Assembly: GCA_016290905.1 (NCBI GenBank)
Contig: JAEEVO010000018.1
Location: 1 to 38,691, forward strand
Origin: Lachnospiraceae bacterium
GTDB taxonomy: Bacteria > Bacillota > Clostridia > Lachnospirales > Lachnospiraceae
Reading direction: 5' to 3'
Length of the DNA stretch: 38,691 nucleotides
The first letter of the stretch is position 1. Every line of letters begins with the position of its first letter. The position numbers and the translations under genes were made by a program. Of this stretch, positions 1-38,691 are shown piece after piece. The notes below the pieces were generated by a model. The model did not search any database, was not told where the DNA came from, and saw only the letters and a program-made list of their open reading frames with translations.

Positions 1-15
1 GGTGCTTTTTTTATG

Positions 16-235
16 GTGCGCCTAGCGGCGCACGTTTCTAACGGGTTAACGTCCCGAATCCGCCCGGTAGTGGGAAGGATATAGCCGAAGGCAAGGGTGC
101 CCACCGCGAGGTGGAATCTGAAGGAAGCCGGATGTGGGGAACATACTAACTCACGGGCAAATCTCTGGTCTGACGAACAGAAATTTCATATGAGGTTATG
201 CATGAGGGTAGGCGGAGTATTAGGAAAAATGTTTG
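16..235 (+). mobile_element. 5' remnant of a group II intron (chloroplast-like class), truncated
   Basis: The stretch opens with GTGCGCC at 16-22, the canonical 5' splice-site sequence of many bacterial group II introns, and carries domain I signatures that I recognise from clostridial introns: the GTGCGCC/GGCGCAC hairpin (16-33) and the conserved block around 95-133 containing AAGGGTGCCCACCGCGAGG and the GAATCTGAAGGAAGCCGGA stretch. Similarity fades at about 220-235, just before the end of metH on the other strand. No reverse transcriptase gene and no domain V/VI follows, so this is a 5' fragment that cannot splice by itself. The 117-codon reading frame starting at 97 is the usual spurious translation of this intron RNA. 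The exact right border is uncertain. Confidence 0.8.
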
Positions 236-252
236 GAAAAGCTTACAAGATT

Positions 253-2826
253 TTACTTCCCGAACACTTCCTTTGCGTACTTGACGGTGTCCATAGCCTG
301 CGGCGAATAAGCATCCGCGCCTATCTTTTCGGCATACTCGGGCGTGAGTACGGCGCCGCCGACTACAACCTTGCAGAACGGTGCTTTTTCGCGGAGCTGT
401 TTTATCGTCTCTTCCATGCTCACAACCGTGGTGGTCATAAGCGCGCTTAAGCCGACCAGCTTGATATTGTGCTCGAGAACGGTATCAACTATGGTCTCGG
501 GAGCAACATCCTTTCCCAGGTCTATAACGGTATAATCATAGTTCTCGAGAAGAACCTTTACTATATTCTTTCCGATATCATGGATATCACCCTTAACTGT
601 AGCCATAACAACGGTGCCCTTTGACTCACCCTTGGTACCGTTTTCGGCATAATACTTCTTTATCTCGTCAAATGCGACCTTTGCGGCATCGGCGCTCATA
701 AGCAGCTGGGGCAGGAAGGTCTTTTTTTCTTCAAAGGACTTACCAACCTTGTCGAGAGCGGGGATGAGATTTTCATTGATGATCTTTACCGGTTCTGTGC
801 CTTCTGAAAGCATTGCTTTACACTCGGCACCGGCCTTTTCGGTCATACCCCTTACAACCGCATTAAACAGGGGAGATTCGTTTTTACCTGCAGATCCATC
901 TTCATAAGACGGAGCCGTAGTACTGCCTGAGCCTTGGGCAACCGCGCCCGAGCCTCCGTTTTTGGCGGCTGTATAAGGATCGGTCTTTTCACTGTACTTT
1001 TGGATATAGTTAAGACACTGGCTGTCAAGTCCCCTTAAGGTGAGGAAGCTGTCATATGCAGCCATGAGCCTTTCGTCAAGCGGATTGATTATGCCGGCGC
1101 TCAATCCGTTTTCCATGGCAAGTGTGAAGAAGGTACTTGTCATGATGCTTCTAAGCGGAAGACCGAAGCTTACGTTTGAAACTCCGAGTACGGTACCGAC
1201 ACCGAAACGCTCATGGATCTCGCGCAGGGCAGCCAGGGTAATATTGGCGTTGTTTATATCCGTGCTTACGGTCATGGTGAGAGAGTCAAACAGAAGGTCT
1301 TTTTTGTCTATGCCGTATTCCTTTGCCCTGTTGATCAGACGTTCCGCTATTTTTACCCTTTCCTCTGCAGTCTCGGGTATGCCCTTTTCGTCAAGCGTCA
1401 GGCATACAACGGCTGCGCCGTATTTCTTTGCCAGAGGGAAAACGGCGGACATGCTTTCTTCCTTGCCGTTAACACTGTTGAGTAGGGGCTTTCCGTTATA
1501 AATCCTTAAAGCCCTTTCCATGGTTTTGATATCCGAGGTATCTATCTGCAGGGGCAGGTCGCTGACTGAAGTGATGGCCTCTATAACGGTTTCCATCATC
1601 TCGCATTCGTCAATCTCGGGAAGTCCGACGTTGACGTCGAGGATATGCGAGCCTGCGTCTTCTTCGGCTATGGCTTCGTTTATAATATATGTGATATCCT
1701 TATCTCTTAATGCCTGCTTTAAGGCTTTCTTTCCGGTGGGATTGATCCTTTCACCTATAAGCAGGGGCTTGTTGTCGAAATAAACCGCATGCGTATATGA
1801 AGAAATAACAGAAAGCTCCTTCTTTACAACCGGAGTTAACGGGATATGTGTATAATCCGAAGCGTTATCGGAGTCTTTACGGTTATTAAGAGAATTCTCA
1901 CAGATTTTAACAGTCTCGGCGATGTGTGCCGGAGTGGAACCGCAGCATCCGCCGGCTATCACAACTCCGCCCTTTATGAGCTCTAAGGAGTCTTCGGCAA
2001 ACTCTTCGGGGGTTACGTCAAAGGTGGTCTTTCCGTTTACAACTTTAGGAAGTCCCGCATTGGGCTGTGTGAGTACGGGTATGGAGCATACCTTCGTGAT
2101 CGTAGATAGGAATTTTAAGAACTGCTTCGGACCGAAACCGCAGTTCATGCCGAGAGCATCGACGCCGAGGCCTTCTGCAAGGGCAACGTATGCCTCGAGG
2201 TCTCCGCCGGTAAGCAGTCTGCCGTTCTCATCGGGAGCAACGGAAACAAATATCGGAAGATCTGAGTTTTCCTTTGCTGCTATGATCGCAGCTTTAAGAT
2301 CGTAAAGATCGGTAAAGGTCTCACAGAATATGAGATCCGCACCCGCTTCGGTGCCGGCTTTCATTATCTCGGCATAGGCGGACTCAGCCTCATCAAAGGA
2401 AATATTCCCGATGGGCTTTAAAAGCTTGCCCAAGGGACCGACATCAAGGGCGACAAAGTGAGGTTTTTTTGTAAAGCCCTTATCAAAGGCCTCCCCCTCG
2501 GTCATTGCTTCAAAGGACGTTATGGCGTCCTTTACAAGCTTTATGCCTGTTGATACAAGGGTATTCAGATCGTACTCCGAATGTTCCAGCTTATATTTAT
2601 TGCATCCGAAGGTGTTTGCCGAGATTATATTCGATCCTGAGGAAAGATAACTTTTGTGTACATCATCAAGAGCCTCGGGATGGAGGATGTTCCAGGTCTC
2701 GGGGATCTCGCCGCCTTTCAGGCCCTTTGCCTGAAGGAGGGTACCCATGGCACCGTCGCAGAAGAGAAGTTCTTTTCCTATAAGTTCACGGAGAGTTTTT
2801 TTTGTTGTGTTTGCATTGTCCGGCAT
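253..2826 (-). CDS. metH: Cobalamin-dependent methionine synthase lacking the reactivation domain
   Basis: The enzyme transfers the methyl group of 5-methyl-tetrahydrofolate to homocysteine through methylcobalamin, in the cytoplasm. It has 857 residues. The homocysteine-binding barrel fills about residues 10-310, with zinc-binding cysteines in GMNCGFGP (near 228) and GGCCGS (near 294-295). The pterin-binding barrel starts near residue 355 (LLIGERINPTG). A Ser/Gly-rich linker (about 635-655) leads to the B12 cap and B12-binding domain with the DIHDIG motif (His near 749). The protein stops after the B12 domain, whereas E. coli MetH has about 1,230 residues and a C-terminal AdoMet-dependent activation domain. 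That domain is encoded separately upstream in the same operon (2979-3620). AAAGGAT lies upstream of the chosen ATG. It is the third gene of metF - activator - metH, and a repeat hairpin lies in the 152-base gap before it. Confidence 0.97.
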   Translation of the reverse strand: MPDNANTTKKTLRELIGKELLFCDGAMGTLLQAKGLKGGEIPETWNILHPEALDDVHKSYLSSGSNIISANTFGCNKYKLEHSEYDLNTLVSTGIKLVKDAITSFEAMTEGEAFDKGFTKKPHFVALDVGPLGKLLKPIGNISFDEAESAYAEIMKAGTEAGADLIFCETFTDLYDLKAAIIAAKENSDLPIFVSVAPDENGRLLTGGDLEAYVALAEGLGVDALGMNCGFGPKQFLKFLSTITKVCSIPVLTQPNAGLPKVVNGKTTFDVTPEEFAEDSLELIKGGVVIAGGCCGSTPAHIAETVKICENSLNNRKDSDNASDYTHIPLTPVVKKELSVISSYTHAVYFDNKPLLIGERINPTGKKALKQALRDKDITYIINEAIAEEDAGSHILDVNVGLPEIDECEMMETVIEAITSVSDLPLQIDTSDIKTMERALRIYNGKPLLNSVNGKEESMSAVFPLAKKYGAAVVCLTLDEKGIPETAEERVKIAERLINRAKEYGIDKKDLLFDSLTMTVSTDINNANITLAALREIHERFGVGTVLGVSNVSFGLPLRSIMTSTFFTLAMENGLSAGIINPLDERLMAAYDSFLTLRGLDSQCLNYIQKYSEKTDPYTAAKNGGSGAVAQGSGSTTAPSYEDGSAGKNESPLFNAVVRGMTEKAGAECKAMLSEGTEPVKIINENLIPALDKVGKSFEEKKTFLPQLLMSADAAKVAFDEIKKYYAENGTKGESKGTVVMATVKGDIHDIGKNIVKVLLENYDYTVIDLGKDVAPETIVDTVLEHNIKLVGLSALMTTTVVSMEETIKQLREKAPFCKVVVGGAVLTPEYAEKIGADAYSPQAMDTVKYAKEVFGK

Positions 2827-2873
2827 ATGGAGTTATCCTTTCGTTTCTGTTTGTAATATCCGGTAAAAATCCT

Positions 2874-2937
2874 GTCTGGCATCTTGAGCGTTAGCGAAGG
2901 ATCTTATATGATTCTTCGCTTCGCTCAGAATGACAAT
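2874..2937. repeat. REP-like repeat, inverted pair
   Basis: The left arm has the core CTTGAGCGTTAGCGAAGGAT and the right arm, inverted, has the core CTTCGCTTCGCTCAGAATGA. The two arms can pair with each other over some 20 bases. It lies inside the metF-metH operon, between the activator gene and metH. The same family recurs at 16311, 19907, 22010, 22827 and 28752. Confidence 0.85.
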
Positions 2938-2978
2938 AACTTGACAGTGTTATGTTTAACAATTTTATCATCTTAGGC

Positions 2979-3620
2979 TCATGTATCGGGCAGTACTCCG
3001 ATTACGGCGGTAATGCTCTTGGTAGGGGTCATGAGCAGCGCGTCGTTCAAGCTTATCCCGAGGTTTTTCTCTATATCGAGCATCCGGAAGAAATCCTTCT
3101 GGTGCTCAAGGCTGAAATCACCGTAGCCTGGGCTGAAGCGCATCTTTAGGTTTGGGAAATCTTTACGGATACCGTCGGTTACAAGATCGGCATAGGCTTC
3201 TATAGCCGATGCCCCCGCAGCCTGCAGGATGGCGGGTTTTAATGAAGAGCCTGCGGAATATCTTCTGATGATCGTGTCTGCGCCGGGACCCACCGTAGCG
3301 GCAAAGAGGATCACACGGTCACAGTCCTTAAGATGTGCGGCGAGCTTTTTACTGTCAATCTTAAAAAGACAGTCGGGTGCTGCCTGTTCACCGGCTTTAT
3401 GGTAAAGCCGGCAGGCGTCTCCGTTGTTTTCAAGAGAGTATATTTCGTAAACACATCTTGGAGTAATGACTTTTTTTATCTTTGCGGTAAGCTCGTCGAC
3501 CAGTTTTTCAAGCTCCGGGTCCGGGGATACGGTCCCACCGAAATGGTAGCCCAGATAACGGAAGGTTTCTTTTCTGTCTATGTCAAGAGCGGTGCCGTCT
3601 GAAAGACTTAGTATTTCCAT
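2979..3620 (-). CDS. Methionine synthase reactivation-domain protein (stand-alone)
   Basis: A 213-residue protein matching the activation domain of MetH (Met_synt_B12 family), which binds AdoMet and remethylates oxidised cob(II)alamin. The family look is in the N-terminal ALDIDRKETFRYLGYHFGG stretch and in the C-terminal RFSPGYGDFSLEHQKDFFRML stretch, which corresponds to the RxxPGYxxxP AdoMet-binding region of full-length MetH. In clostridia and Thermotoga this domain is often a separate gene beside a short metH, which is the arrangement here. An in-frame ATG at 3659 lacks a ribosome binding site. The ATG at 3620 has GGAAAGGA upstream, although with a longish 12-base spacer, so I prefer it. 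It follows metF by 42 bases and is probably cotranscribed with it. Confidence 0.88.
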   Translation of the reverse strand: MEILSLSDGTALDIDRKETFRYLGYHFGGTVSPDPELEKLVDELTAKIKKVITPRCVYEIYSLENNGDACRLYHKAGEQAAPDCLFKIDSKKLAAHLKDCDRVILFAATVGPGADTIIRRYSAGSSLKPAILQAAGASAIEAYADLVTDGIRKDFPNLKMRFSPGYGDFSLEHQKDFFRMLDIEKNLGISLNDALLMTPTKSITAVIGVLPDT

Positions 3621-3662
3621 AAGTTGATCGTGTCCTTTCCGATGCCACGCGATCGGCATTTT

Positions 3663-4532
3663 CTATCTGGGCGCGATAAAGGAAAGATTGTTCATTATCG
3701 CAGCCGCAACTTCGGGATGGTTCATGGTATAGATATGAACGCAGTTTATGCCGTTTGCGAAAAGGTCGATAATCTGCTCGGTGGCATATGCGATACCTGC
3801 CTGCTTCATAGCTTCGGGATTATCTCCGAAATGATCGACGATCATCTTGAAGCGGGGAGGAACAAGGTTGCCGGAAAGGGAAATGATCCTTGCTATCTGT
3901 GCCTTGTTGGTAACGGGCATGATGCCTGCGTCTATCGGTACGTCAATTCCCTTCTTCAGCATCTTATACATGTAATTATACAGGATATTGTTGTCGAAGA
4001 ACATCTGTGTGATAAGAAAGTCGCAGCCTGCTTCGACCTTACGTTTCGTATATTCAAGATCCTCGTCGATGGATTTTGACTCGGGATGTCCTTCGGGGTA
4101 GCAGGCGCCTGCTATGCAGAAATCGCCCATGGACTTTATCTCGGCCATGAGATCCTCCGAATGGTGGAAGTCCTTTGAAGGCTCGAAACCGCTGTCCTTC
4201 GGGATGTCGCCCCTTAACGCGAGAATGTTGTTTATACCGTGTGATTTGTAAGACTCAACCATTTCACGGACGGTGCTTCTGTCGGAGGAGACGCAGGTAA
4301 GGTGTCCCAAGGCCGGGATGCCGTGCCTGTTCTGTATCTCATCTGCTAAGTCAATGGTATATCTGCTCGTGCCGCCGGTCGCACCGTAGGTTACACTCAT
4401 GTAGTCCGGCTTAAGTGCTGCGGTATCTGCAACTACAGCCTTTGCGGCTTCAAGGTTTTCCCATTTTTTCGGAGGGAAGAGCTCGCAGCTTATATGGGGC
4501 TTGTTATCCTTTAAAAAATCGATGATCTTCAT
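3663..4532 (-). CDS. metF: 5,10-methylenetetrahydrofolate reductase
   Basis: This FAD-dependent enzyme reduces methylene-tetrahydrofolate to the methyl-tetrahydrofolate used by MetH, the next enzyme encoded in the operon. The 289-residue TIM barrel has the catalytic-glutamate motif SCELFPPK near residue 14 (family EFFPP), SVTYGATGG, LRGDIPK and TQMFFDNN. An upstream in-frame ATG (4628) would add 32 atypical residues. The ATG at 4532 has AAAGGAAT seven bases upstream and matches the family N-terminus. No MetV-type zinc partner is visible. The transcript would begin near 4652 from the minus-strand promoter at 4659-4687 and carry a leader of about 120 bases with a 7-bp hairpin. Confidence 0.96.
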   Translation of the reverse strand: MKIIDFLKDNKPHISCELFPPKKWENLEAAKAVVADTAALKPDYMSVTYGATGGTSRYTIDLADEIQNRHGIPALGHLTCVSSDRSTVREMVESYKSHGINNILALRGDIPKDSGFEPSKDFHHSEDLMAEIKSMGDFCIAGACYPEGHPESKSIDEDLEYTKRKVEAGCDFLITQMFFDNNILYNYMYKMLKKGIDVPIDAGIMPVTNKAQIARIISLSGNLVPPRFKMIVDHFGDNPEAMKQAGIAYATEQIIDLFANGINCVHIYTMNHPEVAAAIMNNLSFIAPR

Positions 4533-4571
4533 AGTATTCCTTTCTTTTGGGTACAATCGTTTTACTCTTTT

Positions 4572-4619
4572 GCGGCAACATAAAAAGTTAAAATAATATG
4601 AAATATTTCCAATTGCCGC
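4572..4619 (-). other. Hairpin in the metF leader
   Basis: GCGGCAA (4572-4578) and TTGCCGC (4613-4619) form a perfect 7-bp stem with a 34-base AT-rich loop in the predicted metF 5' leader. It has no resemblance to SAM, SAH or cobalamin riboswitch cores. Function unknown. Confidence 0.4.
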
Positions 4620-4637
4620 CAAATGCAAAGTTTTTAC

Positions 4638-4666
4638 TTGCGAACATTAATCAAATATAGTATAAT
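4638..4666 (+). promoter_or_regulatory. Promoter of the VanZ-like gene (sigma-A type)
   Basis: -35 TTGCGA (4638-4643), a 17-base spacer, -10 TATAAT (4661-4666), about 58 bases upstream of the start codon at 4724. Four bases of its -10 are shared with the opposing metF promoter. Confidence 0.6.
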
Positions 4667-4687
4667 AAAAAATTATGAAAAAGTAAA
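4659..4687 (-). promoter_or_regulatory. Promoter of the metF operon (sigma-A type)
   Basis: Read on the minus strand: -35 TTTACT (4687-4682), a 17-base spacer, -10 TATACT (4664-4659). The -10 overlaps the -10 of the divergent promoter for the VanZ-like gene. Confidence 0.6.
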
Positions 4688-4723
4688 CTGAAATATGAAA
4701 AATTTACTTCTGCGGGAGTTGTA

Positions 4724-5233
4724 ATGGATATAAACAGGAAAAAACGGAACAGGCTGTATGTTATAGTCTTCATTGTATATATGGTCTTTCTGATGTATTT
4801 TTTATTTTTCGGCGACCTGTTCGGCAGGACGGTCGTATATGAGGACTATCGCTATAACCTTGAACCGTTCAAGGAGATAAGGCGTTTTTGCACCACGGTC
4901 AAAGAAAAGGACTATATCATGTTCCTGATAAACATAGTCGGGAATGTGGCTTTGTTCATACCTTTTGGTTACCTTTTCTCGACCCTGAACGAAAAAAGGT
5001 TCAGAAAAAGAGTATTGTCGTTTATATTTGCGTTCTTCTGGACCGTTGTCTTCTGCCTTGCGGTTGAGACATGCCAGCTTGTTTCAAAGGTTGGCGTATT
5101 TGATATTGACGACATAATACTGAATGTTTCGGGATCTGTGATAGGCATTACCGCATATCTGGTAGTCAGGATGATGCGGGAAGCCTCCGCGAGACGCATA
5201 TATGAGAGAAAACCGGTACGAAGCCGGGGATGA
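4724..5233 (+). CDS. VanZ-like membrane protein
   Basis: A 169-residue integral membrane protein with about four hydrophobic segments (near residues 10-30, 65-85, 97-115 and 130-148). The order NLEPFKEI, then NIVGNVALFIPFGYL, then ETCQLVSKVGVFDIDDIILNV is characteristic of the VanZ family: Glu and Gln at the membrane edge, followed by the DIDDIILN motif. Members are found near teicoplanin resistance genes and widely as uncharacterised envelope proteins, and nothing here points to glycopeptide resistance. GGGAG lies five bases upstream of the ATG. The gene is followed 15 bases later by a small membrane protein gene, so the two probably form an operon. Confidence 0.88.
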   Translation: MDINRKKRNRLYVIVFIVYMVFLMYFLFFGDLFGRTVVYEDYRYNLEPFKEIRRFCTTVKEKDYIMFLINIVGNVALFIPFGYLFSTLNEKRFRKRVLSFIFAFFWTVVFCLAVETCQLVSKVGVFDIDDIILNVSGSVIGITAYLVVRMMREASARRIYERKPVRSRG

Positions 5234-5248
5234 GGATGATCGGATAAA

Positions 5249-5566
5249 ATGAAGAAAAAAGAAAATAATGTACAGTTCAGGAAAAAAGGTTTTACCGCTA
5301 AAGCCGTGACTGCGCTTGTCACGGGCTGCATCACGATAGTGATGTTTCTGGTGCTTATATTCTGGTCCGGTATAAAACAGGAAACTCCGAAATCATTTGC
5401 AATCTGCGCAACAGCAGCCCTGGTTGTGAGTTTCATAGGACTTATCGTGTCTATAAAATGCGTTAAAGAGCAGGAAGGAGGGTATGCCGTACCCTATGCG
5501 GGCATGGCAGTTAACGGAATGGCATTTCTGACCTATATGGTTACATATATACTGGGCAGGATATGA
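5249..5566 (+). CDS. Small three-helix membrane protein, uncharacterised (DUF6142-like)
   Basis: A 105-residue protein with a basic N-terminus and three predicted transmembrane helices (about 18-40, 52-70 and 83-103). I believe it matches the Lachnospiraceae family DUF6142, but I cannot confirm that without a search. No catalytic motif is visible. It follows the VanZ-like gene by 15 bases and precedes the cell-wall glucosaminidase gene, so an envelope role is a contextual guess only. Confidence 0.65.
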   Translation: MKKKENNVQFRKKGFTAKAVTALVTGCITIVMFLVLIFWSGIKQETPKSFAICATAALVVSFIGLIVSIKCVKEQEGGYAVPYAGMAVNGMAFLTYMVTYILGRI

Positions 5567-5618
5567 TTTTTTCACAAGTTTTTTTCATACAGGTCAAATG
5601 CATTTCACATTTAAACAG

Positions 5619-5624
5619 TATAAT
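5619..5624 (+). promoter_or_regulatory. Possible -10 element upstream of the glucosaminidase gene
   Basis: A perfect TATAAT lies 33 bases before the GTG start, but no good -35 hexamer is present at 16-18 bases (AAATGC at 17). This is weak evidence for a promoter of its own. Confidence 0.35.
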
Positions 5625-5656
5625 CCATAGTGATTAAATATTTACAGGAGGTTAAA

Positions 5657-8600
5657 GTGAACAGAATGTTTAGTAAAGAGTTGAGGACAAAGCTTGCATT
5701 TATCGTGGCTCTTGCGCTGATCGTTACGGCATTGCCGCAAATACCGATATTCGCTAAGAACGAAGCCAAGGGCGTGATAACTGCTACAGAGCTTTTCATG
5801 CGTTCGGGACCCGGCACTGATTACAAGAACATTACCAAGGGCAGCGAGAAGGTTGTACTGGTAAAGGATCAGCAGATCACAGTTCTGGGAGAAAGGAACG
5901 GATGGTATCACATAAGAGCCGAGTACAAGGGAGAAACCTATGAAGGCTATTCCTTAAGTGACTGGATCCAGCTTACGGAGGGTACGGTCAACAAGGAAAC
6001 CAGTGAATTCAAGGAGATCACACCTACTCCCACTCCTGCTCCCAGACCTAAGAGCACCGGCAAGGGCAGGGTTGACGCGGATGAGCTTTTTATCCGTAAA
6101 GGACCCGGAACCGATTATGACAAGGTTCTTGTCAACGGAGAGCCCGCAGTGCTTGTCAGAGAGCAGATAGTAGAGCTTTACAGCGCAAAGGACGGCTGGT
6201 ATCGTATTTCCGCAACCATAGGAGGAAAAGAGGTCGACGGATATTCACTCGGAACCTTTATTGCGGTAACGAGCGGAAGCGTAAGTGAGGAAAAGCCTTC
6301 GACAACACCTACACCTACAGCAACACCTACGCCCAAGCCTACCAAGGAGCCTACACCTACTCCTACCGAGGCGGTAACGCCTACACCTACGGCAGTACCT
6401 GAGGAGACGCCTTTCCCTACAGCACCTGCCATCCCTGAGGGCACACATACTGACGAGGACGGTAAGGTAGTTGATGAAGAAGGAAACGAGTATGAGCTGG
6501 TTACTGAAACCTTCAGCTCAAAGTATGACATAAAGGGCGCCGTATCGGTTGAACTTCTCAACATGAGAAAGAGCGCATCCTTTGACGGAGATGTTCTCGG
6601 CATCCTTGCAAAGGGTAATATAGTAAACCTTGTCGGCACAAAGATGAGCAATATCAGTGTGAAGGGCGAGACCGTAAAGGCACGCTGGTACAAGGTTATC
6701 GCAAATGTAGACGGCAAGCCTGTAAAGGGCTATGTCTTAAGCAATTACATCGTGCTTGACTATACTGACGGTCTGGTGGTTAAGACCAACATTAACAAGC
6801 AGATATTAAGAAAAGATGCATCTTCTTCTACAAAGAAGGTCAAGACTTCGAAAGGAAGCGTTGTAAAGCTTTCTGCGGGAACAGAGGTTGTGATCCTTGC
6901 CGAAAAGGATACTGACGGAGATAAATGGGTCAAGATCCAGGTTGAATATAACGGCGAGACCATTACGGGCTGGATCATCGCAGGAAGGATCTCCTTTATA
7001 AGCAATGCATCCGAGACCGATTTCTGCTATTATACAAAGAAGGAAAAAGCTGCTGATATTATAGTGCCGGATCCTCCGGTAGACGACAACAAGGACGGAA
7101 AGAATGCGGTACTTAATGATGCTGCGGCTCTGAGCCTGAAGACCGATCCCAAGTATTCTGCGGATGTTGTTTTCACAGATGACAAAAAACCTGTCATATT
7201 ATATTCGGGACTTGCTGTACATGTGATCGAGTCTGTTTCGGATGAGCAGGGCAACACCTGGTGTAAGATAGAAGCGGAATTTGACGGAAAAACCTATACA
7301 GGTTACATTAATTCAATTTATGTTGAGGCAGGGGAGGGGCTTACCCCCCCTGACACCTCAAACGGGAACACCACCCCGTCTGTCAGTTTTGAGGAAGGAC
7401 TGACAAACGAGGGTTTTCCGGAGAGCTATAAGCCCTTTCTGCGCGAGCTTCATGAGCAGTATCCCAACTGGATATTCAAAGCTTATCAAACGGGACTTGA
7501 CTGGGACACAGTCATTGAAAAGGAATCAGTATTAGGTGAAAACCTTATCCCCAACACAAGAAGCGTGGAATGGAAATCCTTAGAGGCCGGTGCTTATAGC
7601 TGGAGTAGTGACAGATTTACCGTTTTTGACGGTTCTTCATGGGTCACGGCCTCTAGAGCGGCATTGAGTTATTACATGGATCCGAGAAATTTCCTCGGAC
7701 ATGATACAATTTTCCAATTTGAAGTACTGGACTACAATCCCTCCTACCAGACAAAGGAAGGCATAGCCACGATCATTAAGAATACGGCTATGAACAACGC
7801 TTCCTATACTTATAAGGACGATCTGGGTGTGGAGAGGACTATTTCATATGTTGATACATTTCTGATGGCAGCCGAGTTTTCGGGAGTAAGCCCGATACAC
7901 CTTGCTTCACGTGTAAAGCAGGAGGTTACCATTGGTTCGAATTCAATGAGCAACAGCGTGACCGGTACCGTATCCGGTCTTGAAAATCTGTACAATTACT
8001 ATAATATCGGGGCATTCCACAGTACGGAGACCGGCGGAGCGATAGCCAACGGTTTGAAATATGCCAAAAACGGCTCTTCGAGCGAAACACTGAACATGAA
8101 ATGTCTTATTCCCTGGAACAACCGTTTAAGATCGATTCTCGGCGGTGCTTTTTACATAGGGAATAATTATATAAATAGAGGACAGAATACAATTTACCTT
8201 CAGAAGTTTAACGTAACGCCTACTTCCACATTCAATCATCAGTATATGGCAAATGTGGAAGCACCTTACTCGGAAGGGAAACGTATGTTTAACGCATATG
8301 AGAATCCCGGGGAGATACCGATAGTATTCTCCATTCCGGTATACGAGAATATGCCCGAAACACCTTGTCCCGTACCTGAAAAAGCTTACAATCCCAATAA
8401 CTGGCTGAGCAGCCTGAACCTTTACGACATAAACGGAGACGCCATTAAGCTTTCACCTTCGTTCAATGTTTCAAAGGATCAGGAATACAGTGCAGTGGTA
8501 AGCTATGAGACTACTTATATCAAGATAAGCGCCACAACCGTAAGCTCTCTTGCTACGGTTAAGGGTGAAGGCTTTGAGCCCAAGGTAGGATCAAATAAGC

Positions 8601-8818
8601 TTATCATACCTGTAGAGGCGCAAAACGGAGACGTCAGACAGTATGTCATCAATATAATAAGAAAGGATAAGGACGGAGGAACGACGGTACCTACGCCTAC
8701 TCCGGATAATCCTAACGAACCGACCCCTATAGTCATCGATGTCAAGGAGGTTACACCGGATCCTAACGATCCCGATGATCAGGATCAGCCAACACCTACA
8801 CCGTTTGTTTATGGCTAA
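5657..8818 (+). CDS. Secreted cell-wall N-acetylglucosaminidase with five SH3 domains
   Basis: An exported peptidoglycan hydrolase of 1,053 residues. A signal peptide (about 1-35, ending near IPIFAKN) is followed by five bacterial SH3-type repeats, recognisable by a repeated MRSGPGTDY...GWYHI...GY pattern (about 36-110, 135-205, 280-365, 370-450 and 470-560). A threonine/proline-rich linker lies at about 205-260. The catalytic glucosaminidase domain (about 580-880) begins PESYKPFLRELHEQYPNWIF and contains ASRVKQEV and the YNYYNIGA stretch typical of the LytG/GH73-like fold. A cadherin-like beta-sandwich (about 905-1000) and an acidic Pro/Thr tail end the protein. AGGAGG (5646-5651) sits five bases before the GTG at 5657, so I chose this over GTG 5630. 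Likely role: wall turnover or cell separation. Confidence 0.9.
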   Translation: MNRMFSKELRTKLAFIVALALIVTALPQIPIFAKNEAKGVITATELFMRSGPGTDYKNITKGSEKVVLVKDQQITVLGERNGWYHIRAEYKGETYEGYSLSDWIQLTEGTVNKETSEFKEITPTPTPAPRPKSTGKGRVDADELFIRKGPGTDYDKVLVNGEPAVLVREQIVELYSAKDGWYRISATIGGKEVDGYSLGTFIAVTSGSVSEEKPSTTPTPTATPTPKPTKEPTPTPTEAVTPTPTAVPEETPFPTAPAIPEGTHTDEDGKVVDEEGNEYELVTETFSSKYDIKGAVSVELLNMRKSASFDGDVLGILAKGNIVNLVGTKMSNISVKGETVKARWYKVIANVDGKPVKGYVLSNYIVLDYTDGLVVKTNINKQILRKDASSSTKKVKTSKGSVVKLSAGTEVVILAEKDTDGDKWVKIQVEYNGETITGWIIAGRISFISNASETDFCYYTKKEKAADIIVPDPPVDDNKDGKNAVLNDAAALSLKTDPKYSADVVFTDDKKPVILYSGLAVHVIESVSDEQGNTWCKIEAEFDGKTYTGYINSIYVEAGEGLTPPDTSNGNTTPSVSFEEGLTNEGFPESYKPFLRELHEQYPNWIFKAYQTGLDWDTVIEKESVLGENLIPNTRSVEWKSLEAGAYSWSSDRFTVFDGSSWVTASRAALSYYMDPRNFLGHDTIFQFEVLDYNPSYQTKEGIATIIKNTAMNNASYTYKDDLGVERTISYVDTFLMAAEFSGVSPIHLASRVKQEVTIGSNSMSNSVTGTVSGLENLYNYYNIGAFHSTETGGAIANGLKYAKNGSSSETLNMKCLIPWNNRLRSILGGAFYIGNNYINRGQNTIYLQKFNVTPTSTFNHQYMANVEAPYSEGKRMFNAYENPGEIPIVFSIPVYENMPETPCPVPEKAYNPNNWLSSLNLYDINGDAIKLSPSFNVSKDQEYSAVVSYETTYIKISATTVSSLATVKGEGFEPKVGSNKLIIPVEAQNGDVRQYVINIIRKDKDGGTTVPTPTPDNPNEPTPIVIDVKEVTPDPNDPDDQDQPTPTPFVYG

Positions 8819-8869
8819 GCTTCGGTTCCCTTAACATCGTGACCGGCTTGAACGTCGGCAGGAGGCGAC

Positions 8870-9955
8870 ATGAAAGGAACGGTTAAAAAAGCCCTTACGG
8901 CAGTCTGCCTGACCTTTGTGTATGTTATGCTGATCAGAAGTGTTGGGCTAAAGGCCTCGAGTGCAGATATCTCCTTTACTTCGGATTCGACAGAATACGA
9001 TACGGGAGATGTGTTTACGGTAAGCATCGATATAACGGCAGATGTCATACCCGGAGATTTCGAGGCATATGTGCTTTACAATGCAGATTGCCTGGAATTC
9101 ATACCCGGGGTAGAGATCATCACCGGTAAAGCGGGCGTGATAAAAATTTCGGATCACGTAGTTTCTGCCAACAGGGTTTCACGTAAATATTCTTTGAAAT
9201 TCATGGCTTTGGCTCCGGAGGAGGCTGTATTTTCCTTTAAGGACGGGCCCGAACTTTATGAACTGGAAGACGGATACCTGATGTCGGTATCCTGTAATGA
9301 GCTTAAGATAAGGATAGGCGCAGTCGAGGAGGTATCCTCGGATGCGTCCCTTGCTGTGCTTAAAGTAAGCCCCGGTGAGCTTTCACCTGCTTTTTCACCC
9401 GATATTAAAGATTATACCGTAAACGTTCCCGCCGAGACCGAAAAGCTGTCTGTAAGCGCAGCAGCCACCGACAGGACAGCTTCCGTGGAAATAAGCGGAA
9501 ACGAAGAGCTTAAAGAAGGCAATAACCGTATAGCGGTTGAAGTGACGGCCGCCGACGGTTCGAAGGAAAAATACTTCATCATTTGTAAAAAAGAGGCCTC
9601 GAGAGAAGAAAAGCCGGAAGCTGCAGATTCTCCCGACAGGCAGGAAAACGATCAGGGTAATGTGAAAGATCCCGGAAAAGATAAGGATGCGGATAAGGGG
9701 CCGGATGCCTCAAGGTCCGATACCGAAAACGGAAAAAAAGAAAACTCATATGTGGTAAAGCCCGAACAGGAAGGCAACAGAGTGGTTACGGAAAACACTG
9801 AATCAATAGAGGCGCTTGAACTCATGGAAAGCTACGAGAAAAGCCTTTCGACCCTCACTCTGATAATTGCGATACTCAGCGCATTATGTATGGCTTTACT
9901 CATCATAGTCATAAGGCTTGCCCTAAGAAAAGGCAATGACGAGCTTGATGACTGA
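8870..9955 (+). CDS. Membrane-anchored surface protein with cohesin-like and cadherin-like domains
   Basis: A 361-residue exported protein. It has an N-terminal signal peptide (about 1-30), then a cohesin-type beta-sandwich (about 31-150, beginning ADISFTSDSTEYDTGDVFTV, with FEAYVLYNADCLEFIPG typical of the fold). A cadherin-like beta-sandwich follows (about 158-240, same family as in the preceding glucosaminidase), then a charged low-complexity linker (about 240-310) and one C-terminal transmembrane helix (about 322-348) with a short acidic cytoplasmic tail. No catalytic residues are seen, so a scaffolding or adhesion role is inferred. AGGAGG precedes the ATG. It starts 52 bases after the glucosaminidase and ends 14 bases before mcsA, in the place where ctsR is found in Bacilli. 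Confidence 0.82.
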   Translation: MKGTVKKALTAVCLTFVYVMLIRSVGLKASSADISFTSDSTEYDTGDVFTVSIDITADVIPGDFEAYVLYNADCLEFIPGVEIITGKAGVIKISDHVVSANRVSRKYSLKFMALAPEEAVFSFKDGPELYELEDGYLMSVSCNELKIRIGAVEEVSSDASLAVLKVSPGELSPAFSPDIKDYTVNVPAETEKLSVSAAATDRTASVEISGNEELKEGNNRIAVEVTAADGSKEKYFIICKKEASREEKPEAADSPDRQENDQGNVKDPGKDKDADKGPDASRSDTENGKKENSYVVKPEQEGNRVVTENTESIEALELMESYEKSLSTLTLIIAILSALCMALLIIVIRLALRKGNDELDD

Positions 9956-9969
9956 AACGGAGGAATATT

Positions 9970-10668
9970 ATGTTATGTGATATTTGCCAGACACGTCAGG
10001 CAAAAATATTTTATACCGAGATAGTCAACGGTCAGAAGAAGGAACAGCACCTTTGTGAGCAATGTGCTTCGGAGCATACTGCCGTTCCGATAAATGAGCT
10101 TCTCGGAGGACAGGGGCTTTCGGCTATAGGAAGCATACTGTCGGGTATAATGAGCAGTTACGCTAAGGACAGGGGAAAAGCTTTAGAGAGCGAGAACCGT
10201 GTTGAGACAACGTGTCCGGAGTGTGGGACAACGGAGTCTGATTTCTTAAAGACCGGAAAGACAGGATGTCCTGTATGCTACAATGTATTCAGGGATATGA
10301 TCACAAAGAACTTCAAGACCATGCAGGGAGGTATGACTCATGTCGGAAAAGAGCCTTCCTATGCAAAGTACATCCAGATAGATGACAGTGTTCCGAAGCA
10401 GACCTTTGTGAACAAAAACTTAGAAGATCTGGACAAGAAGCTGAATATCCCCGGGGATGATGAGGCTGAGATTAATCCCGATATTAAGGAAACTGTTAAG
10501 GAAAAGCCGAAAAGAAAGCCTGCCGCACAGAAAAGCGGCGTTAAGAAGATCGGGGAACTTAAGGAACAGCTTAAACATGCCATAGAGATAGAAGATTATG
10601 AGCTGGCCGCAAAGCTTCGCGATGAAATAAAGGCCTTAGAGGTGAAGAATGAGAAAAAGAAAAAATAA
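9970..10668 (+). CDS. mcsA: McsA, zinc-finger activator of the McsB/ClpC system
   Basis: A 232-residue protein. In Bacilli McsA stimulates the arginine kinase McsB and links it to ClpC. Visible are two zinc-ribbon pairs: Cys3/Cys6 with Cys29/Cys32, and CPEC with CPVC near residues 79-103. A UVR-type coiled-coil motif is at the C-terminus (KEQLKHAIEIEDYELAAKLRDEI, about 196-220), as expected for the family. A Lys/Pro-rich linker connects the two parts. GGAGG precedes the ATG. The gene overlaps mcsB by 20 bases, which suggests translational coupling. Confidence 0.94.
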   Translation: MLCDICQTRQAKIFYTEIVNGQKKEQHLCEQCASEHTAVPINELLGGQGLSAIGSILSGIMSSYAKDRGKALESENRVETTCPECGTTESDFLKTGKTGCPVCYNVFRDMITKNFKTMQGGMTHVGKEPSYAKYIQIDDSVPKQTFVNKNLEDLDKKLNIPGDDEAEINPDIKETVKEKPKRKPAAQKSGVKKIGELKEQLKHAIEIEDYELAAKLRDEIKALEVKNEKKKK

Positions 10669-11728
10669 ATGGTATTATGATTCAAAAGCCTATCATGAGG
10701 TTGTTCTCTCGGGAAGCGTAACCTTGGCCAGAAATCTTGCTGACTATAATTTCCCTTCACGCTTAAGCGAAGAGGATGCCTTGAGAGTGGTAGAGACTGT
10801 CAGGTCCCTTACGACCGATCTCGGAGCAAGGGAAGAACGGGATTATTATTCATGCAGGGTTGACAGGCTTTCAAATACCGACAAGGACTGCCTTATCGAA
10901 AGTCATGCGATCACCCCTTCGCTGAAGAGGCGCAAAGACCCGACAGGGCTTATAATTTCCGATGACGAGAGCGTCAGCATAATGATAAATGATGACGATC
11001 ACATACATATCAGGGCTACAAGAGCGGGCTACAATTTAAGGGATGCTTATAAGACAGCCAACCGTATAGATGATTTCATTGATTCGGAGCTGAAATACTG
11101 TTTCAGTGAAAAATACGGATACCTTACATCCAAGCTTCAGGATGCGGGAACGGGACTTCATGCAAGCTATATGCTTTCGCTTCCTGCCATAACCATGGGA
11201 GGAAGGGTTGAAGTCTTACAGGACGAGATCTCGAGATTTGACGTAACCCTCAAGGGAATATACGGCGAAGGCTCAAAGAGCGCGGGGTTTATCTTCCAGC
11301 TCTTAAACCGCAAAACCCTGGGAGTCAGCGAAAACGAGATACTTGAGAATCTTGAACAGGTTACGGCTCAGATAGTAAACATTGAGAAGAGGCTCAGGGG
11401 TGAGCTTGTAAAGAATGCCGGGAATGAGATGAAGGACAGGGTTTACAGGTCCTACGGTGTTCTGAAATTTGCAAAAAACCTTCCCCAGAAGGATGCCATG
11501 GTACTGCTGGCACAGCTTAAGCTCGGCTCCGACTGCGGGCTCATAAAGGTTAAGGGAGGCGGCAGCGAGATTCACAAGCTCATGATCGAAATGCAGCCGG
11601 GGAACCTTCAGACCATATATAACAAGAAAAGCATGGGAAGCGTACAGAGGGATGAATACCGTGCGAAATATCTGAATGAACATCTTCCGGAACTCATAGA
11701 GGAAAAGACGGAAGAAACGGAGGCATGA
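10649..11728 (+). CDS. mcsB: McsB-family protein with degenerate kinase active site
   Basis: 359 residues, clearly homologous over its length to the protein-arginine kinase McsB (phosphagen-kinase fold). Conserved landmarks include ARN at 27-29, IYGEGS at 204-209, DRVYRSYGVL and the C-terminal RD pair (334-335) that binds phosphoarginine in Bacillus McsB. Against the family pattern recalled from B. subtilis, the nucleotide-binding arginines are replaced: SSRIRLARN reads SGSVTLARN (Ser23, Thr25), NEEDHIR reads NDDDHIH (Asp116, His120), CPTNxGTGLRAS reads KLQDAGTGLHAS (Lys162-Asp165, His171), and RGIYGEGS reads KGIYGEGS (Lys202). Kinase activity is therefore doubtful and it may act as a pseudokinase or adaptor. 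There is no frameshift or stop. GAGGTG precedes the ATG, and clpC starts directly after the stop. Confidence 0.9.
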   Translation: MRKRKNKWYYDSKAYHEVVLSGSVTLARNLADYNFPSRLSEEDALRVVETVRSLTTDLGAREERDYYSCRVDRLSNTDKDCLIESHAITPSLKRRKDPTGLIISDDESVSIMINDDDHIHIRATRAGYNLRDAYKTANRIDDFIDSELKYCFSEKYGYLTSKLQDAGTGLHASYMLSLPAITMGGRVEVLQDEISRFDVTLKGIYGEGSKSAGFIFQLLNRKTLGVSENEILENLEQVTAQIVNIEKRLRGELVKNAGNEMKDRVYRSYGVLKFAKNLPQKDAMVLLAQLKLGSDCGLIKVKGGGSEIHKLMIEMQPGNLQTIYNKKSMGSVQRDEYRAKYLNEHLPELIEEKTEETEA

Positions 11729-11729
11729 A

Positions 11730-14192
11730 TTGTACGAGAAATTTACGGAACAGGCAAGACAGGCGATGAAGATAGCAGAGGAGATCTCTGAACAGCTCGG
11801 ACACAACTATATGGGTACCGAGCATATCCTGATAGGACTCCTTGATGCAGAGGGTGTCGCTTCAAAGATCCTTGTCACCAACGGGCTTGACAAGGACAAG
11901 CTGATGGAGCTCATAGACCAGCTCATAGCTCCTGACGGCAAAGTGGGGTTTGCCGAGATAAACAACATAACCCCGCGTGCCCGCGGAGTCATAATGAAAA
12001 GCTATGATGTCGCAAAGAGGTTTAAGAGCAGGGAGGTGGGAACCGAACACCTTCTTTTCTCACTTATTACCGAGAGGGACTGCATAGCGCTTAGACTGCT
12101 TAATACCATAGGCATAGATATCAGAAAGATTTATATGGATATTCTTTCTGCGGCAAATGTGAACCCTGCCGAGTTCAGGACCGAATCACCCTTCGGGACG
12201 GGGAAGAAGAAAGGAGCAACACCCACCCTTGACAAATACAGCCGTGACATGACAAAGCTTGCAGGGGAAGGAAAGCTCGATCCCGTTGTAGGCCGTGAGG
12301 ATGAGATAAAGAGGGTAATACAGATATTAAGCCGCCGCACAAAGAACAATCCTTGTCTTGTCGGTGAACCCGGAGTGGGCAAGACGGCCGTTGTCGAAGG
12401 ACTTGCCATGAAGATCGTTGAAGGCGATGTGCCCGATACGGTAAAGGACAAGAGGGTTGTGACCCTCGATCTTTCTGGCATGGTGGCAGGTTCGAAATAC
12501 CGCGGCGAGTTTGAGGAAAGGATTAAGGCAGTTATATCCGAGGTCATAAATTCCCAGGATGTAATCCTTTTCCTTGATGAGCTTCATACCATAATAGGAG
12601 CGGGAGGAGCCGAAGGCGCACTGGATGCTTCAAATATCCTTAAGCCCTCGCTTGCAAGAGGCGAGCTGCAGCTCATTGGCGCGACAACCCGTGAGGAATA
12701 CAGGAAATACATAGAAAAGGATGCGGCATTAGAGCGACGTTTCCAGCCGATAGATGTTGAGGAGCCTTCGGAAGAGGAATCGCTTGCCATACTTAAGGGA
12801 CTTCGCCCCGCATATGAGGCTCATCACAAGGTTTCGATAACGGATGACGCTCTTGAGGCAGCCGTAAAGCTCTCTTCAAGGTACATTAATGACCGTTTCC
12901 TTCCGGACAAGGCCATCGATCTTATGGATGAGGCAGCTTCTCGCGTGAGACTTGAGGTTTATTCCGATTCGCCGAAAAAGAAGGCTGCGGAGGAAAAGCT
13001 CAAGGCTCTTGAAGCAGAGAAGGAAGAGGCTATCAAGAACGAGGAATACGAGAAGGCCGGCGTCATAAAGAGGAAACAGAATCGGGTAAAGAAGGAAATA
13101 GAAAAGCTCGAAGAGGAAAACACCCGCGAACGTGAGGAAAGAGAGCTTTTCGTGACCGAAGAAAACATTGCCGATGTGGTTTCGGGCTGGACAAAGATAC
13201 CTGTCAGAAAGCTTAAGGAAGAGGAAGGAGAGCGTTTAAGAAAGCTTGAAGAGATCCTTCACAAGCGTGTGGTCGGACAGGAGGAAGCTGTCGGCGCGGT
13301 TGCAAAGGCAATCCGCAGGGGCAGGGTAGGGCTCAAGGATCCCAACAGACCGATAGGATCGTTCCTGTTCTTGGGACCCACCGGCGTAGGAAAGACCGAG
13401 CTCTCAAAGGCTTTGGCAGAGGCTGTTTTCGGAACCGAGAATTCCATGATAAGGGTAGATATGTCCGAATACATGGAAAAGCACAGCGTTTCCAAGATGG
13501 TAGGCTCGCCTCCCGGATATGTCGGATATGACGAGGGCGGACAGTTAAGCGAAAAAATCAGAAGGAACCCTTATTCCGTAGTGCTTTTTGACGAGATAGA
13601 AAAGGCTCATCCGGATGTGTTCAACATCCTTCTGCAGGTGCTTGACGACGGTCACATAACCGACGCTCAGGGCAGGAAGGTAAGCTTTAAGAATACGATA
13701 ATCATAATGACCTCCAATGCCGGGGCGCAGAATATCATATCTCCGAAGACTCTCGGATTTTCGGGTGACAATGACGCAAAAGCCGATTACAACCGTATGA
13801 AGGATGGCGTAATGGAAGAGGTAAGGCGCATATTTAAGCCCGAATTCCTGAACAGGATAGATGAAATCATAGTATTCCACTCACTTACCCGTGAGAACAT
13901 CAGGGAGATCGTCTCCATCATGTTCTCGAGAGTGGCTTCGCGTGCACTTGAAGAGCTCAGCATAAAATTGAAGTGTACGGAGGAATTCATAAACCATATC
14001 GCTGACAAGGGCTTTGACGAGAAGTACGGGGCAAGGCCTTTGAGACGTGCCATCCAGAATGAGGTGGAGGACAGGCTGAGCGAGGAGATCCTCTCCGGAG
14101 GTGTCAAAGAGGGCGATACGGTAACGATAGGCTATGACGAGACTGACAAGAAGACTGTCTTCAAGCGCCGCGCGGGCAAAAAGACAAATTAA
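11730..14192 (+). CDS. clpC: ClpC, AAA+ unfoldase of the Clp protease
   Basis: An 820-residue Hsp100 ATPase that unfolds proteins for ClpP. The N-domain double repeat (about 1-145) keeps both GTEH glutamates (Glu31, Glu106) that form the phosphoarginine pockets in Bacillus ClpC. AAA-1 has Walker A GEPGVGKT near residue 212 and Walker B VILFLDE. A UVR-containing middle coiled coil spans about 405-465. AAA-2 has Walker A GPTGVGKT near 549, [13 protein letters not shown] and the D2-small domain. The start is TTG at 11730 with GGAGG (11719-11723) six bases upstream, one base past the mcsB stop; no in-frame ATG fits. It is the last gene of mcsA-mcsB-clpC. Confidence 0.97.
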
Positions 14193-14244
14193 TCCCGTGA
14201 TTGAAAAAGGGTTAAAAAACTTTATAAAATTTTGATGGAAATTT

Positions 14245-14273
14245 TTGAAAAGACATGTTATAATGTCTATAAT
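14245..14273 (+). promoter_or_regulatory. Strong sigma-A promoter upstream of the 14402 gene
   Basis: -35 TTGAAA (14245-14250), a 17-base spacer, -10 TATAAT (14268-14273). A second TATAAT (14259-14264) lies inside the spacer. The transcript would begin near 14280 with a leader of about 120 bases. Confidence 0.75.
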
Positions 14274-14338
14274 GCGGAGGAGTTTGACTTTTGCAGATCC
14301 GCAGACAGGATTTAAACCAATATTGTAAATGCTTCTAA

Positions 14339-14375
14339 TGACGAAAGTCAGGATGCCGGCAAAGACCCGGTATCC
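14339..14375 (+). ncRNA. Candidate structured 5' leader with two adjacent hairpins
   Basis: TGAC-GAAA-GTCA (14339-14350) forms a tetraloop hairpin. It is immediately followed by GGATGCCGG (14351-14359), loop CAAAGAC, and CCGGTATCC (14367-14375), a 9-bp stem with one G-U pair. The AGGAGG for the downstream gene is 16 bases further on. It does not match c-di-GMP, SAM or other riboswitch cores that I know. Confidence 0.5.
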
Positions 14376-14401
14376 GAAAAATGTGATTTCAGGAGGAAGT
14401 T

Positions 14402-14815
14402 ATGGAAGTCGTAAAGTCTTTGATTCAGGGCGAAAAGGATGGGACACTCAGTTTTGGGGATTTTTCACAGAAGGAAAAACAGAAAAAATCCGATTTCAAG
14501 CATGAAGGTGACCTTTACAAGGTTAAATCCTTCTATGAGATAACCAGGCTGGAGAAAAACGGAGCATTTGTATATGAGTCGGTTCCCGGAACTTCAGTAT
14601 TCGGTCTTAAGGTTACCGACAAGGAGATTGATTTCGAGGTTACGGGAAAGGGTGACGCACAGATCACATTAGAGCTTGAGGCCGAGAAGGAATACGAGGT
14701 ATCCGTTGACGGCAGCAGCCTTGGCGTGATGAAGACAAACCTCGGAGGAAAGCTTACCTTCAGTGTTGAAACGAATGAGGAAACGAAGCGTAAGGTAAAG
14801 ATTTCCGCGAAGTGA
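14402..14815 (+). CDS. Small conserved Lachnospiraceae protein ('endosialidase'-named family), function unknown
   Basis: A 137-residue acidic cytosolic protein with no signal peptide. It matches a family that is very common in Lachnospiraceae and often labelled 'endosialidase'. That label looks unfounded, since the protein is far too short for a sialidase and shows no catalytic motifs. The recognisable stretches are GTLSFGDF near the start, HEGDLYKVKSFYEITRLEKN in the middle, and a beta-rich C-terminal half (AQITLELEAEKEYEVSVDG, then TNLGGKLTFSVE). It has a strong promoter of its own, a perfect AGGAGG and a structured leader, suggesting high expression. It stands between clpC and radA. Confidence 0.8.
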   Translation: MEVVKSLIQGEKDGTLSFGDFSQKEKQKKSDFKHEGDLYKVKSFYEITRLEKNGAFVYESVPGTSVFGLKVTDKEIDFEVTGKGDAQITLELEAEKEYEVSVDGSSLGVMKTNLGGKLTFSVETNEETKRKVKISAK

Positions 14816-14841
14816 TCTAACAGAATATCCCAGAGAAAAAG

Positions 14842-14886
14842 GCCGTGTGGCTGTCTGAAAAAGTACCCGAAAGACAGCTACATGGC
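14842..14886 (+). terminator. Long hairpin between the 14402 gene and radA, possible terminator
   Basis: GCCGTGTGGCTGTCT (14842-14856) pairs with AGACAGCTACATGGC (14872-14886): 15 bp including two G-U pairs and a 15-base loop. No clean U-tract follows (TATAGCTATG), so it may be a weak terminator or a processing/stability hairpin just before radA. Confidence 0.5.
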
Positions 14887-14923
14887 TATAGCTATGTTTA
14901 TAAGAGTACGGAAAGGATGACTG

Positions 14924-16285
14924 ATGGCAAAGGCGAAAAGTGTTTTTTTCTGTAAGGAATGCGGAGCGGAATCACCCAAATGGATGGGACAGTGCCCGGC
15001 CTGTAAAGCCTGGGACAGTATGGTCGAAGAGCCCGTGGCACCCAAGGCCAAGGGAATGAAGCTTCCGGCGGCGGGGACTGCGAAGAAGGCGGTTCCGGAG
15101 AAGCTCTCCGAGATAAAGTCACACGAGGATACCCGGATAATCACCGGCGTGGAAGAACTTGACAGGGTTCTCGGCGGCGGTATAGTAGATTCATCCCTTG
15201 TTCTTGTCGGAGGAGACCCCGGCATAGGAAAATCAACACTGCTTTTGCAGGTATGCCGTATACTTGCAGCCATGAAGATTGACGTTCTGTACATTTCCGG
15301 AGAGGAAAGCGTACGTCAGATAAAGATGAGAGCCGACAGGCTCGGGAAATTTGACGGGGATCCCGAGATACTTTCCGAAAACAACCTGGATAATATCGAA
15401 GAGCTGATCGTTGAAAAGAGACCGAGAGTCGTTGTCATAGATTCCATTCAGACAATGTTCCGCGAGGACATAGCGGCTTCGCCCGGAAGCGTCAGTCAGG
15501 TAAGGGAGACAACGGGATCGCTCCTGCGTCTCGCAAAGGGCTACGGAGTAACGATCTTCATAGTGGGACATGTGACAAAGGAAGGCGTTGTAGCAGGTCC
15601 GAGAGTCCTTGAGCACATGGTGGATACGGTACTCTATTTTGAAGGAGATAATTCTTCGGATTACAGGGTACTGAGAGCCGTCAAGAACAGATTCGGTTCG
15701 ACAAACGAGGTCGGCGTGTTCGAAATGCGCCAGGACGGACTGCGCGAGGTAAAGAATCCTTCGGAGTACATGCTTGCGGGTACTCCGGTAGGGGAACCCG
15801 GTTCGGTCATAACCGCGACGATAGAAGGTACACGGCCAATAATGCTTGAGATACAGGCGTTGTGCTGCCAGACTTCCCTGAACATCCCGAGGCGAACCTC
15901 GGTCGGCATAGACTACAACAGGGTAAACCTTCTCATGGCAGTGCTTGAGAAGAAGATGGGCCTTAAGCTTTCTTTCTGTGACGCGTACGTAAATGTTGCG
16001 GGCGGCATGAAGGTGAACGAACCCGCGCTTGATCTTGCCATAGTCATGGCAATACTTTCAAGCTATACGAATAAGCCGCTGGGAGAAAAAACGATCTGCT
16101 TCGGCGAGGTCGGACTTACCGGCGAGATAAGAGGAGTCTCACAGGCGGAACAGAGGGTGGCTGAGGCAAAGCAGCTGGGCTTTGAGCATATCATCCTGCC
16201 CAAGGTAAACATGAAGACCGTAAAGGACTGCGGGCTAAAGCTTACCGGCGTCGGACACGTGACGGAGCTTATGAGACTGTTCTGA
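14924..16285 (+). CDS. radA: DNA repair protein RadA
   Basis: A 453-residue RecA-like helicase that promotes branch migration in recombinational repair. It has the N-terminal zinc finger (Cys10, Cys13, Cys24, Cys27), Walker A GGDPGIGKST near residue 92-101, Walker B VVVIDSIQTMF, the RadA-specific KNRFG motif near residue 254, and a C-terminal Lon-protease-like domain (about 290-453) of normal length. AAAGGA lies upstream of the ATG. radA next to mcsA-mcsB-clpC is a conserved Firmicutes arrangement, here with one small gene inserted between them. Confidence 0.97.
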   Translation: MAKAKSVFFCKECGAESPKWMGQCPACKAWDSMVEEPVAPKAKGMKLPAAGTAKKAVPEKLSEIKSHEDTRIITGVEELDRVLGGGIVDSSLVLVGGDPGIGKSTLLLQVCRILAAMKIDVLYISGEESVRQIKMRADRLGKFDGDPEILSENNLDNIEELIVEKRPRVVVIDSIQTMFREDIAASPGSVSQVRETTGSLLRLAKGYGVTIFIVGHVTKEGVVAGPRVLEHMVDTVLYFEGDNSSDYRVLRAVKNRFGSTNEVGVFEMRQDGLREVKNPSEYMLAGTPVGEPGSVITATIEGTRPIMLEIQALCCQTSLNIPRRTSVGIDYNRVNLLMAVLEKKMGLKLSFCDAYVNVAGGMKVNEPALDLAIVMAILSSYTNKPLGEKTICFGEVGLTGEIRGVSQAEQRVAEAKQLGFEHIILPKVNMKTVKDCGLKLTGVGHVTELMRLF

Positions 16286-16310
16286 CATGCGTTTTTTTAT
16301 ACGATTAGTT

Positions 16311-16382
16311 TGTCATCCTGAGCGTTAGCGAAGGATCTTATACCATAAGAATAAAAGATTCTTCGCTTTGCTCGGAATGGCA
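16311..16382. repeat. REP-like repeat, inverted pair
   Basis: The left arm starts TGTCATCCTGAGCGTTAGCG (16311). The right arm is inverted (16353-16382) with the core TTCTTCGCTTTGCTCGGAAT. The arms can fold on each other. It lies just after the radA stop codon and may act as a 3' stabiliser or terminator. Confidence 0.85.
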
Positions 16383-16404
16383 CTTAATCAGTGACATTTG
16401 TTAT

Positions 16405-16476
16405 AACAAAACAGAAGATGCGGAGCATCGTTTTGTTACCGAGGAAACGCTGAAAGCGTTTTCGAGGTGACTTTGA
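16405..16476. repeat. Two-hairpin repeat element, copy A
   Basis: Hairpin 1 is AACAAAAC + GATGC / GGA loop / GCATC + GTTTTGTT (16405-16437). Hairpin 2 is GAAACGCT / GAA / AGCGTTTTC, followed by GAGGTGACTTTGA. Copy B at 34243-34312 has the same architecture. Located 62 bases upstream of the beta-propeller gene. Confidence 0.75.
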
Positions 16477-16538
16477 CTTATGATACAGCATAATTTCCAT
16501 TTAAAAAATGGTTTACAATAAAATCACAAGAGGAAACT

Positions 16539-18269
16539 ATGATTAGAAAGAGAAACATTATCATTGCCGCAGTATTGGTTGTGGTACTGGTAATACTGTT
16601 CATCGGATTTAAACTGCTGGTAAGCGTAGGGAATCCAAAGTATTTCTACAATTACCTTCATGAAACAAAAGGAAGCCTTCAGGCGGAGTTAAGTATTACG
16701 AATGCTTCCGGCGCGGATGATTCCGTGGCGCGTCCTACAGAAAACACGGATCCCGTGAAAAGAGGCGTGGTACAGAGGGTAGAAGCCGACGGAAAAGAGG
16801 TTGATTCTTACGAAAGAGAAGAGAAGATCGCATTTTCCGACAGTATGCTTAAAAGCATCTCGGATGTGAAAGGACTTGTCACATTCAGGGGAAATTACTC
16901 GAGGACAAAGTCATCTGTCGGAACGGCTTCGGTAAAAGAAGAAAAGTTCACACGGGTGTGGGATTACAGTACAGGAAAGATATTAAAGAGTAACGGAGTT
17001 GATTACTGGTCCGGAAACGGCTGGACAGGACAGCCGCTGCTCATAGAGTGGACTAAAGAGACCAAAGCCCTGATGAACATGACGGATGCCGCAAAGGCTA
17101 AGGACGGACTCGTTGAGGTCATCTATCCCGGTATGGACGGCAGCATCCATTTCCTTGACGCTGAAACGGGAGAGGAGACGAGGCCTGCGATCCATGTAGG
17201 TATGACCTTTAAGGGAACAGCTTCTCTTTATCCTGACGGAAGGACACCTCTGCTCTTCTGCGGAAGCGGAGATGCGCAGACGGGACCCTTCGGGGAAAAC
17301 GTTTCACAGCGCTTCTACATTTACAGTCTGATAGACGGAAAACTCCTCTACGAGGGAGGCTTTAACGACGGATTTGCTCCGCGTATCTGGCACGCTTATG
17401 ACAGCTCTCCCGTGATAGACCCGGTAACGGATACACTTATCTATCCCGGCGAAAACGGAGTTATATATACCCTAAAGCTTAATACATTGTATGATGAGAA
17501 AACCGGAGAACTCAGCATTTCTCCCACCGATATCGTGAAATTTACCTTTGACATTCCGGGCAAATACGAGGAAGGCGGGACTCTCTGGGGAAGTGAGTGC
17601 AGCGGTACCGTATGGAACGGGTATTTCTTCCTTGGAGATAACGGCGGCTCGATATACTGCCTTGACTTAAATGCCATGAAGATGGTATGGATAAATGATG
17701 TTAAGGAAGACATAAACTCGTCACCCATATTTGTGACAGAGAACGGATATCATTATATTTACGTTGCCACCACCTTAAAATACGGATATGATTCCCACAA
17801 CATGGGTATTGCGGCCATTTACAAGCTGAACGCCATGACCGGTGAGATCGTCTGGAAGAAGCCCTATGAGGTACATACCGTAAAAGGCTATGCGGGAGGC
17901 GTGCTGTCTACCGGAGCGGTCGGGACAGGCGCACTTTCCGATTATATTTTCTATTCCGTATCAAAGACTCCCGAGCTTGAAGGCGGCTACATAGCAGCGC
18001 TCAACAGGGCTGACGGGAGCGAGGCGTGGATTACGGATATTGACATGTACTCATGGAGCTCAACCATCTTCTTTACTTCGCAGGAGGGAAAGAATTATCT
18101 GATACAGGGCTGCCAGAACGGAGATCTTCTGCTTATGGATGCTTCGACCGGAAAAGTCCTGGACAAGATGAATTTCGGATCCGGTATAGAGGCAACTCCG
18201 GCACTTTTCGGCAATCGCCTTATCCTTGCCACCAGAAGTGAAAAGATATTCGGTGTTAAGATTGATTGA
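16539..18269 (+). CDS. Membrane-anchored PQQ-type beta-propeller protein
   Basis: 576 residues. One N-terminal uncleaved signal-anchor helix (about 6-29) places the rest outside the membrane. From about residue 110 the sequence has PQQ-like propeller repeats. It starts with VTFRGNYSRTKSSVG and is followed by blades carrying phrases such as VIYPGMDGSIHFLDAETGEE, TLIYPGENGVIYTLKLNT, FFLGDNGGSIYCLDLNAM and IAALNRADGSEAW. No quinoprotein catalytic cysteine pair is obvious, so this is more likely a binding or scaffold propeller than a dehydrogenase. AGAGGAAA precedes the ATG. It heads an operon (12-base gap) with an unusual solute-binding protein and an ABC permease, suggesting that it helps sense or capture a solute outside the cell. 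Confidence 0.85.
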   Translation: MIRKRNIIIAAVLVVVLVILFIGFKLLVSVGNPKYFYNYLHETKGSLQAELSITNASGADDSVARPTENTDPVKRGVVQRVEADGKEVDSYEREEKIAFSDSMLKSISDVKGLVTFRGNYSRTKSSVGTASVKEEKFTRVWDYSTGKILKSNGVDYWSGNGWTGQPLLIEWTKETKALMNMTDAAKAKDGLVEVIYPGMDGSIHFLDAETGEETRPAIHVGMTFKGTASLYPDGRTPLLFCGSGDAQTGPFGENVSQRFYIYSLIDGKLLYEGGFNDGFAPRIWHAYDSSPVIDPVTDTLIYPGENGVIYTLKLNTLYDEKTGELSISPTDIVKFTFDIPGKYEEGGTLWGSECSGTVWNGYFFLGDNGGSIYCLDLNAMKMVWINDVKEDINSSPIFVTENGYHYIYVATTLKYGYDSHNMGIAAIYKLNAMTGEIVWKKPYEVHTVKGYAGGVLSTGAVGTGALSDYIFYSVSKTPELEGGYIAALNRADGSEAWITDIDMYSWSSTIFFTSQEGKNYLIQGCQNGDLLLMDASTGKVLDKMNFGSGIEATPALFGNRLILATRSEKIFGVKID

Positions 18270-18281
18270 CAGAGGAAATAT

Positions 18282-19178
18282 ATGAAACTGAAAAACAAAC
18301 TATTAACCGTCCTTACGGTTTTCCTGCTCCTGATCGTAATTGTGGGACTTGGTCTGTTTAACCCGGGCCGGGAAAAGAACCGGACCAAGGTAGCCGAGAA
18401 GAATTCGGGCAGTCAGAACATAAAGAGCCTGGGCGGTATAAAAAGCAGGATGCCGGATAACAGCGCCGCGGTCTTTTTCGGCAGTACGATAGGGCAGCAG
18501 CTTTCAAAATACTGCAGCTACAAAAATATTGACGAGATGCTGTTCGCTTTACGGTCGGGAGAGGTTGATACCCTTTGGGCCTGTGATGTTACCGCAGACT
18601 ATCTTGTGTCGGTAAATACGGATCTTAAAATATTTGAACCTGTGACTGAGTCGGATATACAAAAGACGGACGCCGAGAGATTCGAATTCGGCATGGCTCT
18701 AAAGGATACGGAGGCTTCCCGGAAATTAAAGGAAGATATTGATGGTATCCTTTCAGAAATGCTTGAAGACGGAACTCTTGAAAAACTGACTTACGCATAT
18801 ATCGAAAATGCACCTGCTCAGGATGAACTTCCGGAGTCTTCAAGGCTTTATCCTTCGGGCATGCGTTCTGTAAACGCCAAGGACACGCTATATGTGGGTG
18901 TCTCCGGTGCGGTAAGCCCGATAGAGATGCTTGATAAGGATGACAAGCCCTACGGCTTCTGTGTGGCTCTGATGGATGAGATAGGCTTAAGGACAGGCAA
19001 GAGGATAAAGTTTGTTGTCCTTGACAATGAAACAGCCTTTACATCTCTTATGAGCGGAAGGGTGGATATGCTTTTCTGTTACGGAACCGGCATAAAGACA
19101 ACCGAGAATAAGGCCTCTTATATCATGACCGACGGATATTTCAAAATGCAGAAATACAAGTTTATCAAGCTGAAATAA
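18282..19178 (+). CDS. Solute-binding-protein family protein with lobes in swapped order
   Basis: 298 residues with an N-terminal membrane helix (about 7-26) and no lipobox cysteine. The two parts resemble the two lobes of amino-acid-type solute-binding proteins (SBP_bac_3) but in reverse order. Residues 46-176 look like lobe II (SLGGIK, AAVFFGSTIG, ALRSGEVDTLWACD, DGTLEKLTYAYIE). Residues 200-298 look like lobe I (DTLYVGVSGAVSPIEMLDKD, PYGFCVALMDEIGLRTGKRI, ALMSGRVD-type FTSLMSGRVDML), which ends at the hinge strand. The ligand-binding Arg of lobe I (family TxxR) reads TTEN (273-276), so an amino acid ligand is doubtful. An alternative is that half of a double SBP was lost. Same operon as the propeller and the permease. 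Confidence 0.75.
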   Translation: MKLKNKLLTVLTVFLLLIVIVGLGLFNPGREKNRTKVAEKNSGSQNIKSLGGIKSRMPDNSAAVFFGSTIGQQLSKYCSYKNIDEMLFALRSGEVDTLWACDVTADYLVSVNTDLKIFEPVTESDIQKTDAERFEFGMALKDTEASRKLKEDIDGILSEMLEDGTLEKLTYAYIENAPAQDELPESSRLYPSGMRSVNAKDTLYVGVSGAVSPIEMLDKDDKPYGFCVALMDEIGLRTGKRIKFVVLDNETAFTSLMSGRVDMLFCYGTGIKTTENKASYIMTDGYFKMQKYKFIKLK

Positions 19179-19220
19179 CAGTATGGCACTTTGTTTATTT
19201 GATCTACGGAGAGAAAATCG

Positions 19221-19904
19221 ATGAAAACCTTTTTTAACAATATTTTTGATGCTGTTTCGGATAATCTTATTTCCGGTGGGGCATATTATCTGATAGCAAA
19301 AGCGGCGATAGTCACCGCAGCCATAGCAGTGCTCGCATGGATCATAGCCGGCATTGTCGGGATCGCGGTAAGTTATCTTATGTGTTATGAGAAAAAAGTG
19401 GTATCCGGCATAGGAAGAGCCTTATGCTTTATTTTCAGGAGCGTTCCGGTACTGATCTCGCTCTGGCTTTTGCACTACTGCGTGTTCGGAAGCAGCACTT
19501 TAAGCGGGATCATCACTTCGGGACTTGCCGTAGGCCTGTACGGGGCGGGACACCTTGCCGAGATCATTTCCGAGAGCGTTAAAAAGACTCAGGAAACCAT
19601 GAAGAGCAGCCTTAAAGACAGGCTTGAAAAATACTATTTCCGTATGGTTGTACCCCAGGCACTGGAGGATTCCCTCTTCCATGTAAAGAAACTTGCGGTA
19701 ATGCTTCTTCAGTGGACCACGGTTGCAGGTTATATTTCCGTAAACGACCTTACCGAGGTAATGTACGGGATCGGTCATCGTACGATGTATCCGTTCTTCT
19801 CGATAGCGTTTGCGGCAATCCTTTACATTCTCGCCACCATACTTGTTGAGGGTATATTTAAGATCATCGGAAATAAGATAAAAAAGAAAAATGATAAGAA
19901 TTGA
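19221..19904 (+). CDS. ABC-type amino-acid permease-like membrane protein without ATPase partner
   Basis: 227 residues with about five transmembrane segments. It resembles the HisM/GlnP permease family: FRSVPVLISLWLLHY (family FRGTPLLVQLF), GLYGAGHLAEIISESV (family YxAEIxRG), then VVPQAL (142-147). The cytoplasmic EAA loop that docks on the ATPase (EAAxxxG spaced before xPQAL) reads TMK...K here, so the key residues are missing. No ABC ATPase gene lies in the window. It may be a non-transporting partner of the preceding binding protein, or it may borrow a distant ATPase. GGAG lies upstream of the ATG, and the gap to the previous gene is 42 bases. Last gene of the operon. Confidence 0.8.
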   Translation: MKTFFNNIFDAVSDNLISGGAYYLIAKAAIVTAAIAVLAWIIAGIVGIAVSYLMCYEKKVVSGIGRALCFIFRSVPVLISLWLLHYCVFGSSTLSGIITSGLAVGLYGAGHLAEIISESVKKTQETMKSSLKDRLEKYYFRMVVPQALEDSLFHVKKLAVMLLQWTTVAGYISVNDLTEVMYGIGHRTMYPFFSIAFAAILYILATILVEGIFKIIGNKIKKKNDKN

Positions 19905-19906
19905 TC

Positions 19907-19936
19907 AGGATCCTTCGCTGACGCTAAGGATGACAA
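19907..19936 (-). repeat. REP-like repeat, single unit, inverted
   Basis: The reverse complement reads GTCATCCTTAGCGTCAGCGA followed by AGGATCC, a single unit of the family at 2874 and 16311. It starts three bases after the permease stop codon. Confidence 0.8.
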
Positions 19937-19995
19937 ACGGGTTTTGCTGAATTATAACGGAAATATGAGATTATATTGGAAATATGAGGACGGAT

Positions 19996-20679
19996 ATGGA
20001 CAGAGATGAAATACTTTCTAAGGTTGATCATACTTTACTTGCGCAGGGTGCCACATGGGCACAGATAAAAGAAATATGTGACGACGGAATGAAATACGGA
20101 ACGGCAAGCGTCTGCATCCCGCCGTCATATGTAAAAAGGGCGGCGGAATATCTGAAGAACGCGGATAACGGTGCCGGCGGAAAGGGAGGCAGGCTTAAGG
20201 TCTGTACCGTCATAGGATTTCCGAACGGGTATTCAACGACCGCTTCAAAGGTAGCCGAAACAAGGGATGCGGTTGAAAACGGTGCCGATGAGATAGACAT
20301 GGTGATCAATATAGGTTACGTAAAGGACGGCCTGTATGACGAAGTTGAGAAAGAGATAAGAGAGATAAAGGAAGCGTGCGCGGGCAGGACTCTCAAGGTC
20401 ATCATCGAAACATGCCTCCTTGATGAAGATGAGAAAAAGAAGATGTGCGGTGTCGTAACGGCGGCAGGCGCGGATTATATAAAGACCTCTACCGGATTTG
20501 CCGGAGGCGGGGCAACCTTTGAAGACGTAAAGCTCTTTAAGGAGAATGTCGGAAAAGACGTTAAGATCAAGGCAGCAGGCGGGATCTCTTCTTTTGAGGA
20601 CGCGGAAAGATTCATAGAGCTCGGAGCTGACCGTCTGGGTACCAGCCGCCTTGTAAAGATACTTAAAGCCGGTAAATGA
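19996..20679 (+). CDS. deoC: Deoxyribose-phosphate aldolase
   Basis: This enzyme cleaves 2-deoxyribose-5-phosphate to glyceraldehyde-3-phosphate and acetaldehyde in deoxynucleoside catabolism. The 227-residue class I aldolase barrel has DHTLL at the N-terminus, the Schiff-base lysine in YIKTSTGF (about residue 157), and the second active-site lysine in VKIKAAGGI (about 186-190). The upstream ATG at 19984 has no usable ribosome binding site, while AGGA lies five bases before the ATG at 19996. It is followed by cdd after 26 bases, forming a nucleoside salvage pair. Confidence 0.96.
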
Positions 20680-20705
20680 AAAGGACAGGCGTGAAAGGAT
20701 AAAAT

Positions 20706-21128
20706 ATGGACATAAAAAAATATATTCCCGAACTGATAGAGAAAGCCTTTGAAATGAGGAACCGGTCCTACGCTCCTTATTCAAATTTCAAGGTCGGAGC
20801 GGCACTCCTTACAAAGGACGGAAAAATCTACGGCGGCTGCAATATTGAAAACGCCGCATACACACCTTCAAACTGCGCAGAAAGAACAGCATTTTTCAAG
20901 GCTGTCAGCGAAGGTGAGAGGGATTTCTGTGCCATAGCGATAGCCGGCGGACCCGATTCGGGAGTAAGGGACTACTGTGCACCCTGCGGCGTATGCCGTC
21001 AGGTCATGGCAGAGTTCTGTGACCCGGAAACATTTACCGTTATAATGGCAAAGAGTCCGGAAGACTATGTGGACTACAGCTTAAAGGAGCTTTTCCCTCT
21101 TTCGTTCTCTCCGGAAAACCTTAAATAA
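20706..21128 (+). CDS. cdd: Cytidine deaminase
   Basis: This enzyme converts (deoxy)cytidine to (deoxy)uridine, feeding the pathway that ends at the upstream aldolase. The 140-residue length is typical of the homotetrameric class. The zinc site is visible as NCAERTAFF (Cys ligand and catalytic Glu) and CAPCGVCRQVM (two Cys ligands). The substrate-binding FKVGAALLT and GCNIENAAY motifs precede it. AAAGGAT lies upstream of the ATG. Confidence 0.97.
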   Translation: MDIKKYIPELIEKAFEMRNRSYAPYSNFKVGAALLTKDGKIYGGCNIENAAYTPSNCAERTAFFKAVSEGERDFCAIAIAGGPDSGVRDYCAPCGVCRQVMAEFCDPETFTVIMAKSPEDYVDYSLKELFPLSFSPENLK

Positions 21129-21257
21129 GGACACGGAAAAAACACTAATAAAACAATAATTGCCCACATTTTCGCAATATATTAAGTTGAAAAGCAAAAG
21201 GAAATAGTGTATTCTCTTTGGGAATGTATCTTGAACAGGGCAAGGTTGGTGGAAACG

Positions 21258-22001
21258 ATGATAGTTCAGCAGGTATTTAAGAGATATGAAAAAAAATATT
21301 TACTGACCGCGGAACAGGAAAAGGAATTCCTGAAAGCCATAGAGGGGAAAATGGTCATGGACAAATATGGTGAGCATACCGTATGCAACATATATTTTGA
21401 CGATGACCGGTTTTCTCTTATACGCGAATCGCTTGAGAAACCTGTTTACAAAGAGAAGCTGAGGCTTCGCACGTACGGAGTCCCGAAGGATGGGGATCAT
21501 CAGTCTTTTATAGAGATCAAAAAGAAATTTGACGGTGTGGTGTATAAAAGAAGGATACCGCTTAAGCTTAAGGAGGCCGAGGCTTATCTTTATGAAGGGA
21601 AACGTCCGAAAAAGGATTCGCAGATACTGCACGAGATAGACTGGTTCATGAAGGTGCATGCGGAGGTTAAGCCGAAGGTTGTGCTCACATATGTCCGCAG
21701 GGCATTTTACGGGACAGAAAACAAGGATTTCCGTATGACTATTGACAGGGACATCACATGCAGGTATAATTCTCTTCGTCTGACTGACGGCGTGTTCGGT
21801 GACAAGATACTAAAAGAAGGGACATTCCTGCTTGAGATAAAGATACCGGGTATCATGCCTCTGTGGATGAGCGAAATCCTTTCGAGACTAAAAGTGTTTC
21901 CCGCATCATTTTCAAAATACGGGACTTATTATAAGACAACGCCGGAGCTTTTCCTTTCCGTGAAGGAAAATGCAGAGGTCTGTTCCAATAACATTAGTTA
22001 A
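21258..22001 (+). CDS. VTC-domain protein (polyphosphate polymerase-like)
   Basis: 247 residues forming a VTC/CYTH-type triphosphate tunnel domain. Charged strands typical of the tunnel are visible: FKRYEKKYLL at the start, KEKLRLRTYG, SFIEIKKKFDGVVYKRR, KVVLTYVRRAFYG, RMTIDRDI and LLEIKIPG, ending in SKYGTYYK. In yeast the VTC domain makes polyphosphate; bacterial relatives are largely untested. A GTG at 21207 with AAAAGGAA upstream could add 17 residues. I prefer ATG 21258 because the family begins close to RYEKKY. It precedes the DUF4956 protein and the Cthe_2159-type lipoprotein, a recurring trio in Clostridia. Confidence 0.88.
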   Translation: MIVQQVFKRYEKKYLLTAEQEKEFLKAIEGKMVMDKYGEHTVCNIYFDDDRFSLIRESLEKPVYKEKLRLRTYGVPKDGDHQSFIEIKKKFDGVVYKRRIPLKLKEAEAYLYEGKRPKKDSQILHEIDWFMKVHAEVKPKVVLTYVRRAFYGTENKDFRMTIDRDITCRYNSLRLTDGVFGDKILKEGTFLLEIKIPGIMPLWMSEILSRLKVFPASFSKYGTYYKTTPELFLSVKENAEVCSNNIS

Positions 22002-22009
22002 GCTCTTTT

Positions 22010-22039
22010 TGTCATCCTGAGCTTAGCGGAGGATGACAC
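22010..22039 (+). repeat. REP-like repeat, single diverged unit
   Basis: TTTTGTCATCCTGAGCTTAG then CGGAGGATGACA, a shortened unit of the same family, nine bases after the VTC gene stop. Confidence 0.7.
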
Positions 22040-22107
22040 TGATCTAATGGAATTGGGATATTCCGGAGGCCGGATAGATTTTAAAAAGAAGGGAACAGAA
22101 AAGAGAT

Positions 22108-22791
22108 ATGCTTGAAAATATGTTTAAAAGTATCATAGAGACTACGGGGGCCATTACGGCGGTTGAGTATCTTATCTGTTCGGGAGTATCTATTGCTCTC
22201 GGAGTTGTTGTAGCACTTGTGCATATGTACAGGAATACCTATTCGAAGAACATAGTATTGACACTTGTCGTACTTCCGTTCATGGTACAGAGCATGCTGA
22301 TGCTTGTTAACGGAAGCATCGGAGTCGGTATCACCGTAGCCGGAGTATTCAGCCTTGTCAGATTTAGGTCTGCACAGGGTAACGCAAGGGAGATCATGAG
22401 TGTTTTCTATGCGCTCACATTGGGGCTTGCTATGTCTCTCGGTTTCATCGGTATCGCGGTTTTCATACTTGTGATCGCAGGCGTGATGCTCATACTGCTT
22501 AACAGTATTGATTTCGGCATAAAGAAAAACGGAGAGAGAGTACTTAAGATCACCATCCCCGAGGATCTTGACTTTGAAGGCGTGTTTGACGACCTGCTTG
22601 ACAAGTACTGTGAGAAATGGGAACTTACGAAATGCAGAACGACAAACATGGGAAGCCTGTATGAGATAACATACGGTATAACCATGAAAAAAGACATGGG
22701 CGAGAAAGCATTCATAGATGAGATAAGGTGCAGGAACGGTAACCTTAACATCGTATGCGGCCGTCCGGTAACCCCCAAGGATGAACTGTAA
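22108..22791 (+). CDS. DUF4956 membrane protein
   Basis: 227 residues with about four transmembrane helices in the first 135 residues and a soluble C-terminal domain (about 140-227). The stretch GVFSLVRFRSAQGNAREI, an arginine-containing loop after the third helix, followed by SVFYALTLGLAMSLG, is characteristic of DUF4956. The function is unknown. Its constant neighbour is a VTC-domain protein, and the pair may be membrane and cytosolic parts of one machine making or sensing a polyanion. It starts about 106 bases after the VTC gene, with a repeat unit between. Confidence 0.88.
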   Translation: MLENMFKSIIETTGAITAVEYLICSGVSIALGVVVALVHMYRNTYSKNIVLTLVVLPFMVQSMLMLVNGSIGVGITVAGVFSLVRFRSAQGNAREIMSVFYALTLGLAMSLGFIGIAVFILVIAGVMLILLNSIDFGIKKNGERVLKITIPEDLDFEGVFDDLLDKYCEKWELTKCRTTNMGSLYEITYGITMKKDMGEKAFIDEIRCRNGNLNIVCGRPVTPKDEL

Positions 22792-22826
22792 CAGGAACGT
22801 AACCGGTGTTATTAATGAAAGCTTTG

Positions 22827-22894
22827 TTTGTCATCCTGAGCGTTAACGAAGGATCCTGTTGTTGTAAAGATTCTTCATTCCGTTCAGAATGACA
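22827..22894. repeat. REP-like repeat, inverted pair
   Basis: The left unit is TTTGTCATCCTGAGCGTTAA then CGAAGGATC. The right unit is inverted, GATTCTTCATTCCGTTCAGA then ATGACA. It lies between the DUF4956 gene and the lipoprotein gene. Confidence 0.82.
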
Positions 22895-22939
22895 TAGAAG
22901 TTATGAGCCGGAAATGGATTAGAAAAAGAGGAAGACACA

Positions 22940-24142
22940 ATGAGAAAGAATTTCGGAAAATTGATGATCAAAACGGTAGCACTTACATTGAGCCTTGCAA
23001 TGCTCACGGCATGTTCGTCCGAGAGTAAGGATAACACACCGACACCTACCGCACAGGCTACCGAAGGTGAGGCACAGCCCACAAACAACGATGTAAATAC
23101 TGATAATAACGAAAAAGACAAAAACGAGCAGACGCCTGTTACAGAGGCACCGGTTGACGAGAAGGATGACGATCCGGTTGTAACAACTCCTGCGGACAAC
23201 CCTGAGAACACAAAGACTGTTGACGAAACAACCTTAAAGAAATCCGATTATACAAAGATCAAGGTAGAATACAAGAACAAGGATCTTGAGACCGCCTTTG
23301 AGCTTGCGGATGTAACAAAGATTGATTTCACAGACAGCGGCATAAACGTAAGCGGAAAAAAAGAAGTCCGGGTTACAAATGTAAACGGAAGGCAGATTGC
23401 CACCATAACAAGCAAGGGCAAATACCTTATTTCCGGAACCTGTTCAAACGGACAGATAGTTATAAATGCAGAGAACGACAAGGACGTAAGGCTGCTGTTT
23501 AACGGAATTAACCTTACTTGTCCCGACTCCGCATGCATCAATGAGAGACAGTGCGATAAGGTTGTGATAACCTTACTTAACGGAACAGTGAATACATTAC
23601 AGGGTACGGCAGATTTCGTATACGAGGATGTGGAAAAGAAGAATCCCGACGCCTGCATCTTTGCCAAGGATGATCTTGTAATAAACGGAAACGGCACCCT
23701 GAACATTAAGACAAAGAGTGCGGAAGGTATTCACAGCACCGATTCGGTAAAGATTATTTCCGGAAACATCAACATAGAGTCCGGTGACCGCGCGATCCGC
23801 GGAAAAGAGTTTGTTATTGTAAAAGAGGCAGACATCAATATCAAGACCGAATCGGATGCCATAAGGACTACCATTGACGATGACGCACAGCTCGGATATG
23901 TTGTGATCGAAGGCGGAAACATAAAGATAGAGACCGATTCCGAGGGAATCCAGGCAACCGGTAATGTCCAGATAACAGGCGGAAGCCTTGACATCAATGC
24001 GGATGGCAAGAAGGCAAACGCAATCAAGTCCGACAGGATAGTATTTATCGAGAATGCAACCGTAAAGGTTAATTCAAACAAGGATATCAAGGCTGTTTCG
24101 GGTGTTATCGCGGATGAAGGTACGATCGTGGTTCGCGGATAA
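22940..24142 (+). CDS. Lipoprotein with Cthe_2159-type carbohydrate-binding beta-helix
   Basis: 400 residues. A type II signal peptide ends in LTAC (Cys about 27), so the protein is lipid-anchored on the outer face of the membrane. A Thr/Pro/Asp-rich linker follows (about 28-100). The rest is a repetitive right-handed beta-helix of the Cthe_2159 family (PF14262). It is visible as successive VTKIDFTDSGI, GKYLISGTCSNGQIVINAE, LLFNGINLTC, DLVINGNGTLNIKTKS, EGIHSTDSVKIISGNINIES and similar turns. The C. thermocellum founder binds cellulose and acidic sugars. Here a wall or plant-polysaccharide ligand is an inference. GAGGAAGA precedes the ATG. Confidence 0.88.
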   Translation: MRKNFGKLMIKTVALTLSLAMLTACSSESKDNTPTPTAQATEGEAQPTNNDVNTDNNEKDKNEQTPVTEAPVDEKDDDPVVTTPADNPENTKTVDETTLKKSDYTKIKVEYKNKDLETAFELADVTKIDFTDSGINVSGKKEVRVTNVNGRQIATITSKGKYLISGTCSNGQIVINAENDKDVRLLFNGINLTCPDSACINERQCDKVVITLLNGTVNTLQGTADFVYEDVEKKNPDACIFAKDDLVINGNGTLNIKTKSAEGIHSTDSVKIISGNINIESGDRAIRGKEFVIVKEADINIKTESDAIRTTIDDDAQLGYVVIEGGNIKIETDSEGIQATGNVQITGGSLDINADGKKANAIKSDRIVFIENATVKVNSNKDIKAVSGVIADEGTIVVRG

Positions 24143-24151
24143 TACCGAAAC

Positions 24152-24168
24152 GGACGCGCAGAGCGTCC
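24152..24168 (+). other. Short GC hairpin upstream of the NusG paralogue
   Basis: GGACGC / loop GCAGA / GCGTCC, a perfect 6-bp stem with no U-tract, 10 bases after the lipoprotein stop and 40 bases before the LoaP-like start. LoaP-type factors are known to bind leader hairpins; a connection here is only a guess. Confidence 0.4.
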
Positions 24169-24207
24169 CAAGGACAGAATAAGCCGATGGCAAGAAGGGA
24201 CGGTGCA

Positions 24208-24774
24208 ATGTATTACGTTATATATACCGGCGCCGGCATGGAGACCAAGACCGAGAATTATATCCGGAAGATGATCCCGCAGGAACTGTATGTAAGATGT
24301 TTTCACCCTATGCGCTGCCTTAAAAAGAAATACGGCGGGGTATGGAAGGACTTTTACGATACGTTAATCCCGGGGTATATATTTCTCCAGAGTGACTGCA
24401 TAGATGATTTTTATAAAGAAGTCCGGAAAAATCCGAAATACCTTAACATTCTCGGAAAGAGCATGGAATACCAGTCCCTCTCGTTTTATGAGCTTAACAG
24501 GGAAGAGGAGATATGGCTTAAAAAGCTTGTGGGTACCTCTGAGGAAGAGGATATCCCCGAGGAAGCCACAGCCGAAGTATCGCAGATAGATTTCGGGGAA
24601 AATGATGAGGTCATCATTCTTTCGGGGCCTCTTAAGGACTTGAAAGGATGTATAAAAAAGCTTAACCTGCATAAGCGTGTCGCTGAGGTTGAGATGAGCT
24701 TTATGGGACGAAAGACAGTTATATTCATGGGAATTGACTGGATCATGAAGCCGAAGGAAGAACCGTTAACTTAA
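24208..24774 (+). CDS. NusG paralogue, LoaP-like transcription antiterminator
   Basis: 188 residues with an N-terminal NGN domain (about 1-110; YYVIYTGAGMETKTENYI at the start and LIPGYIFLQSD in the middle, the usual NusG PGYvfv motif). A C-terminal KOW domain (about 130-180) has GENDEVIILSGPLKDLKG and RKTVIFMGIDWI. The housekeeping nusG would be expected after secE, to the right of this window, so this is a specialised paralogue. LoaP proteins usually sit at the head of long polysaccharide or antibiotic operons; here the next genes encode indolepyruvate oxidoreductase. The ATG at 24208 has AAGGGA upstream and matches the family N-terminus; an earlier ATG (24187) lacks such a site. Confidence 0.85.
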   Translation: MYYVIYTGAGMETKTENYIRKMIPQELYVRCFHPMRCLKKKYGGVWKDFYDTLIPGYIFLQSDCIDDFYKEVRKNPKYLNILGKSMEYQSLSFYELNREEEIWLKKLVGTSEEEDIPEEATAEVSQIDFGENDEVIILSGPLKDLKGCIKKLNLHKRVAEVEMSFMGRKTVIFMGIDWIMKPKEEPLT

Positions 24775-24822
24775 AAAACATATATAAAAATTTTTTGAGG
24801 GAAAATGAAGGAGGATTGTCTG

Positions 24823-26556
24823 ATGTCAGAGAAAAAGCTGATGCTGGGTAACGAAGCCATCGCACGCGGCGCTTATGAAGCGGGCGTAAAGGTTTCGGCT
24901 GCTTATCCGGGTACTCCCAGTACCGAGATAAGCGAGAACATTGTGAAGTATGAGGAGATATACTGCGAGTGGTCGCCGAATGAGAAGGTGGCTATGGAAG
25001 TAGCGATCGGTGCATCAATGGCAGGTGTCAGGTCGCTTGTATCCATGAAGCATGTCGGTGTGAACGTAGCTTCGGATCCCCTTTACACAGTTAGTTACAT
25101 CGGAGTTTCCGGCGGTCTGGTACTTGTTGCCGCTGACGATCCCGGAATGTACAGCTCGCAGAACGAGCAGGATTCACGTGCTGTTGCACGTGCAGCACAT
25201 ATCCCGGTTATTGAGCCCTCTGACAGTGCTGAAGCTAAGGAGTTCATCAAGTACGCATATGATATAAGCGAGAAATACGATACTCCCGTTATGTTCAGGA
25301 CTACCACACGTATAGCTCATTCTCAGGGTCTTGTAGAGCTTGAGGACCGCTGCGAGCCTATTGATATTCCTTATACCAAGAACGTGGCTAAAAACGTTAT
25401 GATGCCCGGTAATGCAATCAAGCGTCACCCTGTAGTTGAAGCAAGGGAAAAGCAGATGGCAATTGACGGAGCGGATTTCCCCATAAACAGGATAGAGATG
25501 AATGATACAAAGATCGGTGTCATCACTTCAGGTATCCCTTATCAGTATGTTAAGGAAGCACTTCCCACAGCATCGGTTCTTAAGCTTGGCTGTGTCAATC
25601 CGCTTCCTAAGCAGATGATCATCGATTTCTCAAAGAAGGTTGATAAGCTCTACATCATAGAGGAACTTGATCCGATCATCGAGGAACAGGTTAAGTCATG
25701 GGGTATAGAGTGTACCGGTAAGGAAATACTTACCATTCAGGGCGAATACAGTACAAATATGTTAAAGAAGGCAATCCTCGGACAGGAGCTTCAGATAGAA
25801 CAGAAGGCCGATGTACCCGTAAGACCTCCGATCCTTTGCCCCGGATGCCCTCACAGAAGCACCTTCTATACATTGAATAAATTAAAGATACATGCCGCAG
25901 GCGACATCGGATGCTATACACTCGGTGCTGTAGCTCCTTTGAGCGTAGTTGAGACAACCGTATGTATGGGTTCATCCATCAGTACTCTCCATGGTATGGA
26001 GAAGGCTAAGGGCAAGGAATATATCAAGGACTGGGTAGCGGTTATCGGTGATTCGACATTCATGCATACCGGTGTTAACTCCCTGATGAACATGTTCTAT
26101 AACCAGGGTACCGGCACAGTTCTTATACTTGATAACTCCACCACAGGTATGACCGGTCACCAGGATCACGCTGCTACAGGCAAGACCTTAAGGGGCGAGA
26201 TCGTACCGGCTATCGATCTTTACAAGCTCTGCCATGACGGTATCGGTATTGAGAACACAAGGATCGTCAACGCATTTGATACAAAGGCACTGGAAGCTGC
26301 GATAAAGGAAGAGGTTGCAAGAGACGCCGTATCGGTAATCATTGTTCAGGCACCCTGTGCACTTCTTAAGTCCAACAAGCCCAAGCCTGCATTCCATATC
26401 GATACTGACAAGTGCAAGCGCTGCTACATGTGTATGAAGCCTGCATGTCCAGCTATCACCAAGGCTGATGACGGCACAGTATCCATCAACGCTACCATGT
26501 GTAACGGCTGCGGTCTGTGCGAAGGACAGTGTAAGTTTGGAGCAATCCTTCGTTGA
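24823..26556 (+). CDS. iorA: Indolepyruvate:ferredoxin oxidoreductase, alpha subunit
   Basis: The large subunit of the thiamine-diphosphate enzyme that oxidises arylpyruvates (from Trp, Phe, Tyr) to aryl-acetyl-CoA and reduces ferredoxin. It has 577 residues. The N-terminal pyrimidine-binding domain is visible as GNEAIARGAYEAGV and AYPGTPSTEI. The ThDP motif GDSTFMHTG...NNST-type LDNSTTGMTG starts near residue 409. The C-terminus has two 4Fe-4S clusters: CKRCYMCMKPAC and CNGCGLCEGQC (about 531-575). AAGGAGGA precedes the ATG at 24823, which I prefer to ATG 24805 because that one would overlap the site. iorB follows after 173 bases. Confidence 0.97.
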   Translation: MSEKKLMLGNEAIARGAYEAGVKVSAAYPGTPSTEISENIVKYEEIYCEWSPNEKVAMEVAIGASMAGVRSLVSMKHVGVNVASDPLYTVSYIGVSGGLVLVAADDPGMYSSQNEQDSRAVARAAHIPVIEPSDSAEAKEFIKYAYDISEKYDTPVMFRTTTRIAHSQGLVELEDRCEPIDIPYTKNVAKNVMMPGNAIKRHPVVEAREKQMAIDGADFPINRIEMNDTKIGVITSGIPYQYVKEALPTASVLKLGCVNPLPKQMIIDFSKKVDKLYIIEELDPIIEEQVKSWGIECTGKEILTIQGEYSTNMLKKAILGQELQIEQKADVPVRPPILCPGCPHRSTFYTLNKLKIHAAGDIGCYTLGAVAPLSVVETTVCMGSSISTLHGMEKAKGKEYIKDWVAVIGDSTFMHTGVNSLMNMFYNQGTGTVLILDNSTTGMTGHQDHAATGKTLRGEIVPAIDLYKLCHDGIGIENTRIVNAFDTKALEAAIKEEVARDAVSVIIVQAPCALLKSNKPKPAFHIDTDKCKRCYMCMKPACPAITKADDGTVSINATMCNGCGLCEGQCKFGAILR

Positions 26557-26558
26557 TA

Positions 26559-26597
26559 TTTTCGCAACACGCAAAATATGCGTGTTGAACGCGAAAA
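26559..26597 (+). other. Strong hairpin between iorA and iorB
   Basis: TTTTCG + CAACACGCA (26559-26573) pair with TGCGTGTTG (26579-26587) and CGAAAA (26592-26597), with a 5-base loop and a 4-base bulge. No U-tract follows. It starts two bases after the iorA stop codon. Confidence 0.65.
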
Positions 26598-26729
26598 CAT
26601 CAAATGGATGTGCGGGAGACGGGATATGCTGCCACCCACGCACCCTGCCCTGCATAAGTTTAAGGAAAGAATCATAAAAGAAGGATTGCGCTAGTATAGA
26701 TAATAATATTAGTTAGAATGGAGATATAT

Positions 26730-27299
26730 ATGGAAACAAAGAATATCATGATAGTCGGCGTCGGCGGACAGGGAACACTTCTTACCAGCCGTATCCTTGG
26801 CGGTATCACCATAAAGGCAGGCTTTGATGTAAAGCTCAGCGAAGTACACGGTATGGCTCAGCGTGGCGGAAGCGTTGTAACATTCGTACGTTACGGTGAC
26901 AAGGTAAATGAGCCCATAGTGGAAGAGGGCCAGGCAGATGTGCTTATTGCATTTGAGAGGCTTGAGGCTTTAAGATACGCTCACTTCTTAAAGAAGGACG
27001 GTGTGCTTGTAGTGAACGATCAGAGGATCGATCCCATGCCTGTTGTAATAGGAGCTGCAAAGTACCCCGAAGGCATCATTGAGGAGCTTGAGAAAAAATA
27101 CAAGGTACTGAAAGTAAACGCAATGGAAGAGGCGCTTAAGCTCGGAAATTCAAGGACTTTCAATATAATAGTCCTCGGTATGGCCGCAAAGCATATGGAT
27201 TTCAAGAAGGAGGACTGGCTTGAGGTAATTGAAAATACGGTACCTCCCAAGACAATCGACATCAACAAGCAGGCATTTGAAGTTGGATATTCGTTATAA
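26730..27299 (+). CDS. iorB: Indolepyruvate:ferredoxin oxidoreductase, beta subunit
   Basis: The small subunit of the same enzyme. Its 189 residues correspond to the gamma-type domain of 2-oxoacid oxidoreductases, with the glycine-rich NIMIVGVGGQGTLLTSRIL at the start and HGMAQRGGSVVTFVRYG, the usual MxQRGG motif of the family. The ATG at 26730 has TGGAG seven bases upstream; ATG 26718 lies too close to any site. A promoter and a terminator-like hairpin follow its stop. Confidence 0.96.
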   Translation: METKNIMIVGVGGQGTLLTSRILGGITIKAGFDVKLSEVHGMAQRGGSVVTFVRYGDKVNEPIVEEGQADVLIAFERLEALRYAHFLKKDGVLVVNDQRIDPMPVVIGAAKYPEGIIEELEKKYKVLKVNAMEEALKLGNSRTFNIIVLGMAAKHMDFKKEDWLEVIENTVPPKTIDINKQAFEVGYSL

Positions 27300-27324
27300 C
27301 GATATAATACAATTTAAAAATAGT

Positions 27325-27353
27325 TTGACAACATTTCTGTTTTAGAGTATAAA
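27325..27353 (+). promoter_or_regulatory. Strong sigma-A promoter upstream of the CoA ligase gene
   Basis: -35 TTGACA (27325-27330), a 17-base spacer, -10 TATAAA (27348-27353). The predicted start point (about 27360) is immediately before the hairpin at 27363. Confidence 0.75.
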
Positions 27354-27362
27354 AGAATATGG

Positions 27363-27398
27363 AACTCCGTCTCCTTTAACTACGGAGACGGAGTTTTT
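27363..27398 (+). terminator. Rho-independent terminator-like hairpin after iorB / at the 5' end of the paaK transcript
   Basis: AACTCCGTCTCC (27363-27374) and GGAGACGGAGTT (27384-27395) form a perfect 12-bp stem with a 9-base loop, followed by TTTTT-type sequence. By position it ends the iorAB transcript, yet it would also be the first element of any RNA made from the promoter at 27325. Confidence 0.85.
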
Positions 27399-27423
27399 AA
27401 TAATCATATGAGAGGACACCGAC

Positions 27424-28719
27424 ATGATCTGGAATGAAGCTAAGGAATGCATGAGCCGTGATGAGATGACACATCTTCAGAGCACAAGGCTTGTGAAACA
27501 GGTGAACTATGTTTACCATAATGTTGAGTATTACAGGAAAAAGATGCAGGCGGCAGGGCTTGAACCCGGAGATATCAAGGGAATTGAAGATATCACCAAA
27601 CTGCCTTTTACAACCAAGGATGACTTGAGAAATACTTATCCCTGCGGTCTTTTTGCAGTTCCGAGAAGTGAGGTCGTAAGAATACATGCATCATCCGGTA
27701 CCACAGGAAAGGCTACAGTTGTAGGTTACACAAGGCGCGATATAGACATATGGTCAGAGTGCGTTTCAAGAGTGCTCGCAATGGCCAATGTAGGAAAAAA
27801 CGATACAGTACAGGTTTCATACGGATACGGTCTCTTTACCGGAGGTCTCGGTGCACATTATGGTGTTGAGAATGTGGGAGCAACCGTTGTACCGCTTTCA
27901 ACAGGAAATACAAAAAAGCAGCTTACCATGATGAAGGATCTTGGAGTTACTTCCATCATGTGTACCCCTTCATATCTTATGTATCTGACTGAGTCCATAG
28001 AGGAGCAGGGCATACTTGACGAGCTTCAGCTGAAGTCCGCTGTATGCGGTGCGGAGCCATGGACGGAAGAGATGAGAAACCAGATCGAATCCAGGCTTCA
28101 CATCAAGGCTCACGATATCTACGGCTTAAGTGAGATCATGGGACCCGGTGTTGCCGGAGACTGTGTATACCATAAGGGACTTCATATCAATGAAGACCAT
28201 TTCCTGCCTGAGATCATTTCGGCAGATACGCTTACTTCCATTGGGGACGGTGAGATCGGAGAGCTTGTATTTACCACACTTACAAAAGAAGCACTTCCGC
28301 TTATACGTTACAGGACAAAGGATCTTACAAGCATTTCACACGGAAAATGCGAGTGCGGACGTACTACGGCAAGGCTCTCAAGATTTGTCGGACGTTCCGA
28401 TGATATGCTTATCATCCGTGGCGTAAACGTATTCCCTTCACAGGTTGAAGCAGCGCTCCTTGAAATGGGTGAGGTAAGCCCTAACTACCTTATGATAGTT
28501 GACCGTGTAAACAACCTCGATACCTTAGAGGTACTTGTGGAAGTAGATGAGAAGTTCTTCTCTGATGAGATAAAAGAGCTTGAGAACCTCACAAAGAAGA
28601 TCACACACGTTCTTCAGCAGGCACTCCTTATCCAGCCCAAGGTTAAGCTTGTAGAACCGAAGACCTTGGAGAGAAGCGAAGGCAAGGCAAAGCGTGTTAT
28701 AGATAATCGTAAGCTGTGA
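27424..28719 (+). CDS. paaK: Phenylacetate-CoA ligase (AMP-forming)
   Basis: A 431-residue ANL-superfamily enzyme forming aryl-acetyl-CoA from arylacetate, CoA and ATP; run in reverse it would yield ATP from the IorAB product. Motifs: P-loop ASSGTTGKATVVGYTRRD (near residue 90), YGLSEIMGPGVA (near 235), GELVFTTLTKEALPLIRYRTKD (hinge region) and the C-terminal RSEGKAKRVIDNRKL lysine loop. GAGAGGAC precedes the ATG. The neighbours iorA, iorB and the ACT protein make this the standard archaeal/clostridial arylacetate cluster and favour a role in aromatic amino acid fermentation. Confidence 0.95.
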   Translation: MIWNEAKECMSRDEMTHLQSTRLVKQVNYVYHNVEYYRKKMQAAGLEPGDIKGIEDITKLPFTTKDDLRNTYPCGLFAVPRSEVVRIHASSGTTGKATVVGYTRRDIDIWSECVSRVLAMANVGKNDTVQVSYGYGLFTGGLGAHYGVENVGATVVPLSTGNTKKQLTMMKDLGVTSIMCTPSYLMYLTESIEEQGILDELQLKSAVCGAEPWTEEMRNQIESRLHIKAHDIYGLSEIMGPGVAGDCVYHKGLHINEDHFLPEIISADTLTSIGDGEIGELVFTTLTKEALPLIRYRTKDLTSISHGKCECGRTTARLSRFVGRSDDMLIIRGVNVFPSQVEAALLEMGEVSPNYLMIVDRVNNLDTLEVLVEVDEKFFSDEIKELENLTKKITHVLQQALLIQPKVKLVEPKTLERSEGKAKRVIDNRKL

Positions 28720-28751
28720 TCAACACAGTGTATGAACTGACAATGTAAACA

Positions 28752-28811
28752 GATTGTCGTTCTGAACGAAGCGAAAACAGATTGTCATTCTGAGCGAAGC
28801 GAAGAATCTTA
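28752..28811 (+). repeat. REP-like repeat, tandem direct pair
   Basis: Two units in the same direction: GATTGTCGTTCTGAACGAAG then CGAAA, and GATTGTCATTCTGAGCGAAG then CGAAGAATCTT. This is the only tandem arrangement of the family in the window, lying between the ligase gene and the ACT gene. Confidence 0.85.
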
Positions 28812-28838
28812 AATCATAAATGTATCGGAGGCAAAAAT

Positions 28839-29225
28839 ATGATATTAAAACAATTATCGGTATTTGTAGAAAATAAAGAAGGCCGTATGAAGGATATCAC
28901 CCAGGTTCTTAAGGACAGCGGCATCAATATTAAGACCATGTCACTTGCCGATACTACAGAGTATGGTATGCTGCGTCTTATCGTATCCGATCCCGACACA
29001 GCAAAGGCAAAGCTGCGTGAGGCAGGCTTCCCTGTCAGCATAACCGATGTACTTGCGGTTAAGGCTGAAGACCGTATAGGTTTCCTTCACGATATGCTGT
29101 GCAAGCTTGACGCCAACATTACCAGCATAGAGTATATGTACACCCTTCCTACCGATGAAGGTCCCGTGGTAATCCTGAAGGTGGCAAATCCCGTCGAGGT
29201 CGAGAAAGTACTTGAGAACATATAA
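28839..29225 (+). CDS. Tandem ACT-domain protein
   Basis: 128 residues made of two ACT domains: about 1-66 (LKQLSVFVENKEGRMKDITQ at the start, SGINIKTMSLADTTEYGMLRLI) and about 69-128 (RIGFLHDMLCKLDANITSIEY). ACT pairs of this type bind amino acids and regulate enzymes. This family regularly follows paaK and iorAB and probably senses an aromatic amino acid or related metabolite, as inferred from context. GGAGG precedes the ATG. Confidence 0.92.
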   Translation: MILKQLSVFVENKEGRMKDITQVLKDSGINIKTMSLADTTEYGMLRLIVSDPDTAKAKLREAGFPVSITDVLAVKAEDRIGFLHDMLCKLDANITSIEYMYTLPTDEGPVVILKVANPVEVEKVLENI

Positions 29226-29243
29226 ATATGTTATAAAGGATAT

Positions 29244-29270
29244 TAAGTTTTTTGCAGATTCTGCCGAAAA
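29244..29270 (+). promoter_or_regulatory. Sigma-28 (FliA/SigD) flagellar promoter
   Basis: TAAG (29244-29247), exactly 15 bases, then GCCGAAAA (29263-29270), against the consensus TAAA-N15-GCCGATAA. It is about 85 bases upstream of the DUF6240-type gene, which leads into flagellin. Confidence 0.75.
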
Positions 29271-29355
29271 GTAATATGCATGGATGCAATACAATTTCGT
29301 ATAGGCTTTTGATTCAAGGATGAATCCGGGTAGCCTGTTCGGAACGGAGAATTAC

Positions 29356-32300
29356 ATGCGTATAAACGATCTTTTTAACAACATACAGAATACAAACAGC
29401 ACCGGAGTGAGGGTAAATGATGATTTATCCTCATTTGACGGTGCATTTTTTATCGATAAAAATTCGACTCCCGCAGTGGACAAAAGCAGCGTTTCCGGAA
29501 CTGCAAAAATGCCGGAGAGCAGAAAAGTCACCGGAAATACTTATACGCTTAATGAAGCAAAGGGTATGGCCGAAAGAGAAGGCTTGGGTGAAAAACTGTT
29601 AAATGCCGTAAATGCACCTCGGAATAACGATAAGGAGCTGGTCAAGAACCTTACGGGCGAAGACTACGAAAGCCTTGAGGATGAGGGCATGTCCTTAGAG
29701 AAATTCAGTAAGGAAAGGCTTGAAAGAGCAATCGAGCGTATAAAGGAAAACCGTACGGTCCGAGAAATAAGGCTTGCAGAAGGAGTGGAGAAACAGCAGG
29801 AGTACAGGGAGACCGTAGACCGGATGTCATTCCTCGCAAAAGCCGATTCGGGCGCAGAAAAGCTTATAGCAAAGATGCTTTATGAAGCCGACATCCCGGT
29901 AACCGAGGAAAATATCGAGGAAGTAAAAAAAGCCGCCGACATAGCCTTAAATACCGGCAAGCTGAATGATTCTTCGGAAAACTATCTTATAAGAAACAAT
30001 CTTCCTCCGACAATAGAGAACCTGTACAAGGCAGCTCACACCGGAGAAATGAGGCAGATGCCTCTTGATGACGCATCATGGGAAAGCCTTAAGAAAACGG
30101 CAATAGATATAGTAAAAGAATCCGGAGTGGATACGGATACCGGTCTTAAGACTGCAAGGTGGCTTGTGGAACACGACCTTCCCGTGACCAAGGAAAACAT
30201 TCTGTATAAAACGGAACTTGACGCTTACGGAGACAACGGTCCGTTAAGCAGTGAGGAGGTTTTCGGCGCGGCTGTAAATTCCATGCAGGAAGGAAGCAGT
30301 GCCAAGGAAGGCCTGGTGATAGTAAGAAAAGATGAAGAGGCAGCTGCTTTTGAAAAGGAAGCCGAGGACATTATAAACAAGCTTCCGGGTATAAGCAACG
30401 AAGCAATAAAGTCTTCCTTCTTAAACGGAGCAACCGAAGAAAACATCACGATCCCCGAACTTATAGATGCCGAAGAACAGATTGAGAAAACAGGAAATCT
30501 GAACGGAACGGTAAATCTCGGCGGGATGACAAAGGAAGAAGCGAATGTAAAGATCAGGCTTGAAGAGATCAGGGTAAGCTTGAACATAGAGGCAGCAAGA
30601 GGCCTTATGGCCAAAGGCATCAGTATTATGTCCGATGGGCTTATGCGTGTTGCCGAGGGAATACGTGAGCTTCAGAAGGAATTTTTTGAAGAAGTATACA
30701 GGGAGCTTGAAACGGATTACGGCTTTGAAGCAAAAGGCTCTTCGGCGGACAAAATTTCGGCTTCCGAGGCAGCGGAACTGGCCGTCAGAACAGAAAACGG
30801 GCTTGAAAAAGTAATAAATGCCCCGCTTGAACTGTATAAGGCTTCGTTCAGCATCAGGCACAGCATAACTCTTGCCCAACTGTCCGAAACGGGAGAAACT
30901 CTTATAAGTGAAAACGTACAGGAGTCTTCGGTTTACATAAGCGTTACCCCCGCATCCATGACTGCGGCACTTACTTCATATGAGAATTCCTCGACCGAAG
31001 TAAGACGTGACCTTGGGGATTCCATCAAGAAAGCCTTTTCGGGAAGCGTGGACAGCCTTTTATCGTCATTCGGGCTGGAGACTACGGAAGGAAACCGCAG
31101 GGCGGTAAGGATACTCGGTTACAACAGTATGGAGATAACCGCATCAAGCATAGAAGAAATAAAGTATTATGACGCCAAGGTTACCGGACTTGCAGGCAAA
31201 ATGACGCCTCCGGTTGTCATGGCCATGATCAGGAACGGGATAAATCCTTTAGAATGCACGATAGACGAGCTTGATGAAGCAGTTTCTTCCATAATAAAAG
31301 AACAGGGAAGCTCACCGGAACAGAAATACAGTGAGTTTTTGGTAAGGATGGAGGAAGCGGGAGCTATCTCGCAGAACGAAAGAAATGCTTACATAGGCAT
31401 TTACAGGTTATTATATAATGTAGAGAAAAACGACGGCGCAGCCATAGGAAGCCTGCTTGCCAGCGGAAGGGAACTTACTTTCGGGAATCTCCTTACGGAG
31501 GAGCGGAGCAGGAATACGGGCATCGATATGGCCGCCGATGACAATACTGATATTAAGGCATCATATTATAAAAACTCTGTCTCGGATCAGATAAATGATG
31601 CATTTAATTACCAGAGAAGGCTTGCGGATGAAGCTCTCGAAGTCACAGACCCTTCAAGATGGGACAGGGCACTTTCGGGGAAAGATTACCAAAATGTCAC
31701 TATAGAAGGGCTGCATGACGGATTGTATACCGGACAGACGGGAACGGTTGAGAGTGCCGGTAATGACATTGAGACTTTTGCCTCAAAGGCTGATGACATA
31801 GTAAAGACCATGACGGGAAATACTCCCGTTTCCGAGTTCCTTAACAGCTTTGGGATAAAGGACAGCTACCGGAACAGAAAAGCCGCAGAGGAGATCTTCT
31901 TTGGAGAAAACCAAGAGGATTCCTCGATATCCGTTACCGCGGATGAGTTAAACAGCGCTCTGGAAAGCGAATCAAACTTTGATGAGCTTCTGGGAATAAA
32001 GACAAGGCGCGCCAACGCACTCACCGGACAGGCATTCAAGACTGCGATAACGGCTCAGGCCGCCGCAGAGCTTAACGGCAGGGTAGAGAGGATAGAGATG
32101 CTTGAAGCATTGGCCGGGAAGGGGCACTACAGGCTGCAGGTTGATGAAGGAGAAACATCCAAAACGGTTAATCTGACCGTTATAAAAAACACGGGGGATG
32201 CGGGTACGGTATCGGTTGAGATACAAAGAGAAGACTACAGCCTTCAGGCAGACCTGAACCTGGTGATGACGGAATCGGAATACAGTAATGTTGAAAGTCC

Positions 32301-32649
32301 TTATAAGGTTGTGGCGGTTCCGAGACCCGGAGCTCAGGGTGTAAGCGGAGTCCCGTTTGTAAGAGGAAACATATTGTTTATGGGAACAACGGCTCCCGAC
32401 GCGGCAGGAAAAGCCGAGATGTTTAAAACGGCATTAAAGGAAGCGGGCATAAATGCCGATAATATAAATATATCGGGCATGGCGCGCAATAGTGAAGCAT
32501 ATATGTCATATCTTTCCGGATTGTACACTGCGGCTCAGCATCAGGACGGTGCGGGCCAAGCGTCCGGAAGTGACAGGCGCAGTGAAGAAACAGCCCGTAT
32601 CGCGGAAAGGCTTTATATGGCTGCAAAGTCCTTCCTTTCATTCTTCTAA
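29356..32649 (+). CDS. DUF6240-type flagellar-associated protein, FliK-like C-terminus
   Basis: 1,097 residues, acidic, helical, with no signal peptide or membrane helix. I recognise it as the DUF6240 type found beside flagellin in Lachnospiraceae. The body has repeated helical units with a recurring phrase: IPVTEENIEEVKKA, LPPTIENLYKA, LPVTKENILYK. The C-terminal part (about 905-1060) alternates strands and helices like the hook-length-control FliK C-domain: KTVNLTVI, GTVSVEIQREDYSLQADL, then KAEMFKTALKEAGI. A FliK-like role in hook length or export switching is my inference. GGAG lies six bases before the ATG at 29356; the earlier ATG (29320) has none at proper spacing. A sigma-28 promoter precedes it. 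Confidence 0.75.
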   Translation: MRINDLFNNIQNTNSTGVRVNDDLSSFDGAFFIDKNSTPAVDKSSVSGTAKMPESRKVTGNTYTLNEAKGMAEREGLGEKLLNAVNAPRNNDKELVKNLTGEDYESLEDEGMSLEKFSKERLERAIERIKENRTVREIRLAEGVEKQQEYRETVDRMSFLAKADSGAEKLIAKMLYEADIPVTEENIEEVKKAADIALNTGKLNDSSENYLIRNNLPPTIENLYKAAHTGEMRQMPLDDASWESLKKTAIDIVKESGVDTDTGLKTARWLVEHDLPVTKENILYKTELDAYGDNGPLSSEEVFGAAVNSMQEGSSAKEGLVIVRKDEEAAAFEKEAEDIINKLPGISNEAIKSSFLNGATEENITIPELIDAEEQIEKTGNLNGTVNLGGMTKEEANVKIRLEEIRVSLNIEAARGLMAKGISIMSDGLMRVAEGIRELQKEFFEEVYRELETDYGFEAKGSSADKISASEAAELAVRTENGLEKVINAPLELYKASFSIRHSITLAQLSETGETLISENVQESSVYISVTPASMTAALTSYENSSTEVRRDLGDSIKKAFSGSVDSLLSSFGLETTEGNRRAVRILGYNSMEITASSIEEIKYYDAKVTGLAGKMTPPVVMAMIRNGINPLECTIDELDEAVSSIIKEQGSSPEQKYSEFLVRMEEAGAISQNERNAYIGIYRLLYNVEKNDGAAIGSLLASGRELTFGNLLTEERSRNTGIDMAADDNTDIKASYYKNSVSDQINDAFNYQRRLADEALEVTDPSRWDRALSGKDYQNVTIEGLHDGLYTGQTGTVESAGNDIETFASKADDIVKTMTGNTPVSEFLNSFGIKDSYRNRKAAEEIFFGENQEDSSISVTADELNSALESESNFDELLGIKTRRANALTGQAFKTAITAQAAAELNGRVERIEMLEALAGKGHYRLQVDEGETSKTVNLTVIKNTGDAGTVSVEIQREDYSLQADLNLVMTESEYSNVESPYKVVAVPRPGAQGVSGVPFVRGNILFMGTTAPDAAGKAEMFKTALKEAGINADNINISGMARNSEAYMSYLSGLYTAAQHQDGAGQASGSDRRSEETARIAERLYMAAKSFLSFF

Positions 32650-32659
32650 AAAACCGGAG

Positions 32660-32687
32660 GGACGGTCCTTTAAGTAAGGAATCGTCC
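32660..32687 (+). other. Leader hairpin upstream of flagellin
   Basis: GGACG + TCCTT (32660-32670) pair with AAGGA + CGTCC (32676-32687), with loop TAAGT and a small internal loop. There is no U-tract. It may stabilise the flagellin mRNA or mark a processing site between the large gene and flagellin. Confidence 0.55.
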
Positions 32688-32723
32688 GGGGTGACTTAAA
32701 ATATATTCGCGGAGGTAATACAG

Positions 32724-34232
32724 ATGAGGATAAATCACAATATTTCGGCATTACAGACAAATGCACATATGAAAACAACGGGAAATGCACTCGACAAGGC
32801 CATGCAGAGACTGTCATCGGGCTACAAGATCAACAAGGCTGCGGATGATGCTGCGGGAATGGCTATATCGAGAAAGATGAAAACACAGATCGAAGGTCTT
32901 GAAAGGGCGTCGATGAACGGTTCGGACGGCATATCGGTCATTCAGACAGCGGAGGGAGCATTAAACGAGGTTACGGCTATACTCCAGAGATGCAGGGAAC
33001 TTGCTGTTCAGGGTGCAAACGACACCAATACCGGAGATGACAGGATTGCCATTCAGCAGGAGATCAACCAGCTTATGGCTGAGGTTGATCGTATCTCACA
33101 GTCAACGGAATTTAATACAAAGAGCCTGCTCAACGGAAATCTTGACAATAACTCCTATTCGGATGTGGTAGGCGTAGATATCATATATACGACCGATACG
33201 GTTTCGGCAGGAAACTATTCTTACACTGTTACGCAAGATGCCAGACAGGCGGTCATAAAGTGTGACAGTCCTTCGTTAACTGATGTTATGGATACGGAAG
33301 CAGGGACGCTTACCATAAATGGAGTGGATATAAAGTTCAAGGAAGATATGACTCAGGAACAGTGGTTTTCATCCTTGAGGAATACCTGCGATGTCATGGG
33401 AATAGATGTATTTTTTGCGGGAGATTCAAATACCGACGGCCCTGCAGAGACGGCAGGGTATGAGAAAGAGGAAGTGGGAAGCGGAAGCCTGATCTTTATG
33501 TCGAGAGGATACGGCAGCTCCCAGAAAATAGAGATAAAATGCGACAATCCCGATCTCGCATCGGCACTTGGCATAACGGATGACGAGGAAGGCGTTATTG
33601 CCACAGGCGTTGACGCCGAGATAGAGTTCGGAGAAGACGGCTTTAGTAAGAGCGCGACATACTCCTCCGACGGAAATATCGTAACCATAAAGGACAGCAA
33701 TAACTTTGAGATGAAGATAAGGATAGCTCCCGGCGTTGCCGGAACGGAATTTACCGACGCATCGGGAGACGGTTCCGTAACAGCGAGCCAGATTGACGGA
33801 GAAGGCGCAGAGGTTATATCCACAATGCTTGATGCGGGAACTCTCTTCTTGCAGATCGGAGCGAACGAGGATCAGACTATAGAGGTAAAAATACCCCGCG
33901 TTGATTCCGAAACACTCGGAATCAAAAACGCAAATGTATGTACCGGAGAATCGGCACAGGATGCGATAACATTGTTTGACAATGCGGTAAACTTTGTATC
34001 GTCAGTCAGGGCAAAGCTCGGTGCTTATCAGAACAGGCTTGAGCATACCGTTACAAATCTCGACACGACAAATCTTAACATGACCGAGGCTATGTCAAGA
34101 ATAGAGGATGCCGATATGGCAGAGGAAATGACGGCATTTACACAGCAGAACGTACTGCAGCAGGCAGGAACCGCCATGCTCGCTCAGGCAAACGAAAGAC
34201 CTCAGAGCATACTCAGTCTGCTGAATGCATGA
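32724..34232 (+). CDS. Flagellin
   Basis: 502 residues, the subunit of the flagellar filament, exported through the flagellar type III system (no signal peptide). The conserved N-terminal D0/D1 region (about 1-140; RINHNISALQTNAHM, LSSGYKINKAADDAAGMAIS) and C-terminal D1/D0 region (about 415-502; NRLEHTVTNLDTTNLNM, ending ANERPQSILSLLNA) are intact. The middle (about 145-405) is variable and surface-exposed, forming extra domains, so the protein is larger than the roughly 270-residue minimal flagellins of relatives. GGAGG precedes the ATG. The FliS-like chaperone gene follows. Confidence 0.98.
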   Translation: MRINHNISALQTNAHMKTTGNALDKAMQRLSSGYKINKAADDAAGMAISRKMKTQIEGLERASMNGSDGISVIQTAEGALNEVTAILQRCRELAVQGANDTNTGDDRIAIQQEINQLMAEVDRISQSTEFNTKSLLNGNLDNNSYSDVVGVDIIYTTDTVSAGNYSYTVTQDARQAVIKCDSPSLTDVMDTEAGTLTINGVDIKFKEDMTQEQWFSSLRNTCDVMGIDVFFAGDSNTDGPAETAGYEKEEVGSGSLIFMSRGYGSSQKIEIKCDNPDLASALGITDDEEGVIATGVDAEIEFGEDGFSKSATYSSDGNIVTIKDSNNFEMKIRIAPGVAGTEFTDASGDGSVTASQIDGEGAEVISTMLDAGTLFLQIGANEDQTIEVKIPRVDSETLGIKNANVCTGESAQDAITLFDNAVNFVSSVRAKLGAYQNRLEHTVTNLDTTNLNMTEAMSRIEDADMAEEMTAFTQQNVLQQAGTAMLAQANERPQSILSLLNA

Positions 34233-34242
34233 TATTAACATG

Positions 34243-34312
34243 ACAAAATAGAGATGCGGAGCATCATTTTGTTACCGAAGAAACGCCAAAGGCTTTTTCG
34301 AGGTAACTTTGA
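34243..34312. repeat. Two-hairpin repeat element, copy B
   Basis: Hairpin 1: ACAAAAT + GATGC / GGA / GCATC + ATTTTGT (34243-34272). Hairpin 2: GAAACGCC / AAA / GGCTTTTTC, then GAGGTAACTTTGA. It is homologous to copy A at 16405. It directly follows flagellin, where hairpin 1 with its TTTTGTT could terminate transcription. Confidence 0.75.
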
Positions 34313-34328
34313 AGGGAGGCTGCGGTAG

Positions 34329-34805
34329 ATGACCGGAGAGAAACAGAGAGATTTTGCAAGACGTGTGACTCAGGCAAACAAAACAGAGCTTGTTGCGGTT
34401 ACATGCGATATCATTAGGGAGAATATTGACTGCGCTGCGGAATGCCTGAAAACCGGTGATATTACAGGATACAGGAGCGAACTGAAATCAGCCGGACGTT
34501 TTTTGGCGGAGCTTATAAGGTCGCTTGATTTCAGATATCCTATAGCAAAAGATCTTTTGAGCATATATGAGTATGTCCAGAGGATACTGGTATCAAGCGA
34601 GATATCCGGGAAAGACCGGGGTCTGGCCGGTATACGCGGGATCATATCACGTATCGGCTCGGCATTTGAAGAGATTGCGCCGCAGGATACTTCCGGAAGC
34701 GTCATGGAAAACTCACAGCAGATATACGCCGGCCTGACCTACGGAAAAGGAACCCTCAACGAGGCAGACATGGCAGCAGGTTCCAACAGAGGCTTTTTGG
34801 CATAA
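34329..34805 (+). CDS. FliS-like flagellin export chaperone
   Basis: 158 residues, all-helical. The layout fits the FliS four-helix bundle: NKTELVAVTCDIIRENIDCA (helix 1), a gap, TGYRSELKSAGRFLAELIRSLD (helix 2; family KA..Ii.eL..sLd), DLLSIYEYVQRILV (helix 3; family LY.Y....L) and LAGIRGIISRIGSAFEEI (helix 4). The C-terminal 40 residues (MENSQQIYAGLTYGKGTLNE) are an extra tail. The sequence is diverged, but the position right after flagellin supports the call. GGGAGG lies upstream of the ATG. Confidence 0.75.
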   Translation: MTGEKQRDFARRVTQANKTELVAVTCDIIRENIDCAAECLKTGDITGYRSELKSAGRFLAELIRSLDFRYPIAKDLLSIYEYVQRILVSSEISGKDRGLAGIRGIISRIGSAFEEIAPQDTSGSVMENSQQIYAGLTYGKGTLNEADMAAGSNRGFLA

Positions 34806-34829
34806 GACAATCAGAAAGAAGACGGGACA

Positions 34830-35012
34830 ATGGATATACAGGTTGGCGATAAACTTAAGATGAAGAAACCCCACCCATGCGGCTCGTATGAGTGGGATGT
34901 TTTGCGTATCGGCATAGATTTCCGCCTTAAGTGTTCGGGGTGCGGCCATATGATCATGATCCCCAGAAAACAGGCGGAGAAAAACGTGAAATCGATAATT
35001 AAGTCAGAATGA
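34830..35012 (+). CDS. DUF951 family small protein
   Basis: 60 residues. The order VGDKLKMKKPHPCGSYEWDV, then FRLKCSGCGHMIMIPR, is the DUF951 signature, with Cys17 and the CSGCG pair able to hold a metal ion. Function unknown; the family is widespread in Firmicutes as a single short gene. The ribosome binding site is weak (GACGGGACA). It sits 24 bases after the FliS-like gene and may be cotranscribed with it. Confidence 0.88.
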   Translation: MDIQVGDKLKMKKPHPCGSYEWDVLRIGIDFRLKCSGCGHMIMIPRKQAEKNVKSIIKSE

Positions 35013-35051
35013 TATGACAGAAAAAGAATAAAGGACTAAAAGGAGTATTTT

Positions 35052-38000
35052 ATGAACAGGAAGATAAGATTGTCCGCTAAATGTAAGCTTGTTGTTTTAG
35101 CGGTAATGACATTTTGTTTATGCGGTTTTTCGGGGATATTTTTGAAAAACGCCTATGCTCAGGATTTTTACGGTGAAGGTAATGTGCTGATAGCGGTAGA
35201 TATGGGCGAATACGCGGAGAACGAGGATGTATATTATCCTGAGGGTACGATGGGGAAACTTGTATGGGGCGAGGACGCTCCCACCGGTGTCAGTACCCGG
35301 GTTATCCCCAAAATAAAACAATATACGGTTCCGGATAATATTACGCCTATGCAGGCTCCGGAGTATGAGATAGAGACCACATACAACGTGGGTGACAGGA
35401 TATTCTTTCCTTATATATCTGTTACCGATCCCGATGAAATGCATTACCTCGTGTGGATTCCGCAGGATGCATTTCCAAGTACACTTTTCGCGAATGGGAA
35501 CAGGAAATTCTGGTTCAACGAAGAATGTATCAAAAAAGATAAGGATGGGAAAATATACTATGCCGCTTACCTTGAATATACCGATGAAGGAGAGCCATGT
35601 CCCTGTCTTGATTTTTTAGAAATGGAATGCGTGAAGGTAACGCAGTACTCCACAATCTGGCAGTATACGGGAAACGCCGTATCAAACAGAAGCGGATTTG
35701 ATATCAATGATTATGGGGAGGCAGTGTCTCTGACACAGGAACAGATGACCCATATTGGCGAAATCTGTGATAAGGCGTATACCGTACAGGCGGAAACAGT
35801 AGGTGATCCGAGGTTCGCAGACGCGTATGGGGACTGTGACGGAAAGGTTGCTTATATTGTATTTGATTTTAGTAAATTTGTTTCCAAAACTTTGGCGTAC
35901 TATAGTGAAAGGAACATCGATTTTTTTGGTCTGGACTGTTTGTGTATGGGGACAGGGTTTATGTCGCTGGAGGAGGGCGATTCTTTGAAATTGCTGGATG
36001 AGCGCATTTCTGCTATTATAGCTCATGAATTGAACCATTATATCATTGGCGGTTGCACAGGAAATGAAGAAGGTCAATGGGCTATGTGGACCGGGGAGGC
36101 TTTTGCTCAATCGGCAGCCCTGTCGGTTTTCCCTGAAGCAACATTGTATTTTGACGATTATCTGAGAACAGCCATGACAGGTTATGCATCCCGGCTGAGA
36201 ATGATTTTCGGGAGCAGATGGGGTTCGAAGTATGAAGCCCATTATCCAATCGATAACTCCATGGTATATGCTCTTGGCGGGTTCTTTTTCAGATATGTGG
36301 AACGAATGACAACAGGCAAAGTGGACAGTGGATTCTGGACCGAATATCTGCTTAACCAGACACCTTTGGGATCGATCCGTGAAAAAGATATCGAAGAATA
36401 TCTTAAGGATAAAACCGGTATCGGTCTGGATGAATGGCTTGCACAGTTCATGGCGGCCGTGGTGGTCGGAGACGACAGCGGCTCTTTATGCGCAGGTGCT
36501 GAAACCATTACTGCAAATAACGGTATTGATCTTAGAACGTTTTTGCGTCCTTATGAGGAATATGGCATAAACATCGGTACTTTCAACGGTGTGATGGACG
36601 AGGCCGTAAAGAAGATAAACGAAGACCTGACAGCTGTCAGAGGCGGCGGAACGACATATGCTTACAGAAACGACGCCGGTGGAAAGATAGCTATCACCGG
36701 GGCGGATGAAAACTGGTTTTTCTTTGCGGTAAATATGGAATTGCCGGATCTTGATCAAATGATCGAAATATCTTCTGCCGAGGAGCTGGCAAAGATAGGC
36801 AGGGACGACGCTTATCCGTTAAGTGGTAAATATGTGCTGACAAAAGATATAGATCTTGGCGGCGAAAAGAACCCTTGGCAGCCGATCGGACGTGAAAAAT
36901 TGTTTTTTACAGGCGAATTTGACGGTAACGGGCATACTATATCGGGACTTTATATTAATAATCCCGCTAAGGACAATCTTGGTCTGTTCGGTGAAATCTC
37001 CGGAACCGGCGTAATATGTAATCTTACCGTGAAAGGCAGCGTGACGGGAAACATAGTTATCGGAGGAATTGTCGGCAAGAATAATTACGGATCGGTTGAA
37101 AACTGTACCAGCCGTGTAAACGTTTCGGGAGAAGCGGATGTCGGAGGAATCGTCGGTCACAATAACGGCATGATTTCCGGCTGTAACTCTTTGGGGAGCA
37201 TAACCGGTCAATATGGTATTGGCGGTATAGCAGGACTTAATGAAAACGGTACGGTATACGAATGTACAGCCGAAGCGACGGTTTCCGGCGAAAATCTCAT
37301 AGGCGGGATCGTTGGTTCATGTGAGAACGGAATAATAGATGATTGTTCGGGTGACGCAGATGTCTCAGGTCTGGAAGCTGTCGGCGGAATTGTAGGCTTT
37401 CAATTGGAAGGCAGTATTAATGATTGTTACGTCACTTTTGGCAAAGTAACCGGAAACGAAAGAACGGGTGGTATTGCAGGCGGCGTACAATGTGCTGATG
37501 TTACGGGCTGTGATGCTTCATGTACTGTTACAGGAAATATTAATACCGGCGGGATCGCAGGCTGGTCAAACAGCGGAAACATTACCGATTGTTCAGTCGA
37601 CGGAATTATCAACGGAACAGAGTATACAGGCGGCATGACCGGATATAACGCCGGGACTTATATCACTGACTGCGTCTTTGGAGGGGATCTGACCGGTGAG
37701 AAGGTTACCGGTGGGATCACAGGGTATATCCGAGGGTATTGCGTTATTTATGACTGCCATTATATCGGTGAGATCCAAGGCGGGGAAAAAACCGGACATA
37801 TAGCCGGCAAGATCATTGATGTGGATATTGTGGGCTGTTCAACCAACGAGCTTGGCGCTCATTTGATAGGCAGTGTTTCCGGAGAGTCATATCTGCACGG
37901 ATATTTGATAAACAGTTATTCCGGAGAATTTTTGTACAAATATGATGAAGCTGCCAAGATGTTATCCAAGAAAACAGACAGTGAAAGCCTGAGTGTTGAC

Positions 38001-38321
38001 AGCATTAAAATCCTTGACGAGCTGTATCCCATAACTGTTATAGGTAAAAAAGCACTGGCAGGCAATAAAGCACTTGTTAAGGTTGCTCTTTCGGAAAATG
38101 TGACTGCCATCGGAAAGTATGCATTCAAGGGAGACACCGGACTAAAAACGGTGGAACTTACCTCTTCTATAACAAAGATCAGAAAGGGAGCGTTCAAAGG
38201 TATCAGTGCAGACGCAGAATTCATTATCACCGCTTCAAAAGAGGATTATAAACGGATTGTCAGCCTCCTTATTAAGTCCGGAGTTGATGAAAATGCGAAT
38301 TTCATACGCAAGAATCCGTAA
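35052..38321 (+). CDS. Large exported protein: gluzincin metalloprotease motif, GLUG repeats, LRR tail
   Basis: 1,089 residues. A signal peptide (about 1-36, ending NAYA) indicates export. The N-terminal half holds AHELNH (His325, Glu326, His329), followed by TGEAFAQSA with Glu349, twenty residues after the second His. This is the HExxH-19-E layout of gluzincin zinc proteases (compare thermolysin, M30). From about residue 570 a DIDLGG...FDGNGHTISGL stretch leads into about ten repeats of 26-28 residues with the pattern GGIVGxNxGxxxxCxxxxxVxG (GLUG type, about 675-950). The end (about 990-1085) has BspA-type leucine-rich repeats (LSENVTAIGKYAFKG, LTSSITKIRKGAFKG). There is no sortase motif, so it is probably secreted or held by its repeats. 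AAGGAG precedes the ATG. Confidence 0.85.
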   Translation: MNRKIRLSAKCKLVVLAVMTFCLCGFSGIFLKNAYAQDFYGEGNVLIAVDMGEYAENEDVYYPEGTMGKLVWGEDAPTGVSTRVIPKIKQYTVPDNITPMQAPEYEIETTYNVGDRIFFPYISVTDPDEMHYLVWIPQDAFPSTLFANGNRKFWFNEECIKKDKDGKIYYAAYLEYTDEGEPCPCLDFLEMECVKVTQYSTIWQYTGNAVSNRSGFDINDYGEAVSLTQEQMTHIGEICDKAYTVQAETVGDPRFADAYGDCDGKVAYIVFDFSKFVSKTLAYYSERNIDFFGLDCLCMGTGFMSLEEGDSLKLLDERISAIIAHELNHYIIGGCTGNEEGQWAMWTGEAFAQSAALSVFPEATLYFDDYLRTAMTGYASRLRMIFGSRWGSKYEAHYPIDNSMVYALGGFFFRYVERMTTGKVDSGFWTEYLLNQTPLGSIREKDIEEYLKDKTGIGLDEWLAQFMAAVVVGDDSGSLCAGAETITANNGIDLRTFLRPYEEYGINIGTFNGVMDEAVKKINEDLTAVRGGGTTYAYRNDAGGKIAITGADENWFFFAVNMELPDLDQMIEISSAEELAKIGRDDAYPLSGKYVLTKDIDLGGEKNPWQPIGREKLFFTGEFDGNGHTISGLYINNPAKDNLGLFGEISGTGVICNLTVKGSVTGNIVIGGIVGKNNYGSVENCTSRVNVSGEADVGGIVGHNNGMISGCNSLGSITGQYGIGGIAGLNENGTVYECTAEATVSGENLIGGIVGSCENGIIDDCSGDADVSGLEAVGGIVGFQLEGSINDCYVTFGKVTGNERTGGIAGGVQCADVTGCDASCTVTGNINTGGIAGWSNSGNITDCSVDGIINGTEYTGGMTGYNAGTYITDCVFGGDLTGEKVTGGITGYIRGYCVIYDCHYIGEIQGGEKTGHIAGKIIDVDIVGCSTNELGAHLIGSVSGESYLHGYLINSYSGEFLYKYDEAAKMLSKKTDSESLSVDSIKILDELYPITVIGKKALAGNKALVKVALSENVTAIGKYAFKGDTGLKTVELTSSITKIRKGAFKGISADAEFIITASKEDYKRIVSLLIKSGVDENANFIRKNP

Positions 38322-38346
38322 CATACAGGAAAAACAGTAAAAATAT

Positions 38347-38413
38347 AAAAAAAGAACTTGACAAGCCTTGAAAATCGTGATAAATTGTAAAGGCTGGCGA
38401 CAGTTCTTTTTTT
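38347..38413 (+). terminator. Terminator-like hairpin after the GLUG protein gene, overlapping the rpmG promoter
   Basis: AAAAAAAGAAC (38347-38357) pairs with GTTCTTTTTTT (38403-38413), and inside it AGCCTT (38364-38369) pairs with AAGGCT (38390-38395). The A-run and T-run flank allow termination in either direction. Confidence 0.7.
38358..38386 (+). promoter_or_regulatory. Promoter of rpmG-secE
   Basis: -35 TTGACA (38358-38363), a 17-base spacer, -10 TAAATT (38381-38386). Both hexamers lie within the hairpin at 38347-38413. Confidence 0.7.
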
Positions 38414-38431
38414 GTTGCCCGCATTTTGCCG

Positions 38432-38454
38432 CGGACAAAATACCACATTGTCCG
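38432..38454 (+). other. Leader hairpin upstream of rpmG
   Basis: CGGACAA (38432-38438), loop AATACCACA, TTGTCCG (38448-38454): a perfect 7-bp stem 14 bases before GGAGGT. A possible regulatory or stabilising element of the L33 leader. Confidence 0.5.
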
Positions 38455-38481
38455 TGAGATTAAATTATGGAGGTGGAAGTT

Positions 38482-38631
38482 GTGCGAGTAAAAATTACAT
38501 TGGCATGTACAGAATGCAAGCAGCGTAATTACAACATGACGAAAGAAAAAAAGAATCATCCTGACAGAATGGAAACAAAGAAGTATTGCAGATTCTGTAA
38601 GAAGCATACGATGCACAAGGAAACCAAATAA
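38482..38631 (+). CDS. rpmG: 50S ribosomal protein L33 (zinc-binding type)
   Basis: 49 residues, starting at GTG with GGAGGTGG seven bases upstream. The sequence reads [12 protein letters not shown]..., then [15 protein letters not shown] at the end, the complete L33 family pattern. Both CxxC pairs (CTEC and CRFC) are present, so this is the zinc-binding C+ paralogue. It has its own promoter and is followed after 20 bases by the start of the next gene, in the conserved order rpmG-secE-nusG. Confidence 0.96.
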
Positions 38632-38651
38632 CAGAAAGGAAGGAGTGCTCT

Positions 38652-38691
38652 ATGGGTGATGCAACAGAGACCACCAAGAAAAACGGAAGCT
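38652..38691 (+). CDS. secE: Probable SecE preprotein translocase subunit, start only
   Basis: Thirteen codons (MGDATETTKKNGS) run off the window end. The call rests on synteny (rpmG-secE-nusG in Firmicutes) and on a polar N-terminal tail typical of SecE; no domain is visible. AAGGAG lies six bases before the ATG. Confidence 0.6.
   Translation, partial: MGDATETTKKNGS

Follow-up and report, generated by a model that had tools for sequence, protein, structure and literature searches.

A probable pseudo-arginine-kinase conserved between mcsA and clpC in a genus of Lachnospiraceae

The window, by which we mean the whole 38,691-nucleotide stretch of a Lachnospiraceae genome assembly analysed here, carries an operon in the order mcsA-mcsB-clpC with all three genes on the plus strand (Table 1). 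The initial annotation had taken the mcsB frame to be intact, and it is open over its full length. The mcsA product finds McsA as its top NCBIfam match (E 2.9e-32), under the cut-off of that model. This arrangement is general: mcsA and clpC each adjoin mcsB on the same strand in 108 of the 110 loci compared, the two exceptions for each neighbour being contig ends. The host genome (2.94 Mb in 198 contigs) is 81% complete and contains a single match to PF00217, at a completeness that would allow a second kinase or a phosphatase to be missing from it. The nearest named relatives of its McsB come from eight Lachnospiraceae metagenome assemblies (8 of the 12 named loci fetched), are 74-89% identical to it and may belong to the same genomes as our genus set under the names given there; three of the eight assembly titles name the rumen or omasum of sheep, water buffalo or goat.

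Two further observations concern other parts of the window. An Rfam group II intron match (D1-D4-3) lies at positions 100-239 on the plus strand (45.8 bits, gathering threshold 32) and is adjoined on the opposite strand by a long open reading frame (253-2826). A tRNA-Ser called by ARAGORN at 7905-7986 (+) falls inside a long SH3-domain reading frame (5630-8818) and is probably a false positive.

Table 1. Operon genes and McsB motif positions, in window coordinates
Feature	Start	End	Strand	Remarks
mcsA	9970	10668	+	two zinc fingers retained (4 CxxC); last 20 bases shared with mcsB
mcsB homologue, probable pseudo-arginine-kinase	10649	11728	+	359 aa; PF00217 E 7.7e-51; 6tv6/8wtb E about 1e-64
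S23-V-T25 replacing R29-x-R31	10715	10723	+	alignment to B. subtilis McsB
NDDDHIH replacing NEEDHIR (E121 to D116, R125 to H120)	10988	11008	+	alignment to B. subtilis McsB
KLQD replacing CPTN (catalytic Cys167 to K162)	11132	11143	+	alignment to B. subtilis McsB
GTGLH replacing GTGLR (R176 to H171)	11147	11161	+	alignment to B. subtilis McsB
LKGIYGEGS loop (R207 to K202; Glu212 kept as E207)	11249	11275	+	alignment to B. subtilis McsB
RDEYRA, C-terminal phosphoarginine pocket, kept	11648	11665	+	12/12 in the window's subclade
clpC	11730	14192	+	TTG start; separated from the mcsB stop by one base; has Glu31 and Glu106

The mcsB product is a near full-length homologue of characterised McsB proteins. 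Residues 7-357 align with B. subtilis McsB (8wtb/6tv6) and residues 8-346 with Geobacillus McsB (6fh1; both by phmmer), with no alignment gap inside the catalytic motifs. Its phosphagen-kinase catalytic domain (PF00217) scores 172.8 bits against a cut-off of 22.4, and the protein falls under the cut-offs of all five matched NCBIfam models named for arginine kinase, the best two at 324 of 385 and 309 of 500 bits. R29, R31, R125, R176 and R207 of B. subtilis McsB correspond to S23, T25, H120, H171 and K202, the catalytic Cys167 to K162 and Glu121 to D116; in the solved Bacillus and Geobacillus McsBs the same columns read, in sequence order, R, R, E, R, C, R, R. In our reading, the five arginines are the counterparts of those that bind phosphate in Limulus arginine kinase. 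Glu212 is retained as E207, R34 as R28, and the C-terminal R337-D338-x-x-R341-A342 pocket as RDEYRA at residues 334-339 (R334-D335-R338). Alignment with the solved proteins therefore agrees with every substitution listed in the initial annotation, and with its observation that the GEGS loop and the C-terminal RD site remain.

The same positions have been probed by mutation. Each of the replacements R29K, R31K, R34K, R125K, R176K, R207K and R337K left B. subtilis McsB with no phospho-signal, and R31 and R337 are placed outside the active site in the same study (PMC7235348). The R207K state is thus natural in the window McsB, where four further arginines and the cysteine have also been lost. Since the published single arginine-to-lysine mutants are inactive, arginine kinase activity is not expected of this protein.

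The substitutions are a clade trait. Twenty-three of the 24 genomes of the genus carry mcsB, the one without it being 64% complete; the frame is open in all 23, no internal stop occurs in any of the 24 matches, and none of the 24 McsB sequences (two from genome G213) has a complete active site. In an McsB tree built with the catalytic columns left out, the genus forms one clade (SH-aLRT 99) of three subclades with different replacements. Subclade A, to which the window belongs, comprises 12 sequences from 11 genomes with replacements at the same positions and mostly to the same residues. All five arginines are lost in ten of them, and four in the other two (L046 and L047), which keep R176. Position 125 is His and position 207 Lys in all 12, position 29 is always Ser or Thr, position 167 always Lys or Arg, and the position of Asp165 is fixed. 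Elsewhere the residues vary: T 7, M 4 and C 1 at position 31, H 10 and R 2 at 176, D 9 and E 3 at 121, and E 10 and D 2 at 212. Other catalytic residues are missing from the two sister subclades, which comprise six sequences apiece, and Arg337 is absent from all 12 of these.

To describe McsBs across the family, we called a sequence intact when it had the five arginines (R29, R31, R125, R176, R207), Cys167, Glu121 and Glu212, residues that all 53 intact McsBs consequently share by construction. A PF00217 match was present in 44 of the 200 genomes of a family sample that took roughly one genome from each genus. Among the 80 McsB-bearing family genomes read, 23 of them from the window's genus, McsB was degenerate in 70, a class defined as being without at least one scored catalytic residue and including some rows that depart from the rule at just one or two positions and may be active. 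The initial annotation was right about the degenerate residues, and the window McsB is not one odd gene. The second copies L031, L058 and L068 were left out of this family cross-table, and the named loci L101-L112 were not used in it. At the level of the order, the 30 best-scoring loci were taken first and 15 lower-scoring ones from other families added; degenerate McsBs outside the family comprised L109-L112 from named Clostridia and L175 and L196 among the 45 other-family rows. Two family McsBs, L043 (genome G025) and L044 (G071), have Cys for R125 and retain just one of the five arginines, a separate case of extreme degeneration. Genome G213 (66% complete) has its two mcsB loci, L053 and L068, on different contigs, either through duplication or through a mixed assembly.

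McsB of the window's subclade is under strong purifying selection, and its catalytic columns are without excess conservation. Pairwise Nei-Gojobori estimates, made with our own script and with many saturated pairs dropped, gave a median omega of 0.040 for these McsBs (11 of 66 pairs, dS < 1.5). The corresponding values were 0.037 in the N-terminal region of ClpC (17 pairs), 0.058 in McsA (6 pairs) and, from 34 pairs within the 30 best-scoring loci, 0.088 in intact McsBs from other families of the order. On a fixed list of 24 catalytic columns, with the C-terminal end left out, 14 were invariant in the window's subclade against 164 of 311 columns elsewhere in the protein (p 0.67), and 9 against 131 of 311 in subclade C (p 0.83). 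Subclade B was the exception, with 18 of 24 against 145 of 311 (p 0.0099), and its sequences would be consistent with a remade, still constrained pocket, which is possible. Three intact McsB groups of similar divergence had 24, 23 and 23 of the 24 catalytic columns invariant against 45-65% elsewhere, and in the family's intact McsBs, a more diverse set, the figures were 20 of 24 against 64 of 311.

The neighbouring genes were read for signs of a changed system. As the initial annotation had stated, the window ClpC keeps Glu31 and Glu106, and so do 106 of the 108 ClpCs adjoining mcsB, a set in which certain genomes are represented by two loci; the remaining two ClpCs stop short of the second glutamate position. 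The contrast drawn there between a degenerate McsB and retained phosphoarginine receptors in ClpC nevertheless carries no weight. Of 20 ClpCs from genomes that lack McsB, 19 have both N-domain glutamates (scored as Glu32 and Glu106), and the aligned columns are also Glu in the next-best Clp matches of the same genomes, taken as ClpB, at all ten loci (L133-L142). A recent study (PMC12583610) describes the glutamate pockets of ClpC as stabilising its resting state and as bound by MecA. Because the glutamates are kept without McsB and have this structural role, their retention says nothing about phosphoarginine, and we rejected them as a sign of phosphoarginine reading. In McsA of subclade A no degeneration was found, the second zinc finger and the basic loop residue being kept in 12 of 12 sequences; one copy (L068) has one CxxC fewer. 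CtsR was found in none of 70 family genomes, ten with intact McsB among them, with Lactococcus lactis as a positive and sole CtsR control, the B. subtilis control being negative for both CtsR and PF00217 and seeming not to expose the operon. Loss of CtsR was rejected as a sign of a changed system, given its absence from those ten intact-McsB genomes as well. Control of clpC in the family may differ from that in B. subtilis.

The phosphatase that would remove phosphoarginine gave a further line of evidence. According to PMC8001253, P-loop position 5 is Thr in the arginine phosphatase YwlE and Ile in the tyrosine phosphatases of the same family, which sets the two apart. No Thr-type phosphatase was found in the 81% complete host genome, whose two LMWPc matches, one full-length and one a fragment, are both of the Ile, or phosphotyrosine, type (CWGNICRS). 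Within the family, a DNA pattern for the Thr type matched all 10 genomes whose McsB is intact and 3 of the 70 whose McsB is degenerate, in a cross-table where McsB presence was scored by profile and phosphatase presence by exact DNA pattern; the three exceptions are G207 (9% contamination) and G216, both of the window's subclade, and G272. The pattern requires C-R-S-P-M and misses Thr-type copies with C-R-S-T-M, of which one is known (L163 of G216). Phosphatase copies read directly in the genus, where 19 of 24 genomes had a match, showed Thr in G207 and G216 only. Across the order sample the pattern occurred in 122 of 169 genomes with McsB and 7 of 223 without. In other families it was found in 32 of the 43 genomes read with intact McsB and in neither of two with degenerate McsB, so that either the pattern misses some copies or the pairing of writer and eraser is not strict. 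A test of this link on the tree yielded three supported independent pairs, one of them inside the family, and no significance; on average 2.1 pairs went the same way, 0.0 the other way and 0.9 showed no difference. The eraser signature is rare in family genomes with degenerate McsB, with few independent events on the tree, and this distribution supports the pseudokinase reading.

Both low-molecular-weight phosphatase genes of the host follow a Tn916-type integrase gene (PF02920 and PF00589, tested on the L069 copy). The pair occurs at L069:64-1947 and L070:46-1593 (minus strand), on contigs C10 and C114 of the host genome (G000), and the phosphatase of the second pair is cut by the contig end.

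Taken together, we consider it likely that this mcsB encodes a conserved pseudo-arginine-kinase that has been retained to work alongside McsA and ClpC without catalysis. Such a protein would be unable to place ATP for phosphoryl transfer and would make no phosphoarginine; it would form a complex with McsA and dock onto ClpC as an adaptor or regulator, and it may have persisted because catalysis is dispensable for this adaptor job. The C-terminal pocket of the window's subclade probably belongs to the surface used for docking or oligomerisation, or else touches McsA at its second zinc finger, a contact suggested for B. subtilis (PMC7235348). Conservation of RDxxRA points to a continuing need for binding by the C-terminal domain there; in the sister subclades without Arg337, the pocket would matter less or differently. 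A tentative extension, which we regard as possible and no more likely than that, would make McsB a reader only: with the writer dead and the eraser mostly gone, it would be an obligate non-catalytic adaptor whose RDxxRA pocket recognises a ligand other than a kinase product and opens ClpC without phosphoarginine. Candidate ligands would be a phosphorylated or acidic element of the client, of McsA or of ClpC.

Several observations run against these interpretations. Glu212 and the acidic residue at position 121 are kept, L046 and L047 still have R176, and two genomes of the window's own subclade, G207 and G216, have Thr-type phosphatases. According to the review PMC5506225, the adaptor role of McsB for ClpC in B. 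subtilis was reported to need its kinase activity, and the kinase and adaptor roles are hard to separate in that organism. The kinase-inactive C167S mutant of B. subtilis McsB does keep part of the adaptor effect, as studied on MgsR (PMC7235348), which is mainly a ClpX substrate.

Glu212, the carboxylate at position 121 and the Thr-type phosphatases of two subclade members would also fit a protein arginine kinase that holds ATP in an unconventional way, as would near full-length homology and a McsA with both zinc fingers. We nonetheless regard continued kinase activity as very unlikely: a single lysine at any of the five arginine positions, including 207, inactivates the B. subtilis enzyme (PMC7235348), the window McsB has all five substituted together with Cys167, and the excess conservation of the catalytic columns has been lost. 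It is somewhat less improbable, while still unlikely, that the pocket has been rebuilt (S/T, T/M/C, H, H/R, K, K/R, Q/T, D) for another ligand or reaction. The invariant positions of His120, Lys202 and Asp165 in all 12 sequences, the acidic residues at 121 and 212 and the above-background conservation of the remade pocket in sister subclade B would agree with this. In the window's subclade, however, the catalytic columns show no more conservation than the remainder of the protein, and the Arg31 position wanders among three residues, unlike in a working active site. Of the outcomes offered by the initial annotation, a pseudokinase or adaptor is accordingly the one favoured by the mutants, the selection estimates, the lost excess conservation and the rarity of the eraser, and little in the window's clade speaks for a different reaction.

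The single base between the mcsB stop codon and the clpC start might instead point to a decaying remnant, kept only by translational coupling to clpC. Coupling would not preserve protein residues, however, and with omega about as low as that of ClpC and open frames in every McsB-bearing genome of the genus, we consider a remnant highly improbable. An assembly or alignment artefact could be imagined for an assembly as fragmented as this one, and its probability is close to negligible given 11 genomes with replacements at the same positions and catalytic motifs aligned without a gap; the eight named assemblies agree, though they may be the same genomes under their names.

Among the literature matches listed, with most subscription journals outside the search, there was no description of a degenerate McsB, and no paper pairing McsB with Lachnospiraceae was found in the literature searched. 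Chlamydial McsB was considered as a degenerate precedent and rejected, being called a putative arginine kinase in the accessible part of PMC5177608. Pseudoenzymes, bacterial pseudokinases included, are already known; no conserved pseudo-McsB lineage appeared among the matches listed. If the pseudokinase reading is true, a natural lineage would separate the kinase role of McsB from its adaptor role and would show what McsA-McsB does for ClpC without phosphoarginine. The family survey also warns that the presence of mcsB alone does not make Clostridia arginine-phosphorylating.

McsB is a phosphagen-kinase relative, with a fold unrelated to that of serine-threonine pseudokinases. The bacterial serine-threonine pseudokinases described in PMC12599244 are likewise kinase relatives kept without catalytic residues; in the accessible part of that source, McsB and arginine kinase occur only in the reference list. 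With the McsB systems of B. subtilis and G. stearothermophilus (6tv6, 8wtb, 6fh1), the window McsB shares near end-to-end homology, the mcsA-mcsB-clpC order, Glu212 and RDxxRA. It differs from them in having none of the five arginines, no Cys167 and Asp for Glu121, and in a host genome (81% complete) where neither a YwlE-type phosphatase nor CtsR was found. The closest likeness to the proposed state is B. subtilis McsB C167S, in which kinase activity is gone and part of the adaptor effect is kept (PMC7235348); that protein carries one engineered change and was studied on MgsR, whereas the window McsB belongs to a natural lineage with many changes.
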